From: Myxococcota bacterium
GTDB lineage: Bacteria > Myxococcota_A > Polyangia > Polyangiales > Polyangiaceae
DNA: 64,000 nucleotides
Assembly: GCA_963169915.1 (NCBI GenBank)
Contig: CAUJEM010000138.1
Span: forward strand, 60,001 to 124,000
Direction of reading: 5' to 3'
In this document: positions 1 through 64,000 of the stretch, one piece after another
How positions within the stretch are numbered: position 1 is the stretch's first letter
Layout of the letters: each line of letters begins with the position of its first letter
Made by a program: the position numbers and the translations under genes
Notes under the pieces: generated by a model
Databases searched by the model: none
What the model was told of the DNA's origin: nothing
Seen by the model: the letters and a program-made list of their open reading frames with translations, nothing else

Positions 1-370
1 TTTTTTTCGAGGCCGCTTTTTTTCTCATTGGCCTGGGGACCAGGCACCGAACGTCTTGACCCGAAGCGAGGGGCCACTGCGCACCGCAAGGGGCGCGGGG
101 TGGGTTCACTTCGTCAGGAGGGTCTCTTTGGGGAGAGCCGGCCTGCGCCGCGATGTCCGCCGAACGGGTTCGGGGACCGGCGCTTTATGTCCGCGGTTGG
201 GGGGCTATGCAAGGAGTATTTGGGGGGCCCTGTGCAATTGAGGTAACCAGCTAAGTTTCTTGAGCAATTGGCTGATTTGGGGGTGGTGCGGAGGGGGTGC
301 CGCTGGATGGCCGTTCAGGCGACGCGGCGCGAGAATGCCCCGTCGGGGACGGGCGTGCAGTGGCGTAAGA
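1..370. other. Left-edge gap with no supportable gene
   Basis: The first bases carry two T-runs flanking a short GC stretch, which could be the end of a terminator from a gene outside the window, but no clear stem is visible. Short plus-strand reading frames here have arginine/glycine-rich translations without a recognisable domain. Positions 200-300 are somewhat less GC-rich than the surroundings. I see nothing else. Confidence 0.5.
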
Positions 371-1021
371 TCAGCAGTTGGGGATGAGGCAGTCCGAGTA
401 CCAGTGACCCAGGCGCTCGCGGACGAGGGTGAACTCCACGCCGTCCGCGAGGCGGGCGCGGTACCCGCGCTCGCCAGGGGTGAGGGGCGCGTCGGCGCAG
501 CGGCCGAGCAGCTCGAGCGGTGCCCAGGCGCTCGCGCGCCAGAGCGCCGTCGGGCGCCGCTGGGCGCCGCTGGCCTGGACGCGCACGCGCCGCCAGACCT
601 CGGACAGGCCGCGGTGCGGCGAGCTCAGCCCCGCCTCGAGCACGAGGCCGTGCGCCGCCTCGCTCAGGGCGCGCGGCGAGACCGTGAAGGAGAAGCGCGG
701 CCCAACGACGACCAGGGCGTAGTCCTCGGGGAGTGCGTGCACGACGTAGGTGGCGCGGTGCGCGCGGACCCGCAGCTCGGTGGTGGTGCGCCACGCCACG
801 ACGCGGCTCTCCTGGAGCCGCGCGAGGACGATGCGCCACTCCGCGGCGGCGACGCGGACCTCGAAGGGCTCGAGCTCCCCCGCGTAGTCCACGGTCTCGC
901 CTTCGGCGTCGACGAGCGCGGCGGCGCGCGCGCCAGTGTGTCGGCAGAGCTGCGCGAGCACGACCCCGAAGGCGCTCTCCGCCTGATCTCGCTCGGGGGC
1001 GCCGCGCGCGCTGCGGCTCAT
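371..1021 (-). CDS. Roadblock/LC7-like domain protein
   Basis: A 216-residue soluble protein without signal peptide or membrane segment. Residues about 18-120 alternate helix and strand in the manner of Roadblock/LC7 domains, which often dimerise and act with small GTPases in myxobacteria; the stretch GARAAALVDAEGETVDYAG is the typical second-strand region. The C-terminal 90 residues are not recognised. Its ATG overlaps the stop of the upstream isomerase lipoprotein gene (ATGA at 1018-1021), so it is the last gene of the pepA-headed minus-strand set. The Roadblock assignment is inferred from the pattern only; no GTPase gene is nearby. Confidence 0.6.
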   Translation of the reverse strand: MSRSARGAPERDQAESAFGVVLAQLCRHTGARAAALVDAEGETVDYAGELEPFEVRVAAAEWRIVLARLQESRVVAWRTTTELRVRAHRATYVVHALPEDYALVVVGPRFSFTVSPRALSEAAHGLVLEAGLSSPHRGLSEVWRRVRVQASGAQRRPTALWRASAWAPLELLGRCADAPLTPGERGYRARLADGVEFTLVRERLGHWYSDCLIPNC

Positions 1022-1944
1022 GGCGCCGCCGTCACTCGGGCGGTCAGCTCGTCGACGCCACGCTCGAGCGCGAGGTCGTGCTGAGCGCTGGCGGTCGTCA
1101 GGAGCGCGTGGAGGGCGCTCGCGGCGCGCTCCGCGTAGATCTCCGGCGCCAGCAGCTCACGGCGCCGCGCGAGGGGGACGTGATGGCTCGGGATGATCTC
1201 GGTGGCCCGGAGGACGTGGTGGCCGAAGGGGGTCACGGTGACGGGGCTGGTCGCGCCGACGCTAGTGAGCGCCGCCGCGGCCTTGGCGAATACCTCGTCG
1301 AAGTGCGCGCCGGGCGGGGTGTGGGTGGAGGGGTCCGGCAGGCTCCGACCGTCGGCCGTGATGGGCGGCAAGGCCTCGACGGTGCGGTTGACGCCCTCCG
1401 GCAGCGCGGCCGCCTCCGCGATCCGTCGGAAGGCCGCGACGTCCGGCGCCGCGCGCAGCAGCGGCTGAAGCTCTGCGGCCAGGCGCGCGGCGCGCTCCGC
1501 CGCGTCCGGGTCCGTGGCCTGGAGCACGACGTGGAGCACTCGCACGGCGCGTGGGCGATCCAGCTCGTAGAACCTCAGCGCCGTCAGGGCGGCGATCTCC
1601 GCGTCCGTGGGGAGGCCCTGGCGGCGAGCGGCGGCCTCTAGCGCCTCGAGCTGAGCGCGGGCGAGCGCCCGCCGCTCCACGGCGCTCAGCGTCGCGGCGG
1701 GGAGCGCCTGCCGTGCGGCCGACGCCCACAGGGCGTCCCTGATGGCGTGCTGACGGGCGGTGACGGGCGAGACGCCCTGAGCCCGCCCGATGCGCTCGAC
1801 CGTCTGCACGCTGATCGGCTCTTCTCCCACGAGCGCGACCACCCCAGCGGGCAGCGTGGTCTGCTCCTCCGTGACCGGCTGACGACAGCCCGTCAGGCCG
1901 CTGCTCACGAGGAGCCCCAGCGAGAGCGCTCGGCGACGGCTCAT
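1018..1944 (-). CDS. Lipoprotein peptidyl-prolyl cis-trans isomerase (parvulin/SurA-like)
   Basis: A 308-residue protein with a twin-basic N-terminus and lipobox LTGC (lipidated Cys at residue 20), so it should be a membrane-anchored periplasmic protein. Residues about 40-100 resemble a SurA-type helical chaperone segment. Residues about 135-250 resemble a parvulin rotamase domain, including the late TPFGHHVLRATEI stretch that matches the family's FG(Y/H)HV motif. It probably assists folding of secreted or outer-membrane proteins. Its ATG overlaps the stop of the 58-residue gene upstream (ATGA, 1941-1944) and its stop overlaps the next start. A second, larger isomerase lies at 45376-47064. 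Confidence 0.75.
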   Translation of the reverse strand: MSRRRALSLGLLVSSGLTGCRQPVTEEQTTLPAGVVALVGEEPISVQTVERIGRAQGVSPVTARQHAIRDALWASAARQALPAATLSAVERRALARAQLEALEAAARRQGLPTDAEIAALTALRFYELDRPRAVRVLHVVLQATDPDAAERAARLAAELQPLLRAAPDVAAFRRIAEAAALPEGVNRTVEALPPITADGRSLPDPSTHTPPGAHFDEVFAKAAAALTSVGATSPVTVTPFGHHVLRATEIIPSHHVPLARRRELLAPEIYAERAASALHALLTTASAQHDLALERGVDELTARVTAAP

Positions 1945-2117
1945 GGCGCTCTCGGCAGCGCGAGGCGAACGCTCCCACGCAGCAGCAGGGCCCCTACGAC
2001 GAGCCAGTAGAGCGCCTCCAGCTCACGCTGACCCGCGAGCGCGAGCACACCGAGGAGGAACCCGGCCAAGGCCGCGATGAACAGGAGCACGGTGAGGGCG
2101 TCCACCACGCGCGGCAT
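1941..2117 (-). CDS. Small two-helix membrane protein (58 aa)
   Basis: An ATG at 2117 opens a 58-codon frame ending TGA at 1941-1943, fitting exactly between two neighbours. The translation begins MPRVVDALTVLLF and contains two hydrophobic helices (about residues 6-28 and 36-50) joined by a short charged turn (GQRELEAL). It starts 9 bases after the stop of the upstream membrane protein and its stop shares four bases with the isomerase start, so it is probably translated as part of the operon. Codon third positions are GC-rich as in its neighbours. Function is unknown; a role as a small membrane partner of the preceding protein is only a guess. Confidence 0.6.
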   Translation of the reverse strand: MPRVVDALTVLLFIAALAGFLLGVLALAGQRELEALYWLVVGALLLRGSVRLALPRAP

Positions 2118-2126
2118 CCCTCCAAT

Positions 2127-2843
2127 CTACCCCATCAAGACCCAGATGGCGCCAGCGACCAGCAGCAGCGCGACGACTCCGAAGCTGGGGAGGGCATGCG
2201 ACAGCCGCGTCCCTGGGGAGGGCATCGGGCGCGCGCGACCGACGCCCAGCGCCACCGCGGGCCCCACGAGGAGCACCGCGACCCCGGCCAGCAGCGCGCT
2301 GGCCTGCGCCAGCAGCGCCGAGGAGAGGCGCTCGACGTGCCACGCCACGCCGACCCAGCCGACGCTCGCCGCGACCGCCAGGGCATACAGCGCCCCTGCC
2401 AGCCTCCCCGAGCGCTGGCGCGGCGCGAGCGGCGCGTCCCTCAGCGCCCGCGGATCTTCCTCCGGGATCTGCCCGAGCGCCCGAGGGCTCCCCCAGCCGA
2501 GAGCGTAGAGCGCCCAGCCCACGCTCCCAGCGGCAGCCCGGAGCGGCTCCAGGCGGGCGGGCTCGAGGCCCTGGTCGAGCGCGGCCCAGGCGCCCAAGGC
2601 CGCCGCCAGCACGCCCCAGATGCCCACCCGTCGGCCGAGGGTGGGCCAGCTCAGGGCGAGCAGCGGCCCGGCGAGGAGCGCGCCGAGCGCCATCGCGGCG
2701 AGCGCACGCGGCAAGAGCCCGACCTCCCGCGCGCTGACCGGCAGCAAGAGGGTGGTGACCCACGCAAGAGCGCCGGGCCACAGCATGTTCAGGCGGCCTC
2801 GTCTCAGCGCGCGGGCGAGCGCCGAGGGTGACGGGGCGCTCAA
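2127..2843 (-). CDS. Polytopic membrane protein, function unknown
   Basis: A 238-residue protein with about six hydrophobic segments, including residues 20-36, 43-65, 72-90, 150-170, 180-203 and 219-237. A more polar stretch (about 95-148) carries an acidic IPEEDPRALRD loop. The start is taken as TTG at 2843, which overlaps the pepA stop (TTGA), the junction type seen repeatedly in this window; no in-frame ATG lies upstream. It sits between leucyl aminopeptidase and a 58-residue membrane protein. No family is recognised and no catalytic motif is visible. Confidence 0.6.
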   Translation of the reverse strand: MSAPSPSALARALRRGRLNMLWPGALAWVTTLLLPVSAREVGLLPRALAAMALGALLAGPLLALSWPTLGRRVGIWGVLAAALGAWAALDQGLEPARLEPLRAAAGSVGWALYALGWGSPRALGQIPEEDPRALRDAPLAPRQRSGRLAGALYALAVAASVGWVGVAWHVERLSSALLAQASALLAGVAVLLVGPAVALGVGRARPMPSPGTRLSHALPSFGVVALLLVAGAIWVLMG

Positions 2844-4324
2844 CCGTAGGACTCGACCAGGCGGGTGAAGGTGAGGACGGGGTGCCCGGTGGCGCCCTTC
2901 GGGTAGAGACCCTTGGCGCGGTCGGCCAGCACCGGGCCGGCGATGTCACAGTGCATCCAGCGCTTGCCGCCCGTGAACTCACGCAAGAACAGTGCGGCCG
3001 TGATGGACCCACCCCAGCGATCCCCGAGGTGCTTGAGATCTGCACAGTCGCTGTCGAGCTGGCTACGCAGATCTTCCAAGAGCGGCATGTGCCAGAACTG
3101 CTCCCCCGCCGCGGCCGCCGCCTTTTCCATCGCCTTGGCGACCTTGGCATCCGACGTGTAGTAGGCCGAGCAGGTCTTGCCGAGCGCGACGATGCAGGCC
3201 CCCGTGAGGGTGGCCGCGTCCACGATCAGATCCGGCTCCAGCCGGGACGCGTACGTGAGCGCGTCCGCGAGCACGAGGCGCCCCTCGGCGTCCGTGTTGA
3301 TGATCTCCACGGTCTTGCCGTCGAGCGAGCCGAAGATGTCCCCCGGGCGGTACGCCGCGCCGTCCGGCATGTTCTCGGCCGCGCCGATGATGCCGTGCAC
3401 CTCCACCGCCGGGCGCAGCGCGGCCACCGCCGCCATCAGCCCGAGCACGGCCGCGGCGCCGCCCATGTCACTCTTCATTTCTCCCATGCCGGGCGCCGGC
3501 TTGATGCAGAGCCCGCCGGAGTCGAAGGTGAGGCCCTTGCCCACGAAGGCGAGCCGCGCCTTGGCGCGGTGCTTCGGCGTGTAGGTCATGTGGATGAAGC
3601 GAGGCTCGTTGGTGCTGCCTTGACCCACCGCGTAGTGCAGCTTCATGCCGGCCTTCTCGATGCCCTTCTTGTCGAGCACCGTGAGCTTGAAGCCGTGCTG
3701 CTTGGCGAGGCCGCGCGCGACCTGCGCCAGGGCCTCCGGTGTCAGCTCGTTCGGGGGCTCATTCACCGCGTCCCGCGCGACCCCGACGGCCTCGCCGAGG
3801 GCGACGCCGAGCTCGAGGCCGCGCCGCTCGGCCGCCGAGGCTTTGCCCGTGGGCTTGAGCACCAGCACCTCCGCCAAGCGCTGCTTGGGCCGGCGGTCGC
3901 CCGTCAGGTACTTGGTGAACTTGTAGGCCCCGAGCACCAGGCCCTCTCCCACGGCTCGAAAGATGGCCTCGCCCTCGAGTTTGTCCGGCATCACCACCGC
4001 GAGGGACCGCTGCCCGCCGACGCTCCGCGCGAGCGCGGCCAGGCTCGCCGCCAGGCGCGCTGGGTCGAGCTGACGGCGCTCCCCGAGCCCCACGATGACC
4101 ACGCGCTTCTGCGCGAGCCGGCCGAGCGACGGAAACTCCAGCACCTGCTCGGCCTTGCCACTGAAGTCCGCACCGGCGTGCGCGGCGAGCGCCCCGTCGA
4201 GCGCCGCGTCCAGGCGAGCGAAGCCCGGCTGCTTGGCCAGCGCCCCCTGGGTGACGAGCACGGCCACCACGTCGGCCGGCTGCTCGGCAAAGGAACCGGG
4301 TGAGAGCTGGATGTTGAGCGTCAT
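2840..4324 (-). CDS. pepA: Leucyl aminopeptidase (M17 family)
   Basis: A 494-residue cytosolic metallopeptidase that removes N-terminal residues from peptides. The N-terminal macro-like domain (1-160) is followed by the catalytic domain. The family signature NTDAEGRL is at 343-350. The two-metal ligands appear intact: Lys263 and Asp268 in GKGLTFDSGG, Asp286 in MKSDMGG, Asp345 and Glu347. Length matches the usual hexameric PepA near 500 residues. Some PepA proteins also bind DNA, but nothing here tests that. It is the first gene of a tightly coupled minus-strand set; its TGA overlaps a TTG start of the next gene. Confidence 0.95.
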   Translation of the reverse strand: MTLNIQLSPGSFAEQPADVVAVLVTQGALAKQPGFARLDAALDGALAAHAGADFSGKAEQVLEFPSLGRLAQKRVVIVGLGERRQLDPARLAASLAALARSVGGQRSLAVVMPDKLEGEAIFRAVGEGLVLGAYKFTKYLTGDRRPKQRLAEVLVLKPTGKASAAERRGLELGVALGEAVGVARDAVNEPPNELTPEALAQVARGLAKQHGFKLTVLDKKGIEKAGMKLHYAVGQGSTNEPRFIHMTYTPKHRAKARLAFVGKGLTFDSGGLCIKPAPGMGEMKSDMGGAAAVLGLMAAVAALRPAVEVHGIIGAAENMPDGAAYRPGDIFGSLDGKTVEIINTDAEGRLVLADALTYASRLEPDLIVDAATLTGACIVALGKTCSAYYTSDAKVAKAMEKAAAAAGEQFWHMPLLEDLRSQLDSDCADLKHLGDRWGGSITAALFLREFTGGKRWMHCDIAGPVLADRAKGLYPKGATGHPVLTFTRLVESYG

Positions 4325-4449
4325 TGAATCGATCTCCTCGCGCGTGGTGTGGGCGGTGCAGCCCAGCGGCCGTCAGGGACGGCGCCAGGATGCCACCCCG
4401 ACCCACACCGATTCAAGCCGAAGCGACCGCGCCAGAGCTCGAGCCGCGC

Positions 4450-5367
4450 TCATTCTTGATAAACGGACATGATCTGGCGCAGCAGCTCCAGCCCTTCGGC
4501 ACGAGGCCGCTGGAAGGCGTTGCGCCCGACGATGGACCCGAAGCCCCCACCGGCGTGGATCTCGCGGATCTCACTCAAGACGGCCTCCGTACCCTTGGCG
4601 GGCCCCCCGGAGAAGATGACGATCCGGCGCCCGTTGAAGGCCGCCTTGACGCAGTAGCGCACGCGGTCGGCCAAGGTGGCGATCGGGATGCCGGTGCTCT
4701 CGAACACCTTCTTGGCCTCCTTCTGCTCGAGGTGCGCAGTGGGCGGCTTGATCTTGATGACGTGGGCGCCGAGCTGTGCGGCGATCTGCGCGGCGTAGCT
4801 CACGACGTCGATGGCCGTCTCGCCCTCCTTGCTGATGCCGGAGCCGCGCGGGTAGCTCCACACGACGGTGGGCAGCCCCCGCGCGCGAGCCTCGGCGATG
4901 AGCTCCCGCAAGATCTCGAGCTGCTCGTTGCGCGCCGCCGAGCCCGGGTAGATGGTGTAGCCGATGGCCGCACAGCCGAGCCGCAGCGCGTCATCCACGG
5001 AGGCGGTCAGGGCGCTGCACGGCTCCACGGACGCCAGGGAGTCGCTGTTGTTCAGCTTCAAGATGAGGGGAATTTGCCCGGCGAAGGCCGCCGCGCCCGC
5101 CTCCAAGAAGCCGAGCGGCGCCGCGTAAGCGTTGCAGCCGGCGTCGAGGGCGAGCTGGAAGTGATAGGCAGGGTCGTGGGCGTCCGGGTTGGGGCCGAAG
5201 GCGCGCGCGGGGCCGTGCTCGAACCCCTGATCCACGGGCAAAATGACGAGCTTGCCCGTCCCGGCGAGGGTGCCGCTGGTGAGCAGGCGCGCGAGGTTGG
5301 TGAGGACGCCGGGGTTGTCCGACGCATACCAGGAGAGGATCTCTTTGACGCGAGGGGTAAAGCTCAT
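4450..5367 (-). CDS. fbaB: Class I fructose-bisphosphate aldolase (FbaB/DhnA type)
   Basis: A 305-residue cytosolic TIM-barrel enzyme that interconverts fructose 1,6-bisphosphate with dihydroxyacetone phosphate and glyceraldehyde 3-phosphate through a lysine Schiff base. The FbaB/archaeal-type pattern is clear: an early VILPVDQGFEHGP stretch (41-53), the Schiff-base region HVIKIKPP with Lys205 (by analogy with archaeal aldolases), and the phosphate-binding FSGG at 252-255. It is transcribed away from the fructose-bisphosphatase gene, giving a divergent gluconeogenic pair with a shared 111-base control region. The 125-base gap downstream of it before pepA shows no feature. Confidence 0.92.
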   Translation of the reverse strand: MSFTPRVKEILSWYASDNPGVLTNLARLLTSGTLAGTGKLVILPVDQGFEHGPARAFGPNPDAHDPAYHFQLALDAGCNAYAAPLGFLEAGAAAFAGQIPLILKLNNSDSLASVEPCSALTASVDDALRLGCAAIGYTIYPGSAARNEQLEILRELIAEARARGLPTVVWSYPRGSGISKEGETAIDVVSYAAQIAAQLGAHVIKIKPPTAHLEQKEAKKVFESTGIPIATLADRVRYCVKAAFNGRRIVIFSGGPAKGTEAVLSEIREIHAGGGFGSIVGRNAFQRPRAEGLELLRQIMSVYQE

Positions 5368-5406
5368 GACGCTGTAGGGCTCCGGTCGGGCGGGGAGAGA
5401 GGGGTT

Positions 5407-5438
5407 GTCCCGGGGAACGCCTCCCCGGGCCCCGGGAC
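5407..5438. promoter_or_regulatory. Inverted repeat between fbaB and fbp
   Basis: GTCCCGGGG (5407-5415) and CCCCGGGAC (5430-5438) form a perfect 9-base inverted repeat with a 14-base spacer. An inner CCCCGGG (5423-5429) can pair alternatively with the first arm. It lies in the only intergenic region between the divergent aldolase and bisphosphatase genes, so it could be an operator or a leader hairpin. GC-rich palindromes arise easily in this base composition, so the regulatory reading is inference. Confidence 0.35.
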
Positions 5439-5478
5439 GCTAGACGTTCGGGCGGCAACAGGCAACGCTGCGCACACC

Positions 5479-6513
5479 ATGTCGACCCCCTCCTGGTCCC
5501 CCCCGGACGTGAGCCAAGAAGGCGCCACCCTAGAGACCTTCATCTTGGAAGGTATGTTCAAGGTGGACGGCGCCACGGGCGCCTTCACCTCGCTGCTCAA
5601 CCAGCTCTGCCTCGCCGCCAAGCTCATCACCACGCGCGTCCGCCGCGCCGGCTTGGCGGACATCCTGGGGTACACCGGCGAGACCAACGTCCAGGGCGAG
5701 CGCGTGCAGAAGCTGGACACGCTCGCGAACGACCTGCTGATCGCGACGCTCAAGCGCCGCGGGCACTGCGCCGCCGTAGCGACCGAAGAGCTCCCGGAGG
5801 CGGTGTTCTTTCCGGAGTCCAAGGGGAGCTACCTGGTGGTGGCCGATCCGCTCGACGGCTCCAGCAACATCGACGTGAACATCTCGATTGGGACGATCTT
5901 CGGGATTTACCGCTGCGACCGGAGCCAAGGGCTGCCCACCACCGAGAGCTTCTTGCGCCCGGGCTCCGAGATGGTCGCGGCCGGGTACGTCATCTACGGT
6001 TCGTCCACGGTGCTGGTGCTCAGCACGGGCAACGGCGTGCATGGCTTCACCTGGGACCCCAGCGCCGGCGAGTTCTTCCTGTCTCACGAGAACATCCGCT
6101 GCCCGCGCCGCGGCAACATCTACTCCATCAACGAGGGCAACGCGCAGCGCTGGACCGACGGGGTCCGGAGCTGGGCGGCGCACTTGAAGGAGAGCGCCCC
6201 CGAGCAGGGACTCCCCTACTCCCATCGCTACGTCGGTTCGCTGGTGGCCGATGCGCACCGGACGCTGTTCAAGGGCGGAATTTTTGCGTATCCCGCCGAC
6301 CTCAAGAGTCCCAAGGGGAAGCTGCGGCTGCTCTACGAGGCCAACCCCATGGCCTTCGTCTTCGAGGCTGCTGGCGGCGCCGCCACCACCGGGACCGAGC
6401 GGATCCTCGACGTCGTGCCGACCCAGCTGCACGCGCGCGTCCCGCTGGTCTTGGGCTCGGTGGAGGACGTGGCGCTCTACCAGCGGCTCGCACACGGCAC
6501 CACGGCCCCCTAA
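5479..6513 (+). CDS. fbp: Fructose-1,6-bisphosphatase, class I
   Basis: A 344-residue Mg-dependent phosphatase that removes the 1-phosphate from fructose 1,6-bisphosphate in gluconeogenesis. Metal-site motifs are intact: NVQGE (70-74), EE (103-104) and DPLDGSSN (123-130), followed by the IGTIFGIY stretch. The C-terminal half carries the sugar-phosphate-binding segments (RYVGSLVADAHR and GIFAYPAD). The start is set at the ATG before STPSWSPP because homology begins there; the open frame continues much further upstream but crosses the aldolase gene. No strong Shine-Dalgarno is seen. It pairs divergently with fbaB. Confidence 0.94.
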   Translation: MSTPSWSPPDVSQEGATLETFILEGMFKVDGATGAFTSLLNQLCLAAKLITTRVRRAGLADILGYTGETNVQGERVQKLDTLANDLLIATLKRRGHCAAVATEELPEAVFFPESKGSYLVVADPLDGSSNIDVNISIGTIFGIYRCDRSQGLPTTESFLRPGSEMVAAGYVIYGSSTVLVLSTGNGVHGFTWDPSAGEFFLSHENIRCPRRGNIYSINEGNAQRWTDGVRSWAAHLKESAPEQGLPYSHRYVGSLVADAHRTLFKGGIFAYPADLKSPKGKLRLLYEANPMAFVFEAAGGAATTGTERILDVVPTQLHARVPLVLGSVEDVALYQRLAHGTTAP

Positions 6514-6582
6514 ATCACGGCGCGCGGTGCCGAGCGGCGCGGAGGAGTCGCCCCGAGACCGCCGCCGCAGTATGCTAGGTCC

Positions 6583-7413
6583 ATGCGTCTGACGCTTGCG
6601 TCGACTCTCGGTCTCGCCCTCGGCGCCGTCGCGGGCACGGTCGCCGCCCCGGCGCTCGGGCAGCAGCCTCCTGGCTACGGACAGCAGCCTCCTGGCTACG
6701 GACAGCAGCCCCCTCCCAGCTACGGGCAGCCGCCTCAAGGCTACGGGCAGCCGCCTCAAGGCCAGATCCAAGAACCACCACCACCGCCACCACCACCGCC
6801 ACCGCGCGCCCGTAGCTCGAAGTTTCCACCTTTGTCCTTCCGGGTGGATCCCCTCAACTGGCTGCTCCAAGGCCGCCTGGGGATCGAGCTCGAGGCGGGC
6901 GTCTGGGACGTCGTCAGCCTGGAGCTGATGCCCATCTTCCTCACCACCGAGAGCCCAGTGGCCTTTGGCAACCGCACGAGCGAGGAGGGGCTCACCCAGC
7001 ACTCTGATGGCCTGGGGATCATCCCAGGCTTTCGCCTGGGCGCGGGCTTCTGGCTGAACGGCACTGCGCTGCGCGGCAGCTTCCTACGCGCCACCTTCCT
7101 CAACGCGAGCTATCGCTACGAGACCCACGACGACAACGGCAAGATCGACGAGCTGAGCATGACGGAGCGACGCCTCGGGGTGCTGTTCGGGTCGCTCACC
7201 CGCTATGGCCCCTTCACCATCGGCGGCTACATGGGCCTCAGCTACGCGCTGAACGATCAGCGCCGCTGCTTCGACGACAGCGGAGTGGCCCAGACGAGCT
7301 GCAAGAAGGAGGTCTTGGAGATCCGCACCAACAGCGCGCGCTACGATCTCTTGGGCTTCATCCACCCGTTTTATCTCGAGCCAGGGCTCTCCGTCGGCAT
7401 CACGCTCGACTGA
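6583..7413 (+). CDS. Secreted outer-membrane-like protein with Gly-Tyr-Gln-Pro repeat and polyproline
   Basis: A 276-residue protein with a Sec signal peptide (about 1-26, ending PALG). A low-complexity segment of GYGQQPP/GYGQPPQ units (27-60) and a run of ten prolines follow, which would need elongation factor P for efficient translation. The rest (about 80-276) is rich in alternating hydrophobic and aromatic residues with short turns and ends in a near-C-terminal LEPGLSVGITLD strand, consistent with a small outer-membrane beta-barrel. No family is named with confidence. It follows fbp after 69 bases and converges on the FGE-like gene. Confidence 0.6.
   Translation: MRLTLASTLGLALGAVAGTVAAPALGQQPPGYGQQPPGYGQQPPPSYGQPPQGYGQPPQGQIQEPPPPPPPPPPRARSSKFPPLSFRVDPLNWLLQGRLGIELEAGVWDVVSLELMPIFLTTESPVAFGNRTSEEGLTQHSDGLGIIPGFRLGAGFWLNGTALRGSFLRATFLNASYRYETHDDNGKIDELSMTERRLGVLFGSLTRYGPFTIGGYMGLSYALNDQRRCFDDSGVAQTSCKKEVLEIRTNSARYDLLGFIHPFYLEPGLSVGITLD
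6661..6762 (+). repeat. In-frame 21-base tandem repeat encoding QQPPGYG units
   Basis: Two exact copies of a 21-base unit beginning CAGCAGCCTCCTGG are followed by three diverged units (CAGCCGCCTCAAGG and similar). All keep the reading frame of the secreted protein, so copy-number change would lengthen or shorten the exposed linker without a frameshift. Confidence 0.8.
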
Positions 7414-7442
7414 GCGAGGCTGACCGCAGGGCTCCACCAGCG

Positions 7443-7456
7443 AGCGGCGCGCCGCT
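7443..7456. terminator. Possible bidirectional terminator hairpin
   Basis: A perfect 14-base palindrome, AGCGGCGCGCCGCT, lies in the 52-base gap between two convergent genes. It can fold with a four-base loop and a 5 bp stem. There is no T-tract on either side, so a terminator role is suggested only by position. Confidence 0.3.
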
Positions 7457-7465
7457 GCCTCGACG

Positions 7466-8536
7466 TCACAGCGCGTTGGCGCAGCACCGGAAGCCCGACT
7501 GTGGGCCGTTGTAGTACTCGTCGTGAGCCGTCGTGGCGGCGACGCAGTTGTTGCGCCCGGCCAGCCACCACCCTCCGCGCATGCTGGCGCGGTGCGGGGC
7601 GCTGACGCCGTCACGCCACGCCCACTCATCCACGTTGCCCACGAGGTTGCGGACGCCGAAGGGGCTGATGCAGTCCGGCCGCGCCGAGGAGGGCACCCGG
7701 TGATCGATGAGCTTGCCCCGCTTCGTGAGGTTCATGAGATCGTGGTTACAGCGCCGCGCGTCGCGCTCGAAGCCGTAGGGGTAGGGGCGGCGCTCCTCCC
7801 CGGAGCACGCAAACTCCCACTCTGACTCGAAGCAGAGCCGCTTGCCCATGCTCTCGCAGAGATCCCGGCTCATCGTCCACGACTGATCCACGAGCGGGAG
7901 CGTGTCGCCGGGCGCGGTGTACTCGTCACGATCGATGCAGTACCGGCGGTGCTCGAGGGGAGCCTTGCACTCCACGGTGCGGTCGTAGACCGCGCAGCGG
8001 TGCTTGCTGAGGTAGGTGCCGGCGCCCTGCTCGTCGAGGTACTTGAGGCAGCGGTGCACCGGCTTGGGACAGTAGTCTCCCTCGACGAGCACCATCTCCG
8101 GTGGGCACGGCGGAGGCGGGCTGGGCGGCGCCGGCGCCTCGGCCGGGGAGGCGCTGGGGACCGGCGCGCTGGCGGCGCCTTGGGGTGCGGGGAGTCCCAG
8201 CCCGACCCTCGGGGTGAAGCACAGCTCGAAGCCGCTCCGGCGCGCGCCCCCGGCGCGGCTCACCGGATCGAAGCTGCACTCGAGCGGCGGCGCCTCCGTC
8301 ACCAGCCACGGGGTGCTGACCGGAGAGTGCGCGGGGGCAGGCTCCGTGGGCTGCGCGCAGGCGCTGGCGACGACGAGGGTCACGACGCCGAGCGCAGGGC
8401 TCCTCCAAGATCCCGGCGCCTCGCCGCATCCACGCGGCCTTCCGCCGGCGCCCGCTCGTGCGGCGGGCGCTAGGGGCTGTGCGAGCCCACCGGGCGGCAG
8501 GGCACGCGTCGTGGGGGACGCTCGGCGCTGGGGCAC
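7466..8536 (-). CDS. Formylglycine-generating-enzyme-like (SUMF1 fold) lipoprotein
   Basis: The C-terminal two thirds match the FGE-sulfatase fold: CPPEMVLVEG near the domain start, the YCIDRDEYT stretch, GKRLCFESEWEFAC, NLVGNVDEW, MRGGWW and the final SGFRCC. The usual catalytic pair near GGSWxC...C is reduced to one Cys (GGWWLAGRNNC), so oxidation of sulfatase cysteines is doubtful; a structural or binding role is more likely. A hydrophobic stretch ending VVASAC looks like a lipobox. The start is uncertain: GTG at 8536 gives about 356 residues with an unusually long N-region, and an in-frame GTG closer to the lipobox leaves too short a signal. It lies just downstream of a small membrane protein gene. 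Confidence 0.7.
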   Translation of the reverse strand: MPQRRASPTTRALPPGGLAQPLAPAARAGAGGRPRGCGEAPGSWRSPALGVVTLVVASACAQPTEPAPAHSPVSTPWLVTEAPPLECSFDPVSRAGGARRSGFELCFTPRVGLGLPAPQGAASAPVPSASPAEAPAPPSPPPPCPPEMVLVEGDYCPKPVHRCLKYLDEQGAGTYLSKHRCAVYDRTVECKAPLEHRRYCIDRDEYTAPGDTLPLVDQSWTMSRDLCESMGKRLCFESEWEFACSGEERRPYPYGFERDARRCNHDLMNLTKRGKLIDHRVPSSARPDCISPFGVRNLVGNVDEWAWRDGVSAPHRASMRGGWWLAGRNNCVAATTAHDEYYNGPQSGFRCCANAL

Positions 8537-8543
8537 GGTGCGC

Positions 8544-8759
8544 TCAGCGAGGGGCGTCGTTCTGGAGCGCCGGAGGGTAGGGCGCCGGGATGACGGGGTC
8601 GTCCATCGTGCCGCCATACCAGCGGATCGCGACCACGACGGCGAGCAACATGATGACCACTGCGGCGATGGTGAGCCACACGAGGCGCTTGATGTAGAGG
8701 CGCACTTCATCGGCCGGCGGAGGACCGCCGGCGCGCTCGGGCTCAGGGGCGGGAGGCAT
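8544..8759 (-). CDS. Small single-span membrane protein
   Basis: From ATG at 8759 the 71-residue product begins MPPAPEPERAGG, has one strong transmembrane helix (about 28-47, WLTIAAVVIMLLAVVVAIRW) and a short Pro-rich tail ending LQNDAPR. An alternative upstream GTG would add 16 residues inside the preceding gene. The start overlaps the 3' end of the metalloprotease gene by 17 bases, and the FGE-like gene begins after its stop, so the three are probably cotranscribed. Function unknown. Confidence 0.55.
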   Translation of the reverse strand: MPPAPEPERAGGPPPADEVRLYIKRLVWLTIAAVVIMLLAVVVAIRWYGGTMDDPVIPAPYPPALQNDAPR

Positions 8760-10998
8760 CTCGGCGTCGACGATACCACGGCGCTGGGCTGGCACTCCGG
8801 CGACCACCGAGCGCCAGCAGCGACAGGCCCACGAGAGTAGCCCACCCGGCGGGCCCTCGCGTCACGGGCCCCTGGCTGCACGCGCACCCACCCCCCGAGA
8901 GATCGCCCTCGAGCGCGGCCGCGCCCGCCGCGCCAGTCCCCCCGCCGCCCATCCCGGCGACGCCGCCCGTCCCGGCCGTCCCCCCACCGCCCTGGTCCAC
9001 CCCGCTCGTGGCCGAGAGCTGCAGCTCGGCCTGGGAGCAGCTCTCGCTCGTGATGGCCACGTAGTACGTGGCGCTGGCGTCGAAGGGCGGCGACGACGAC
9101 GCCGTGACGCTGACCCTCGCTCGGCGGACCCCGTCGAAGCGCTCGGACAGATCGAAGTCCGCGGGGCTGCCGAGCCCGGTCCGCGGGTTGACGCGAAAGC
9201 GCACCGGCTCACCGGCGCGCACGTAGACCGTGACCGGGGGGCGTGACCCGTCCTCGGTGTCCAGCGTGAGGGAGAGGTCGAGGCGATCGGCCCAGGGGGC
9301 GGGCTGGAAGGAGTACTGCTGCAGCGCCTGGGTGGTCATGCCGTAGTCGACGAGCTGCTCACACGCCGGACCGAGCGCGCGCGCCAGCAGATCCAAGCCG
9401 AGCAGCTGCGAGCTGACCGGGGTGTCCTCCGTGAGGCGCTGCACGCGGCCGCAGCCCGCGAGGCCACGCTCCGCGATGAGCTGGGTGACGAGCTGCACCT
9501 CGGCCGAGGTGAGCTCGCCCTCGTCCGCCAGGTCCCGAGCGCTGCGCTCGAGCGCCGCCGCAAAATCGCCGAGGTGCGCGCCCGGCGTGAGCAGCAGCGC
9601 CGCCGACCACATCAGCGCGTCGGCGGCCTGCTGACCGAGCCGCTCACGGAGGACCCAGCCGAGACCACCGACGAGCTGGCCATCGCGGTGCACCTCGCCG
9701 CTCAGATCCTCCGGACAGCGCAGGAACACCTGGCTGAGATCTCGCGTGCCGCCGAGCTGCCCGAGCGCCGTCTCGCCCAAGACGGGGTCTCCGCTCTCCG
9801 AGCAGGCAAAGTAGTCCGCCAGCCCTTCGTCGATGCTGCCGCTGAAGGGGGAGAAGCCGTACTGGTCGTAGTAGAGCTGCCCTTGATTGTAGCCGACGGC
9901 GTTGTGCATCACATAGTGGCTGAACTCGTGCTTGAAGACGTCGGAGTCGTAGGCGAAATCCATCCGGTGCCCTTGCCCGATGGCGATCAAATTCGGCGCC
10001 TGGAAGGGCCCGTCGATGCCCGCCGGGGAGAAGAAGGCGTTGTCGAGCGGGCTGCCGTCTTCGAGCGCGTTGGCCATCGCGGTGAGGCGCCAGCGCGGCG
10101 CGCTCATGGCGGCGCCGAGCGCGCCGAAGAAGCCGCGCATCTGCGTGAGGTGGTAGTAGAGGTTGACCTGCGCGAAGGCGTCCGTTGGATCCGTCACGCT
10201 GGCCGGGGGATCGTAGAGGAAGTCCTCCCCGGCGCTGGGCTCGAGCGCCTGCTCCACCGCGTAGCTGCCGCGCATGCCCCCGGAGACGTAGTTCGTCACG
10301 CGCAGGAGCCCTCCCCAGCCGCTGAGGCGCACCGGCGAGGCCGAGGTCTCGAGCTCTCCCAGCTCTAGATCTTCGGGGAGCGGGGTGACCGCGCGGCTGA
10401 TCCGGTACACGCGCCCGAGGGCGTACCGCCGCAGGCTCTGCTGGCCGAGCAGCGCCCCGGTGTGGGCGTCGATGAGATAGCGCCCCTCGCCGCCCGCGTG
10501 CCGTGCGTCGAGGCTCCAGACGAGGTGCCCGGCGCCCTCCGGCAAGATCGCCAGCGCGCCGCGCCCCGAGGCGCCGGTGAGCCAGGGCAGGTGCGCGCCG
10601 AGCGCCGCCCGAGCCTGCTCGGCGCTGAGCCGCGGCTGCGCCGACACCCGGAGCCCCCGGGCCACCTCGAGCGCCACCGTCCCGACGCGCCCGCGCGTGA
10701 CGCGGAGCGCCGCGGCGCGGCCGAGCACCGGCAGTCCAGCGTAGCGCTGGGTGAACCGGAGCGTGGTACCGGCACGGCTGGCGACGGCCTCCGCCTCGAC
10801 CAGCTCGACGTCTTCGAGGGCCCAGCCACGCCGCTCCGCCCTCAAGGCGGCCTGGGCGAGCCCGAGCGCGCTCACCCCGGGCTGCGCGAGCGCACCAGGG
10901 GCTCGCTGCGGCGTGGGCTGGCGCCACTCCACGGCGCCGACCCGAGACGACCAGCCCAGCAGGACGGCGAAGCAGCCAGCGGCGACGGTGGAGCGCAT
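8743..10998 (-). CDS. Secreted zinc metalloprotease (thermolysin-like gluzincin) with MYXO-CTERM-like tail
   Basis: A 751-residue preproprotein with a signal peptide (about 1-22). An FTP/PepSY-type propeptide spans roughly 45-190. The catalytic domain has HEFSH at 357-361 and a third ligand Glu391 in DEGLADYF, the gluzincin arrangement of M4/M36 peptidases. A beta-rich C-terminal region (about 560-675) follows, then a Gly/Thr-rich linker, a CAC motif (705-707), a hydrophobic helix (718-731) and an Arg-containing tail. That last arrangement fits the MYXO-CTERM surface-anchoring signal of myxobacteria. The ATG at 10998 gives a good signal peptide; the open frame extends further upstream but has no signal. 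It probably degrades external proteins. Confidence 0.85.
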   Translation of the reverse strand: MRSTVAAGCFAVLLGWSSRVGAVEWRQPTPQRAPGALAQPGVSALGLAQAALRAERRGWALEDVELVEAEAVASRAGTTLRFTQRYAGLPVLGRAAALRVTRGRVGTVALEVARGLRVSAQPRLSAEQARAALGAHLPWLTGASGRGALAILPEGAGHLVWSLDARHAGGEGRYLIDAHTGALLGQQSLRRYALGRVYRISRAVTPLPEDLELGELETSASPVRLSGWGGLLRVTNYVSGGMRGSYAVEQALEPSAGEDFLYDPPASVTDPTDAFAQVNLYYHLTQMRGFFGALGAAMSAPRWRLTAMANALEDGSPLDNAFFSPAGIDGPFQAPNLIAIGQGHRMDFAYDSDVFKHEFSHYVMHNAVGYNQGQLYYDQYGFSPFSGSIDEGLADYFACSESGDPVLGETALGQLGGTRDLSQVFLRCPEDLSGEVHRDGQLVGGLGWVLRERLGQQAADALMWSAALLLTPGAHLGDFAAALERSARDLADEGELTSAEVQLVTQLIAERGLAGCGRVQRLTEDTPVSSQLLGLDLLARALGPACEQLVDYGMTTQALQQYSFQPAPWADRLDLSLTLDTEDGSRPPVTVYVRAGEPVRFRVNPRTGLGSPADFDLSERFDGVRRARVSVTASSSPPFDASATYYVAITSESCSQAELQLSATSGVDQGGGGTAGTGGVAGMGGGGTGAAGAAALEGDLSGGGCACSQGPVTRGPAGWATLVGLSLLALGGRRSASPAPWYRRRRDASRP

Positions 10999-11157
10999 GA
11001 GGACGCTCGCTTTACCACAGCCCAGGAGCCAGGCTGCAGCTCTTCGAGCCCCTCGTCGCCACGGCGGGCGGCGCGGCGCTCTCGCCGCGAGGCACCTTGG
11101 CGACGCCGCCTCAGCGGATAGACTGCGATGGCCACCCCTTGCCCTGGAGCCCCGCCG

Positions 11158-12150
11158 ATGACGATCCAAGAATGGCCGAACTTCACCGGCGTGCCAGAAG
11201 AGGAGGAGCTCTCCAGGGCTCGCAGCGACACTCAAGATCTGGCACGCTGGATCTGGTGGAACGGTGAGCTGCGCGAGGCCGAGGCCCAGACCGTCCACTA
11301 CTACGCCAACGCCCTCCACTACGGCACGGCGGCCTTCGAGGGGATCCGCTGTTATCCCACCGAGCAAGGGCCGGCCCTGTTTCGGCTGCGCGAGCACGTC
11401 GAGCGGCTGGCCCAGTCCGCCCGCATCTACGGCATGAAGCTCCCGTTCGACGCCGAGCGACTCTGTGAAGCCGCGGTCGAGGTCACGCGGACCAACGGCA
11501 TCGAGAACGGCTACCTCAGGCCGCTGGTGTTCTTCGGGCGCGGCCCCATCGATCTGCGCCCCAAGCGCGAGTGCCCGGTGCACGCCTTCATCGCGGCGCG
11601 TCAGCTCGGGACCTTCCTCGGGGAGGGGGCGCTCCGCAACGGCGTGCGCGTCACCGTCTCCACCTGGCGCCGCTTCCACCACACCATGATGCCCACCATG
11701 GCCAAGGCCAGCGGGCACTACGCCAACAGCGTCTTGGCGATGCACGAGGCGCTCGATCGCGGCTACGACGACGCGCTATTGCTCAACTGGGACGGCACGG
11801 TGGCGAGCGCCACCGGGGAGAACATCTTCTTCGTGCGCGGCGGCACGCTCTACACCAACGACGAGGCCAGCTCCATCGTGCCCGGCATCACGCGGGACAC
11901 CGTCCTCAAGATCGCCAAGCAGAACGACATCCCGGTGGTCATCCGCACCTTCACGCGCGAAGAGCTGCTGCGCGCGGACGAGGTCTTCCTCACCGGCACC
12001 GCCGCGGAGATCACCCCGGTGCGAGAGCTGGACGGCACCACCTACCCCACCGGGCGCCGCACCTACGGCGCGCTCTTCCAGCGCGCGTACCTGCGCATCG
12101 TCACCGGGCACGATCCCCGCCACGAAGAGTGGCTCACGCTCGTTGGCTGA
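11158..12150 (+). CDS. ilvE: Branched-chain amino acid aminotransferase
   Basis: A 330-residue PLP enzyme of fold class IV that transfers amino groups between glutamate and the keto acids of leucine, isoleucine and valine. Motifs seen: HYGTAAFEGIR near the N-terminus, the PLP lysine in MAKASGHYANS (Lys183), EN in TGENIFFVR, and the LTGTAAEITPV stretch. ATG at 11158 is preferred over 11128 because GGAG precedes it at normal spacing and family homology begins near IQEWPNF. The sugar epimerase gene follows immediately, slightly overlapping if its TTG start is used, yet no other amino-acid gene is adjacent. Confidence 0.93.
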   Translation: MTIQEWPNFTGVPEEEELSRARSDTQDLARWIWWNGELREAEAQTVHYYANALHYGTAAFEGIRCYPTEQGPALFRLREHVERLAQSARIYGMKLPFDAERLCEAAVEVTRTNGIENGYLRPLVFFGRGPIDLRPKRECPVHAFIAARQLGTFLGEGALRNGVRVTVSTWRRFHHTMMPTMAKASGHYANSVLAMHEALDRGYDDALLLNWDGTVASATGENIFFVRGGTLYTNDEASSIVPGITRDTVLKIAKQNDIPVVIRTFTREELLRADEVFLTGTAAEITPVRELDGTTYPTGRRTYGALFQRAYLRIVTGHDPRHEEWLTLVG

Positions 12151-12154
12151 GCCC

Positions 12155-13153
12155 ATGAGCGCTACCTCGCTCCGGGGCGCGCACGTCGTGGTGACGGGTG
12201 GCGCCGGGTTCATCGGCTCGCACCTGGTGCGGGAGCTGGCCCGGCGCGGGGCGGCGCGGATCACCGTCATCGACAGCTTGCGCTACGGGGACGTGTCCAA
12301 CCTGGGGGCGAGCCTCCCGCAGGTGCAGCTCGTGCGGCACACGCTCGGCGAGGGCCCGCGTGAGCCCGTGCGCGAGGCGCTGCGCGGCGCCGAGCTCTTG
12401 GTGCACCTGGCAGCAGAGAAGCACAACCAGTCCAAGGACGATCCCACGCGCGTCCTGCGCGCGAACGTGGAAGGCTCGCTCGCGCTGTTCGAGGAGGCGG
12501 GGCGCGCGGGCGTGCGCAAGGTGGTCTTCAGCTCCTCGCTGTACGCCTACGGGCGGCTCGAGGGCGGCGCCATGGTGGAGACGGAGCTGCCCGCGCCGCG
12601 CACCGTCTACGGCGTCAGCAAGCTCGCGGGGGAGCACCTGCTCGCCTATCAGGCGGCGCGCAGCGGCTTCCGCTATGACGTGCTGCGCTACTTCTTCGTG
12701 TACGGACCGCGGCAGTACGCGGGCATGGGCTACAAGAGCGTCATCCTCAAGAACGCCGAGCGGCTGCTGGCCGGCCTGGCCCCCACGGTCTACGGTGACG
12801 GGCAGCAAGCGCTGGACTACGTCTACGTGGACGACGTGGTGGAGGTGACGCTGCGCGCCCTCACCAGTGAGCGCAGCGGGCGGACGCTCAACGTAGGCTC
12901 GGGAGAGCCCACCACGGTGCTGGCGCTGCTCCAGCGGCTCACCGAGGTGAGCGGCAGCGCGCGTTCGCTCGAGTTTCAGCCCGCGGACTGGACGGCGGGC
13001 ACCCGGCGCTTCGCCGACGTGGAGCGCACGGCTCGGGAGCTCGGCTGGCGCGCCTGCACGCCGCTCACCGAGGGGCTCACGCGCACCTACCGCTGGCTCG
13101 CCGCGCAGGGGCACGGCGACGCCCAAGGAGCGGATGAGCCCGGCGCTCCGTGA
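12155..13153 (+). CDS. NAD-dependent sugar-nucleotide epimerase/dehydratase (extended SDR)
   Basis: About 332 residues. The Rossmann motif GGAGFIG is near the N-terminus, the catalytic Ser lies in the SSSLYAYG stretch, and the Tyr/Lys pair is in YGVSK, all as in UDP-glucose 4-epimerases and related dehydratases. The RYFFVYGPRQ segment is also typical. The specific sugar cannot be read. ATG at 12155 is chosen; a TTG at 12143 inside ilvE is an alternative. It opens the glycan region, and its end overlaps the next membrane protein by 20 bases, suggesting cotranscription. Confidence 0.85.
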   Translation: MSATSLRGAHVVVTGGAGFIGSHLVRELARRGAARITVIDSLRYGDVSNLGASLPQVQLVRHTLGEGPREPVREALRGAELLVHLAAEKHNQSKDDPTRVLRANVEGSLALFEEAGRAGVRKVVFSSSLYAYGRLEGGAMVETELPAPRTVYGVSKLAGEHLLAYQAARSGFRYDVLRYFFVYGPRQYAGMGYKSVILKNAERLLAGLAPTVYGDGQQALDYVYVDDVVEVTLRALTSERSGRTLNVGSGEPTTVLALLQRLTEVSGSARSLEFQPADWTAGTRRFADVERTARELGWRACTPLTEGLTRTYRWLAAQGHGDAQGADEPGAP

Positions 13154-14639
13154 GCGGCTCGGCTTCGTGGGCTGCTGGCTCGGGCTAGCGGCGCTGGTGG
13201 CGGCGCCATGGTGGAGCAGCGCGCTGCTGCCGCTGATGGACTACCCCATGTTCTTGGCCTTCGCGCGGGTGGTCCAGGACGCCGGCGTCCCCGGCGCGCC
13301 GCTCGACGCCGTCTACACGACCGGCTTCCCGCTCGCGCCCACCGCGCTGCCCTTGCGCCTGTGCGCTGGCCTGGCGCGCTGGACGGAGCTCGAGACGGCC
13401 GGGCGGCTGCTCTGGACCGCGTACGCCGTGGGTCTGCTCGGCGCGAGCGTCTGGCTGACGCGCACCTTCGGGCTGTCGCGCTGGAGCGTGCTGTTCGTGG
13501 CGCCGTTGGTGATGAACAAGTGGGTCAGCTCGGGCTTCGTAGGCTTCGCCACCGGCCTGCCGCTGCTGCTGATCGCCGTCGTGGCGACGCACCGGGCCTT
13601 CAGCCGCCCCACCTGGTCTCGGCTGCTCGGCGCGGCGGCGGCGCTGCTGTGCGTCGGGCTGTGGCACGCGCTGCTGCTCTGCTTGGCGCTGCTGCTCTTT
13701 GGGCTGCTGTGGCTCGCTTGGCGAGCGCCCTCGCCGCGGACGAGGGCGCTCGGCGCGCTGCCCCTCGCCCCTCCGCTCGTGCTCCTCGGGTGGTGGGCTC
13801 TGCTCACCGTCTTCCAGCCCGCCCCGGTGCGCGTGGGCGGGCCGCGCCTGCGCTGGGCGGCGTGGACCGAGACCCTGGATCCGGGGGTGGCGCTCGGCAA
13901 GGTGCTCATGCTCTTCGAGGGCTCGCGCGCCTGGGCGGGGGCGCTCGGGCTCGCGTGGGTGGTGGCGCTGCTGGCGCGACGCGCGCCCACCACGTCCAGC
14001 CCGCCCGGCGCCAGCTACCGCGCCGCGCCGGTGCCGCTGCTCGCCCTCGGCTGCCTGCTCTGCTTCTTGCTACTGCCGGCGGACGCCCTCGGCGTGGAGA
14101 TCGTGGGGCCGCGCTTCCTCGTGCCCGCGGCGCTCTTCGCAGCCCTGACCTTCAGCCCGCCGGCGCGGCTCGGCGCGCGGCACGCCTGCTGGCTCCCGGC
14201 GCTCGGGGTGGGGCTCGTCTACCTGGTCCACGTCAACCTGCGCTTCCGTGCCTTCGACGCGGAGACGCGCCCCGCCTCGGAGCTCATCGACTCGCTGCCG
14301 CCGCGCTCGACCCTGCTCGCACCGCTGCGCGACAGCGAGACCAAGAGCTTCGCCAACGTCCCGCTCCGTGAGCTCCAGCAGTACGCGACCATCCGCGGCG
14401 GCGGGCTGCCCGTGACCTCCTTCGCCAGCTACGGGTACAACTACATCCGCTTTCGGCGCCCCACCACCCTGCCGCAGTTTCGCCCAGGCCAGTGGCAGCG
14501 AGCGCCGCAGCTCCGCGGCGCGGTCACGCACGTGCTCTTGCGGGGCGAGTCCGCACCGCCCGAGGCGCCGGTGAGCTTGCTCGAGCGCCGCGGCGACTGG
14601 TGGCTCTACCAGGTGTGCGCCGCCGACCCATGCCGCTGA
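13134..14639 (+). CDS. Polytopic membrane protein, GT-C glycosyltransferase-like
   Basis: A 501-residue protein with roughly ten hydrophobic helices up to about residue 370 and a soluble C-terminal domain (about 375-501) with an RDSETKSFANVPLRELQQY segment. The layout (multi-span part followed by a periplasmic tail) and the neighbours suggest lipid-linked sugar transfer or polymer assembly, but no catalytic acidic loop is clear. It overlaps the epimerase gene by 20 bases. Similar architectures occur at 18061-20526 and 21580-27155. Function is inferred from context only. Confidence 0.65.
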   Translation: MSPALRERLGFVGCWLGLAALVAAPWWSSALLPLMDYPMFLAFARVVQDAGVPGAPLDAVYTTGFPLAPTALPLRLCAGLARWTELETAGRLLWTAYAVGLLGASVWLTRTFGLSRWSVLFVAPLVMNKWVSSGFVGFATGLPLLLIAVVATHRAFSRPTWSRLLGAAAALLCVGLWHALLLCLALLLFGLLWLAWRAPSPRTRALGALPLAPPLVLLGWWALLTVFQPAPVRVGGPRLRWAAWTETLDPGVALGKVLMLFEGSRAWAGALGLAWVVALLARRAPTTSSPPGASYRAAPVPLLALGCLLCFLLLPADALGVEIVGPRFLVPAALFAALTFSPPARLGARHACWLPALGVGLVYLVHVNLRFRAFDAETRPASELIDSLPPRSTLLAPLRDSETKSFANVPLRELQQYATIRGGGLPVTSFASYGYNYIRFRRPTTLPQFRPGQWQRAPQLRGAVTHVLLRGESAPPEAPVSLLERRGDWWLYQVCAADPCR

Positions 14640-15165
14640 CGCGTGCCTTCGACATCGGCAAGGTGCCGAGCGCGAGCTTCGCGGCGAACGCAGCCGCGCT
14701 CCCGCTCGAGCGGCTCGCGACCGAGCCGCTGCGGCGCTGGGGAGAGGACGGAACCTCCGAGGTCGCCGTCTGGCACGCGACGGGATCCGGCGCGCCTCGG
14801 TCTGCGGGGAGCTGCCCATCGAGAGTGGATCACGGAGTCGCGCTCAGTGGTCACGAGACACCTCCCAGCGCAGCCAGGCGCCGAGGTTGGCGTCTGGCAC
14901 GCTCGTCGCCTCGAGCACGGCTACCAGCCTCTCCTGTGGGTCCAGCCCTCGGGGCGCCTCGCCCTGGGCTGCGTGGTGGACATGGACCCTGCCGCCCTCC
15001 GCCCGCGCGACCCTCCGGGCCATCAACCCGTCCCTGGAGCGCTCCAGCGCCGGCTTCTTCAGGGCCCCGGTCCAGACCGCCCCGACGGTCCCCCTCCTGC
15101 GCTCAGCCGTTCGGCCAAGGCGGCGACCTCCCTGAGATCGGGGGAGTGCTGGTACGCTGGCGACG
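14640..15165. other. Region without a confident gene, with a 22-base direct repeat
   Basis: Both strands have short open frames but none has a convincing start plus domain. A 22-base segment starting CCGAGGT occurs at 14757 and again at 14881 with two mismatches. On the minus strand the copies encode VPDGDLG and VPDANLG in different frames. The best minus-strand candidate would end near 14844 (…LGAWLRWEVSRDH), preceded by an ATG giving 59 residues. The stretch may be a decayed gene or a repeat-bearing spacer. Confidence 0.4.
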
Positions 15166-15435
15166 ATGAAGCACTCGCTCACCTGTCCGAAGTGCGGCTC
15201 CAAGGACATCCTGCACGTCCGGCGGCTCGCCGACCGCGACCGTGTCTCGACGGGGGTCCAGCACCTCGCCTACTTCGAGAAGGAGATCCTCGGCGGCCTC
15301 GCCAAGGACACGAGCGGCGTGGGGCGGCTCGAGGCGTACGTGTGCTCGGCGTGCGGCCTCGTCGAGCACTACCTCGTCGAGCCCATCCCGGTCGACGGCG
15401 TGCACGTCGTCGCGCTCCGCGGCCCCTCGGGGTGA
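15166..15435 (+). CDS. Small zinc-ribbon protein
   Basis: An 89-residue soluble protein with two knuckles, CPKC at residues 7-10 and CSAC near 61-64, the spacing of a structural zinc ribbon. The segment between them (HVRRLADRDR…) is polar and contains a probable strand pair. Such proteins are common in myxobacteria and usually of unknown role; nucleic-acid or protein binding are both possible. The ATG at 15166 is the only start before the first knuckle. It converges on the coding-like stretch at 15461-15778. Confidence 0.7.
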   Translation: MKHSLTCPKCGSKDILHVRRLADRDRVSTGVQHLAYFEKEILGGLAKDTSGVGRLEAYVCSACGLVEHYLVEPIPVDGVHVVALRGPSG

Positions 15436-15460
15436 GCACGTGCGCCTTTCCGCCGAGGCG

Positions 15461-15778
15461 CTACCTCCTCGACCTCTTGAACTGCTTCGCCGCCAGCGCG
15501 GCAGGCGACGTCTTGGGGAAGGGTGCCGCGGGCTCGAGCGGCACGGGGTAGCTCACCGTGAGGTGCTCGGTGACCGTCTCGCGCTCGACCCGGAGCGTAG
15601 CGCCGTCCCAGGGCAGCACGGGGTCCCTTCGGGCAGGCGCGAGCGCGAGGAGGCGCTCGTACGAGGCGGCTGGCTCGAGCTCGCCGAGCGGGACATCTTC
15701 CGCGAGCCCCCCGTCTCGGAGGCGCGCGCGCAGAGGCGCGACGGCTGAGCCCGCGGCGCCGGACGGTGGGCGCTTCAG
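15461..15778 (-). pseudogene. Coding-like stretch lacking a canonical start (possible gene fragment)
   Basis: A minus-strand frame ending TAG at 15461-15463 has strongly GC-biased third positions and a protein-like translation (segments VPLGELEPAASYERLLAL and TVTEHLTVSYPVPLEP) over about 105 codons. No ATG, GTG or TTG opens it at full length; the first usable GTG would give only about 51 residues. A CTG at 15778 with a GGGGGAG stretch 13 bases upstream is the only candidate for a full-length start. It lies just after the GT2-CapK stop. It could be a gene using a rare start, a truncated gene, or the result of a frameshift. Confidence 0.45.
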
Positions 15779-15815
15779 GAGCCGCGCGCCGCTCCCCCGC
15801 TGCCCTCTTGGCGCG

Positions 15816-18008
15816 CTACAGCCGCGCTACCGGCGCCGCGGCTTGGAAATCCACGGGGAGCGTGGAGACGCTGGCGAGCCGCTTGCCGGTGCGGCCCAGC
15901 TCCACGTTGTCGACGTGCTCCACCTCTATCTTCAGATCTGCCCCGAGGTAGTGACGGAAGGTCGCCAAGATCTCTTGCAGCGCCTCCTCCGAGTAGCGCC
16001 CGCCCTTGACGATGCGGAAGCGGATGGCGCCGCGCTCTTGCTGCACCACCTGGTAGCGGCTGAGCGCGTGGTCGAACTCCTTCAAGTAGTGGGCGAAGAA
16101 GGTCCCAGGGACGTAGCGGCCGTCGGTGCCCTGGATGATGGCCTGCACGCGCCCCTCGATGTCCCCGAGCCGTGGCAGCCCGCGGCCGCAGCGGCAAGGA
16201 TTCGTGGCGTCCATGGCGATGGCAAGATCACCGATCCGGTAGCGGATGAAGGGGAGACAGGTGTTGTTGAGATCGGTGACGACCACCTCCCCACGCTCCC
16301 CGGGCGCCGCCGGCTCCCCGTTGCGCAAGATCTCCAAGATGTAGCCCTCCCCCACCACGTGATGCCCCTCGTGCGCGTCGCACTCGTAAGCGAGCCCACT
16401 GAATTCGCGCGCCCCGTACTTGTCGAAGACCTTGCACCCGAAGCTCTCCTCGATGAGCGCGCGGCTCGCCGCCGGGAGCGTCTGCGCGCTGCTCATCAGC
16501 GCCTTGGGGCGCAGCCCGAGCTCCCCGTGCCCCTTGAGCCAGTGCGCGAGAAAGTCCAAGGCCTCGGCGTAGCCGTCGAGCAGCACCGGCTGCCACGCCA
16601 CCAGCTTGGCGACCATGGCGGCCAGGTTCTTGTCGCTCATCTCGAAGACCGGGATGTGCAGGCGACGGCTGAGCACGGCGTCCAGCCGCTCTTTCACGAT
16701 CTGCTCGCGGTTCATCCCGAGCGTCTGGTGCCAGAGCCGGGCGCAGCGATCGCCGAAGGAGTAGCCCGTCCACTCCTGCGAGCGCAGGGTCGCGGCCCAG
16801 CGAAACTCGAGCTGCGCCCGGTCCACGAAGCACACGAAGGGCTCCCCGGTGGAGCCGCTGGTGGTGACCTTGAGCACCTGGGATTTGTCGTGGTTCTCGC
16901 TCAAGATGTCGAAGTAGAGCCGCTCGCGGATCTCTTCCTTGCTGAGCAGCGGCAGCTTGTAGAGGTCCGCCTGACCGCGGATGTCCTCCGGCCGCAGCTT
17001 CGCGCGCTGCAGGCGCTCCCGGTAGTACGGCACGTTGCGGTAGGCGTGGCGGATGAGGCGCCGCAGCTTCTCGTCCTGCAGCTCCCGCAGCTCCGACGGC
17101 TGGAGCCACTGGGTGGCGTCCAGGGACTCCAGGTAGCGCTCGACGTCCCGGGTGATGACCCAGTGCGTCTGGTCGAAGACCTTGAAGTAGGCCTGCAGGT
17201 GCAACCGACTACGGGTGCTGCGCCGCGGGCTGCGGTGGATGACGGCGTGCCGCCGCAGGAACTGCTCGGTGGCGTCCGGCGAGCGCCGCTCGAGCCGGTA
17301 CTCCCACGTCGCCTTGCCGAGGTCCACGAGCGAGCGTGCCGCCGCGCGGTAGGCCGTCCCGTCGAGGAAGCTCTTACCGGCCCGCCGCGCCTCGAACAAG
17401 GTCTCGATCTCCTTGTACGAGTAGCCCTTGGCGTGCGCCGCCACCATGATGAAGCTCTGCCAGTAGTGGTAGTTGCCACGGTAGGTCAGCAGATCTTCCA
17501 GCACCTCCTTGGCGCACATCACGAAGCCGCTCTTGTTGTCCTGCAGCCGCATCCCGAAGGTGCCGTTCAAGAGCGCATTGAACCCGCGGGAGAGCCGGTA
17601 GCGCGCGTCACGCTCCCGGCCCATGGCGCTCCTCCAGCCCTGGACGACGTCCACGCTGTGCTCGAAGAGCGCGCGCCACAGCCGCAGCAGGTCCTCCGGC
17701 TGATACTGCAGATCGGCGTCGATGACGGCGACGATGGGGGCGCGCGCAGCGCTGACCCCCGTCTTCCACGCGCCGGTGATGCCGCGGTTGGTGGGGTGGT
17801 AGCAGCCCGTCACCGCCCCGGGGTGCGCCGCCACGAGCGCCTCGATGGCGGCGCGCGTGCCGTCGGTGGAGCCGTCGTCCACGAGCACGAGCTCTCCGCG
17901 CAGCCCGCCCCGCGCGAAGGTGGCGAGCACGCGCCGCGCCAGCTCCGCCACGTTCAGCTCCTCGTTGAAGCAAGGGGCGATGACCGAGAGCTCGGGGAGA
18001 TCATCCAT
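15816..18008 (-). CDS. GT2 glycosyltransferase fused to a CapK-like AMP-ligase family domain
   Basis: A 730-residue fusion. Residues 1-245 are a family 2 glycosyltransferase: DDGSTDG (44-50) and DADLQ (97-101) bind the nucleotide-sugar and metal, as in polyprenyl-phosphate sugar synthases, but the C-terminal membrane helices of many such enzymes are absent. Residues about 270-730 resemble phenylacetate-CoA ligase/CapK adenylate-forming proteins: TTSGSTGEP (382-390), a DKYGAREF stretch and RYRIGD (589-594). CapK-type proteins sit in capsule and exopolysaccharide clusters. The two halves usually occur as separate proteins, so a two-step modification of a lipid-linked sugar is plausible but inferred. 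Confidence 0.85.
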   Translation of the reverse strand: MDDLPELSVIAPCFNEELNVAELARRVLATFARGGLRGELVLVDDGSTDGTRAAIEALVAAHPGAVTGCYHPTNRGITGAWKTGVSAARAPIVAVIDADLQYQPEDLLRLWRALFEHSVDVVQGWRSAMGRERDARYRLSRGFNALLNGTFGMRLQDNKSGFVMCAKEVLEDLLTYRGNYHYWQSFIMVAAHAKGYSYKEIETLFEARRAGKSFLDGTAYRAAARSLVDLGKATWEYRLERRSPDATEQFLRRHAVIHRSPRRSTRSRLHLQAYFKVFDQTHWVITRDVERYLESLDATQWLQPSELRELQDEKLRRLIRHAYRNVPYYRERLQRAKLRPEDIRGQADLYKLPLLSKEEIRERLYFDILSENHDKSQVLKVTTSGSTGEPFVCFVDRAQLEFRWAATLRSQEWTGYSFGDRCARLWHQTLGMNREQIVKERLDAVLSRRLHIPVFEMSDKNLAAMVAKLVAWQPVLLDGYAEALDFLAHWLKGHGELGLRPKALMSSAQTLPAASRALIEESFGCKVFDKYGAREFSGLAYECDAHEGHHVVGEGYILEILRNGEPAAPGERGEVVVTDLNNTCLPFIRYRIGDLAIAMDATNPCRCGRGLPRLGDIEGRVQAIIQGTDGRYVPGTFFAHYLKEFDHALSRYQVVQQERGAIRFRIVKGGRYSEEALQEILATFRHYLGADLKIEVEHVDNVELGRTGKRLASVSTLPVDFQAAAPVARL

Positions 18009-18060
18009 GGAAGCGCCCCAGCATACTCCGCACGGTCGCGCGGTGTAGGGTGACCGCCGC

Positions 18061-20526
18061 TCAGTACCGCCAGAGGTCGAGGCAGAGCACGCGCGCCGGC
18101 CCTGGCGCGGGGCTCACCTCGATCTCCAGCCGCGCCTGGGCGCGCTCGCTCACGACCACGCTGGCGAAGAACGGCCCCGGCCGGTTGGGCACCTCGAGCA
18201 CGAGCTCCCGCTGGCCGTCCACGCGCAGCTCGAGCCGCGCGGCGGGGCGGCCCCAGCGCTGCCCCGCTTCGTCGAGCACGCCGAGCAGCAAGAGCGGCCC
18301 GCCGAGCTTGACGTTCTGCGCGCCGACGCTCACGCGCGCCTGCTCGGGCTGGAGGACGGCCACCATGGGCGAGGGCCCGCTCGTGAGGCGGCAGGGACGC
18401 CGCCACGCGCGCGCCCCCTCGGCGCTCAGACCCTCGGCCGAAGGGCGCAGCTCCTGCGGAGTCGCGCCAGGGAGCGTGACGCTGCCGCCGATGCCGCGGG
18501 GGGCGTCGGAGAGCCGCCAGCGCGGGGGCTCGAGGCGCAGCCCGAGCAGCTCGTAGCGGCCCAGCGTCTCTCGTTGCACGTCCGTGGAGAGGCGGCCGAG
18601 CGTGTCCCGCAGCGCCGCGTCCGCGGTGGAGTCTCGCCGGCTCAGCAGCCACACGGCCGGGGCGCCGAGCGCGCCGTCCGGACCGAAGCGACGATCGAAC
18701 AGCTCGTCGCCCACCCACGAGGAGCCGTGCCCCTCGAGCAGCGGCGTGCCGCGCACGAAGGCGAGCCGGCGCTGCGAGTGATCGACGATGGCCGCCCCGG
18801 GCGGCGCGAGGCTGAGCAGGCGGGCCCTCGCCTGCTCGCGCCCGTCGTTGGTCTGGCTGCGCCACAGCGACTGCGCGAGCCACGCCCCGGCGCCGACGAG
18901 CGGCAGCGCGCCGAGCACGGCGAGCGCGGTGGACCAGCGCCGCTCCGGGGAGCGCGACGTGGGCGCCACCTCGAGTGCTCCGCCGGTGGCCAGGACGAGC
19001 AGCATCACGAAGGGATCCAGGAAGAAGCTGTCCCAGACGATGCCGTTGAAGCAGATGAAGAGCGCGAGCGTGCCGGACATGAGCGCGAGCCGTGTCCGGT
19101 GGCGTCGCGCCAGCAGCGCCAGCGCGACGCCGAGCGCGGCGCTGGCGGCCTGCGCCCAGGGCAGCAGGCGCTCGAGCTGGGCACGGTAGAGCGTGCCGCT
19201 GAAGCCGTACTTCTCGTAAAACCAGCGCTGGTGGGCGGGGCCGTAGTCGACGAGCCAGCGGTAGGTCCCCAACCAGAAGCTCTCTGGGTCGCGCGCCACG
19301 AAGCCGACGAGCACGAGCGCCCCGAGGCTGCCCGCCACCCCGAGCCGCAGCAGCGCCTGACGCCAGCCGAGCGAGCGCAGCATGGCGATGGCCACGAACG
19401 GCACCAGCACCAGCGCGAAGTGCCGTGTGAGCACCGCCAGGGCGAGCAGCGCGGCCGAGAGCCACCAGCGCCGGCGCGCGCAGGCCGCCACGAGCCAGGC
19501 CAGCACGCCCCACCACGGGTGCGGCTCGGCGTAGATGCCGTTCCAGTGGACGCTGGGGGAGGCGAGCCAGGCCGCGCCCAGCCCGAGGACGATGGCGCGC
19601 GCGTCACGACGGCGCGCGCCGGGCGGGTGCTCCGCCGCGGCCCACCACGCCGCCAGCACGATGGCGGCGTCGCTGAGCACGCCGGCGTAGCGAAGATCCA
19701 GCCCGAGCAGGCGCGGCAGGCCGAGCAGGCCCCAGAGCCCCGGGAGGTAGGTGAGCGGCACCTGACTGCCCGGCTGCATCTGGTACACGCCGTAGGCGCC
19801 AGCGCCGTGCGCGAAGGCGTCCTGCGCCGAGAGCGCGAGCGGGAGCATGTCACGCGTGGCAGGATCCGGGGTCCAGGTGGAGAGCCCGAGGGCGCGCAGC
19901 GCGACGAAGCCGCCGAGCAGCGCCGTGAGCGCGAGCCACTGCGGAGCGCGCGGGACCAAGGCGAGCACGGTGAGCAGGAGCGCGAGCCCACGCACGAGCG
20001 CCTGCGCCGCCGCGGTAGGGGGCAGCACCGGAAGAAACTGCACCGGGTGCTTGGCGGCGAGCAGCCCGAGGAAGCCGAGCCCGACGAGCAGCCCCGCGCG
20101 CCCCGCGTCCGCGGCGTCGAAGCGGCCGCCGCGCAGCGTCGCCACCGCCACGGCCACGGCGACCGCGCCGAGCGCCGGCAAGAGCACGGCCAGCTCGGGG
20201 CGCCCGAGCGCGAGCAGCCAGCCAGGCCAGGCGGGCGCGGGCCGACCGAGCAGCGGAGCCACCGCGGGCCACCACAGCGTGAGACCCACGGCGCCAGCGC
20301 CGAGGCTCCCGAGCCACGCCAGCGCGCCGACCTGCCGAGCGGACGCGCCAGGGGGCGCCGCTCCGAAGTGCCCGAGCCACAGCACGGCCAGCAAGGCGCA
20401 GGTGGCGAGCCAGGGCACGCCCCAGGCTTGGCTGCCGAGCTCCGCTGCCAAGACGAGCGGCGCGAGCGCCACCGCGACCCAGCGGGTCCCGGACCAGCCG
20501 CGCGAGGCCTCACTCTGGTCTGCCAT
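18061..20526 (-). CDS. Large polytopic membrane protein, GT-C-like, with C-terminal beta domain
   Basis: An 821-residue protein with many hydrophobic helices (about residues 15-560) and a soluble C-terminal region (about 600-821) rich in beta-strands, ending CLDLWRY. A short acidic/aromatic loop (QDAFAHGAGAYGVYQ) and the YAEPHPWWG segment resemble luminal loops of GT-C mannosyltransferase-like enzymes, which use polyprenyl-phosphate sugars. No definite catalytic pair can be assigned. Its ATG overlaps the discoidin gene upstream by 17 bases, placing it in the same minus-strand operon. Confidence 0.65.
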   Translation of the reverse strand: MADQSEASRGWSGTRWVAVALAPLVLAAELGSQAWGVPWLATCALLAVLWLGHFGAAPPGASARQVGALAWLGSLGAGAVGLTLWWPAVAPLLGRPAPAWPGWLLALGRPELAVLLPALGAVAVAVAVATLRGGRFDAADAGRAGLLVGLGFLGLLAAKHPVQFLPVLPPTAAAQALVRGLALLLTVLALVPRAPQWLALTALLGGFVALRALGLSTWTPDPATRDMLPLALSAQDAFAHGAGAYGVYQMQPGSQVPLTYLPGLWGLLGLPRLLGLDLRYAGVLSDAAIVLAAWWAAAEHPPGARRRDARAIVLGLGAAWLASPSVHWNGIYAEPHPWWGVLAWLVAACARRRWWLSAALLALAVLTRHFALVLVPFVAIAMLRSLGWRQALLRLGVAGSLGALVLVGFVARDPESFWLGTYRWLVDYGPAHQRWFYEKYGFSGTLYRAQLERLLPWAQAASAALGVALALLARRHRTRLALMSGTLALFICFNGIVWDSFFLDPFVMLLVLATGGALEVAPTSRSPERRWSTALAVLGALPLVGAGAWLAQSLWRSQTNDGREQARARLLSLAPPGAAIVDHSQRRLAFVRGTPLLEGHGSSWVGDELFDRRFGPDGALGAPAVWLLSRRDSTADAALRDTLGRLSTDVQRETLGRYELLGLRLEPPRWRLSDAPRGIGGSVTLPGATPQELRPSAEGLSAEGARAWRRPCRLTSGPSPMVAVLQPEQARVSVGAQNVKLGGPLLLLGVLDEAGQRWGRPAARLELRVDGQRELVLEVPNRPGPFFASVVVSERAQARLEIEVSPAPGPARVLCLDLWRY

Positions 20527-21571
20527 AGACCTCGACCTCCGAGAGCGCGAAGCCGCGCTTCGGGTGGCGCGCCCTCAACCAGCGAGCGACGCGACCGCGC
20601 GCGCGCCAGGTGAGCCGCTGCCCCGAGGTGGTTGGCTCCGTGAAGCGCTCCACCTTCTCCCAGGCCTGCCCGTCCATGGACAGCTCGAGCTCCAGACCCG
20701 CGGTGTCCCCAGCGTAGCGGTCCGCGCGGTTGACGAGGACCACGCGGTCGAGCGCGTGCGAGCGCCCGAGATCGACCGCGAACCACGAGCCGTCCTTGTC
20801 GCTCGCGGTGGCCGAGCCCCACGGCGTCTCGATGGCGCCGTTGCACAGCGCGCTCGCCGGTGGGCTACCGCGCCAGTACGCGCTGGCGCTCGCCTCCTTG
20901 CCGAGCGCCACGTTGGGCGGGCGCGTGAGCGTCCACGCGAGGCCGGCCAGCGCGGCCACGCCCGACAGCAGCAGCGCGCCGAGCCGCAGCGCGCGCGCCC
21001 TCCTGAGCTGCGCCACGCTGCGCACCTCCACCTCCGCCAACAGGGCCGTGACGGCCAGCTCCAGCGTGACGAGGCGCGCGAGCGCCTGCGGTTGACCCAG
21101 TCGATCGAACTCCAGAAGATCGGCCGGCGGCGCCAGCCACTCGAGCGCCGCGACGACCGCGGCGCAGGCCGGGGGCGCGTCGGTGCGGAGCTGCTGGAAG
21201 CTCCGCAGGAGCTCGGCCGGCTCGAGCGGCTCCGGCGGCGCGCCGGCGCGCGCGGTGACCCAGGCCGCCAGCGCCAAGCAGAGCGCCTCACGGTAGATGG
21301 CCGCCGCCGCCGCCACCGACCGCGCGTCGCGCAGATCTCCCGCCGCCGCCACCCGCTGCCGGGCGCCCAGCGCGGCCAGGCGCGCGAAGCGCTGCTGCGC
21401 CGGCGTGAGCGCGCGCGCCCGCGCCTCGGCGCCGCGGAGCCAGAGCGCCTCCGACCAGCGCGCACGCCCGCGCTCGAGCAGCTCCTTCGGTCCGGGCATG
21501 ACCGCGAGGAGCTTCACCCGGGGGCCGGGGCCGAGCAAGGGCGAAGCCGCGCGCAGCGTCCGGCCCTCCAT
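20510..21571 (-). CDS. Membrane-anchored discoidin (F5/8 type C) domain protein
   Basis: A 353-residue protein with three parts: a helical, charged N-terminal region (1-200), one transmembrane helix (about 202-222), and an F5/8 type C-like domain (about 225-353). The domain begins PPNVALGKEASAS, then has the DKDGSWFAVDLG and RVVLVNRADRY stretches and ends LSEVEVYGRPE, all typical of discoidin domains, which bind glycans or lipids. The N-half is predicted cytoplasmic and the discoidin domain periplasmic. ATG at 21571 lies 8 bases after the preceding stop. In a glycan cluster it may recognise the polymer; this is inference. Confidence 0.75.
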   Translation of the reverse strand: MEGRTLRAASPLLGPGPRVKLLAVMPGPKELLERGRARWSEALWLRGAEARARALTPAQQRFARLAALGARQRVAAAGDLRDARSVAAAAAIYREALCLALAAWVTARAGAPPEPLEPAELLRSFQQLRTDAPPACAAVVAALEWLAPPADLLEFDRLGQPQALARLVTLELAVTALLAEVEVRSVAQLRRARALRLGALLLSGVAALAGLAWTLTRPPNVALGKEASASAYWRGSPPASALCNGAIETPWGSATASDKDGSWFAVDLGRSHALDRVVLVNRADRYAGDTAGLELELSMDGQAWEKVERFTEPTTSGQRLTWRARGRVARWLRARHPKRGFALSEVEVYGRPE

Positions 21572-21579
21572 CGCCTCCG

Positions 21580-23139
21580 TCAGCGCGCGAAGCCTCGCGC
21601 CGCGGCCTCGACGAAGCTCAAGAAGGTGCCTTGGAGGTACTGGCTTGGGGTAGGCCCCGTCAGCCAAGCGCCCAGCGCCAGCCCAGCGGGCACGCCCAGT
21701 GCGACGGCGCCGACGAGCACGCGGCCGGCCACGCTGCGCGGCCGTGACGGCCAGGCCAGCAGCACCCCGAGCGCGAGCAGCGCGAGCCCGAGCAGCGGCC
21801 ACAGGCTGGTGAGCCCCTGGAGCCCGAGCCACCGCTGCCCGAGGTTCGGAGAGCAGAGGCTGCGCTGCCAGAGCGGCCACACGACGTCGACGAGCGGGTT
21901 TGCCGCGTCGTTGGGCGGCTCCGGGAAGAAGGCGTGGACGAGCTGGTAGCCGAGCAGCCCCGCGAGGAGACAGCCCCGCACGAGCCCCTCGCCCAGCGCC
22001 GTCCGCGCGGCCCACCGCACCCCCAGCCCGACGAGGAGCATCGCCCAGGGCATCCCGGGGATGAGCAGCCGTGGCCCGTAGCCCCAGCCGGCGACCCACA
22101 TGTTCGAGCTCACGATGAACCACAGGAAATAGGCGGCGCTGGCCGCCAGGAGCAGCGTGAGGCGGCGGGCGCCGCGGCGCCACCCCACCAGCAGCCCGGG
22201 CAGGGCCAGCAGAAACAGCGGGCTCGTCGAGAACAGGCCCCGGTGCCAGCTGAGCAGTCCGCCAAACGCCGACGTCCAGCTCGGCGTCGTGACGCCGCCG
22301 ACGCCGGCGTTGTGGATCGACTGGAGCGAGGCGTCGCGCAGGTGATGGTACGACAGCTCGAGGGGGCCACCGAAGGCGAGCGTGTTGTAGACCCCCAACC
22401 CAACGAGCCACGGCGCCGCTCCCAAGAAGAAGCCGGCGAGCGCCGCCGGACGACGTCCGAGCGGCCCCGCGAGCAGCGCCACGGTGAGCAGCGCCGCCGG
22501 GACGCCGGCTTGGTACTCCGTGACGCCCGCCATCCCCGCCGCCGTCCCCGCCACGGCAGCCAGCAGCGCGCCGCGCCACGGGCGCTCCAGGCAGGCGTCC
22601 TCGGCCCGCAGCAGCGCGAGCAGCGCCACCGCGAGCGCCACCGCGACGAGCTGGTGACCGTAGTAGACGGCGCTGTAGTGAAACGCCGCCGTGCCCGTGA
22701 GCCAGGCGAGCGACAGCGCCGTGGCGAGCCGCGAGAGCACCCCCACGCGGCGCAGCAGCGCGCGCAGCACCCAGAAGCCCACGAGCCCCACCGGCAGCAT
22801 CGCGCGCCGCATCAGCCGCAGCAGGGCCTCCGCCGTCCAGCCCTCCGCGTGCCCGAGCTGACGCGCGACGCCGTAGACCAGCGCGCCGAAGAGGCTCGAG
22901 CCCGGCGCCTTGTCGGAGTAGGAGCGCCCCTCGTGCACGGCGATGTCCATGATGTTGCCGAAGCGCTGGAGCGGGGCGTCGATGGAGAGGCTGTGGTGAT
23001 CGACGAGCGCGACGGCGAGGTAGAGCCGCGAGCGTTCGTTGGGAGAGGAGATCTGATCGAAGGGGCTCGTGTACGCGAGCAGCAGCAAGAGCAGCAGCGA
23101 CAGCAGCGCGCCCCGCACCCAGGCCACGGGGCGTCTCAC
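21580..23139 (-). CDS. Polytopic membrane glycosyltransferase-like protein
   Basis: A 519-residue protein with about twelve hydrophobic helices. The first periplasmic loop has SPNERSRLYLAVALVDHH and a later YSDKAPGSSLFG segment, the pattern of GT-C-like proteins related to the dolichyl-phosphate-sugar transferase superfamily. It starts at GTG 23139, which shares GTGA with the stop of the upstream gene; the open frame beyond this is a shadow of that gene. The substrate is not readable. It precedes the discoidin protein gene. Confidence 0.7.
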   Translation of the reverse strand: MRRPVAWVRGALLSLLLLLLLAYTSPFDQISSPNERSRLYLAVALVDHHSLSIDAPLQRFGNIMDIAVHEGRSYSDKAPGSSLFGALVYGVARQLGHAEGWTAEALLRLMRRAMLPVGLVGFWVLRALLRRVGVLSRLATALSLAWLTGTAAFHYSAVYYGHQLVAVALAVALLALLRAEDACLERPWRGALLAAVAGTAAGMAGVTEYQAGVPAALLTVALLAGPLGRRPAALAGFFLGAAPWLVGLGVYNTLAFGGPLELSYHHLRDASLQSIHNAGVGGVTTPSWTSAFGGLLSWHRGLFSTSPLFLLALPGLLVGWRRGARRLTLLLAASAAYFLWFIVSSNMWVAGWGYGPRLLIPGMPWAMLLVGLGVRWAARTALGEGLVRGCLLAGLLGYQLVHAFFPEPPNDAANPLVDVVWPLWQRSLCSPNLGQRWLGLQGLTSLWPLLGLALLALGVLLAWPSRPRSVAGRVLVGAVALGVPAGLALGAWLTGPTPSQYLQGTFLSFVEAAARGFAR

Positions 23140-25361
23140 GGCGCGTCCTGAGGTAGCTCGAGCACCCGCACGGGCGCGCCGTCGCCCTCGACGCGCCGGG
23201 GCGCGCCGGCACCCGAGAACCAGCCGTAGAACTGCTCCGTCCCGGGCCGGTGACGGATCTCGCTGTCGTAGACGTAGAGGTAGCCGGGGCGCCAGACGCG
23301 CGGAGGCACCTCGAAGTAGGTGCCCACCTGCTTCTCCTTGTCGTCCGCCGAGGTCCACGACCAGCGCGGAGGCGCGACGACGCGCGAGCGCAGCTCGAAC
23401 TGGGTCTCTTCGGCGGGCCGCTCGCCTGCGAGGAAGAGCAGCGAGAGCCGCGGCGCGACGCCCACCTCGAAGCGACGACCGAGCAGCCGCGTGCCATCGG
23501 AGTAGCGCGCGCTCACGGCGGGCTCGAACTCCGCCTCGAGCTGCTGGCGTAGGCGCTCCGCCTCCGCGCGCTCCCCGCGCGCGAGCAGGAGGTTGTGCTG
23601 GATGCGCCGCTGCTCGCGCGTGGTGGGCGGCGCGGTCGGGGGGGGGTTCGGCGTCTGGTCGAAGGCGTCGCGCAGCTCCCAGGTGGCGTAGGCGTCGGGC
23701 TCCACCCGGCGCAGCGGATCGTGCGCCTGCCGCCAGTACCACTCCCAGGCCGTCGGCTCGCGCTCGCCGAAGACGTGCGCCGTCAAGGGCGCCGGTGGCG
23801 CCAGGGCGTCGATGAGCCAGTACGGCCCCACCACCTGCACCGCGTACTCGCTGGCGAGGGCGCGCTGCTCGGCGCTGGAGGTGAACCGCGAGTCTGCCCA
23901 GAACCAGCGCGCCTGCTCGTCCCCCTTGAGGGGCCGCCCCGCCGGCTCCACCGGGCGGTGCAGGTTCCACTCCAGGCCCCAATGGACGCGCATGCTCGGA
24001 TGCAGCCGCACCACGCTGCGCTCGGCCACGCGCGGCGCGGCCCAGGCGACCGCCACGGCCTTGTCGAGATCTTGTTGGTTGAGGTGGCCGTCGTCGTTGA
24101 GCCGGCCCCCGGTCTTGCGCGCGTAGTCGAGGTGGCGGAGACCGTCCGGCAGCAGCAGCAGCGGCAGGCACAGCGCGAGGGGCAGCAGGGCCAGCTCGAG
24201 GCGCGACGAGCGCCAGCGGGGGCGGAGCCAGCCCAAGAGCGCGCCGAGCCCCGAGACCATGCCCTGACCCAGCAGCCCCAGCGCGAAGGCCGCGTAGGCC
24301 GCGAAGGGCAGCGGCCAGTAGATGTGGACGTCCGCGCCGTTCTTGAACACGACGTAGTGCACGAGGCTCATCGCCAGGAACGCCAGGGGGAGGACGTCGA
24401 GCAGGCGGCGGCCGAGGAGCCAGCGCGCGAGGAAGAGGGGCGCCGCCAGCTTGCCCGCCAGGATGATGGGCGGCGGGAACATCAGCTCGATCCAGTGGCG
24501 GCGCGCGGCGAGCACCACCTCGAGCGGCAGCTCGCTGCCGCTCGTGCGCCGCTGCGCGTTGCCGAGCATGCCCTCGAGCAGCCCATACTTGCGGAAGAGC
24601 AGCCCATAGAAGGCCAGCGTGCCGACCGCGAGCAACACGGTCACCAGCCACCACTGCAGCACGCGGCGCAGATCCGCCGCGCCGAACCACCGCCGCGGCA
24701 GCAGCCCCCAGGCGACGACCGTCACCATCAGGACCACGGCGACGAACAGGTACGCCACCCAGTCGGAGTGGAAGGTCCAGGCGGCCCCCACCCAGCTCAG
24801 CAGCATCCAGCGCGGCTGCCAGCGCTCCTGAAAGCGCACGAGCCCCCACGAGAACAGCGCGCACCCGAACACCACGGGCACCTCGAAGCCCGGGAACTGC
24901 GCGAAGCCGAGCGTGATGGGGAGCACCGCCCACGTCCAGGCCGCGAGCACGGCGCCCACGCGCCCGAGCGTGCGGCGCGCGATGCCCGCGAGCAGCGCTG
25001 GCAGCGCCACGTTCATGAGGACGGGGACGATGCGCAGCACCCACTCGTGCCTGCCGAAGAGCCGGTACGCCCCGGCGATCAGCCAGAACATGCCCCAGGG
25101 GTGGTTGCCGTAGTACAGGGACGGCGGGGGGCGCTCCAAGGTGTAGGTGCGCACCGGGCCGACGATGCCCCAGTGCCACATGTTCTCCGCGATGATGCCG
25201 CGCGCGCCGACGACGGCGTAGTGCCCAGCGCCGACGGGGCCGAGCAGCTCCCAGCCGCCGACGATGGCCATCCACGCGCAGGCCACGAGGACGAGCCAGC
25301 GCACGGCGCGCTCGCCCGCGGCGGATACGCCGTGGACGCCTGGGGCCGGGGTGCCCTTCAT
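23136..25361 (-). CDS. PMT/ArnT-like glycosyltransferase with soluble C-terminal domain
   Basis: A 741-residue protein. The first loop carries an ERPPPSLYYGNHPWG stretch and an NMWHWG segment, reminiscent of the conserved first periplasmic loop of PMT_2/ArnT family enzymes that take sugars from polyprenyl phosphate. About eleven membrane helices follow to near residue 430, then a soluble tail (about 450-741) with several strand-rich segments. ATG at 25361 (MKGTPAPG) is preferred to an upstream ATG because the extra 25 residues look non-coding. The stop overlaps the next GTG start. Confidence 0.72.
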   Translation of the reverse strand: MKGTPAPGVHGVSAAGERAVRWLVLVACAWMAIVGGWELLGPVGAGHYAVVGARGIIAENMWHWGIVGPVRTYTLERPPPSLYYGNHPWGMFWLIAGAYRLFGRHEWVLRIVPVLMNVALPALLAGIARRTLGRVGAVLAAWTWAVLPITLGFAQFPGFEVPVVFGCALFSWGLVRFQERWQPRWMLLSWVGAAWTFHSDWVAYLFVAVVLMVTVVAWGLLPRRWFGAADLRRVLQWWLVTVLLAVGTLAFYGLLFRKYGLLEGMLGNAQRRTSGSELPLEVVLAARRHWIELMFPPPIILAGKLAAPLFLARWLLGRRLLDVLPLAFLAMSLVHYVVFKNGADVHIYWPLPFAAYAAFALGLLGQGMVSGLGALLGWLRPRWRSSRLELALLPLALCLPLLLLPDGLRHLDYARKTGGRLNDDGHLNQQDLDKAVAVAWAAPRVAERSVVRLHPSMRVHWGLEWNLHRPVEPAGRPLKGDEQARWFWADSRFTSSAEQRALASEYAVQVVGPYWLIDALAPPAPLTAHVFGEREPTAWEWYWRQAHDPLRRVEPDAYATWELRDAFDQTPNPPPTAPPTTREQRRIQHNLLLARGERAEAERLRQQLEAEFEPAVSARYSDGTRLLGRRFEVGVAPRLSLLFLAGERPAEETQFELRSRVVAPPRWSWTSADDKEKQVGTYFEVPPRVWRPGYLYVYDSEIRHRPGTEQFYGWFSGAGAPRRVEGDGAPVRVLELPQDAP

Positions 25362-25472
25362 CGGCCCGCACCCTAGCCAAAGCTGCCCCCGCGCGCATCG
25401 TCGGGGCGCTCGGGCCCCGACGACCCGGCCGAGCAAGAGGGTCGGGCGGCGCCGCGCGGCGCTCGCGGGGTC

Positions 25473-27155
25473 TCAGCGCTGGGGCGGCGCCTCAGGGAAG
25501 GGCGGGGGCGGCAGCGGCGACGGGCGGCGCTCGTAGAGGTCGAAGTCCTCGAGCTGGAGCGTGCGCTCGAAGCTGCCCTCGAGCAGCGCCTCGAGCTCGG
25601 GAAAGTCCTCGAGCGCCTGCGCGGAGTCCGTGGAGCTCCCAGTGACGAAGCTGAAGCTATCACCGTGCTGCACGACGATGGCCGCCGGAGGATCGCGTGA
25701 CAGATCCTCGAGCAGCTCGCGCCGCGCGCGCTCCCGCTGCCACTGGGCTCGCTGCGGGACATCGTAGATGTAGCGGCTGGCAGGGCGACGCCCGCTCTCC
25801 CAGTAGATGAGCGGCTCGAAGCCCCACACGTACACGGAGGACTCGGGCGGCACCCGGCGCCCGAGCTCTCGGCCGACCTGGCGCGAGGCGTCGAGGGAGT
25901 AGTCCGCCACGCGGTAGAGTTCTCGGTCGAGCGCCTCGCGCTCCGCCCTGGGCGCGCCTCGGAGGAGAAAGCGGGTGCGCTGCAGCGACCGCACCCAGAA
26001 GTCCGGGCTGAGATCTCGCACCGGCAGGCGCATGGACGCGAGCAGCACCAGCGCGGAGCCGAAGGCGGCGAGCCCGGGGGCGCCGAGCAGGAGCGCCCGC
26101 CGCCAGAGCTTGTAGGCGCCCAGCCCTGCGAGCCACCCGAGGAGGATGAGGCTGGCCGCGTAGTGGTACGGGAAGAACTTCGCCTGCAGCACCACGCCCG
26201 TGAGCTGGACGCTCAGCACGCCGAGCACCAAGAAGAGCCCCTCGCGCTCGCGCGCGTGCACGGGGCGCACGACCACCGCGGCGAGGAAGCCCGCGCCGAG
26301 CAGCGCCGAGAAAGACCAGAAGAGCTGCTCGGCGCCGTAGTAGAGCTGGGACTGGAGGCTGGCGGTCCCCCAGCCGAGCCGCGTGTAGCCAGGGGTGAAC
26401 TCGAAGAGCGTCCAGGCCAGGGCAGCCCAAGCGCCGCGCGCGGCGAACCACGCCGCGCAGGCCGCCAGGACCGCAAGGCTCCCGAGGCCCAGCAGCAGCG
26501 GCGGCCAGAGCAACCCGAGCCCCCGCACCCCGCGCTGCTGCTCGCGGCGTAGCAGGTAGGCGGCGACGACGAGCGCTCCTCCCCCGAGCGGGGGCTTGAA
26601 CAAGAAGGCCACGCCGAACAGAGCCCCGATGGCGAGCCAGCGCCAGCGGGGGTGGCGGCTCTCGGGCCGCGCGGCGAGCACGAGCGCGCCGACGGTGAGG
26701 ATGCCTCCGTACTGCTCCGGTTGACCAGAGTGCCAGAACTCGAGCTGCGCCAAGATGAGGCAGGCGAGGGCCGCCCCGACCGTGCCCACCCTCCGGAGGC
26801 CGAAGAACTGCCCCGCGAGCTGCCGCAGCCACAGCGCCAGCGCGACCATCCCCAGCGCCTCCACGAGCCGCACCGAGAGCATGCTCTTGCCCAACGCCCC
26901 CTGGGCGAGGGCGTGGACGAGGAAGATGCCCGGCGGCTTGAAATCCCAAAGATCCCGGTAGGGCATCTTGCCCTCGAGCACCCCCTGCCCCACCACGGCG
27001 TAGATGCTCTGATCGCGGCCGAAGCCGAACAGCAGCACCTGCAGCACCGACAGCGCCACGACCCCCCAGCAGCCGACGCTCAACCAGACGTCCGGATCGC
27101 GGTGCCATGCGCCGCGGGGCGTCGCGGCGGTAGAGGGCGCTGTCGCCGGGGGCAT
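25473..27155 (-). CDS. PMT/ArnT-like glycosyltransferase (GT39-like)
   Basis: A 560-residue integral membrane protein. The FGRDQSIYAVVGQGVLEGKM loop followed by YRDLWDFKPPG matches the first periplasmic loop of PMT_2 family enzymes, with an acidic residue near the catalytic position. About eleven helices are followed by a C-terminal soluble tail (about 390-560). ATG at 27155 is chosen over a TTG 24 bases upstream. It is the first gene of the minus-strand glycan operon; the 111-base gap after it contains no clear feature. The acceptor could be a lipid, protein or polysaccharide. Confidence 0.75.
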   Translation of the reverse strand: MPPATAPSTAATPRGAWHRDPDVWLSVGCWGVVALSVLQVLLFGFGRDQSIYAVVGQGVLEGKMPYRDLWDFKPPGIFLVHALAQGALGKSMLSVRLVEALGMVALALWLRQLAGQFFGLRRVGTVGAALACLILAQLEFWHSGQPEQYGGILTVGALVLAARPESRHPRWRWLAIGALFGVAFLFKPPLGGGALVVAAYLLRREQQRGVRGLGLLWPPLLLGLGSLAVLAACAAWFAARGAWAALAWTLFEFTPGYTRLGWGTASLQSQLYYGAEQLFWSFSALLGAGFLAAVVVRPVHAREREGLFLVLGVLSVQLTGVVLQAKFFPYHYAASLILLGWLAGLGAYKLWRRALLLGAPGLAAFGSALVLLASMRLPVRDLSPDFWVRSLQRTRFLLRGAPRAEREALDRELYRVADYSLDASRQVGRELGRRVPPESSVYVWGFEPLIYWESGRRPASRYIYDVPQRAQWQRERARRELLEDLSRDPPAAIVVQHGDSFSFVTGSSTDSAQALEDFPELEALLEGSFERTLQLEDFDLYERRPSPLPPPPFPEAPPQR

Positions 27156-27202
27156 GAGGGAGCCCAAGCTAAGCGACAAGCGCCAGGCAACGCCAGCGGC
27201 GC

Positions 27203-27231
27203 TTGACCGGAGCAGCGGCTGCTCCTAAAGG
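27203..27231 (+). promoter_or_regulatory. Candidate promoter for tRNA-Arg
   Basis: TTGACC (27203-27208) and TAAAGG (27226-27231) are spaced 17 bases apart. The -35 is near consensus and the -10 is poor. The tRNA begins about 34 bases after the -10. A TTGACC -35 is shared with the next tRNA. Confidence 0.4.
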
Positions 27232-27264
27232 CGTCTCCGTGTCCGAGGTGCGCCTCGGTGCGTT

Positions 27265-27341
27265 GCGCCCCTAGCTCAGCTGGATAGAGCATCGGACTTC
27301 GAATCCGAGGGTCGTAGGTTCGAATCCTACGGGGCGCGCCA
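27265..27341 (+). tRNA. tRNA-Arg (anticodon UCG)
   Basis: A complete cloverleaf: acceptor GCGCCCC (27265-27271) pairs with GGGGCGC (27331-27337). The D-arm lies around AGCTCAGCTGGATAGAGC, the anticodon stem TCGGA/TCCGA encloses loop CTTCGAA with anticodon TCG, and the T-loop is GGTTCGAATCC. The genomic sequence continues GCCA, so the 3' CCA end is encoded. It reads CGA codons (and by wobble possibly others). Confidence 0.96.
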
Positions 27342-27469
27342 GGCCGCCCACCGACGGCCGCGACCCCCGGAGGCGCCGCTGGCGTGCTCGGCGGGGCTCG
27401 GCCGACCCGCGTGCCGCCGCCAAGGCGTGCGGGGGAGGTCTCGTCCAGGGCGAGGCGTGGCCTTTGGGC

Positions 27470-27497
27470 TTGACCCGCGTGGGGCCGTGGGTAAATT
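27470..27497 (+). promoter_or_regulatory. Candidate sigma-70-type promoter for tRNA-Lys
   Basis: TTGACC (27470-27475) and TAAATT (27492-27497) are separated by 16 bases, a good match to the housekeeping promoter in a very GC-rich context. The mature tRNA starts about 36 bases after the -10. Confidence 0.6.
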
Positions 27498-27532
27498 GCC
27501 GCCTCCTTACCGGCGCGCTCGCGCGGCGGCTC

Positions 27533-27605
27533 GGGCCATTAGCTCAATCGGTAGAGCAGCGGATTCTTAATCCGTTGGCTTCAGGTTCAAGTCCTGAATG
27601 GCCCA
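27533..27605 (+). tRNA. tRNA-Lys (anticodon CUU)
   Basis: Acceptor GGGCCAT (27533-27539) pairs with ATGGCCC (27598-27604), with A as discriminator. The anticodon stem GCGGA/TCCGT encloses TTCTTAA with anticodon CTT, which reads AAG. The T-arm contains GGTTCAAGTCC. The 3' CCA is not encoded (ACTGCA follows), unlike the neighbouring tRNA-Arg. Confidence 0.96.
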
Positions 27606-27613
27606 CTGCACTG

Positions 27614-27629
27614 GCCTCTTGGGGGAGGC
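27614..27629. terminator. Possible terminator hairpin after tRNA-Lys
   Basis: GCCTC (27614-27618) can pair with GAGGC (27625-27629) around a six-base loop, in the 31-base gap between the tRNA and a convergent gene. The stem is short and there is no T-run. Confidence 0.3.
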
Positions 27630-27636
27630 AGGGCGC

Positions 27637-28524
27637 CTAGCGCGCCGTGCCGGGCATCACGCACCGCACGGCGGCGGTGGTGGCCGGAGCATCGGGCGGG
27701 GCGTTCGGCGGGGCGCTCACGGCCCGGCACGCTAGCCCGAAGCTGGGGGCGGCGGGGCCCTCGGCGGCGCTGCGCACCCCGCACGGCAGCGTGGTGAGCG
27801 CCGGCGTCAAGCCGAGGCCGGTCAGGGGACAAGCGTCCCCCAGGGACAGCCAGGTGAGCTCGCTGGAGGGCGCCACGGGCACCGCGTCGCACGCCACGAG
27901 CCGCTCGCGGTGGAGGAGCTCTCGGTCGCCGCTCGGGTAGAGCCCAGGACGGCACTGCGTGGCCAGCGGGGTCTCACAGGGCTCCTCCGTCACCCACTCT
28001 GCCAGCGGGGACAGCTCGAGAGAGGGTGGCTCTTCGCTCGAGCGGGTGAGGAGGGCGCTCGTCATGCCGAAGACCAGCTCGGCGCGCGCGCGCTCTTGCC
28101 GCGTGGGCAGACGCCCTCCAAAGCGCATGAAGCACCAGCTCTGGGCGGCGTCTGCCTCGATGACCGCCGCGCTGACGCTGCCGAGACGCTCAGCGGGGCG
28201 CTGCTCCCGCGCCGCGGGGTGCCGCAGCGGCGTGACCGGCGGGCAGCGCATCGTCCCCTCGCCTCCACCCGAGCAGGCGAGGGGTTGGGCGGCGATCCAC
28301 ACCGGCGCGAACCGAGCGCCCCCCATGGGCAGATCTTCCTCGCAGAGCTTGGAGAAGGGGACCCCCAGCCGCTCCGTGGCGCGGGGACTGCACGCTGGGG
28401 GAGACGCCTGCCCCGACGGCTCCGCGCTGGGCTGGGCGTCGCCGGTGGACCACGGCACGCGCTCCGACTCACAGCCGCTGCAGCCGCCCAGCACCAGGGC
28501 CAGCGCCAGCAGGAGGCGCCTCAC
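27637..28524 (-). CDS. Lipoprotein with a degenerate FGE-like fold
   Basis: A 295-residue protein with a lipobox (LALVLGGC; Cys at 15) followed by a Ser/Pro-rich linker. The segment SWCFMRFGGRLPTRQERARAE resembles the GKRLPTEAEWEYA landmark of FGE/SUMF1-fold domains, and Cys residues recur to the end, but the later NVWEW and GFRC landmarks are absent or strongly changed. It could be a divergent relative without catalytic function. It starts at GTG 28524, sharing GTGA with the stop of the membrane protein upstream, so the two are probably cotranslated. Confidence 0.6.
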   Translation of the reverse strand: MRRLLLALALVLGGCSGCESERVPWSTGDAQPSAEPSGQASPPACSPRATERLGVPFSKLCEEDLPMGGARFAPVWIAAQPLACSGGGEGTMRCPPVTPLRHPAAREQRPAERLGSVSAAVIEADAAQSWCFMRFGGRLPTRQERARAELVFGMTSALLTRSSEEPPSLELSPLAEWVTEEPCETPLATQCRPGLYPSGDRELLHRERLVACDAVPVAPSSELTWLSLGDACPLTGLGLTPALTTLPCGVRSAAEGPAAPSFGLACRAVSAPPNAPPDAPATTAAVRCVMPGTAR

Positions 28525-29204
28525 GAGCGCTCCAGGGCCGCGGCGGAGAGCCGCTTGGCGGCGCGCCGCGCGCGGAGCCGCCCCACGACGAGATGATAGA
28601 GCGCGATGAGCAAGACCCCCACCGCGAAGGTCCCGAGCAGGTACGACCCCGTCCCAGGATAGGCGTAGGTCTCGAAATTACCGATCTGCTTGTGCCCCCA
28701 CATGGCCGGCATGAAGGGCTTCACGCGGATGGGCGCGTCCGGCGACAAGTCATGCCCGTAGACGTACATCTTGTGCGCGAAGCGAAACAGCGAGAAGCCG
28801 CTCAGATAGAGCACCAGCACCGCCAAATCGACCAGGGCTCGGACGTTGCCGAGCACCGCCACCCGCACGAGCAAGAGCGCGAGCACGCCAAACGCGAAGG
28901 GCAGCCAGTCGAGCTCGGTGAACATGGCTCGATCGAGCTTCTGCATGCCAATGTAGTGGTTGAGGATGTTGATCTCGCGGATGTCCGCGCCGTCGTGCCC
29001 TCCCACCAGGCTGTGAGAGTACACGTGGAGGCTGAGCCCCTTCGGGTACTGCGGCGCCGTCATCTCGATGTGCCAGAGCGGCTGCAGCAGCCCGAAAATC
29101 AGGGGGATGAGCAGGAGCAGGAGCCAGGGGCGCGCCCCCAAGAACACCGGCTCGTCCATGAACGCGTAAAAGCCCTGCAGGGCGCGCTTCAGCCTTTCCC
29201 TCAT
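28521..29204 (-). CDS. Conserved polytopic membrane protein, function not assigned
   Basis: A 227-residue protein with four or five membrane helices (about 26-42, 96-112, 118-140, 185-208). A conserved-looking periplasmic loop (about 50-90) carries SLVGGHDGADIREINILNHY (written without its neighbours), followed by HKMYVYGHDLSPDAP. The His/Asp/Tyr-rich loop hints at metal or heme handling; I recall similar proteins near copper-enzyme accessory genes, but cannot name a family. ATG at 29204 is chosen over upstream starts because the preceding residues look non-coding. It is coupled to the lipoprotein gene downstream. Confidence 0.6.
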   Translation of the reverse strand: MRERLKRALQGFYAFMDEPVFLGARPWLLLLLIPLIFGLLQPLWHIEMTAPQYPKGLSLHVYSHSLVGGHDGADIREINILNHYIGMQKLDRAMFTELDWLPFAFGVLALLLVRVAVLGNVRALVDLAVLVLYLSGFSLFRFAHKMYVYGHDLSPDAPIRVKPFMPAMWGHKQIGNFETYAYPGTGSYLLGTFAVGVLLIALYHLVVGRLRARRAAKRLSAAALERS

Positions 29205-29576
29205 TGTGAGAGCATCGCATCGAAGGCGCGCGCTGACGAGCCGGCACGTCGCGCCACGGGAGCCAGCGCGTGACCCCCGGGCGGCGCCCGACGCAGAGCC
29301 CCCGGACGGGCGGCGCTCCCGGGGGCGCTGACGAGGGTCGGCTCGGTGACAGCGCAGCCGCCGCGCGGAGGGGGCGGGCGCGGCCCCCCGAGGGCTCGGG
29401 TCGGCCTCTGTCCCGAAGCGTCGAGCCTCCAGTACCACAATATTTCTACGATTGCTGGGAGTCTCGGGGGGACTGGTGCTAGGGAACCCCCAGAACGCTC
29501 GTGGAGCGCAGCCAGCGGCACGCCTGCCGCCGGTGCAGGAACTTAAATTGTCACTGCATTTCCCGGGAGATACACT
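29205..29576. other. Divergent intergenic region with AT-rich patches
   Basis: This 372-base region separates a minus-strand membrane protein gene from a plus-strand lipoprotein gene. It contains an unusually AT-rich patch around 29435-29455 (ACAATATTTCTACGATTG) and another near 29540-29550 (ACTTAAATTG), both possible promoter elements. A GGGAG at 29565-29569 precedes the lipoprotein ATG at good spacing. No gene is apparent. Confidence 0.45.
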
Positions 29577-30965
29577 ATGACGCGTCGGTACCGTGCCTTC
29601 TTGATGGCGGTTGTATTGGTTGGCGCCCAACAGGTCGCCTGCAGCTCGAGTGACGGCGGCTCAGGGGCGGCTGGCAGCGCTGGAGCGGCTGGCAGCGCTG
29701 GAGCGGCCGGCAGCGCTGGAGCGGCTGGCGCCGATGGCGGGGTGGAGATCGACTGCACCAGCGAGAGCGACGGCACGGCCTGCGGCGCGACAGGCCAGAT
29801 CTGCCGCGGCGGCGCCTGCGTCACCTCGCGCTGTGGCGACGGCTTCATCGACACCGCAGCGGGCGAGGAGTGCGAAGACGACAACGAGGTGGGTGGCGAC
29901 GGCTGCACCGCCTGCAAGTTCGACTGCAAGGCCGGCTCGGACTGCGAGGACGGCAACAGCTGTACTACCAACACGTGTGACACCACGTCACACGCCTGTG
30001 GCGTCGCCAACGCCGCCAACGGGACCAACTGCACCCAGGCCTCGGGCGAGGCCGGCACCTGCAGCGGCGGGGTGTGTAGCGCCCCAGGCTGTGGCAACGG
30101 CGTCGTGGAGGGCAGCGAGCAGTGCGACGACGGCAACCACGCCGACGGCGACGGCTGCGACAACGACTGCACCTTCAGCTGCAGCACGAACGCGGACTGT
30201 GACGACCACAACGCCTGCACGGGCACTGAGACCTGCGACACCACGACCCACGTCTGCCAGCCGGGCACGGCCGTGCAGTGCCCCAAGACGGGGAGCTGTC
30301 AGGCGGCAGGGAGCTGCGACTCGGGGACGGGCACCTGCAGCTACGCTGACGCCGACAACGACGGCCAGGCGTGCGACGTCGACTGCAACGACGCCGATCC
30401 GGCCATCTTCCCCGGCGCTCCCGAGTGCAAGGACGGTAAGGACAACGACTGCAACGGGAGTGCGGAAGACAGCGTGGACTGCCTCTGCTACGCGGACTCG
30501 GACAAGGATGGCTACGCTACGGCCAGCGCCGCCAGCATCACGGCCACGAGCTGCCCCAGCGGCTACACCAACCGCAAGCCCGTCGCCGGCGACCCCACCA
30601 CGCTGGACTGCAAGGAAGGCCACGCTGACGCCAACCCCGCGCAGACCAACTACTTCGCGTCGAGCTACTGCAGCGGCAAGATCCTGATCATCCCCGGCGG
30701 TGGGACGACCTGTCTCAACGGCAGCTACACCTATGACTACAACTGCGACGGCGTGCAGACCCAGCGCTGGACCACGGTCAGCTCCGCGGCGGCCTGCACC
30801 AAGCTGACCCTCCCCGGAGGAGGCAGGATCGTGTGCATGGGCAGCGGCTGGGTCGGGACCGCGGCGGCGCCGGCGTGCGGCACCGAGGGCAACTACCGGA
30901 CCTGCGCCCCTCAGGGCACCGGCTGCGTGGGCACCACGGCCACGCGCAAGCAAGAGTGCCACTGA
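29577..30965 (+). CDS. Cys-rich DUF4215/MopE-type lipoprotein
   Basis: A 462-residue lipoprotein with an N-terminal signal and lipobox QVAC (Cys at 22). A spacer of repeated AAGSAG units, encoded by an 18-base tandem repeat at about 29667-29729, follows. DUF4215-type repeats then appear (CGDGFIDTAAGEECEDDN and CGNGVVEGSEQCDDGN), and a MopE-like putative metal-binding motif with DADNDGQACDVDCNDADP and CKDGKDNDCNG. The C-terminal 140 residues are Cys/Gly-rich and unclassified. It is surface- or periplasm-exposed; related MopE proteins bind copper or calcium. A good Shine-Dalgarno precedes the ATG. A strong hairpin follows the gene. Confidence 0.85.
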   Translation: MTRRYRAFLMAVVLVGAQQVACSSSDGGSGAAGSAGAAGSAGAAGSAGAAGADGGVEIDCTSESDGTACGATGQICRGGACVTSRCGDGFIDTAAGEECEDDNEVGGDGCTACKFDCKAGSDCEDGNSCTTNTCDTTSHACGVANAANGTNCTQASGEAGTCSGGVCSAPGCGNGVVEGSEQCDDGNHADGDGCDNDCTFSCSTNADCDDHNACTGTETCDTTTHVCQPGTAVQCPKTGSCQAAGSCDSGTGTCSYADADNDGQACDVDCNDADPAIFPGAPECKDGKDNDCNGSAEDSVDCLCYADSDKDGYATASAASITATSCPSGYTNRKPVAGDPTTLDCKEGHADANPAQTNYFASSYCSGKILIIPGGGTTCLNGSYTYDYNCDGVQTQRWTTVSSAAACTKLTLPGGGRIVCMGSGWVGTAAAPACGTEGNYRTCAPQGTGCVGTTATRKQECH

Positions 30966-30981
30966 GCCCACGGCAGTAGAA

Positions 30982-31015
30982 GCGCGGCGCGCACCCTGCG
31001 GGGGGCGCGCCGCGT
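30982..31015. terminator. Strong hairpin between convergent genes (candidate bidirectional terminator)
   Basis: Arms GCGCGGCGCGC (30982-30992) and GCGCGCCGCGT (31005-31015) form eleven pairs, one of them G-T, around a 12-base loop. It lies between the stops of the lipoprotein (plus) and mfd (minus). No long T-run follows, so it may act as an intrinsic terminator of the GC-rich type or as an mRNA-stabilising stem. Confidence 0.6.
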
Positions 31016-31073
31016 TCTGCGTTGGCGCGGCCGGGCGGCGCCTCGGCGCTCGCCGACGCCCGCCGCGCAGCGC

Positions 31074-34000
31074 TCAACCAGCGGCGCGCCACGCCGGGGC
31101 GAGCTCGGTCAGCATCCGGTCGGCGAGCTGCAGCCCATCGGTGAAGGCCTCCCCCTCCACGGCCCGCCGCGTGAGGCGTCCGTCCGGGCTGAGGCGCCAC
31201 GCCGCGCGGCGCTGACCGATGAGGGCGCCCACCTTCACGGGGTCGAGCGGGGTGTCGTCGCGCAGGTGCAGCGTCACCGAGCGTGAGCTCGCCTCCACCC
31301 CGAGCGCCCGTAGCCGCCGCAGCTCCACCTTCAGGCGCATCAGCTCCACCAGCCGCAGCGCCTCCGGGGGCGCCACCCCGAAGCGGTCTTCCATCTCGCT
31401 GGCCAGCTCCGCGAGCTCGTCCTCGTCCGTGGCGCTCGCCATGCGCTTGTAGAGGCTGAGCCGCACCCCCACCTCCGCCACGTAGGCCTCCGGCAGCAAG
31501 GCCTCCACGTCGAAGGACAGCTCCGGATCCACCTCATGGACCACCGGCTGACCGCGCAGCTCCTCCGTGGCCTCCTCCAGCATCCGGCAGAAGAGATCGA
31601 AGCCGACGCTGGCGGCGAAGCCGCTCTGCTCGGCGCCGAGCAGCTCCCCCGCGCCGCGCAGCTCCATGTCCAGGGTGGCCACCTGAAAGCCGCTGCCCAG
31701 CTCCGTGTAGCGCTCCATCGCCTCGATGCGGGCGCGCGCCTCGTCGCTGAGCTGGCTGGGGGGCGGCACCAGCAGGTAGCAGTAGGCGCGCTCGCTCGAG
31801 CGGCCGACGCGACCGCGGAGCTGGTAGAGCTGCGAGAGCCCGAACAGATCCGCGCGGTCCACGATGATGGTGTTGGCGCGCGGGATGTCGAGGCCGCTCT
31901 CGATGATGGCGGTGGCGACCAAGATGTCGTACTCCCCCTGCACGAAGTCCAGCATGGTCTTCTCCAGGGTGGCCTCGTTGAGCTGGCCGTGCCCCACCGC
32001 GATGCGCGCGCCAGGGACGAGCGCCTGGAGCTTGGCCGCGCGCTCGTAGATGCCCTCCACGCGGTTGTAGACGTAAAATACCTGCCCGCCGCGCGAGAGC
32101 TCTCGCTCCACCGCCTCCCTGAGCAGCCCCTCGTCGTAGCGCGAGGTGATGGTGCGGATGGCGCGCCGGTCCACCGGCGCGGTGGTGATGAGCGACATGT
32201 CTCGGAGCCCAGCGACCGCCATCTGCAAGGTGCGCGGGATGGGGGTGGCCGAGAGGGTGAGCGCGTCCACGCTGGAGCGTAGCTGCTTGATCCGCTCCTT
32301 GTGGGTGACGCCGAAGCGCTGCTCCTCGTCCACCACCAGCAGCCCGAGCCGCTTGAAGTGGACGTCCTTCGACAGGAGCCGGTGCGTGCCGATGACGACG
32401 TCCACGCTGCCCTCCCGTAGGCCCTTGAGCGTCTCGGCCTGCTCGCGCGCGCTCTCGAAGCGGCTGAGCGAGCGCACCGTGACTGGGTAGTCCGCGAGCC
32501 TGGCCTGGAAGGTGTTGAAGTGCTGCTGCGCCAGCACGGTGGTGGGGCAGAGCAGCGCGACCTGTCGGCCGGCCAGCGCGGCGCGGAAGGTGGCGCGCAG
32601 CGCGACCTCCGTCTTGCCGAAGCCCACGTCGCCGCACACCAGCCGGTCCATGACCCGGGCGCGCTGCATGTCCCCCAGCACCTCCGCGATGGCCTGCGCT
32701 TGGTCGCGCGTCTCCTCGAAGGGGAAGGTGGCCTCGAAGGTGGCGTAGTCGTCGTCGGCGGGCGGCAGCGGCTCCTTCACGAGCGCGTTGCGCTCCGCGT
32801 AGAGCCGGAGCAGCTCGTCCGCCATCTGCCGGACCTTGGCTTTTACCTTGGCGCGCGTCTTGGCGAAGCTCTGCCCGCCCAGCCGGTCGAGCTTGGGCGC
32901 GCCCTCGCCGCCAGCGTGCTTTTGGATTTGATTGAGGCGGTAGACCGGCAGGTAGAGCTTGTCGCCCCCTTGGTACTCCACCACCAGCAGCTCCGCGGAG
33001 AGATCCCCGAGGACCTTGCGCTCGAGACCGAGGTAGCGCCCCACGCCGTGATCGACGTGGACGACGTAGTCCCCGACGGTGAGCGCTCGTAGGTCTTCCA
33101 GCAGCGCGCGCGCGCTGCGCCGGCGTGGCGCGACGCGGTGGCGGCGCTGGCCGAAGATCTCCTCCTCCGTCACGACGACGAAGCCCTCGGCGCGCGCCAG
33201 CAGCCCGCGCGCCAGCGGCCCCACCGTCACGCGCACCACCTCCCGCGGCAGCTCCTTGGCGCCGGGCTCTGCGTCGGCGACCACCCGCACCTTCACGCCA
33301 CGGTGGGAGAGCAAGGCCGCGAGCCGCTCCGCCTGCGTCGCAGCGCGCGCCGTGACGACCACCACGAGCCCCGCCTCCTGCCACGCCTCGATCCGACGCA
33401 GCAGCGGCGTGAGCGCCCCCGCCTTACCCACCTGCTGACGCGCGTGCTTGACGGCGCGAGTGAGCGCGGCGTGGTCGCGCAGCGCGAGCGCGGGGGCGCC
33501 CGCGGGGACGAGCTCGAGCGCCTCGAGCTCGCGCTCCGCTCCGCTGCTGGCCACGCCGACCCGGTGCGCGCCGAGCAGCCTGCGGGGGCCGAGCGCCTCG
33601 CTCAAGGGCCCCTCGGTGAGGCAGAGCTGCTCCACCGGGTAGTGGGGGCGCTCGGCGGCCTCCGCCGCGCCACGCCGCGCGCGCTCGAGCTCCGCGCGCA
33701 GCTCCGCCACGACGCGACTGGGCTCCTCCACGAGCACGGGTGCGTCCGCCGGCACGTAGTCGAAGAGCGCGACCAGCGGGCCAAAGGCGGGCAGGTACTG
33801 CTCGGCGCCGAAGACGCTCCGGCCCGCCGCCACCTCCTCGACGAGCTGGCGGGTCTTGCTGCTCGGCCAGTCCCGAGCGTCGCACAGCTCGCGCAGGCGC
33901 GCGCGCGCTTGCGCCTCGGCCGTCTCGGTGACGTGCGCGTCGCGGACGGGGGGGAGCCGCAGCTCACGCAGCTGCTCCGTGCTGCGCTGGCCCTCCGGGC

Positions 34001-34694
34001 TGAAGCGCTTGAGCGACGCGACGAGGTCGCCGTAGAGCTCGACGCGCACGGGCAAGGGCTCGCCCGGAGGCCAGACGTCGAGCAGTCCCCCGCGGACCGC
34101 GAAGCTCCCCGGATCTTCCACCACCGGGACCCGGAGGTAGCCCGCTGCCGCGAGCTGGCGGGTCAGCGCCGTCACGTCGAGCTCCTGATCCTGCTCGAGG
34201 TGGCCGCTCGCCGCACGGACGGCGGCGGGCGGCACCACGCGGCGCACCAGCGCCGACGCGCTGACGACGAGCACGCGCCACGGGAGCTGCGCCAGGTGGT
34301 GAAGCGTGGCGAGCCGCTGCAGTTGCACGCGCCGGTCCGGCGTCACCTCGGCGTAGGGGTTGCCCTCGGCCGTGAGCAAGGACAGCACCTCGGCCGGCAC
34401 CGCTTGGCCCGCGCGCCCGGGGACGGGCAGCCCCGCCAGGAGCTGCCGCAGATCGCTGACCAGGCGCTCGACCGCCTCGGCGTCCGGGACCAGGCAGAGG
34501 AGCTGCGGCTCCCCGGCCTCGAGCACGGCGCGCGCCAGCCAGGCCACGCCGCCTCCCTCGATCCCGACGGCGTGCTGCCAGCCGGGGCGCTCGCGCAGCG
34601 CCCGCGCGACCTCGGCGACGGTCGCCAGGGGCTGCGCGCCGGGCAGCGCGAGCTGCCCCTCGACGTCATCGAGGGCCTCGTCCAGGTCCGTCAT
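31074..34694 (-). CDS. mfd: Transcription-repair coupling factor
   Basis: A 1206-residue superfamily 2 translocase that removes RNA polymerase stalled at DNA damage and recruits UvrA. The N-terminal UvrB-like region (about 1-340) is followed by an RNA-polymerase-interaction (CarD-like) domain near 535-605 with the GDYVVHVDHGVGRYLG stretch. The translocase domains carry Walker A GDVGFGKTE (about 683-691) and DEEQ (about 787-790), then the RecG-like TRG region, and a C-terminal UvrA-regulating domain. Length and order match the family. It stands alone on the minus strand. Confidence 0.96.
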   Translation of the reverse strand: MTDLDEALDDVEGQLALPGAQPLATVAEVARALRERPGWQHAVGIEGGGVAWLARAVLEAGEPQLLCLVPDAEAVERLVSDLRQLLAGLPVPGRAGQAVPAEVLSLLTAEGNPYAEVTPDRRVQLQRLATLHHLAQLPWRVLVVSASALVRRVVPPAAVRAASGHLEQDQELDVTALTRQLAAAGYLRVPVVEDPGSFAVRGGLLDVWPPGEPLPVRVELYGDLVASLKRFSPEGQRSTEQLRELRLPPVRDAHVTETAEAQARARLRELCDARDWPSSKTRQLVEEVAAGRSVFGAEQYLPAFGPLVALFDYVPADAPVLVEEPSRVVAELRAELERARRGAAEAAERPHYPVEQLCLTEGPLSEALGPRRLLGAHRVGVASSGAERELEALELVPAGAPALALRDHAALTRAVKHARQQVGKAGALTPLLRRIEAWQEAGLVVVVTARAATQAERLAALLSHRGVKVRVVADAEPGAKELPREVVRVTVGPLARGLLARAEGFVVVTEEEIFGQRRHRVAPRRRSARALLEDLRALTVGDYVVHVDHGVGRYLGLERKVLGDLSAELLVVEYQGGDKLYLPVYRLNQIQKHAGGEGAPKLDRLGGQSFAKTRAKVKAKVRQMADELLRLYAERNALVKEPLPPADDDYATFEATFPFEETRDQAQAIAEVLGDMQRARVMDRLVCGDVGFGKTEVALRATFRAALAGRQVALLCPTTVLAQQHFNTFQARLADYPVTVRSLSRFESAREQAETLKGLREGSVDVVIGTHRLLSKDVHFKRLGLLVVDEEQRFGVTHKERIKQLRSSVDALTLSATPIPRTLQMAVAGLRDMSLITTAPVDRRAIRTITSRYDEGLLREAVERELSRGGQVFYVYNRVEGIYERAAKLQALVPGARIAVGHGQLNEATLEKTMLDFVQGEYDILVATAIIESGLDIPRANTIIVDRADLFGLSQLYQLRGRVGRSSERAYCYLLVPPPSQLSDEARARIEAMERYTELGSGFQVATLDMELRGAGELLGAEQSGFAASVGFDLFCRMLEEATEELRGQPVVHEVDPELSFDVEALLPEAYVAEVGVRLSLYKRMASATDEDELAELASEMEDRFGVAPPEALRLVELMRLKVELRRLRALGVEASSRSVTLHLRDDTPLDPVKVGALIGQRRAAWRLSPDGRLTRRAVEGEAFTDGLQLADRMLTELAPAWRAAG

Positions 34695-34749
34695 GGGACC
34701 GGCGCACTAGCACGAAATGTCGCGGCGAGGCGGCCTCCCGACCCCGGGT

Positions 34750-35694
34750 TCAGTCCTCGAGCCGGGCGCGCGCCGCTCGCCAGTAGTTGCGAGCCCGGAG
34801 GCTCCAGGGGCCTTGCGGGTGCTCGCCGAGGTGCTCGCCGAGCTGCACCAGCGCGCCCGCAGCGTCTCCTCGGCGGTAGAGCAGGATCCCGCGCGCGAGC
34901 GCCGCGGGGTAGCTCGGATCGCGGCGGGCGAGCTGCTGCACGTAGGCGAGCTGCAAGCCGGCGACGCTCGGTGGCGCTTCATCGAGCCCTCCCTCGGGCG
35001 CCCGCAGCAACAGCCCATAGTAGGCCCGGACCTCGTCGAGCGTGGGCGCGAAGTCCGCGTCGTCCGAGAGCCCCGCCCAGTGGGTCCAGCGCACACGGAA
35101 GATGAGCCGCAGCTCGGTGACCGAGATCTGCAGCGTGCCCGCGGGGCCCACCCAGCCGCTCGCGAGGGCGAGCGGCCCGAAGTCCCCGCCGAGCTCCGCG
35201 AGCTCCGCAGGCGGGGCGCCCACCTCGGGCCACGCCAACACCGCGCGCTCGAAGAGCTGCGTCTGCAGCGCGCGCAGGCGCCGCACCGACTCGTCTCCGT
35301 CGGCCTGTCGGGCGTAGCGCACACGCTGCTGGAAGCCCCGCGTGCGGGCGGTGAGCTGCGCAGCGTCTCCCGCCGCGAGGCCAAGCTCCCGGAGCCCCTC
35401 CCCGGCTAGCCGCGTCGCGAAGGGCAGCGGCGCCGTCACCTGCGCCGCCAGCCGGCGCTCGGCCGCGTCGAGCGCGGCGAGCCTCACCCCGTCGACGGCG
35501 GGGGCCGGCAAGAGCTCCGGCTCGACGGGTCGGGGCGCCATGAGGAGCGCCCCCGCGAGGGCGACGGCCACGGCCACGGCCCCCGCCTGCCAGCCCTCGA
35601 GGTGGCGCCCCAAGCGCGAGCGCAGGACCCTGCGAGGCGGTTTCGGCTCCACCCGCCCCTCTTTAGCGTCGCTGGCGCGGGCTGTCAGACCCAT
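34750..35694 (-). CDS. Single-span membrane protein, function unknown
   Basis: A 314-residue protein with a basic cytoplasmic N-terminus, one transmembrane helix (about 37-53, AGAVAVAVALAGALLMA) and a large extracytoplasmic region. The last 80 residues (PSYPAALARGILLYRRGDAA and neighbours) look like a TPR-type helical pair, and a beta-rich segment sits around 165-215. ATG at 35694 is used; a GTG 42 bases downstream is an alternative. It lies just upstream of mfd and may share its transcript. No family is recognised. Confidence 0.55.
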   Translation of the reverse strand: MGLTARASDAKEGRVEPKPPRRVLRSRLGRHLEGWQAGAVAVAVALAGALLMAPRPVEPELLPAPAVDGVRLAALDAAERRLAAQVTAPLPFATRLAGEGLRELGLAAGDAAQLTARTRGFQQRVRYARQADGDESVRRLRALQTQLFERAVLAWPEVGAPPAELAELGGDFGPLALASGWVGPAGTLQISVTELRLIFRVRWTHWAGLSDDADFAPTLDEVRAYYGLLLRAPEGGLDEAPPSVAGLQLAYVQQLARRDPSYPAALARGILLYRRGDAAGALVQLGEHLGEHPQGPWSLRARNYWRAARARLED

Positions 35695-35784
35695 GGGCCC
35701 TCTGGCCAGCGGCGAGCCGGAAATGGACGCTGACCCTCAGATCGCGCGCTCGGAGCGCGCTTAGATGAGGTAGACTCCTCGGCC

Positions 35785-36369
35785 ATGTCCGTCGTACCCG
35801 AAAACCCCAGCGAATTTTTCACGCAGTACCTGCCGGCTCGCTTTGGTGAGGTCAGCGCAGGGCTGGAAGGTAAGACCAGCGTCGGCAGCATGCTCTTCCG
35901 CGTGCCCGGGGCTGGTGAGTGGAGCTTCAAGCTCGTTGATGGAAAGCTCGACATCCAGGAGGGCGCGCACGATGACGTGCTGCTGCAGGTCACGGTGTCG
36001 CAAGACGACTTCGGCCCCATCTTCGTGCAGGCCGCGCAGCAAAACAGCGGCGCGCTCAAGCCGGAGCAGCAGGTGATGGCGTTCAAAGCGCTGACCATCG
36101 ACACCCAGCGCGCCGACATGATCCGCAAGACGCCCGGCACGGTCGCCTTCATGGTCGCCGACGGCGCCAAGAAGCACCAGCTCAGCATCACGCCGGGCAG
36201 CCAGCAGGCCAAGCTGGAGTCCCCGGACTGTAAGCTCGAGTGCACCATGGCGGACTTCATCGAGATGCAGACCGGCAAGAGCAACCCCATGCAGCTCGTC
36301 ATGGGAGGTAAGCTCAAGATCGTGGGGAACGCGCAGCTGCCCATGGCGCTGTCGAGCGTGATTGCGTGA
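35785..36369 (+). CDS. SCP2 sterol-binding domain protein
   Basis: A 194-residue soluble protein. Residues about 20-115 look like one SCP2 domain and residues 125-190 repeat its C-terminal pattern (CKLECTMADFIEMQTGKSNPM and GKLKIVGNAQLPM, each within family limits), where amphipathic helices and strands form a lipid-binding tunnel. SCP2 proteins carry sterols, fatty acids or acyl-CoA. Its stop shares GTGA with the pyruvate kinase start, so the two are translated in concert, an unusual neighbour for a lipid-binding protein. The ATG at 35785 is the only credible start. Confidence 0.82.
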   Translation: MSVVPENPSEFFTQYLPARFGEVSAGLEGKTSVGSMLFRVPGAGEWSFKLVDGKLDIQEGAHDDVLLQVTVSQDDFGPIFVQAAQQNSGALKPEQQVMAFKALTIDTQRADMIRKTPGTVAFMVADGAKKHQLSITPGSQQAKLESPDCKLECTMADFIEMQTGKSNPMQLVMGGKLKIVGNAQLPMALSSVIA

Positions 36370-37841
36370 CCGACGGCTCCCCATCGTCGACCCCGCCGCT
36401 GGAGAGCGCTGCCCCAGCACCCCAGCGGCGGGATTTCCGCCACACCAAGATCGTCTGCACCATCGGACCCGCCAGCTCGGACTACGACACGCTCGTAGCG
36501 CTGGCGAAGGCCGGGATGAACGTGGCGCGCCTCAACTTCTCCCACGGGGACCATGCCAGCCACCTGAAGGTCATCAAGCACCTCAAGGGCCTCAGCCGCA
36601 AGCTCAACCACCCCATCGCCATCCTGCTGGATCTCCAGGGGCCGGAGATCCGCACGGGAGAGCTGCCTGCCAACCTGGAGCTGCAGGTCGGGGAGATGGT
36701 GTGGCTCACGGTGCGCCCGGAGGACGATCCCGAGGTCAAGAGCGTCCACGTCAACTACGTCCACCTGGTCACGGACCTCAAGGTGGGTGACCGCGTCACG
36801 GTGGACAACGGCCTCATCAACCTGGAGGTGCTGGAGATCCAGAAGCTTCGGCTGCGCTGCCGCGTCATCGACGGCGGTCAGCTCGGCTCACGCAAGCACG
36901 TCAACCTCCCCGGGATCCGCGTCAACTTGCCGAGCATCACGGAGAAGGACAAGCGCGACATCCTCTTCGGGATCGAGCAGGAGGTGGATTTCATCGCCCT
37001 CTCCTTCGTGCGCTCGGCGGGGGACGTGCTCGAGGCCCGGGCGCTGCTCGAGCAGGCCAACTCCCACGTGCAGCTCGTCGCCAAGATCGAGAACCAAGAG
37101 GGCGTGGACCAGTTTGGAGCCATCCTGGCCGTCGCGGACGGCATCATGGTGGCGCGCGGCGATCTCGGCGTGGAGGTGGACATCGAGGAGCTGCCGGTCA
37201 TCCAGCGGCGCATCGTGAAGGCCTGCGCGGTCGCCGGGAAGCCGGTGATCGTGGCCACCCACCTGCTCGAGAGCATGATCACTCACCCACTGCCCACGCG
37301 CGCGGAGGTCACGGACGTCGCCAACGCCGTCTATGAGCAGGCGGACGCCTTGATGCTCAGCGGCGAGACGGCCACGGGCGTGGACCCGGTGCGCTGCGTG
37401 GAGCAGTTCGACAGCATCATGCGTCGGATCGAGAAGGAGCCGGGCTACGGCTTCTTTCAGGCACGGCACACCGAGGGAGCGCGAGAAGAGCTGGCCCGCG
37501 CCGCCTGTCGCCTGGCGGACTCCATGGGCGCGCAGGCCATCCTGGTCATCACGCGGCGGGGCCTCTTGGCGCAGAGCGTGGCGAGCTACCGGCCCCAGCA
37601 CGCCATCATCTACGCCTTCACGAACATGAGCCGTGTGCGGCGGCGGCTCTGGCTCCTGCGCTCGGTGGTGCCCTTCGTCATCGATCTGTCGGAGAGCAAC
37701 CCGGAGGCCACCGTCCAGTCGGCGCTGAACAAGCTCCGGCAGCGCCAGCGGCTGCTCCCTGGCGACCCCATCGTCATCCTCAGCCACGTCAAGGCGGGGC
37801 GGGACACCATCACCAGCATCCAGGTGCGCACCTTCGAGTGA
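36366..37841 (+). CDS. pyk: Pyruvate kinase
   Basis: A 491-residue glycolytic enzyme that transfers phosphate from phosphoenolpyruvate to ADP. Motifs: KIVCTIGP (28-35), ARLNFSHG (54-61), catalytic Lys240 with metal ligand Glu242 in the KIENQEG stretch, ARGDLGVEV (263-271) and LSGETA. The B domain (about 90-190) and the C-terminal regulatory domain are present. The usual ATQMLESM segment reads ATHLLESM. The first 25 residues are an extra Ser/Pro-rich extension. GTG start overlaps the SCP2 gene stop. Confidence 0.95.
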   Translation: MTDGSPSSTPPLESAAPAPQRRDFRHTKIVCTIGPASSDYDTLVALAKAGMNVARLNFSHGDHASHLKVIKHLKGLSRKLNHPIAILLDLQGPEIRTGELPANLELQVGEMVWLTVRPEDDPEVKSVHVNYVHLVTDLKVGDRVTVDNGLINLEVLEIQKLRLRCRVIDGGQLGSRKHVNLPGIRVNLPSITEKDKRDILFGIEQEVDFIALSFVRSAGDVLEARALLEQANSHVQLVAKIENQEGVDQFGAILAVADGIMVARGDLGVEVDIEELPVIQRRIVKACAVAGKPVIVATHLLESMITHPLPTRAEVTDVANAVYEQADALMLSGETATGVDPVRCVEQFDSIMRRIEKEPGYGFFQARHTEGAREELARAACRLADSMGAQAILVITRRGLLAQSVASYRPQHAIIYAFTNMSRVRRRLWLLRSVVPFVIDLSESNPEATVQSALNKLRQRQRLLPGDPIVILSHVKAGRDTITSIQVRTFE

Positions 37842-37904
37842 CGGGGGCGCTCCGCCCGAGCGGCGGTGTCCTCTAGGCGCGCGCCGCGGCGTGCGCTTGC
37901 GACG

Positions 37905-39227
37905 TCAGGGCGCCGTGCCGGTGGGCGGCAAGGGCGCCCAACGCAGGCTCTCACCGGACTGCACCGCCAAGCGCTGCGTCTTCCAGCGCTTGAGGCTCAT
38001 CAGGTAGAGGTTCTGGATGCCAGCGTCTCGCGTGGAGAAGAACGCGAGCAGGCGGCCGTCGCTGCTGCACGCGGGGGAGGTGTTGCTGCCTTGGTTCTGG
38101 GTGAGGCGCTGGATGCCCTTGCCCGTCTCCGAGCTCATCACCAGATCTTGCTTGTTGCCGCCGACGGCGACGGAGTAGATGAGCCGCACGCCGTCCTCCG
38201 TGTCGCAGAACACGGGCGCCGCGGCGGTGAAGCCCAGCGGGGAGACGGCCTTGCCGTCGACGTACACCCGCTGATCCCCGGATTTTCCGCTGCCCCCGAT
38301 CCACGCCAGCTTCCCGCTCGGGGTCCACTCCGGGTGCGTGGCCAGCGGCGTCGTGCTCACCACCCTGAGCTCGGTGCCGTCGCTCTTGCCTACCCAGATG
38401 CTGCTGCCGGTGCTGGAGGAGAGCGCGACGGCGAGCTTGGTCCCCGTAGGGTCGAAGCTGACGCTGTAGACGCTGCCGGGTGCGCCCAAGGCGAGCCGCA
38501 CCGGCGGGCTGCCCAGCCGCATGAGCTGAAACGGCGCGTAGTCCTTGCTCTCTGCGTAGTAGAGCGCGCCGCCCGGGCCCCACACGGGGGCGATGCTGGT
38601 GGCGGTGGGGCTCGTCACGGGCGTCAGGCCGTGCCCGTCCGCGTCCATGGTCATCACCCGGAAGTGACGCCCCCAGCGCGCGGAGAAGGTCATCCGGCTG
38701 GCGAAGCCGCCGGGGCGGCCCGTGATGGCGCCGAGCAGCGCGTCGGTGATGCGGTGCGCGGTGACGCGCACCTCCACCTCCGGCACGGTGAGCCGCTTTT
38801 GGTACACGGGCTCCGCGCCCGTCTCCAAGAAATAGCAGAGGCCGCTGACCTCCACGTGCCCCGCCGCGCCCGGGGCTGCCCGCGCGCCGACCTTCACGAT
38901 CACCTCCGCGCCGAGCTGACGCCACGCCGCGACGTCCACGGGCGCCTCGAACCCGTAGTCGCCCGCGGGGGCCTGGTCATCCTTGAGGAGCTGGAACATC
39001 CCCGACAATTCGAGATCACGCCGGACGACGCTGCGCACCACGACGTCGGACAGCTCTGGCGAGAGGGAGGGCAGCACCGCCAGCCGAGTGACGCGCTCCG
39101 CGGCCTCCGTGCCGGTGACGACGAAGGGCCCGAGCGCGCCCTCGTCCGGGGGCGGCGGCGCCGCGGCCGCGAGGCCAGCGGCCGAGCTGAGGGCAAGAGC
39201 GACGCGCAGCGAGGTAGACGGGCTCAA
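37905..39227 (-). CDS. tolB: Tol-Pal system protein TolB
   Basis: A 440-residue periplasmic protein with signal peptide (about 1-23), an N-terminal alpha/beta domain (about 35-165) that contacts TolA, and a beta-propeller (about 180-430) with repeated SPxW-like blades, such as TSIAPVWGPGGALYYAES and TSPACSSDGRLLAFFST. TolB cycles between TolA and Pal during outer-membrane constriction. It starts at TTG 39227, sharing TTGA with the TolA-like stop. It is the last gene of the operon and converges on pyk with a GC-rich, T-less stem in the 63-base gap. Confidence 0.88.
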   Translation of the reverse strand: MSPSTSLRVALALSSAAGLAAAAPPPPDEGALGPFVVTGTEAAERVTRLAVLPSLSPELSDVVVRSVVRRDLELSGMFQLLKDDQAPAGDYGFEAPVDVAAWRQLGAEVIVKVGARAAPGAAGHVEVSGLCYFLETGAEPVYQKRLTVPEVEVRVTAHRITDALLGAITGRPGGFASRMTFSARWGRHFRVMTMDADGHGLTPVTSPTATSIAPVWGPGGALYYAESKDYAPFQLMRLGSPPVRLALGAPGSVYSVSFDPTGTKLAVALSSSTGSSIWVGKSDGTELRVVSTTPLATHPEWTPSGKLAWIGGSGKSGDQRVYVDGKAVSPLGFTAAAPVFCDTEDGVRLIYSVAVGGNKQDLVMSSETGKGIQRLTQNQGSNTSPACSSDGRLLAFFSTRDAGIQNLYLMSLKRWKTQRLAVQSGESLRWAPLPPTGTAP

Positions 39228-40119
39228 TCGTGGGCTCCTTCATCGGGGGCAGGGGGCGCTGGCGCTCCACCAGGGCGTGGCGCCGGTCCGTCCGGGGGCG
39301 AGGTCGCGGCGCACTTGGCACCCGCGCCAGAGAACACGGGGGACACCGTGCCGCCCAAGATGTCCGGATAGAGCGGCGGCGGTGGGGGGAGCTGCTGGCC
39401 CACGATGGAGTCCATGGTGCTGCGCACGCGCGCGTCGAAGACGGCGTTGCCGCTGGGACGGACGATGGAGTACCCGGCGACACTCCGATCACCACCGACG
39501 CTCACGCTCACCGCCGCGCTGAGCGTCTTGAGCTCCTCGCAGGGCAGCTCCCCGTCCGGCCGCTTGAAGCGTGCGTTGAACCAGCTCAAGATCTTGAGCT
39601 GATACTGGCTGACGGCTCGGGCCTTCAGAGGGTCCGTCTCCGTGCCGTCCTTGACGCCGCCGGCCGCCCCCGGCCCCTCGATGTCCGCGGCGTCCGGGGG
39701 CGCGGCGTCGACCTGCGCGAGATCCTCGTCGGCCTTGGCGATGATCTCGGCGTCCGGCGGCGGCGCCGCCGCGTCTCCGAGCGCCACCGAGGACGTGGGG
39801 ATGGCGTCCGGGGTCTTGGCGGCGTCCGGGCTGGGCGCGCTGCGCGCCTCCACCTGCTTCACGGGTGGCGGGGGCTTCTCCCACAGGTCCGGCAGCTTGG
39901 GGCGGCGCTTCTTGCCGCCCAGCTTGAGGAGCGGCAGGTCGTCGAGCATGGGCTTGACCGCGATGCTGCTGGGCAGCGGGGGGAGCGCCTCCTGCCTGGG
40001 CACGCTGGCAGCGTTCGCGCCGAGCCCAGCCAGCAGCGCCGCCGCGACGGCCTGGATGAGCAGCGCGCCCCCGGAGGCCAGCACCAGCTCCCTCGGCGTG
40101 TAGCGAGCGGAGGCCGCAG

Positions 40120-40123
<4 letters not shown>
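39224..40123 (-). CDS. tolA: TolA/TonB-like periplasm-spanning protein
   Basis: A 299-residue protein with one N-terminal transmembrane helix (about 14-38), a Pro-rich segment (KLPDLWEKPPPPVKQ), an Ala/Asp/Pro linker and a C-terminal TonB/TolA-type domain (about 175-260). That domain ends in a segment with RPSGNAVFDARVRSTMDS, the usual TonB-C pattern. It couples TolQR energy to TolB/Pal. A Pro-rich 35-residue tail after the domain is unusual. GTG start shares GTGA with tolR. It is named by operon position and architecture; sequence conservation in TolA is low. Confidence 0.78.
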
Positions 40124-40560
<437 letters not shown>

Positions 40561-40563
40561 GGC

Positions 40564-41283
40564 TCAGGCCCCAGCCCAAGGCTCGGGCGCGGCCGCCACC
40601 TTGGGGACCGCTGCGGTCACCCCCAGCGCCTCCGCCAGCAGTCGCTGCGCCCAGACGTCACTGCACGCGCTCAGCTCGTCCATCAGGTCGCCGATGCGCT
40701 GGTCCACGTAGTTGTAGGCGATGGTCGCCGGGATGGCGGCCACCAGCCCGACGGCCGTGGCGATGAGCGCCTCACCGATGGCAGGGGCGACGACCGGCAG
40801 GCTGGCGCTCTTCTCCACGCCGATCTTGATGAAGGCGTTCATGATGCCCCACACCGTGCCGAACAGCCCGATGAAGGGGCTCGCCGAGGCGATGCTGGAG
40901 AGCGTGGGCATCAACGAGCTGGCGCCTTGGCTCTCCTCGGCGATGGCGCGCCGCGCGACGGCGCCCAGCAGCTCGGTGCTCACGCCGGGCTGCTGGTAGC
41001 GGCGCGCGAGCGCCAGCACGACGCGCCCCCCCGGGGTGGAGGCGTGCGCGCGCGCCAGCGCCACCAGCTCCTCCCCGCACGTGGCCTTCTCCGCGGCGCG
41101 CTCGAAGCGCCGCTGCGCGCTGAGCAGCCTCCGGAGCTGCAAGGTCTTCAGCAGCCAGATGACCCACACCAGAAACGCCGCCAGCAGCAGCAGCAGCAGC
41201 ACCACGAGCACGACCCCCGAGCTCGAGAGCGCCAGGTGCAGGGGGTCGAGCTGAGGCTGGGACGCTGCCTGCATCGGCGTCAC
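40564..41283 (-). CDS. tolQ: TolQ/ExbB family proton channel protein
   Basis: A 239-residue inner-membrane protein with three helices: about 24-46, 140-160 ([17 protein letters not shown]) and 178-202 ([18 protein letters not shown]), separated by a large cytoplasmic loop, as in MotA/TolQ/ExbB. It forms the proton-driven motor with TolR. GTG at 41283 is chosen because it shares GTGA with the pal stop; an ATG nine bases later is an alternative. Operon position between pal and tolR supports the name. Confidence 0.92.
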
Positions 41284-41831
41284 GGAGCCAACAGGACGTC
41301 GACGCGACGATCCTTGGCGTAGCTGGCCTCGTCCGTCCCGGTGGCGTCCATCGCGCCGCGGGAGTTGGTCGTCATCTGCTGGGCCGCGAGCCCGGCCTTG
41401 CCCAAGAAGAGCTTGACGTTCTCCGCGCGGCGGCCGCCGAGCACCATGTTGTACTCGCTGTCCCCTCGCGGGTCCGCGTGCCCTACCAGGAGCATGGTGC
41501 GCCCCTTGAGCGCCCCCGTAGCGAAGCAGGTGGCCAGCTTCTTGAGCACCCCGGTGGAGGAGTCCTTCACGGCCGCGGAGTCGAAATCGAAGAAGGCCTC
41601 CTTGTCCGTGAGGCCGCAGGCCTTCTTGATCTCATCCGAGATGTTGACGGACGAGCGGCTGGGGTCGTCGGCCTCGTCCCCTGCGGGCGCCGCGCTGGCT
41701 TGCTCCTGAGCGCTGGCGGACGGCGCCTCCACGGGGCCGGCCGGCGCGGCCGCTGGGGGCTTTGGATCGGAGCTGCAGGCAGCGGCTGCGAGGCCGAGGG
41801 AGAGGATGCTGAGCAGGAGGGTAGACTTCAT
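41280..41831 (-). CDS. pal: Peptidoglycan-associated lipoprotein (OmpA C-terminal domain)
   Basis: A 183-residue lipoprotein: signal and lipobox AAAC (Cys at 19), an Ala/Pro/Glu-rich linker, and an OmpA-like domain (about 70-183) with the peptidoglycan-binding stretch [13 protein letters not shown] and the [12 protein letters not shown] helix. Pal ties the outer membrane to the wall and to TolB. Here it is the first tol gene, upstream of tolQ, unlike the E. coli order tolQRAB-pal. Its stop shares GTGA with the tolQ start. Confidence 0.93.
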
Positions 41832-41901
41832 AGGGATGGATCTCGAGAACCCGGGGTGGAACAGCCACCACCCAAAGCTCTTGGCTGGGATGAATATTCC
41901 C

Positions 41902-42228
41902 TCAGCGCTCGAGCAGATACCACAGGAGGACGAGCGAGGTAGCGAGGAACAGCACCCCGAGCAGGATGCGGGAGGCCTCTCGGCGCGCCCCGGAGGGGGG
42001 GGTCCTGGCGGCCTCCAAGCGCGCGAGCGCCAGCACGGTGACCCCCTTGAGCCGGCGCTCTGCCTCGGGCCCTCGCTCGCGGTCGCCCGTCATCCCACGA
42101 TACCTCACGGCCGCCTCCACCAGCGCGTCGTGGGCCTGGCAGTAGTCGAGGAACGCGCGGTGGGCGGCGTCGGAGTCCCAGCGCTCGAGGACGTTCTTCC
42201 AGAGGGGCTCCAGGCCTGGGTCGGTCAT
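41902..42228 (-). CDS. Tail-anchored small membrane protein
   Basis: A 108-residue protein: a soluble helical N-terminal part (about 1-80; LWKNVLERWDSDAAHRAFLD) and a single C-terminal helix (about 86-106, RILLGVLFLATSLVLLWYLL), the tail-anchored arrangement. The ATG at 42228 overlaps the Cys-rich gene's stop (ATGA); homologous upstream extension is not credible because it reads into that gene. It is followed by pal after 70 bases. Function unknown; its operon suggests envelope work. Confidence 0.65.
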   Translation of the reverse strand: MTDPGLEPLWKNVLERWDSDAAHRAFLDYCQAHDALVEAAVRYRGMTGDRERGPEAERRLKGVTVLALARLEAARTPPSGARREASRILLGVLFLATSLVLLWYLLER

Positions 42229-42662
42229 CGACGGACAGCACGCTCGAGCGCCCGAACCATGGCGAAGTACTCCTCGCGCGTGAACGGCTGGTTGAGGATA
42301 TGGAAGTCTTTGCCCACGAGGCCGACGCAGCCGTAGCAGTAGGTGCAGCCCACGAGCTCCACGGAGCGGGTGCAGTAAGAGCACTGAGCGCAGCGCTCAC
42401 AGTCCACCAAGTGCTTGCAGCCGCTGAGCTCCCGGCAGTCCGTGCAGTGGGAGCAGTCCACGCAGCGCTCACAGCGGGTGCAGTAGTGACAGCGGGTGAG
42501 CCCCCGCCCGTCCACGCAGAACGTCGAGTGCTGGCACGCTTGGCAGTCCGTACACTGGACACAGCCGACGTTGTCCGCGCGGCGCTCGTGCGCGCGCAGC
42601 AGCGCGCGCCAGCGCTCCTCGAAGCTGGCGGGGTCGAACGGCGCGCTGGCGTCTTCAGGCAC
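42225..42662 (-). CDS. Cysteine-rich CxxC-repeat protein
   Basis: A 145-residue protein with 20 cysteines between residues 34 and 112, mostly as successive CxxC steps (GCVQCTDCQAC, CHYCTRCERCVDC and CERCAQCSYC). The C-terminal 30 residues have no Cys and carry KDFHILNQPFTREEYFAMV. The regular three-residue spacing suggests a right-handed beta-helix or a metal-filled stack rather than zinc ribbons; I recall similar repeats in bacterial proteins of unknown role. There is no signal peptide, so disulfides are less likely than metal. GTG start at 42662 overlaps the basic protein gene by 8 bases. Confidence 0.75.
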   Translation of the reverse strand: MPEDASAPFDPASFEERWRALLRAHERRADNVGCVQCTDCQACQHSTFCVDGRGLTRCHYCTRCERCVDCSHCTDCRELSGCKHLVDCERCAQCSYCTRSVELVGCTYCYGCVGLVGKDFHILNQPFTREEYFAMVRALERAVRR

Positions 42663-43254
42663 GCAGCGACCGCCTCAGGGCCTCCGCCGCGCGGCGCGTG
42701 AGCGGCTCATCCGCCAGCTCCTCCAGGCGCTTGAGGCGCTGCTCGAGCACCGGGCGCTTGATGGGGGACTCCCGCTCGAACAGCCGGCCCAGGCTGGCGA
42801 TGGCCTCGCGCGCCACCGCCTCGTCCGCGTGCTCCAGGAGCTGAAGCTGGACGGGCTGCTCTTGCGGGTAGTCGTGGCCAGCACGCCGATACTCCTCTGC
42901 GGCGCGGGAGATGGCGCTGCGCCCCTCGCTGAGCAGCAGGCGCTCGAGCAGCCGCTGCCGCTGCTGCTCTTCACCGCCCAGCACCCCGGGGAGGGCTTGG
43001 ACGATCCGGGTTGCCGTCCGCTTGGCGGCCGTGGGCGCGCGCGTCAGCTCCGGGGCCGGTGTGACCCCACTCGGGACGCTGCGCCGCGGCGCGGCCGAGG
43101 CAGCGACCACGCTCCGTGGCCGCCGCGCGGCCGTCGGCGCGCCGGGCCGCCGCGCCGCGATGAGCACGGGCTCCGCCGCTGGGGCCGTGCTCTCCTGCCT
43201 GCGCTTCTTCTTGCGGCGCCCACCGCGGCCGCCGCGACCGTGACCTGCATCCAT
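42655..43254 (-). CDS. Basic N-terminal protein with helical C-terminal domain, function unknown
   Basis: A 199-residue protein. Residues 1-20 are extremely basic (GRGGRGGRRKKKRRQ), followed by an Ala/Arg/Pro-rich linker to about residue 85 that could bind nucleic acid or stay disordered. Residues about 90-199 are helical and rich in Leu/Glu/Arg (LLEHADEAVAREAIASLGRL), resembling HEAT-like repeats. It heads the minus-strand operon that continues through the Cys-rich protein to tol-pal, overlapping the next gene by 8 bases. No family is recognised. Confidence 0.6.
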   Translation of the reverse strand: MDAGHGRGGRGGRRKKKRRQESTAPAAEPVLIAARRPGAPTAARRPRSVVAASAAPRRSVPSGVTPAPELTRAPTAAKRTATRIVQALPGVLGGEEQQRQRLLERLLLSEGRSAISRAAEEYRRAGHDYPQEQPVQLQLLEHADEAVAREAIASLGRLFERESPIKRPVLEQRLKRLEELADEPLTRRAAEALRRSLRA

Positions 43255-43491
43255 GACACTACTCCCGATTCAGGGATTCCATGACGCTGCGCCCCGTGCG
43301 CGACCGTGGGGTCGCGGTCGGGCGAGACCCGTGGTCTCTGGGAGCGATGGCCCGGGCGCTGACCGCGTCGACGAGCCGGCTCCAACTGCCAGACGCATGA
43401 GAAATACCACGAAGCCGACCCAGGTGAAACCTCCTCGTGCGGCCGGCGCGCGTGCCGGCGGGGCGAGAACACTGCTAGAGGGAGAGGCGTC

Positions 43492-44109
43492 ATGCGCGCT
43501 CTCATCGGGATGAGCCTCGGGCTGGCGGCTTGTGGGCCCGCCACCGCCCCACCCCCTCAGCCGCCGCCGCCCTCGGCCGAGGCCGAGGTGTCGCTGTTGG
43601 ACGCTGGCTGGGCGGAGGCCGTCAGCCCTCGACAGCAGCTCAGCGTGCCGCTGCCCGACTACGCGAGCTGGCGGCTCGACGACTCCGGACCGAGCTTCTT
43701 CGTGACGACCCACCTCCCGACCCAGACGCGGCTCATCGCGGGGACGTGGCGTGAGGCACGGAGCGTCTCCCTCGAGCAGTGCGCCGCCACGGCGCGCCTC
43801 AGGCGCCCAGCGGAGTTCACCCTCGAGGGGGAGGCCCTCGACCGCCAGCCCTGGCGCGCCCCGGCAGATTTCGCGGGGGAGCTGGTGCTCGGCGTGAGCG
43901 CCGTGCCCGGTGGCTTCGAGGGCCGCGCGGTCGCGGTGGGCCACGACGTCGGCCGCTGCTACGCGGCGGCGCTCGTGACGAGGACGAAGACCGAGCGAGA
44001 GCTGGGCGACCGCCTGGCGCTGCTCACCGAGCGCAGCCTCCAGGGCTTGCGCCTGCGCGCGGTGGGTGAGCGCGCGACCGGCGCCTCGGGGCGCGTCAGA
44101 ACGCCGTGA
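43492..44109 (+). CDS. Lipoprotein of unknown function
   Basis: A 205-residue protein starting MRALIGMSLGLAACG (lipobox LAAC, Cys at 14), with a short Pro-rich linker and a compact beta-rich domain (about 30-200) containing two later cysteines. The AGELVLGVSAVPGGFEGRAV-like stretch resembles the small secreted domains seen near other myxobacterial lipoproteins. Its 3' end overlaps the M16 peptidase gene on the other strand by 14 bases. No family is recognised. Confidence 0.6.
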   Translation: MRALIGMSLGLAACGPATAPPPQPPPPSAEAEVSLLDAGWAEAVSPRQQLSVPLPDYASWRLDDSGPSFFVTTHLPTQTRLIAGTWREARSVSLEQCAATARLRRPAEFTLEGEALDRQPWRAPADFAGELVLGVSAVPGGFEGRAVAVGHDVGRCYAAALVTRTKTERELGDRLALLTERSLQGLRLRAVGERATGASGRVRTP

Positions 44110-45379
44110 TCCGCCGCTCGATGCGGCGCTGCTCGGCGGGGCTCGAGCGGCCCACGGCGACGATCGACATGCCGGCCGCCTGAAAGCAGCGCTGAGCAGC
44201 AGCCTGCACCTCGCGCCGCGAGACGGCCCGGAGCTGCTCGAGCCGCTCCCGAGGCGAGCGCCCGACACCCGACAGCTCCCCGAGCGCCAGGAAGCTAGCC
44301 AGCGCCGGCGGGTCGTCGAGGAGCTCATCGAGCTGCCACTGGACGCGCCGCTTGGCCTTGTCGAGCTCTGCCTCGGTGGGGCCCTCCTCACGGAGCTGCT
44401 CGAGCAGCCCCAGGATCAGATCCAGCACCTCGGGCGTGCGCTCGTGCGCGGCGCTCGCCATCACGTCGAAGAGCCCTACGCCGCGGTAGGCCTCGTAGCT
44501 CGCCGACACGTCGTAGCAGAGCCCACGCTCGTCGCAGATGCGGTGGTAGAGCCGGGTGGACATCCCGTCATCGAGCACGCGGACGAGCAGCTCGGTCGCG
44601 GGCTCCGCCGCCTCGCCCTCGCCGGGGGCACGAAACCCGACGCGCAGCTCCGTCTGGCTGAGCTCGTGCCGCACGTAGCGCCAGCGCGGCGCGCGCTGCC
44701 GCGGGGGCGCCGGCTTGGGGCGCACCCGGCCGCGCGGCAGTCCGGCGAAATGACGCTCGAACAGCCGCAGCACCGCGCTGGGCCTCACCGGCCCCGTGAC
44801 CGCGACGACGGTGTTGTCCGAGGTGTAGAGCCGCCGGTGATGAGCGCGGACACGGCGCTCGGTGAAGGCCTCCACGTCCTCGTAACGTCCGGTGATGGGC
44901 ATGGCCAAGGCATGCCCCTCGAAGCTCAGCCCCATGAGCAGCTCACCGGAGTCGATGAGCTGCCCCTGGTCGTCGTACAGCTCCAGGATCTCCTCGCGCA
45001 CGATGCCCCGCTCCACCTCGAGCCGCGTGAAGAGCGGCTCGCGGTAGGTCTCCCCCAGCAGCGCGACGGCGGGCGTGAAGGTCTCGGGCGGCACCGCCAG
45101 CTCCACGTTGCCGTGGTCCACGTAGGTCGCCGCCGCCAGCGTCCCTCCGAGGCGCTCGAAGCCGAGCGCCTGCTCGTGCGCCGAGGGTGCGCTCGGGATC
45201 CCCCGAAACAGCATGTGCTCGAGGAAGTGGCTGAGGCCGCGCTCCCGCGGCGCCTCATAGAGGGGGCCCGCCCCCAGCCGTACGTCGATGGCCACCCGGT
45301 GCGCGCTCGGGAGCGGCGCGACGACGAGCCGGAGCCCCTCCGCCGTCTCGTGGCGCAGGGGCTCACCCGGAACGGTCAA
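44096..45379 (-). CDS. M16 family zinc peptidase
   Basis: A 427-residue insulinase/mitochondrial-processing-peptidase-type enzyme. The inverted zinc motif HFLEH is at 51-55, with further acidic residues in the VREEILELYDD stretch as the distal ligand region. The C-terminal half has the second, non-catalytic M16 lobe, including the GLCYDVSASYE segment. No signal peptide is seen, so it is probably cytosolic. TTG at 45379 shares TTGA with the stop of the isomerase gene upstream, and the open frame beyond it is a shadow of that gene. Confidence 0.88.
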   Translation of the reverse strand: MTVPGEPLRHETAEGLRLVVAPLPSAHRVAIDVRLGAGPLYEAPRERGLSHFLEHMLFRGIPSAPSAHEQALGFERLGGTLAAATYVDHGNVELAVPPETFTPAVALLGETYREPLFTRLEVERGIVREEILELYDDQGQLIDSGELLMGLSFEGHALAMPITGRYEDVEAFTERRVRAHHRRLYTSDNTVVAVTGPVRPSAVLRLFERHFAGLPRGRVRPKPAPPRQRAPRWRYVRHELSQTELRVGFRAPGEGEAAEPATELLVRVLDDGMSTRLYHRICDERGLCYDVSASYEAYRGVGLFDVMASAAHERTPEVLDLILGLLEQLREEGPTEAELDKAKRRVQWQLDELLDDPPALASFLALGELSGVGRSPRERLEQLRAVSRREVQAAAQRCFQAAGMSIVAVGRSSPAEQRRIERRITAF

Positions 45380-47064
45380 TCGTCCTCGCCAGGACGCTTG
45401 GGGGGCTGCGCCAGCTCCTCGCTCGTCTTGAGCTTGCCCTTGGCGGACAGCTTGAGCTGCTCCACGTAGCGCACCAGCGCGTCGAGCTGCTTGAGCGCGG
45501 CGAGCTGGCGCATCAGCGGGAGCTTGTCCTTCTGGAACTCCTCCTTGGTGGCGAGGTTCTTCTCCTTGAGCTGAACCACGGCGAGCCCGTCGCTCGTCTC
45601 GATGGGCTCGGCGAGCAGGGCCTCCGGCGCGCTCAGCTCGAACACCTGGAGCGTGAGCTGCGAGGCGCCCGAGGCGTTCGGGATGGGATCTCCGCCGATG
45701 GAGAACGGAGCGCTGACCTCCACCTTCGGGCGCTCGGCGGTCTCCCAGCCCTCCGCGGGCTCCGCCGCTCCTGGCCCCTTCTTCGGCGCCAGCACGACCT
45801 TCGACACGAGCTCCCGGGTCGCGTCGTCGAGCTTGGCCCCTGCCTTCGCGCGCGCGATGAGCTCCTCCCCGAACTTCCGTGCGAGCTCCTCGGCGCGCAG
45901 GCGGGCCATCAGCCCGCGCGCGACGAAGCGCCGCCCGGTCCCCTCCAGCTTCGCCTCGGGCACCCGCTCGATGAGCTGCAGCAGGTGAAAGCCGCGCGAC
46001 GTCTCCACGATGCCGGATCGCTTGCCCGGCGCCAGCTTCTCCGCCGCCGCCGCGAGCTCCTTCCAGCCTTCGCCGTAGCTCTCCGCGAGGCAGCCGATGT
46101 CTCCGCCGAGCACCGCGCCGCCACCGCTGCCGGCGCGCCGTGCCTCCCACTCGAAGGGCGTGCCCTTGGCGAGGCTCGCCTCCGAGGCCTCGAGCTGCCG
46201 GCGCAGCTCCGCCTTCTGATCGTCGTCCGTCCCGTCGAAGGGCATCGCCAGCTCACGCACGCGCAGACAGCCCTTCGTCCAGTCCTTCTTGGCGGTGTTC
46301 CAGGCGTCGTTGACCTCGGAGGCGTGCTCCTTGGCCCAGGCGTCGACCGCGGCATCCGACTGATCGACCGCCCACTTGGCGAACCAGTCGCGCCGTAGCT
46401 GCACGCTGCGCACCACCGCCTTCGAGCGCTCACGCTGGAACTGTAGGAAGGCCTCGGACTCGCTGACGCGGACGCGCGCTCGGACCAGCTCGCGCACGCG
46501 CGCGGCGAGCAGCTCCTTGCGCTGGACTTCCTTGAATTCCTTCGGTCCGCGCCCGGTGATGCTGCGCACGACGCGCTCGTACAGCTTCACGTCGAAGGCC
46601 TTGGTGGCCGAATTGTAGACGGGCAGGGTCCGGATGAGCTCGGCCCCGAGCCCAAGCTGGGGGGCGAGCATCTGCAGCTTGCCGAGGGGCAGCGAGACGT
46701 GGGCTCGACCCTCGAGCAGCTCGTCCTCGATCTCCGCGTCGCTGATGCTCAGCCCGAGCCGCGCCGCCTCGATGAGCAGCAGCTCACGCTCGACGAGACC
46801 GTCGAGGACTTGCTGGTTGATGTTCAGGGCCTTCTGGCGCGAGGCGGACAAGCCTTGCGGGATGATGAGCCCCGCGGCCGTGAAAAACTCGGCCTCGGGC
46901 ACGCAGCGGCCCTGCACCTCGACAGCGCACTTGGAGGCCAGGCTCAGCCCGCTCGCCCCCCGCCCGCTGCTACGAAACTCCAGAGCGAACGAGATCGCGA
47001 TCAGAAACACGATCGCGCCCATCGCGATCTGCGCGGGGCCTCCTCGGCGAAACAGGCTGAGCAT
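45376..47064 (-). CDS. PpiD/SurA-like peptidyl-prolyl isomerase
   Basis: A 562-residue protein anchored by an N-terminal helix (about 12-30), with a SurA_N-like chaperone region (about 45-215) and a parvulin-type domain (about 250-380; GGDIGCLAESYGEGW and GFHLLQLIERV match the rotamase landmarks). A second, less clear segment follows at 430-530. It should help fold envelope proteins on the periplasmic side. ATG at 47064 is chosen; upstream extension lacks homology. Coupled by TTGA to the M16 gene, which may process or clear its clients. Confidence 0.8.
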   Translation of the reverse strand: MLSLFRRGGPAQIAMGAIVFLIAISFALEFRSSGRGASGLSLASKCAVEVQGRCVPEAEFFTAAGLIIPQGLSASRQKALNINQQVLDGLVERELLLIEAARLGLSISDAEIEDELLEGRAHVSLPLGKLQMLAPQLGLGAELIRTLPVYNSATKAFDVKLYERVVRSITGRGPKEFKEVQRKELLAARVRELVRARVRVSESEAFLQFQRERSKAVVRSVQLRRDWFAKWAVDQSDAAVDAWAKEHASEVNDAWNTAKKDWTKGCLRVRELAMPFDGTDDDQKAELRRQLEASEASLAKGTPFEWEARRAGSGGGAVLGGDIGCLAESYGEGWKELAAAAEKLAPGKRSGIVETSRGFHLLQLIERVPEAKLEGTGRRFVARGLMARLRAEELARKFGEELIARAKAGAKLDDATRELVSKVVLAPKKGPGAAEPAEGWETAERPKVEVSAPFSIGGDPIPNASGASQLTLQVFELSAPEALLAEPIETSDGLAVVQLKEKNLATKEEFQKDKLPLMRQLAALKQLDALVRYVEQLKLSAKGKLKTSEELAQPPKRPGEDD

Positions 47065-47143
47065 GGTCGGGCGCCGGCGATTACCACGCGCTCTGGCGTG
47101 GGTCCACGCCCAGAACGCTCCGCGCCGGTCGCGCCGCGCCGCT

Positions 47144-47593
47144 TCACCTGCCGTTGGGCAGCGCGACGCGCGCGAGCTCGAGCACGGCGCCGAGGGTCTG
47201 CTGGAGCCCCTCGAGGCCGTCCAGGGCGCGGACGAAATTGACCTCCACCCAGAGATCGAGCTGCTGGCGCTCGTCGCTGGGATCGGGGATGGGCACCCAG
47301 ACCACGTCGACCTCCACGAAGCCCCGTGCCCGCAGGATCGCCCCCTGCTGACGCGCCCGCGCTTCCAGAAACGACTCAGTTTCCCCTGGGAAATCACTCT
47401 TTTGGGCCCGCACACGCACGCGGAGCGCCAAGCCGGGCGCGGCGAGCACGGCCAGCCCGCTGTCCATGAGCAGGTTCTCGCGCACCCGCTCGGCGAGCAG
47501 GACGCGGTCCGGGAGCGTGCGAAAGACCTCGAAGCCCCAGGATTGTAAGGTCTTTTTCAGATCCTTCGGGGTGGGCGTGGGTGGGGTCGTCAT
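47144..47593 (-). CDS. Conserved-looking protein of unknown function
   Basis: A 149-residue soluble protein beginning MTTPPTPTPKDLKKTLQSWG. Alternating strands and helices fill residues 20-130 (NLLMDSGLAVLAAPGLALRV and VWVPIPDPSDERQQLDLWVE). There is no signal peptide, Cys or catalytic motif. ATG at 47593 is used; earlier starts lie in an intergenic stretch. It is divergent from the PilZ-like gene and precedes the isomerase gene by 79 bases. No family is recognised. Confidence 0.6.
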   Translation of the reverse strand: MTTPPTPTPKDLKKTLQSWGFEVFRTLPDRVLLAERVRENLLMDSGLAVLAAPGLALRVRVRAQKSDFPGETESFLEARARQQGAILRARGFVEVDVVWVPIPDPSDERQQLDLWVEVNFVRALDGLEGLQQTLGAVLELARVALPNGR

Positions 47594-47744
47594 GTCCGTG
47601 ATGGGAGCACGCGCGCGGCGGGAAGGGCTCTCGGGTGACGCTATCCTACCATCACCGGCGGGCATTTGCTGGTGGGTCGAGCGGCCACCGGGCTGGAGGC
47701 GTGGCAATTCTGGTCTTACCCCAAGTCTGTTAGCCTAACGCACC

Positions 47745-48086
47745 GTGAAGCGTCGCAGCCTGACCCCCATGCCACCGCTCGCCCTGGGTACGCTCCACGG
47801 CGCTCGACGCAGCGTCGGGGGCGCGCGGCACGAGGCCTCCGAGCGGGTGGTGTTGCGCGCCGGCGCGGTGGAATTCGACGGCTGGACCCTCAACCAGAGC
47901 CGCGGAGGCCTGCGCGTCGTGGTCGAGGAGCGCGTCGAGCTCGGGGCGGAGTACGCCGTGGAAATGAGCGGCAAGTCACCGCGGCGCGCCCGAGTGGTCT
48001 GGCTGCAGGACGAGGCCGACGGTCAGGTCGCGGGCCTGGAGTACCTCGATCTCACCGCCTCGGACCCCGAACCCGAGACGCCCTGA
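47745..48086 (+). CDS. PilZ-like domain protein
   Basis: A 113-residue protein. The residues WTLNQSRGGLRVVVEE match the (D/N)xSxxG(M/L) part of PilZ domains, which bind cyclic di-GMP, and the preceding RRSVGGARHEASERVVLRAG segment holds the basic residues, though the classical RxxxR spacing is not exact. The VVWLQDEADGQVAGLEYLDL strand pair fits the barrel end. GTG start at 47745. It ends six bases before the helicase gene, suggesting coexpression. Cyclic di-GMP binding is inferred, not seen. Confidence 0.6.
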   Translation: MKRRSLTPMPPLALGTLHGARRSVGGARHEASERVVLRAGAVEFDGWTLNQSRGGLRVVVEERVELGAEYAVEMSGKSPRRARVVWLQDEADGQVAGLEYLDLTASDPEPETP

Positions 48087-48092
48087 GCCGCG

Positions 48093-50105
48093 GTGGCGAC
48101 CGCACGGCAGCTCCTTGGCCCTGGGGGCGCCCTGGCGCAGGGCTTGTCCGGCTACGAGCCTCGCGCGGGCCAGCTCGACATGGCCGACGCCGTCGAGCGC
48201 GCACTTCATGACCATCGAGTCTTGATTTGTGAGGCAGGGACCGGCACCGGCAAGACCCTCGCTTACCTCGTCCCGGCGCTGCAGAGCGGGAAGAAGGTCG
48301 TCGTCTCCACGGCGACCCGCGCGCTGCAGCAGCAGCTCCACGATCACGATCTCCCCCTGCTCGAGCGGACCTTGGGGCTCTCGCCCCGGGTCACGGTGAT
48401 GAAGGGACTCTCGAACTACGTCTGCCTGCGGCGCTTCGAAGAATTCCGCCGCGCACCCGCCTCCCAGGCGCCGCAGGCGGAGCGCGCCCTCGCCGCGGTG
48501 GAGCCGTGGGTGCGGCAGACCGAGACCGGTGACATCACCGAGCTAGAGGCGCTGCCCGAAGACGAGCCGCTGTGGGCCGAGATCACCGCGAGCAGCGAGA
48601 CCCGCCTCGGCGCGAGCTGCCCGCACTTCGCGGACTGCTTCGTCACCAGGATGCGGGCGGAGGCCGAGGCCGCGGAGCTCATCATCGTCAATCACCACTT
48701 GTTCTTCGCCGATCTCGCGCTACGCGGCGCCCACCCCGGGCGCGTGCTCCCGCACTACGACGCCGTGATCTTCGACGAGGCCCACCAGCTCGAGGACACG
48801 GCGGCCCAGTTCTTCGGCGTGCGCCTGTCGAGCGCGCGCCTCGAGCGGGTGCTGCGCGACGCGGGCGCGGCGCTCGTCGCCGCGCAGGGCGTGGTCGGCG
48901 CGGAGGACCCGGCGCGCTGCCTGGAGCGCTGCGCAAGCACCACCCACGCACTGTTCGCGCAGCTAGCGCGGCGCGTCCGCGCCGAAGACCCGAGGCTCGG
49001 GCTCGAGCTCGACGACTGGCAGGGGGAGCTGCTCAGCCACTACCACGCGCTCGACGACGCGTGGCTCAGCCTGACGGACGCCGCCGGGCGCGCCCGGCAG
49101 CGCGCCGCTGGCGCTGCACCGCCGGGCTTGGGGGCGCGCCTCGAGCTCGCCGAGCGACGCTGCCAACAGCTCCGTGACCAGCTCGCCAGCGTCGTCGAGG
49201 GGGCGCGCGGCTGGGTCAGCAGCGTAGAGCTGACGGCGCGCAGCGTCGTGCTGAAGGCGACGCCCATCGACGTCGCCGAGCTGCTCCGCGAGCGCGTGTT
49301 CGAGGCGACGCCGAGCGCGGTGCTCACCAGCGCCACGCTCACCACGCCGGGGCGCTCGCGGCCCACGGAGACCAGCGGCGGCTCGGCCTTTGGTTATCTG
49401 CGCGCCCGGCTGGGCCTCACGAGCCCCGAGCTCCAGGTCGACGAGCTGCTCGTCCCTTCGCCCTTCGACTTCGACCGACAGGCCCTGCTCTACACCCCGA
49501 GAGACCTCCCGGCGCCGTCCGCGGCGGACTTCACCGAGCGCGCCGCGGCGCGGATCACGGAGCTGGTGGAGCTGGTCGGCGGCGGCGGCTTCGTGCTCAC
49601 CACCTCGCTGCGGAGCCTGCGCGCGCTGCACGCGGCGCTCGTGGCCAGGCTACCGGGCTTCCCACTCCTGCTCCAGGGGGAGGCCCCCAAGCCGGCCCTG
49701 CTCGAGCGCTTCAAGGCCGAGGGCAACGCCGTGCTGGTCGCGACGCTCGGCTTCTGGGAGGGCGTCGATGTGCCGGGCCGGGAGCTGCAGCTCGTGGTGC
49801 TGGAGAAGATCCCCTTCGTCGTGCCCAGTGACCCGATGGTGCGCGCGCGCTCGCTCGCCCTAGAGCGCGCCGGGGGCAACGCCTTCATGGACTACCACCT
49901 GCCCGCCGCGGCGCTCACGCTCAAGCAGGGCTTTGGTCGGCTCATCCGCACCCGCACGGACTACGGGATCGTCGCGCTGCTCGACGAGCGCGTCCACCGG
50001 CGAGGCTACGGCCGCCGGCTCTTGGCGGCCTTGCCACCGGCCAGGCGCGCCAGCTCGCTCGACGAGGTGCGCGCCTTCTGGAGCGAGGCGAGCGCCGCTC
50101 GGTGA
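48093..50105 (+). CDS. DinG-type ATP-dependent helicase with an altered iron-sulfur motif
   Basis: A 670-residue superfamily 2 XPD/DinG helicase. Walker A is AGTGTGKT (about 48-55), DEAH at 228-231, then the helicase domain 2 motifs (GFWEGVDVPGRELQLVV and QGFGRLIRTRTDYG). Compared with E. coli DinG, whose cluster ligands are Cys120, 194, 199 and 205, this protein has Cys111, Cys176 and Cys182 at matching relative spacing, but Arg171 stands where the second Cys would be. The 4Fe-4S site may be altered or bind with another ligand. GTG/ATG start is near 48093. It follows the PilZ-like gene. Confidence 0.88.
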   Translation: MATARQLLGPGGALAQGLSGYEPRAGQLDMADAVERALHDHRVLICEAGTGTGKTLAYLVPALQSGKKVVVSTATRALQQQLHDHDLPLLERTLGLSPRVTVMKGLSNYVCLRRFEEFRRAPASQAPQAERALAAVEPWVRQTETGDITELEALPEDEPLWAEITASSETRLGASCPHFADCFVTRMRAEAEAAELIIVNHHLFFADLALRGAHPGRVLPHYDAVIFDEAHQLEDTAAQFFGVRLSSARLERVLRDAGAALVAAQGVVGAEDPARCLERCASTTHALFAQLARRVRAEDPRLGLELDDWQGELLSHYHALDDAWLSLTDAAGRARQRAAGAAPPGLGARLELAERRCQQLRDQLASVVEGARGWVSSVELTARSVVLKATPIDVAELLRERVFEATPSAVLTSATLTTPGRSRPTETSGGSAFGYLRARLGLTSPELQVDELLVPSPFDFDRQALLYTPRDLPAPSAADFTERAAARITELVELVGGGGFVLTTSLRSLRALHAALVARLPGFPLLLQGEAPKPALLERFKAEGNAVLVATLGFWEGVDVPGRELQLVVLEKIPFVVPSDPMVRARSLALERAGGNAFMDYHLPAAALTLKQGFGRLIRTRTDYGIVALLDERVHRRGYGRRLLAALPPARRASSLDEVRAFWSEASAAR

Positions 50106-50141
50106 GCCCGGAGCGCTCGCGGCGAGCGGCGCCGTGATAGC

Positions 50142-51299
50142 TTGCGCTCGGTGCAAGTCTTCAACGAGGCTCTGGCGGCGCTGGGTCTGAGTGAGGTGGT
50201 CCGGGTGCTGCCGGTGTCGAGCGGCTACCCGAGCCCCAAGCAGGTCAACCTCGTGCTCTTTCGCCGCGAAGAGACGTGGCTCTTCGAGTCCAGCGCGGCC
50301 ACGAGCGAGATCGTCGCGGAGATCGAGGGTGCGCTCGACGCGCACTCCGTCCAGCGCTTGGATGCGCTGCTCGTCACGCATTGTCACGGCGACCACGCGG
50401 GCAGCGCCGGGATCATCGCCGGGCGGGGGCGCCCCCCCGGCGAGCGGGCGCCCATCTACCTCCACTCCGCCGGCTACCGCTTCCTCACGCACCCGGAGGC
50501 GGCCTTCCTGCAGGAGACCTACGAGCTGTTCCTGGCGCGCTCGCACTGGGGCCTGCTCGAGTACGGGGCGCTCAGCCAGCAGGACATGGTGGAGCACGCG
50601 CTCCGCAAGCGCTTCCAGCACTACTTCGCCGAGACCCCGAAGCGCGCCCTGCGCTTCGTCGATCGCGGGGCGCTGCCGGAGGGCGTCATCGCAGTCGCTA
50701 CCCCAGGGCATAGCTGGGACTGCGTGCTCTACCTGGACCTGCGCACGGGCGTCGCGATCCCTGGAGATACCCTGTTGGTCACGGGAGCCCCGCAGCGCCC
50801 GGACAGCCATGGCTTCGTCATCCCCATCTTCACGGCGGCCGGGCAGAGCTACAGCATGGCCTTCGAGCATTACCTGCAGACGCTCCGCGTGCTGCGTGAG
50901 TTCTTCCGTACCCGCCCGGTGCGCGTGGTGCTCCCACCCCATGGGAAATTCGCCGTCACCGAGCCCCTCCGCTGGGTCGAGTTCGCGGAGCAGTACTTCG
51001 TCCAGCTCTACCGCGCGCTCGTCACGGAGTTCTTCGGGAGCCCCGCACGCCGGAGAGAGCCGTTCTTCGCTCGCGACCTGGCGCCCTTCGTCCCCACCGC
51101 AGGGGCACACCCCATCTCCACCCCCGGCCACGCCTTCGGGATGCTCTGCGCGCTCGCCGACGAAGGCTACCTCGGCTTGGAGGAGCACCCGCACACCCGG
51201 CAGATCAGCTTCACGCTGCGGGAGCTACCCCCACCGGACTACCTCGAGGCGCGCCTGGCGGAGCCGCCAGGACCGCTGCCCATTCACGGCGAGCGCTGA
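50142..51299 (+). CDS. Metallo-beta-lactamase-fold hydrolase
   Basis: A 385-residue protein. The metal motif THCHGDHAG gives His80, His82, Asp84 and His85. Downstream ligands follow in ATPGHSWDC and GDTLLV, and a PPHGK segment supplies the late His. The substrate is unknown; the general size and extra C-terminal 130 residues resemble hydrolases of the glyoxalase-II/quorum-lactonase type. Start is TTG 50142 or GTG nine bases later. It lies 36 bases after the helicase gene and may be cotranscribed. Confidence 0.85.
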   Translation: MRSVQVFNEALAALGLSEVVRVLPVSSGYPSPKQVNLVLFRREETWLFESSAATSEIVAEIEGALDAHSVQRLDALLVTHCHGDHAGSAGIIAGRGRPPGERAPIYLHSAGYRFLTHPEAAFLQETYELFLARSHWGLLEYGALSQQDMVEHALRKRFQHYFAETPKRALRFVDRGALPEGVIAVATPGHSWDCVLYLDLRTGVAIPGDTLLVTGAPQRPDSHGFVIPIFTAAGQSYSMAFEHYLQTLRVLREFFRTRPVRVVLPPHGKFAVTEPLRWVEFAEQYFVQLYRALVTEFFGSPARRREPFFARDLAPFVPTAGAHPISTPGHAFGMLCALADEGYLGLEEHPHTRQISFTLRELPPPDYLEARLAEPPGPLPIHGER

Positions 51300-51316
51300 G
51301 CGCCGGCGCCGCGCTT

Positions 51317-52081
51317 TCAGCGCTTCACGGCCCGCGGGCCCTTCGGCGGCGCCGAGACGGGCGCCTTCGTCTTCGCCTTCGGTGCGGCCTTCGTCTTCGG
51401 GGCAGCCTTCGCTGGGGGCGCCTTCGCCTTCGGCGCGGCCTTCGCCTTCGGCGCGGCCTTCGCCTTCGGCGCGGCCTTCGCCTTCGGTGCGGCCTTCGCC
51501 TTCGGCGCGGCCTTCGCCTTCGGTGCAGCCTTCGCTGGGGACGCCTTCGGGGCGGCCTTCGCCTTCGGTACAGCCTTCGCTGGGGACGCCTTCGCCTTCG
51601 GGGCGGCCTTCGCGGGCGTAGCCTTCGCCTTCGGTGCAGCCTTCGCCTTCACGGGCCGCTGCGCAGCGCCTGCACGCGCCGCCGGGGAGCCTCCGGCGCG
51701 GCGCGCCAGGGTCTCCGCGACGGCGGCCTTCAGGGCGCTGAAGTCGAACGGCTTGTCGAGATAGGCGTCGGCTCCGTAGAGCGGGGAGGTCATCTCGTTG
51801 AGGTGCTCTCCAATCCCGGTGAGCATCACGACGCCCGTGTGGGCCAGCTCCACGGATCTCCGTACCTTCTGGCAGACCTCCCAGCCCGTCATCCCGGGCA
51901 TCATCACGTCGAGCACGATGAGCTGCGGCAGGTGGGTGAGCGCCAGCTCCCACGCTTGCTCGCCGTCCGCCGCCTCCACGACCTCATAGCCGGCGTTGCG
52001 GAGGTGGGTCGAGGTGACCGCCCGCATGGCGGGCTCGTCATCAGCGATGAGAATGGTCACGGGGTGCTGGGATTGGGGCAT
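51317..52081 (-). CDS. Response-regulator receiver domain fused to a histone H1-like Lys/Ala/Pro tail
   Basis: A 254-residue protein. Residues 1-125 are a complete receiver domain: Asp14/Asp15, phospho-acceptor Asp58 in LIVLDVMMPG, Thr88 and Lys110 in DKPF. Residues about 130-254 are a highly basic tail built from PKAKAA units encoded by an 18-base repeat (about 51419-51655 on the minus strand). H1-like tails of this composition bind DNA non-specifically in several bacterial nucleoid proteins. A receiver joined to such a tail is unusual; phosphorylation might tune DNA binding. No kinase gene is adjacent. Convergent with the MBL gene, 17 bases apart. Confidence 0.88.
   Translation of the reverse strand: MPQSQHPVTILIADDEPAMRAVTSTHLRNAGYEVVEAADGEQAWELALTHLPQLIVLDVMMPGMTGWEVCQKVRRSVELAHTGVVMLTGIGEHLNEMTSPLYGADAYLDKPFDFSALKAAVAETLARRAGGSPAARAGAAQRPVKAKAAPKAKATPAKAAPKAKASPAKAVPKAKAAPKASPAKAAPKAKAAPKAKAAPKAKAAPKAKAAPKAKAAPKAKAPPAKAAPKTKAAPKAKTKAPVSAPPKGPRAVKR
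51419..51532 (-). repeat. 18-base tandem repeat encoding the H1-like tail
   Basis: About six near-identical 18-base units (core GCGGCCTTCGCCTTCGGC on the plus strand) run through this stretch and degenerate further to about 51655. All keep the frame of the receiver-tail gene, so slippage would change tail length without frameshift. Short tracts flank each unit without spacers, which distinguishes it from a CRISPR array. Confidence 0.85.
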
Positions 52082-52258
52082 GAACGGGAGCGCTCCTCCG
52101 GCGCATCACAGATCACCGACCCGGCTCTGGTCAAGCGTCGTCAGCACTGGGTCGAAAGTTCCTCGCGTCAGGCTCCCGAGCGGCACGGCGCGAGGGAACT
52201 CCGGGCCTACCCCGGCATTCCCGCTATCATGGACGAGCTCTAGCCCGGAACCTCGCAG

Positions 52259-54223
52259 GTGCCCGATCCCGACCCCCGCCTCCAGCCCCTCCGGCGCGCG
52301 GCCGCCAGCGCGCTGCGTCGCGCTCGGCTGAACGCGGCGCTGGCACGTGCTGCGCGCCTGCTGCCCGCGCCGCTGCTCACGGCCGCCGGGCTCATCGCGT
52401 GGGCGCGCCATCAGGGGCGAGACGCCTGGGAGCTCGGCCGTGGCGGCTGGCTCATCGCCGCGCTCGGAGCGCTCACCGTGGGGAGCGTCCTGCGCGCCGG
52501 GCTGCGACGCCGACCGCCAGCGCTGGGCGCCGTGCTGCTCGACCGGCACCACCGGCTCGCCGATCGCGTCGCCACGGCGCTCGAGCTCGGTGCGCGCGCG
52601 CCGGCGGAGCGCACCCCGCTGATGGAGGCGGCCATCAGCGACGCCTCGGCGCGCGCCGAGGAGCTCTCGCCGCGTGCCGCCGTGCCCCTGCGGCTCCCCC
52701 GCGAGCTGCTGCTGGTGGGCGCCGCAGCGCTGGCCTGCTTCGGGGCGGCGCGGCTCCACCCCGCCCCCGCCCCCACGCCAGCAGTCGCGACGCCAGCGCC
52801 GCGGCTAGAGCCCCTGCTGCTCCCCGAAGACGATTTGGACGCCTTCAGGGAGCGCGTCGCGGCGCTCGGCGACCAAGCGAGGGATCCCGAGGTGGCCGCG
52901 GCCGTCCGCCGCTACCATCAGCTCCTGGAGGACCTCGCCGCCCAGCGGATCGACCGGAGCGAGGCCTTCCGGCGCCTCACGGCCCTGCGGCAGGAGCTCG
53001 AGCGCGGAGCTCGGCCCGAGCCCGCGGAGCACGAGGCGGCGCTCCGCGCCATCGCGAGCGAGCTCTCTCGGAGTCGTGCCGCCGCGTCGATCGGCGAGGC
53101 CTTGAACGAGCAGCGCCTCGCCGACGCGGAGCAGGCGCTGCGAGCGCTCGCCGAGCGGCTGCGCCGCCGCGAGGCACCCCCCAAGAAGGCCGAGCTCGAC
53201 CTGCTGCGCGCGTCGCTCGAGCGCGCCAGCCGCGTGGTCGGCGAGCGCACCGCGGCGGCCACGGCGGCGCGCGACCGCGCGGACGGCGAACGGCGGCGGC
53301 TCCTGAAGCGGCGCGACGAGGGGCACGCCTCGGAGGCCGAGCGGCAGGCCCTGTCCAAGCAGGAGCGTCAGCTCGAGCGCCTCGAGCGCGAGCGCGAGCG
53401 CCTCGAGCGCGTCGAGCGCGAGCTCTCTCGGCTGGACCGGGAGCTGGCGGAGGCCGCCGCGGCGCTCCTGCGCGAGCTGGGTGAGGCCGCTCAGCACCTC
53501 GAGCGCGCCGCGGAGGATCTCCACCGCCAGGCCGAGCAGCAGCTGAGCGACGCCCAGAAAGAGCAGCTCAAGCGCCAGATCGAGGAGCTGCGTGAGCTGC
53601 TCCGCCAGCAACGGCAGGCACGCCCGGAGCAGCAGGAGCGCCTCGAGCGCTTCCGCGAGCGCGCGCGCGGCCAGCAGCGCGGGCAGCCGGGGCGAGGCTC
53701 CGGGACGGGCGACCCGGAGGGCTCGGCGCAAGCTCGAGGCGAGGAGGGCGCCGGCCCGCCTGGCCAGCGTCAGGCCCCTGCGGGTGAAGGCCAGGGCGCA
53801 CCGCGCGCGCGCCAGCCGGGGGAGCTGCGCCTCCAGCGTGGCGGGAGCGGCGCGCGGCTCCCCGGCGGCGAGGGGACGGCGCAGGCCGGCTCGCGGCCCG
53901 CCGCGGGCGAGCGCCCAGGGGAGCCCGGCGCGGGCGGCGAGCAGTGGGGGCAGGGCCATGACCCCAACGTGGCCGGGGAGCGCACGGAGCTCGCCGGCAG
54001 GACGCGCGACGTCAGCGCCGCCGGCGTGGACACGGGGGAGGGCACCGCGTCGAGCCAGGTCATCCAGGCCGCGGCAGAGCGGGGCTTCCGCGGCCAAGGC
54101 TACCGCAAGGTGTATACGGACTATCGGCACGTCGCGGAGGCCGTGATGCACCAAGACGAGATCCCCGCTGGCTATCGCTTCTACGTGCAGCGCTATTTCC
54201 AGCTCATCCGGCCAAGGGAATGA
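52259..54223 (+). CDS. Membrane coiled-coil protein of the MoxR/vWA operon
   Basis: A 654-residue protein with three hydrophobic segments in the first 165 residues, a Pro-rich hinge, then a long helical coiled-coil region (about 180-470) dominated by Arg/Glu/Leu/Ala. A Gly/Gln/Ala-rich low-complexity segment (about 475-590) and a compact C-terminal domain follow (ATGEGTASSQVIQA-like start, then YRKVYTDYRHVAEAVMHQD and IPAGYRFYVQRYFQLI). The tail is reminiscent of proteins found beside MoxR/vWA genes (DUF4175-like), but the assignment is tentative. GTG start at 52259. First gene of the five-gene operon. Confidence 0.7.
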   Translation: MPDPDPRLQPLRRAAASALRRARLNAALARAARLLPAPLLTAAGLIAWARHQGRDAWELGRGGWLIAALGALTVGSVLRAGLRRRPPALGAVLLDRHHRLADRVATALELGARAPAERTPLMEAAISDASARAEELSPRAAVPLRLPRELLLVGAAALACFGAARLHPAPAPTPAVATPAPRLEPLLLPEDDLDAFRERVAALGDQARDPEVAAAVRRYHQLLEDLAAQRIDRSEAFRRLTALRQELERGARPEPAEHEAALRAIASELSRSRAAASIGEALNEQRLADAEQALRALAERLRRREAPPKKAELDLLRASLERASRVVGERTAAATAARDRADGERRRLLKRRDEGHASEAERQALSKQERQLERLERERERLERVERELSRLDRELAEAAAALLRELGEAAQHLERAAEDLHRQAEQQLSDAQKEQLKRQIEELRELLRQQRQARPEQQERLERFRERARGQQRGQPGRGSGTGDPEGSAQARGEEGAGPPGQRQAPAGEGQGAPRARQPGELRLQRGGSGARLPGGEGTAQAGSRPAAGERPGEPGAGGEQWGQGHDPNVAGERTELAGRTRDVSAAGVDTGEGTASSQVIQAAAERGFRGQGYRKVYTDYRHVAEAVMHQDEIPAGYRFYVQRYFQLIRPRE

Positions 54224-54259
54224 GGCCGAGGCACGCCACGCACCCCTGAGGAGAGATCG

Positions 54260-55258
<999 letters not shown>

Positions 55259-55268
55259 GCCGCGCCGC

Positions 55269-56207
55269 ATGGGCCTGCTCGCTCGCCTCCGCCCTCGTCG
55301 TCGCGCGCGGCCCGCTGCGCACGAGGACGCGGGCACGCTCTTCGACGAGGCGTTCCTCCGCAAGCTGGAGAGCCTGGCGCTCGTCAGTCGCAAGCTGCAC
55401 GCTGGCCGCCAACGCGCCGAGCGCCGCACGCGCAAGGCCGGCAGCGGCGTCGAATTCGCCGACCACCGTGACTACGTCCCCGGCGACGACTTCCGGCGCA
55501 TCGACTGGAGCGTCTACCAGCGCTTCGGGCGACTGCTCGTCCGACTCCATGAAGAAGAAGAAGATCTTGGCATCTACTTCATCGTGGACTGCTCGAGCAG
55601 CATGGCCTTCGGGGGCGGCGCGAAATTCGATCAGGCGCGGCGCCTCGTGGCGGCGCTGGCTTACGTGGGGCTCGCCAACCTCGACCGCGTCACCGTGGTG
55701 GCGGTGCGGGACGGCGTCGCCGAGCGGATGGCCCCCACGCGCGGCAAGGCGCGGATCTTCCGCGTGCTGCGCTTCCTGTCCCGGCTGGAGGCCCGCGGGA
55801 GCACGGATCTGGGCGCGGCGCTCGGCGCCTTCGCCGCGCAGCACCGGCGCAAGGGGCTCGCGGTGCTGGTGAGCGATCTGTACGACCCGGCGGGCTTCGA
55901 GCGCGGCATCAACGTGCTGCGCTACCATCGCTTCGAGCCCTACATTGTGCACCTCATCGACCCCGCCGAGGAGCGGCCCGCGCTCCTCGGCGACGTGCAG
56001 GTGGTCGACTGCGAGACCGGCGACGAGCGCGCCGTCACCGTCACCGAGGCGCTCCTCGGCCGGCTTCGGGACGCGCAGCGAGGCTGGCGCGGGGAGGTCG
56101 CCCACTTCTGCGCGAGCCGCCACGTCCCGTATTTCGCGGCGCCCACGACCCAAGCCTTCGACGAGCTGGTGCTCAAGGTGTTCCGTCAGGGAGGGTTTCT
56201 GCGTTGA
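55269..56207 (+). CDS. DUF58 (vWA-fold) protein
   Basis: A 312-residue protein whose GVEFADHRDYVPGDDFRRID stretch and following WSVYQRFGR are the DUF58 landmark, followed by a vWA-like fold with DCSSSM (MIDAS-type DxSxS). It commonly pairs with MoxR. ATG at 55269 is chosen over an upstream frame start because it gives the known basic N-terminus. It lies 10 bases after the ATPase stop and ends by overlapping the next start (TTGA). Confidence 0.88.
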   Translation: MGLLARLRPRRRARPAAHEDAGTLFDEAFLRKLESLALVSRKLHAGRQRAERRTRKAGSGVEFADHRDYVPGDDFRRIDWSVYQRFGRLLVRLHEEEEDLGIYFIVDCSSSMAFGGGAKFDQARRLVAALAYVGLANLDRVTVVAVRDGVAERMAPTRGKARIFRVLRFLSRLEARGSTDLGAALGAFAAQHRRKGLAVLVSDLYDPAGFERGINVLRYHRFEPYIVHLIDPAEERPALLGDVQVVDCETGDERAVTVTEALLGRLRDAQRGWRGEVAHFCASRHVPYFAAPTTQAFDELVLKVFRQGGFLR

Positions 56208-58081
56208 GGTGGCTCGGGCTCCCGCTCGCGCAGCTGCTGCCCCTGGCGGCGGGGGCCGCCGGGGCGGTCGTGCTGCTCTACGTCCTGAAGCTCCGGCGGC
56301 GCCGGGTGGTGGTCCCCTACTCGATCCTGTGGCAGCGGGTGCTCCGGGACCGTGACGCGTCCACCTGGTTCTCGCGGCTCAAGCGCCTGCTCTCGCTCCT
56401 GCTGCAGCTGCTGCTACTCGCCTTGGTGTTCGCGGCGCTGGGAGATCCACGGCTCACGGCGAGCTGGGCGGACGGGCGCAGCGTCGTGATCTTGGTGGAC
56501 GCCAGCGCGAGCATGCAGGCCACCGACGTGCTGCCCTCCCGCCTCGCGGGCGCGCAGGTCAAGCTCCGGGAGATGATCGCTGGGCTCGGGGCGAACGATC
56601 GGCTGCTCATCGCGCAGATGGACGCGAGCGTGACCCCGCTCAGCCCGCTGAGCGGGGATCGCGCGGAGCTCGAGCGCGCCGCAGAGCGCCTGCGCGCCAC
56701 CGACACGCGCGCCGATCTTCGGCGTGCGCTCGGCTTCGCCGCGGACAGCCTGCGCGGGGTCGAGCGGCCGGAGGTCGTCGTGCTCAGCGACGGTGCCCTG
56801 GGCGACGCCGCCGCTGCGGGCGAGGGCCTGCTCGAGGGCGTCCCCGTCAGCTGGCTCAGGCTCGGCAGCGAGGGCAGCAACGTGGGGCTCACCGGCCTGT
56901 CCGTCCGACGCTACCCGCTCGACAAGTCGCGCGCGGAGGTGCGGCTCCAGCTCGACAACGCGGGAGCGGAGCCGGCCACCGTGGAGCTGTCGCTGTACGG
57001 TGACGGGCGCCTCATCGACGTCAGCACGCTCGAGCTGAAGCCCGGTGAGCGGCTCCCGCGGTACTACCAAGATCTCGCCGGCGCCGACCGGACGCTCGAG
57101 GCGGTCGCGCGGGTCACGCAGGGGCGCGATCTGCTCCCGGCGGACGACCGCGGCTACGCGCTCGTCCCAGAGCGCCGCCGGGCGCGCGTGTGCGTCGTGA
57201 CGCGCGGCAACACCTACCTGGAGGCCGCCCTGCTGCTCGACGAGTACCTGGACGTCACGCTGGTGCCCCCCGAGCGCTACCCCGTACGCGGCGGCTTCGA
57301 CGTCACGCTCTTCGACGGCGTCGCGCCCCCCGTCGCCGAGGACGCCGGCGCCGCCCTCTATCTGGCGCTGCCCGCGCAGGGCGGCCCGCTGCGGCGCGGG
57401 CGGCGACTCGAGGGCTTCGGCTTCGACAGCTGGGACGCCAAGAGCCCCGCGCTGCGCTACCTGGCGCTCGGTGACGTCCAGGTGGCCACGGGCTACTCGC
57501 TCCGCCCGGAGCCGGGCGACCGCGTCCTCGGCGCGAGTGACCAGGGGCCCTTGCTCGTGGGCGGACGCCGCGACGGACGGCCGTTCCTGGCGCTCGGCTT
57601 CGATCCGCGCGACAGCGACTGGGTGCTGCGTCCGGCGTGGCCGCTGTTCATCCTGAACGCCATCGACTCCTTCGGCGAGGACGACGCGAGCTTCTTGTCG
57701 AGCTACCCGACCGGGCAGCCCTGGTACCTGCCCGTCCCGGCGCCGCTCGAGCGCGTGTCCCTCCTCGGCCCCGCTGGGGACGAGCGTGAGGTGCCGGTGC
57801 GCGGGGGACACGCCGTGGTGTTCGGTGAGCACGCGGGCTTCTTCACGCTCCGCAGCGCCGCCACCACCCCGCCGTTCGAGAGCCGCTTCGCCGCGAACCT
57901 CGCCGCGCCGGAGGAGAGCAAGATCTTACCACCCGAGGCGCTCGACCTCGGGCGGCCGCTCGCGCCGCTCCCCAGCTTCGACGCGAAGGCGCGACGTGAG
58001 CTGTGGCACTACCTGCTCTTGGCCGCCGCGGTGCTCTCCGCCAGCGAGTGGCTGAGCTACCACCGGAGGCTCACGGTATGA
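56204..58081 (+). CDS. BatA-like vWA membrane protein
   Basis: A 625-residue protein with two N-terminal membrane helices (about 8-28, 62-80), a vWA domain whose MIDAS DASASM is at about 98-103, and a C-terminal hydrophobic helix. The region between 240 and 600 is beta-rich and includes the RARVCVVTRGNTYLEAALLL segment, typical of the BatA/BatB-type family that links MoxR to the envelope. TTG start shares TTGA with DUF58 stop; its own stop overlaps the next start (ATGA). Confidence 0.85.
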   Translation: MRWLGLPLAQLLPLAAGAAGAVVLLYVLKLRRRRVVVPYSILWQRVLRDRDASTWFSRLKRLLSLLLQLLLLALVFAALGDPRLTASWADGRSVVILVDASASMQATDVLPSRLAGAQVKLREMIAGLGANDRLLIAQMDASVTPLSPLSGDRAELERAAERLRATDTRADLRRALGFAADSLRGVERPEVVVLSDGALGDAAAAGEGLLEGVPVSWLRLGSEGSNVGLTGLSVRRYPLDKSRAEVRLQLDNAGAEPATVELSLYGDGRLIDVSTLELKPGERLPRYYQDLAGADRTLEAVARVTQGRDLLPADDRGYALVPERRRARVCVVTRGNTYLEAALLLDEYLDVTLVPPERYPVRGGFDVTLFDGVAPPVAEDAGAALYLALPAQGGPLRRGRRLEGFGFDSWDAKSPALRYLALGDVQVATGYSLRPEPGDRVLGASDQGPLLVGGRRDGRPFLALGFDPRDSDWVLRPAWPLFILNAIDSFGEDDASFLSSYPTGQPWYLPVPAPLERVSLLGPAGDEREVPVRGGHAVVFGEHAGFFTLRSAATTPPFESRFAANLAAPEESKILPPEALDLGRPLAPLPSFDAKARRELWHYLLLAAAVLSASEWLSYHRRLTV

Positions 58082-60864
58082 GGGGGCGCGCCCGCCGGGG
58101 CTGGCTCGCGCTCGGCGCGCTGCTGCTCGGCGCGGCGCTGAGCTGGGCCTACTGGCGCTGGGTGTGGCTCGCCCCCCCGCACGCCTTCCGCGTCGAGAGC
58201 CACGGGCGAGTCCATGAGCTGCTCGAGCCGCGCTGGCTCGGGCTGCTGCTCGTGACGCCGGCGCTGCTCTACGCCCTCGGGCGCTCGCTGGCGGATCTGC
58301 CGTGGCAACAGCGGCTCGCCTCCTTCGGGCTGCGCTTGACGTTCCTCGGGCTGCTCGCGCTGAGCCTCGGCAGGCCGGTGCGCACCACGGACTCGCGACG
58401 GATCGCCGCGGTGGTGCTCGTGGACGTCAGCGACTCGGTCTCCGACGCGTCGCTCGAGGACGCGCGCGCCACGCTCAGCGCGCTCTTGGCGGCGAAGGGC
58501 GCCGAAGACGAGCTGCGCGTCATCACCTTCGCGCGCAGCGCTCGCCTCATCGAGCTGCCGGAGCGTGAGGGGCAGCGCCTCGTGCCGACGGTGGCCGAGC
58601 TCCGCCACGCGCGCGCGCCAGGGCCCGCGACGGCGCAGGCCCCCGGCGCCGGGAGTCACCTGCAGGCCGCCCTGCAGCTCGCCCTCGGGGTCATGCCGCC
58701 GGGCCACCTTCGCCACGTGCTGCTGCTCAGCGACGGCGTCGAGACCGAGGGAGACGTCCTCGCGGAGGCCGAGCGAGCCCGGCAGTTTGGCGTGCGGCTC
58801 TGGAGCCTGCCCTACCGCAGACCCCCCCCCGGGGAGGTCGCCATCCAGCGGCTACGCGCCCCCGCCAAGCTCGACCTCGGCGAGCCCTTCGAGCTCACGG
58901 CGGAGCTCTACGCCAGCCGCGCCGGCAAGGCCCGCGCGCGGCTCTTTCAAGGCGAGGTGCTCAACGGACTGGACGGCGTGCGTGAGCTCGAGCTCGAGCC
59001 CGGCGCGAACACCATCACCTTCAAGAGCGTGGCGCGCGTGGGCGGAGAGCTGAGCTACCGCCTGATGCTGGATCGACTCGAGCACGACACCTTCCAGGAG
59101 AACAACGCCTACACCATCACCGTGGACGTCCCTGGGCGCCCCGCGGTGCTCTACATCGAGGGGCAACCCCAGCGCGCCAGCTACCTGAGCGGGGCGCTGT
59201 CGGCCCAGCAGTTCGACGTGGACGTGCGCGCGCCGAGCGCGTTCCCGGGGTCGCTCCAGGAGCTCGAGCGCTACGTCTTCTTCATCCTCTCGGACGTGCC
59301 GGCGGAGGCGGTGAGCCCTGGCTCGCAGGCGCTCGTGGAGCGCTACGTGCGGGAGCTGGGGGGAGGCTTCTTGTTCGCGGGGGGACCTGCCGGCTACGGG
59401 CTGGGCGGCTGGGCGAAGACCCCCATGGAGCGGCTGCTGCCGGTCCGGATGGACTCCGAGCGGCGCAAAGAGCTGCCCAACGTCGCGATGGCGCTCGTCA
59501 TCGATCGCTCGGGCTCCATGAGCGGGCTGCCCCTCGAGATGGCCAAGGCCGCGTGCAAGGCGACGGTGAGCACGCTCGAGGGCGACGACCTCGTCGGCGT
59601 GATCGCCTTCGACAACGAGCCGAGCCGCTACGTGCGGTTTCAAGCCGCCCGCAACCGCGCGCGCATCGCCAGCGACCTCGCCCGCATCCAGCCCGGCGGT
59701 GGGACGGAGATCTTCCGCGCACTCGACGCCGCCTACCAAGATCTGACCGCGCTCCGCGCGCGGAAAAAGCACGTCATCTTGCTGACCGACGGGCGCGCCT
59801 CCACCCAAGGCATCCAAGACCTCGCGCGCGCGATGTTCGCCGAGGGGATCACCGTCACCACGCTGGGCTTGGGCGACGGCGCGGACGCGGAGTTCCTGCG
59901 GCAGCTCGCGGAGACCGGAGGGGGTCGCTTTCACGCCGTGCGAGATCCCAACGGCCTGCCCAAGATCTTCACGCGGGAGACCGAGCTCGTGGCGCGCCAA
60001 GCCGCCGTGGAGGAGTGGTTCCCCGTGCGCCAGGTCGCCGCGGCCGACTACCTGGAGGGGATCTCGATCGCGTCGGCGCCGCTGCTGCACGGCTACGTGG
60101 CCACCCAGCTCAAGCCCCCCCCAGCCCGGCTCGTCTTGGAGAGCGAGCGCGGAGAGCCCATCTTGGCCGAGTGGCGCGTCGGACTCGGGGTGGTCTTGGC
60201 GTGGACCAGCGACGTCAAGAACCTCTGGGCCGTGGACTGGCTGCGGTGGCCGCAGTACGGGCGCTTCTGGGGCCAGCTCGTCCGAGAGAACCAGCGGCGT
60301 AAGCACCGCAAGGAGCGGGAGATGAAGACCGTCGTGGAGGGGGCACGGGTGCGGGCCATCGTGGACGCCTTCACCCCGGACGAGCGCTTCGACAACGAGC
60401 TGGTGTCCACGCTCAGCGTCATCGGCCCCCTGCCGAGCAAGACCACGCGGCAGCTCCCGCTGGAGCAGGTCGCCCCCGGCCGCTACGAGGCGAGCTTCGA
60501 GCTGCGGCGCTACGGCTCCTTCGCGCTGAAGGCCGAGCACCGCCGCCGTGGTGACGAGCCGAGCCGCGCGCCCGAGAGCGTGAGCCATGGGCAGATCAGC
60601 TACCCCTACCCTCAGGAGTACGCTAGCTTCGCCCCCGATCTCGAGCGGCTCACCCGCTTCGCCGTGATCGGCGACGGCAGCGTCGACCCCAGCCCGGAGG
60701 CGGTCTTCGCGCCGGGCTCGGCGACGCTGACGGTGGAGCAGCCGCTCTGGGACCGCCTCCTGCTCGGGGCCGTCGTCGCCTTCTTGCTCGATCTCGCGCT
60801 GCGGCGCGTGCGCCTGTTCGATCGCGAGTTCTCGCCGCGGCGCGCGCAGGGGCGGCGCGTCTGA
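58078..60864 (+). CDS. Large membrane protein with two vWA domains and a GATase1-like domain
   Basis: A 928-residue protein. N-terminal helices (about 8-28, 53-68, 80-98) precede a first vWA domain (DVSDS at 116-120). Residues about 355-470 resemble a class I glutamine-amidotransferase-like fold (PAVLYIEGQPQRASYL, then GGGFLFAGGPAGYG) without a visible catalytic triad. A second vWA domain follows with intact MIDAS DRSGSMSG (about 476-483). A C-terminal helix (about 890-910) ends in a basic tail. Such fusions occur in large-membrane-protein partners of MoxR, but the exact role is not known. Last of the operon; it ends 4 bases before the minus-strand gene. Confidence 0.85.
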   Translation: MRGRARRGWLALGALLLGAALSWAYWRWVWLAPPHAFRVESHGRVHELLEPRWLGLLLVTPALLYALGRSLADLPWQQRLASFGLRLTFLGLLALSLGRPVRTTDSRRIAAVVLVDVSDSVSDASLEDARATLSALLAAKGAEDELRVITFARSARLIELPEREGQRLVPTVAELRHARAPGPATAQAPGAGSHLQAALQLALGVMPPGHLRHVLLLSDGVETEGDVLAEAERARQFGVRLWSLPYRRPPPGEVAIQRLRAPAKLDLGEPFELTAELYASRAGKARARLFQGEVLNGLDGVRELELEPGANTITFKSVARVGGELSYRLMLDRLEHDTFQENNAYTITVDVPGRPAVLYIEGQPQRASYLSGALSAQQFDVDVRAPSAFPGSLQELERYVFFILSDVPAEAVSPGSQALVERYVRELGGGFLFAGGPAGYGLGGWAKTPMERLLPVRMDSERRKELPNVAMALVIDRSGSMSGLPLEMAKAACKATVSTLEGDDLVGVIAFDNEPSRYVRFQAARNRARIASDLARIQPGGGTEIFRALDAAYQDLTALRARKKHVILLTDGRASTQGIQDLARAMFAEGITVTTLGLGDGADAEFLRQLAETGGGRFHAVRDPNGLPKIFTRETELVARQAAVEEWFPVRQVAAADYLEGISIASAPLLHGYVATQLKPPPARLVLESERGEPILAEWRVGLGVVLAWTSDVKNLWAVDWLRWPQYGRFWGQLVRENQRRKHRKEREMKTVVEGARVRAIVDAFTPDERFDNELVSTLSVIGPLPSKTTRQLPLEQVAPGRYEASFELRRYGSFALKAEHRRRGDEPSRAPESVSHGQISYPYPQEYASFAPDLERLTRFAVIGDGSVDPSPEAVFAPGSATLTVEQPLWDRLLLGAVVAFLLDLALRRVRLFDREFSPRRAQGRRV

Positions 60865-60868
60865 GCCG

Positions 60869-61657
60869 CTACGCGCCGAGCTGGTGCGCCACGCGGACCA
60901 GCTCCAGCGCCACGTCCACGCCGTTGGGCAGGGCGGCGAGCGGCCCCGCGATGAACCCTGGGCGCCGGAGACGCGCGTCGATCGTGGCCCGGGGCAGCCA
61001 CGCCTGCAGGAGCGCCAGGGTGCGCTCGAGGTTCTGGAAGCTCGACGGCTGCGGCGCCTCGAGGAAGCGGTAGTCGAGGCGCCGCTCGTAGAGCATGATC
61101 TGCGGGCCACCGTCGTCGCGCTGCAGCACGAGGAAGGGCTCGCGCGAGGTGGTGCTCACGGTCTGCTCGCGCTCGACCTTCTTGGTGACGCTCAGGCCAG
61201 ACGTGAGGACGGCGCGCCCCAGGGAGAACCGCCGCTCCTGGTGCTTGACGGTCTCACTGCTGGTTGCGACCCGCTCACCGCGCTGCACGAGGGTGACCGC
61301 CTCCAGCGCCACCCGGTGCAGCCCGCCGGCGCGATCCTCGACGAGGAGCGCGCTCGGCCCCGGCTGGAGCGTCCGCGCCACGACGCGCTCGGCGTCCTCC
61401 GGCACCTGCGCGGGATCCACGGCGAAGGCGAGCACGCCAGCCTCACCGAGCCGCGCCACCTGGTCTGCGACGAGCCCCACGTCCGCGCTGGCGGCGATGA
61501 CGCGCGGCAAGGTGCCCGCCAAGCGCATCCCCACGTCGGCCGCGACTAGCCCCAGCACCCTCGCGACGCGCTGAGCGCCCTCGGGAGGTGGCGGGAGCCG
61601 TGCGACGCAGAGCAGCACGCTCACGAGCATGCCGCCGCGCGCCGGGAACGCAACCAT
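60869..61657 (-). CDS. Protein of unknown function
   Basis: A 262-residue product from ATG 61657; an ATG at 61630 is an alternative that trims nine residues. Residues 10-50 contain hydrophobic segments (MLVSVLLCV and VLGLVAADVGMRLAG), perhaps an amphipathic helix rather than a true membrane span. The remainder is alternating helix/strand with a QMLYERRLDYRFLEAPQP-like stretch and no Cys-rich motif. No family is recognised. It converges on the vWA operon and follows the vWA lipoprotein gene by 46 bases. Confidence 0.5.
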   Translation of the reverse strand: MVAFPARGGMLVSVLLCVARLPPPPEGAQRVARVLGLVAADVGMRLAGTLPRVIAASADVGLVADQVARLGEAGVLAFAVDPAQVPEDAERVVARTLQPGPSALLVEDRAGGLHRVALEAVTLVQRGERVATSSETVKHQERRFSLGRAVLTSGLSVTKKVEREQTVSTTSREPFLVLQRDDGGPQIMLYERRLDYRFLEAPQPSSFQNLERTLALLQAWLPRATIDARLRRPGFIAGPLAALPNGVDVALELVRVAHQLGA

Positions 61658-61703
61658 GGCCGTCGCGCCCCCGCCGTCCGCCGCCCGGAGCACAGGGCCG
61701 GGG

Positions 61704-62978
61704 CTACTCCGGCGGACGGATGTCCGTGGCACAGCCCAGGGCCAGCTCCACCCTGGCGCGCGGATCGGCCTGCGCGCGCGTGCACGCCTGCCCGCAGAGC
61801 AGGATCTTGCTCTTGTCCGCGTTCCACTGCCAACCGTCCACGGTCGGCGACGCACACGGGCCGTTGTTGTCCTGCAGCACGGCTTGTGGGGCGCCGCCTC
61901 CCGGCGTGAAGGTGACGTTCACCTTGTTCGGGTCGATGGTCTGGCCGCCCGTGGGGCGTGGCACGTTGAGCTCACAGCTCACGCGGCTGACGATGCCGTT
62001 GGCGATGGTACGGAAGATGTCCGACCAGTCGCTCTCACAGATGCTGCGCGTGAAGCCCCCGGTCAGCTGCGCCAGCTGTTGGTACTGCTGCCCAGGGGCC
62101 ATGGCGCCCGGGCAGGCCTGGGTAGGGTCGGTCATGGACTGACCCGTGACACCGAAGAAAATGTACTTGCGCGCCGCCTTGGTCCCGAGCACGCCCGCGG
62201 GCTGCACGTTCTGGGTGGCCCAGGTGTCGAACTGCGCCGCGGGGATCCCTCCGCCCGGGATGCTCTGCGCCGGGGCGTCGTCGTCCGTGACGACCACGAA
62301 GATCTTGGTGGAGTCGAAGCGGATCTTGTCGTCCCAGCGCGCGAAGCAGGGGTGGAGGATGATGGCGCCGGGGCGAGCTTGCTGGTTGTGACGCCCGTCG
62401 TAGGTGTCCCGCGCCACCTCCAGGGAGTCCGCGCTCTCCACCACGCAGGGCAGGTGACGAAACTGCGGCGGGTTGTCCGCGCAGTTGGGCCCCGCCAGCG
62501 GCGGCGTGACGCACACGTTGAAGCTCCCCGCGAGCGGCCCCCCGAGCTGGCGCTGGCTGATCATGATGACGCGCCAGTCGATGGCAGACTGACGGATGAT
62601 GTCCGTGAAGCTGCCGTTGATGTTGTCGCGCACCTGCTGGATCTCTTCTTCCATGGAGCAGGAGTTGTCGATCATGAAGATGACGTCGATGGCGTTGTCC
62701 ACCGCTTGCGTGGTGCTCACGCAGCGCGCGTCCGGATCCGCGGCGTCGAAGCCCCCAGCGTCGGGCAACACGATGTCGCCCCCGCTTCCCCCGGTGCCTC
62801 CGCCGCTCGTGCCGCTCGTGCCGCTCGTGCCGCCCTGACCGGCGCCGCCGCCGACCCCCGCGCTCCCCCCGGGCTCGTCATCGTCCGGGCTACCACCCGT
62901 GCCGGAGCACGCCATGGCCCCCGCCGTCACGCCCACGCCGAAGATGGCGCCCCAGAACCACGTAGAGCCTCTCATCAT
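61704..62978 (-). CDS. vWA-domain lipoprotein
   Basis: A 424-residue lipoprotein: signal with lipobox GAMAC (Cys at about 24), an extended Gly/Ser/Thr linker with TSGTSGTSGGG repeats, and a vWA domain (about 95-300) with MIDAS DNSCS. Paired cysteines around it (ACPGAMAPG and HPCFARW) probably form disulfides. Such MIDAS lipoproteins are common in myxobacteria and may bind metal or ligands at the surface. ATG at 62978 (or one codon later). It is divergent from the M2 peptidase gene. Confidence 0.8.
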   Translation of the reverse strand: MMRGSTWFWGAIFGVGVTAGAMACSGTGGSPDDDEPGGSAGVGGGAGQGGTSGTSGTSGGGTGGSGGDIVLPDAGGFDAADPDARCVSTTQAVDNAIDVIFMIDNSCSMEEEIQQVRDNINGSFTDIIRQSAIDWRVIMISQRQLGGPLAGSFNVCVTPPLAGPNCADNPPQFRHLPCVVESADSLEVARDTYDGRHNQQARPGAIILHPCFARWDDKIRFDSTKIFVVVTDDDAPAQSIPGGGIPAAQFDTWATQNVQPAGVLGTKAARKYIFFGVTGQSMTDPTQACPGAMAPGQQYQQLAQLTGGFTRSICESDWSDIFRTIANGIVSRVSCELNVPRPTGGQTIDPNKVNVTFTPGGGAPQAVLQDNNGPCASPTVDGWQWNADKSKILLCGQACTRAQADPRARVELALGCATDIRPPE

Positions 62979-63152
62979 GCTGACCTCGACGATGACCAAG
63001 GTATCACGTCCGCTCACGCCTGGCCGGGCCGCTGGCTTCAGCGGTCAACCATCCCGGAATTGTCTTCGCTGACTGCAGCGCTCACGGCGCCGCCACCGTG
63101 GGTCCGGCTCGCCGCCCTTGCGCGCCGTCACACGGGCGCCTAAGCGACGTTC

Positions 63153-64000
63153 ATGCGCTCCCTACGGTGGCTCGGGAACTCCAGGCACTCTTCGATCCCG
63201 GCCTGGCGAGGCGCGGCCAGCGCGGGCCTGGTGCTGCTCGGGCTGAGCGCGGGCTGCGGCGGCGGACAGCCTCCCGCAGCGGCGCCCTGCGCGCCGGGGG
63301 AGCCGCCGGCCACGGTGGCCGCGCCCACCCCAGCGGCGCCCACCCCGGCCGAGGCCGACGCCTTCATCGCGGCCTTCAACGCGGAGCTGACCCAGCTGCT
63401 CGACGAGTCCGACCGGACGAGCTGGGTGAAGGCCACCTACATCACCGACGACACCGAGGCCCTCGAGGCCAAGGCTCACGCGCGGCTGATGGAGTTCCTG
63501 GCGCGCAAGATCAAGCAGGCGCGGCGCTTCGAGGGCCTGCCCCTCCGGCCCGAGACCCAGCGCGCGCTCTACCTGCTGCGCTACTCCACCGATCTCCCCG
63601 CGCCGCACGACGCCGCGCGCCGCAAGGAGCTGGCGGAGCTCGCCAGCAAGCTCGAGGGCCTCTACGGCCGGGGCAAGGCCTGCTCACCGAAGTTCAAGGG
63701 GCACGGCAAGGACAAGCAGAGCGAGTGCCTCGAGCTCGGGGAGCTGTCGGAGATCCTGGCCAAGAGCAGCGACTGGGAGCTCGAGCTCGAGGCCTGGCGC
63801 GGCTGGCACGGCATCTCTCGTGAGATGCGCCCCATGTACGAGCGCTTCGTGGAGCTCGGCAACGAGGGGGCGCGGGAGCTCGGCTTCGCCGACGTCGGGG
63901 AGATCTGGAAGGGCCGCTACGACATGAGCGCCGCCGCGTTCTCCGCGGACATGGACCGGCTCTGGGGCGAGGTGCGCCCGCTGTACGAGGCGCTGCACTG
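63153..64000 (+). CDS. M2 family peptidyl-dipeptidase (ACE-like), N-terminal part
   Basis: The first 282 codons of an angiotensin-converting-enzyme-like peptidase, running off the window. A signal with lipobox LSAGC (Cys at about 35) makes it a lipoprotein. Family landmarks match M2: SWVKATYITDDTEAL, the DWELELEAWRGWHG stretch, MYERFVELGNEGARELG and WGEVRPLYEALH at the window end. The zinc motif HEMGH lies beyond the edge. Bacterial ACE homologues cleave dipeptides from peptide C-termini. ATG at 63153; the gene is divergent from the vWA lipoprotein. Confidence 0.85.
   Translation, partial: MRSLRWLGNSRHSSIPAWRGAASAGLVLLGLSAGCGGGQPPAAAPCAPGEPPATVAAPTPAAPTPAEADAFIAAFNAELTQLLDESDRTSWVKATYITDDTEALEAKAHARLMEFLARKIKQARRFEGLPLRPETQRALYLLRYSTDLPAPHDAARRKELAELASKLEGLYGRGKACSPKFKGHGKDKQSECLELGELSEILAKSSDWELELEAWRGWHGISREMRPMYERFVELGNEGARELGFADVGEIWKGRYDMSAAAFSADMDRLWGEVRPLYEALH

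Follow-up and report, generated by a model that had tools for sequence, protein, structure and literature searches.

A receiver domain joined to a histone H1-like tail

The window, a stretch of 64,000 nucleotides from a genome of the Polyangiaceae (Myxococcota), carries a minus-strand gene whose product joins a phosphorylation receiver domain to a long tail rich in lysine, alanine and proline (K/A/P). The gene that a first-pass annotation had drawn at 51317-52081 was confirmed as real, with a complete open reading frame that begins with an ATG at 52081. Its features are listed here, where bare denotes orthologues that have no tail.

51317..52081, minus strand: full gene for the receiver and its H1-like tail, 254 amino acids; complete, real open reading frame
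52093..52099, minus strand: Shine-Dalgarno-like sequence GGAGGAG, 11 nt 5' of the ATG, read off the sequence
51719..52054, minus strand: receiver domain, residues 10-121 (Pfam PF00072, E=6e-24; AlphaFold2 model)
52025..52036, minus strand: residues 16-19 (E-P-A-M) at the start of alpha1, a consistent difference between tailed and bare orthologues
51908..51910, minus strand: Asp58, phospho-acceptor, present without exception in tailed (86 of 86) and bare (48 of 48) orthologues
51818..51820, minus strand: Thr88, switch residue, Thr in 85 of 86 tailed (Ser in the other) and 48 of 48 bare orthologues
51770..51817, minus strand: beta4-alpha4 segment GIGEHLNEMTSPLYGA, residues 89-104, strongly conserved; the model shows no helix here and is partly of low confidence
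51752..51754, minus strand: Lys110, the conserved receiver lysine, present in 134 of 134 orthologues
51320..51697, minus strand: H1-like Lys/Ala/Pro tail, residues 129-254, from composition and an extended, low-confidence model
51371..51650, minus strand: tandem repeat with an 18-bp period that encodes PKAKAA-type units, from repeat analysis

Response_reg (PF00072) is the sole Pfam match of the protein (84.8 bits, cut-off 30.2). The receiver is intact, with Asp58, Thr88 and Lys110 present as first annotated, and its acid pocket is completed by Asp14 and Asp15, of which Asp15 is invariant among 134 aligned orthologues (its column is missing in one bare row). In an AlphaFold2 model built from an alignment of 23 sequences only, pLDDT is 91-98 in most blocks of residues 11-130, 86 for residues 101-110 and 56 for residues 91-100. 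The fold matches that of receivers, and the nearest ones by Foldseek and sequence search are OmpR/PhoB-type and CheY-like. The alpha4 region of receivers is usually variable. Here, with tailed and bare orthologues taken together, the beta4-alpha4 segment has a mean top-residue frequency of 0.86, exceeded only by the phosphorylation loop, and the stretch after beta4 (TGIGExLNEMTSPLYGAD), which has an internal proline, is among the best-conserved parts of the domain. Conservation of the alpha4 segment above most of the receiver is what would be expected of a surface that contacts a partner.

The tail consists of 126 residues (25% Lys, 40% Ala, 18% Pro, no acidic residues, net charge +36). Its description as a Lys/Ala/Pro sequence with PKAKAA units holds, and only its start, first placed at residue 126, had to be moved nearer to residue 129. 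It is extended in the AlphaFold2 model, at low confidence (pLDDT mostly 52-65). Being long, disordered, rich in Lys, Ala and Pro and poor in acidic residues, it has the properties by which bacterial H1-like tails (AlgP/PhaF, HU extensions) are recognised. Such tails are known in bacteria on granule proteins, HU and CarD. RGRP AT-hook repeats, as in CarD/HMGA-type tails, were not found when the sequence of the window protein was read. A scan of the whole 4.19-Mb genome with a KAAPKAKA-type DNA pattern gave 11 overlapping matches, all of them in the array of this gene.

The reading frame of the tail is supported by the same architecture in 74 complete orthologues with other repeat DNA, by a GC3 typical of the genome (tail 0.89, receiver 0.91) and by synonymous differences between the repeats, in which alanine is encoded by GCG, GCC, GCT and GCA. 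A frameshift in the tail, which the first-pass annotation had named as a refuting outcome, and a mistranslated tail were therefore rejected for the window gene.

Distribution and origin of the tail

In a receiver search of 59 relatives, the E-values of orthologues (<1e-33) stood well apart from those of paralogues (>1e-24), and a receiver profile of 15 sequences detected orthologues in 89 of 108 Polyangiaceae genomes (E<=1e-30), including Sorangium cellulosum So ceGT47 and a Polyangiaceae metagenome bin. A search of genome contigs returned mostly generic receivers, together with So ceGT47 and a Polyangiaceae bacterium. Several Polyangiaceae genomes that are at least 90% complete, three of genus g6 among them, had no orthologue match, which makes the protein dispensable in part of the family.

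Every Polyangiaceae orthologue whose C-terminus was read runs on into a tail. Among the 74 that are complete, tails range from 68 to 489 amino acids (median about 139), and the last 60 amino acids have a median net charge of +24, positive in 73 proteins, the exception being a frame change. The repeat unit differs among genera (PKAKAA in the window, PAKKA in a sister species, KKKAP, KKPAAKKAA, KPAAK and others); thus, it is the composition of the tail that has been kept and not its sequence, and a basic tail has been retained through this turnover. An acidic block lies between the receiver and the basic end in 14 of 86 tailed proteins and recalls CarD/HMGA. Two members, one of So ceGT47 (L177; G124:C1:7048096-7060479) and one other (L048), switch frame inside the repeat-coded tail, which turns the Lys/Ala sequence into a Glu/Gly/Arg-rich or Arg-rich one. 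The basic reading resumes in the neighbouring frame, which identifies these as recent frameshifts (repeat slippage) or as sequencing or assembly errors.

Homologues exist well beyond the window, as the first-pass annotation required of a genuine architecture: they are tailed in the Polyangiaceae and bare across the Myxococcota. The receiver is present in 165 of 379 Myxococcota genomes drawn (E<=1e-36; Polyangiaceae in the draw included). Orthologues read from outside the Polyangiaceae are tailless, with 123-156 amino acids (one has 162, counting the stop); this bare set consists of orthologues with loci in hand, the longest open frames among them. Orthologues with long open frames outside the family (e.g. 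G159, G311, G361 and G340) were considered as candidates for tails, and nearly all proved bare on reading, the sole exception being an Arg-rich extension, not of the K/A/P kind, on a short contig (L302). Three orthologues of family f8 (L031, L041, L042) have basic ends of 23-25 amino acids, possibly a weak and perhaps independent small parallel to the tail.

In a tree built from 134 receiver sequences (86 tailed and 48 bare, tail columns excluded), which has few columns and a weak inner order, the tailed proteins occupy one side of a single branch (SH-aLRT 97), and one change is needed. Because they lie on one side of one branch, the tree indicates that the tail was gained once, in the ancestor of the Polyangiaceae, and because the tailless receiver is found across the phylum, the tail is an added module and not the ancestral output of the receiver. 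Residues 16, 18, 19, 44 and 72 separate tailed from bare orthologues almost cleanly. Residues 18 and 19 match OmpR 15 and 16 by position, which are known kinase-specificity positions, and this suggests that the branch that gained the tail may also have changed its kinase.

A lineage-wide habit of Lys-rich tails was rejected, on the basis of 677 kb of the window genome and 674 kb around the family loci. No K/A/P-rich tail was found on any other receiver in the 677 kb, which hold most of the 48 receivers of that genome. The receiver is tailed in 52 of the 52 family loci examined, against about four other K/A/P-rich proteins in the same 674 kb, which excludes chance; four further K/A/P segments listed there are alternative-frame readings of the tail, judged by position. 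The only other K/A/P-rich segment in the 677 kb (L274:4472-5555) is near the N-terminal part of a non-receiver open reading frame.

The range of tail lengths, the turnover of repeats and the two members that are out of frame in the tail would all suit a passive, expansion-prone repeat that serves as a solubility aid or spacer and has no specific ligand. This is very unlikely, because neutral repeats would have been lost by some lineages, whereas all Polyangiaceae orthologues seen have the basic tail and none of the outside orthologues checked does.

Gene neighbourhood

The receiver gene is an orphan: a cognate kinase, which the first-pass annotation had hoped to find by genome context, did not emerge among the neighbours assigned in the 64-kb window. 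Divergent from the receiver gene are the genes of a putative envelope-stress operon.

52259..54223, plus strand: u654, the divergent neighbour, 654 amino acids, no Pfam match, beside the receiver gene in about half of family loci
54260..55258, plus strand: MoxR AAA ATPase of the linked operon (Pfam AAA_3, E=2.2e-62)
55230..56207, plus strand: DUF58 protein of the linked operon, from neighbour assignment
56204..58081, plus strand: VWA protein of the linked operon with a weak BatA N-terminal match, from neighbour assignment

The u654 protein, encoded beside MoxR, has a hydrophobic N-terminal part followed by a long Arg/Glu-rich probable coiled coil and a Gly-rich end. Elsewhere in the window, the listed open reading frames of an M16 peptidase (44096-46150) and a SurA-like foldase (45376-47415) share 775 bases; one or both of their starts are probably overextended.

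Of about 64 family loci, 33 have the u654-MoxR-DUF58-VWA operon beside the tailed receiver gene, either divergent, as in the window, or on the same strand with the receiver gene upstream (Sorangium and others). In genera without MoxR linkage, an SCP2-like gene (sterol-carrier fold, 140-146 amino acids) is found directly upstream of the tailed receiver on the same strand (L159, L160, L205, L210 and about 14 more loci). The bare receiver of families f5 and f10 is itself part of a Bat operon, between BatE-like and PpiC/SurA genes. At L033, L045, L215, L300 and other loci outside the Polyangiaceae, such an operon has BatE on one side of the bare receiver and two PpiC/SurA foldase genes on the other.

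The recurrent association with MoxR-VWA genes is suggestive of an envelope-stress context, and the receiver might act mainly on the adjacent Bat-like operon, for instance by binding MoxR, with DNA in a secondary role. The two arrangements beside tailed genes and the placement of the bare receiver inside a related operon favour such a role, which we nevertheless consider doubtful. The MoxR proteins of the f5/f10 Bat operon share only about 29% identity with those linked in Polyangiaceae, so different MoxR paralogues are involved in the linkage, and about half of the family loci, many of them short, are unlinked (e.g. those with the SCP2-like gene upstream). Action on MoxR would be compatible with tethering to DNA, since MoxR could be the partner of a tethered adaptor.

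Comparison with known systems and possible function

Single-domain receivers normally act only via contact with other proteins. Response regulators of the CheY, DivK and MrrA type likewise have an intact phospho-receiver and no folded output domain; the window protein adds the long H1-like tail and the unusual conserved alpha4 segment, and does not have PFxFATG. Membership in the FATGUY group of single-domain regulators (MrrA/SdrG), which bear a P[FIV]xFATG motif at beta4 (PMC5964349), was rejected, as the motif occurs in 0 of 134 orthologues and beta4 reads MLTGIGE. OmpR/PhoB regulators (RpaA, PhoP) have the nearest receivers by sequence and fold, but their winged-helix output has no Pfam match in the window protein, where the tail takes its place.

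Basic tails on regulatory proteins have precedents in the same phylum. In FrzCD of Myxococcus xanthus, a basic tail that is disordered and histone-like binds DNA with no preference for sequence and is required for the nucleoid clusters of the protein (PMC5716589). FrzCD is thus a signalling protein with a basic DNA-binding tail, as proposed here, but it is a chemoreceptor, its tail is N-terminal and of about 20-30 residues, and it has no receiver (PMC5716589). CarD of Myxococcus and Anaeromyxobacter has a C-terminal basic disordered tail, either HMGA-like or of the K/A/P H1-like type, sometimes preceded by an acidic block, and a tailless relative, CdnL, exists (PMC8156234, PMC9304148). The plan of a regulatory domain with a basic tail is shared, down to the tailless relative, but CarD has an RNA-polymerase-binding CarD_CdnL domain instead of a receiver and is reported from Cystobacterineae only (PMC8156234, PMC9304148); no Pfam match to CarD_CdnL_TRCF was found in the window protein. 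The tail itself resembles the long KPAA-type H1-like DNA-binding tails of AlgP/PhaF of Pseudomonas, proteins that differ in having a helical or phasin N-terminus, a role in granule organisation and no phospho-receiver (PMC9239181). An AlgP tail fragment and KPAA peptides bind DNA, and AlgP is enriched on polyphosphate granules, the spacing of which needs its tail (PMC9239181). DNA binding by such tails, as first suggested for the window protein, therefore has good precedent (AlgP, PMC9239181; CarD, PMC8156234; FrzCD, PMC5716589). Nothing relevant to a receiver with an H1-like tail was found in the open-access literature, and the word histone is absent from a survey of myxobacterial two-component systems. 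No named family with this architecture was found, in line with the first-pass annotation, and no earlier description of the pairing turned up.

The best explanation, to which we assign a probability of roughly 0.5, is that the protein is an orphan single-domain response regulator with an H1-like tail, gained once, that tethers the receiver and its partner to the nucleoid. A histidine kinase encoded elsewhere would phosphorylate Asp58, and the receiver would signal through contact of its conserved alpha4-beta5 face with a partner protein, presumably in the manner of the bare orthologues. The disordered, strongly basic tail would hold the protein on the nucleoid through sequence-independent DNA binding, with the result that the switch and its partner would act at or near DNA. 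Since the receiver is also conserved in proteins that lack the tail, its main task should need no DNA, and since the bare orthologue keeps an invariant active site and the conserved unusual alpha4, that task is probably protein-protein signalling. By analogy with FrzCD, CarD and AlgP/PhaF, the most likely role of the tail is to anchor this adaptor to the nucleoid, and a nucleoid tether fits a tail that is an added module better than a compaction protein does.

Control of DNA compaction by phosphorelay, the arrangement put forward in the first-pass annotation, is possible but less likely than a nucleoid anchor. The tail would then be the output of a phosphorylation-controlled nucleoid protein, and dimerisation of the receiver upon phosphorylation would make the tail bind with greater avidity, so that DNA is bridged or compacted or promoters are opened. 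Apart from the receiver, the protein has no module but the tail, which resembles the tails of AlgP and histone H1 (PMC9239181), and the gain of the tail was accompanied by changed residues at the start of alpha1, so that input may have been rewired along with output. Such an output role is unlikely, however, as orthologues without a tail are widespread and no less conserved, which points to a job of the receiver without the tail, and the model, from its alignment of only 23 sequences, lacks the ordinary alpha4 that a classical alpha4-beta5-alpha5 dimer would use. The proposal that a chromosome-wide DNA-binding protein switched by phosphorylation arose in the Polyangiaceae ancestor, through gain of the tail and a simultaneous change in the kinase contacts at the start of alpha1, likewise has a low likelihood. 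If true, it would connect two-component signalling directly to the architecture of the nucleoid.

Lys-rich tails may also bind RNA, ribosomes or polyphosphate. A polyanion other than DNA is a possible ligand here because AlgP, which has the closest type of tail, also associates with polyphosphate granules and needs the tail for their spacing (PMC9239181); the receiver would then be placed on granules or polysomes. We regard this as quite unlikely, as the assigned neighbours are unrelated to polyphosphate or translation and the myxobacterial precedents for such tails involve DNA.

The bare and tailed orthologues form a natural before-and-after pair that could show what a signalling protein gains from an H1-like tail. 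The tailed receiver, retained across a family of myxobacteria with large genomes, may link phosphorylation directly to the nucleoid.
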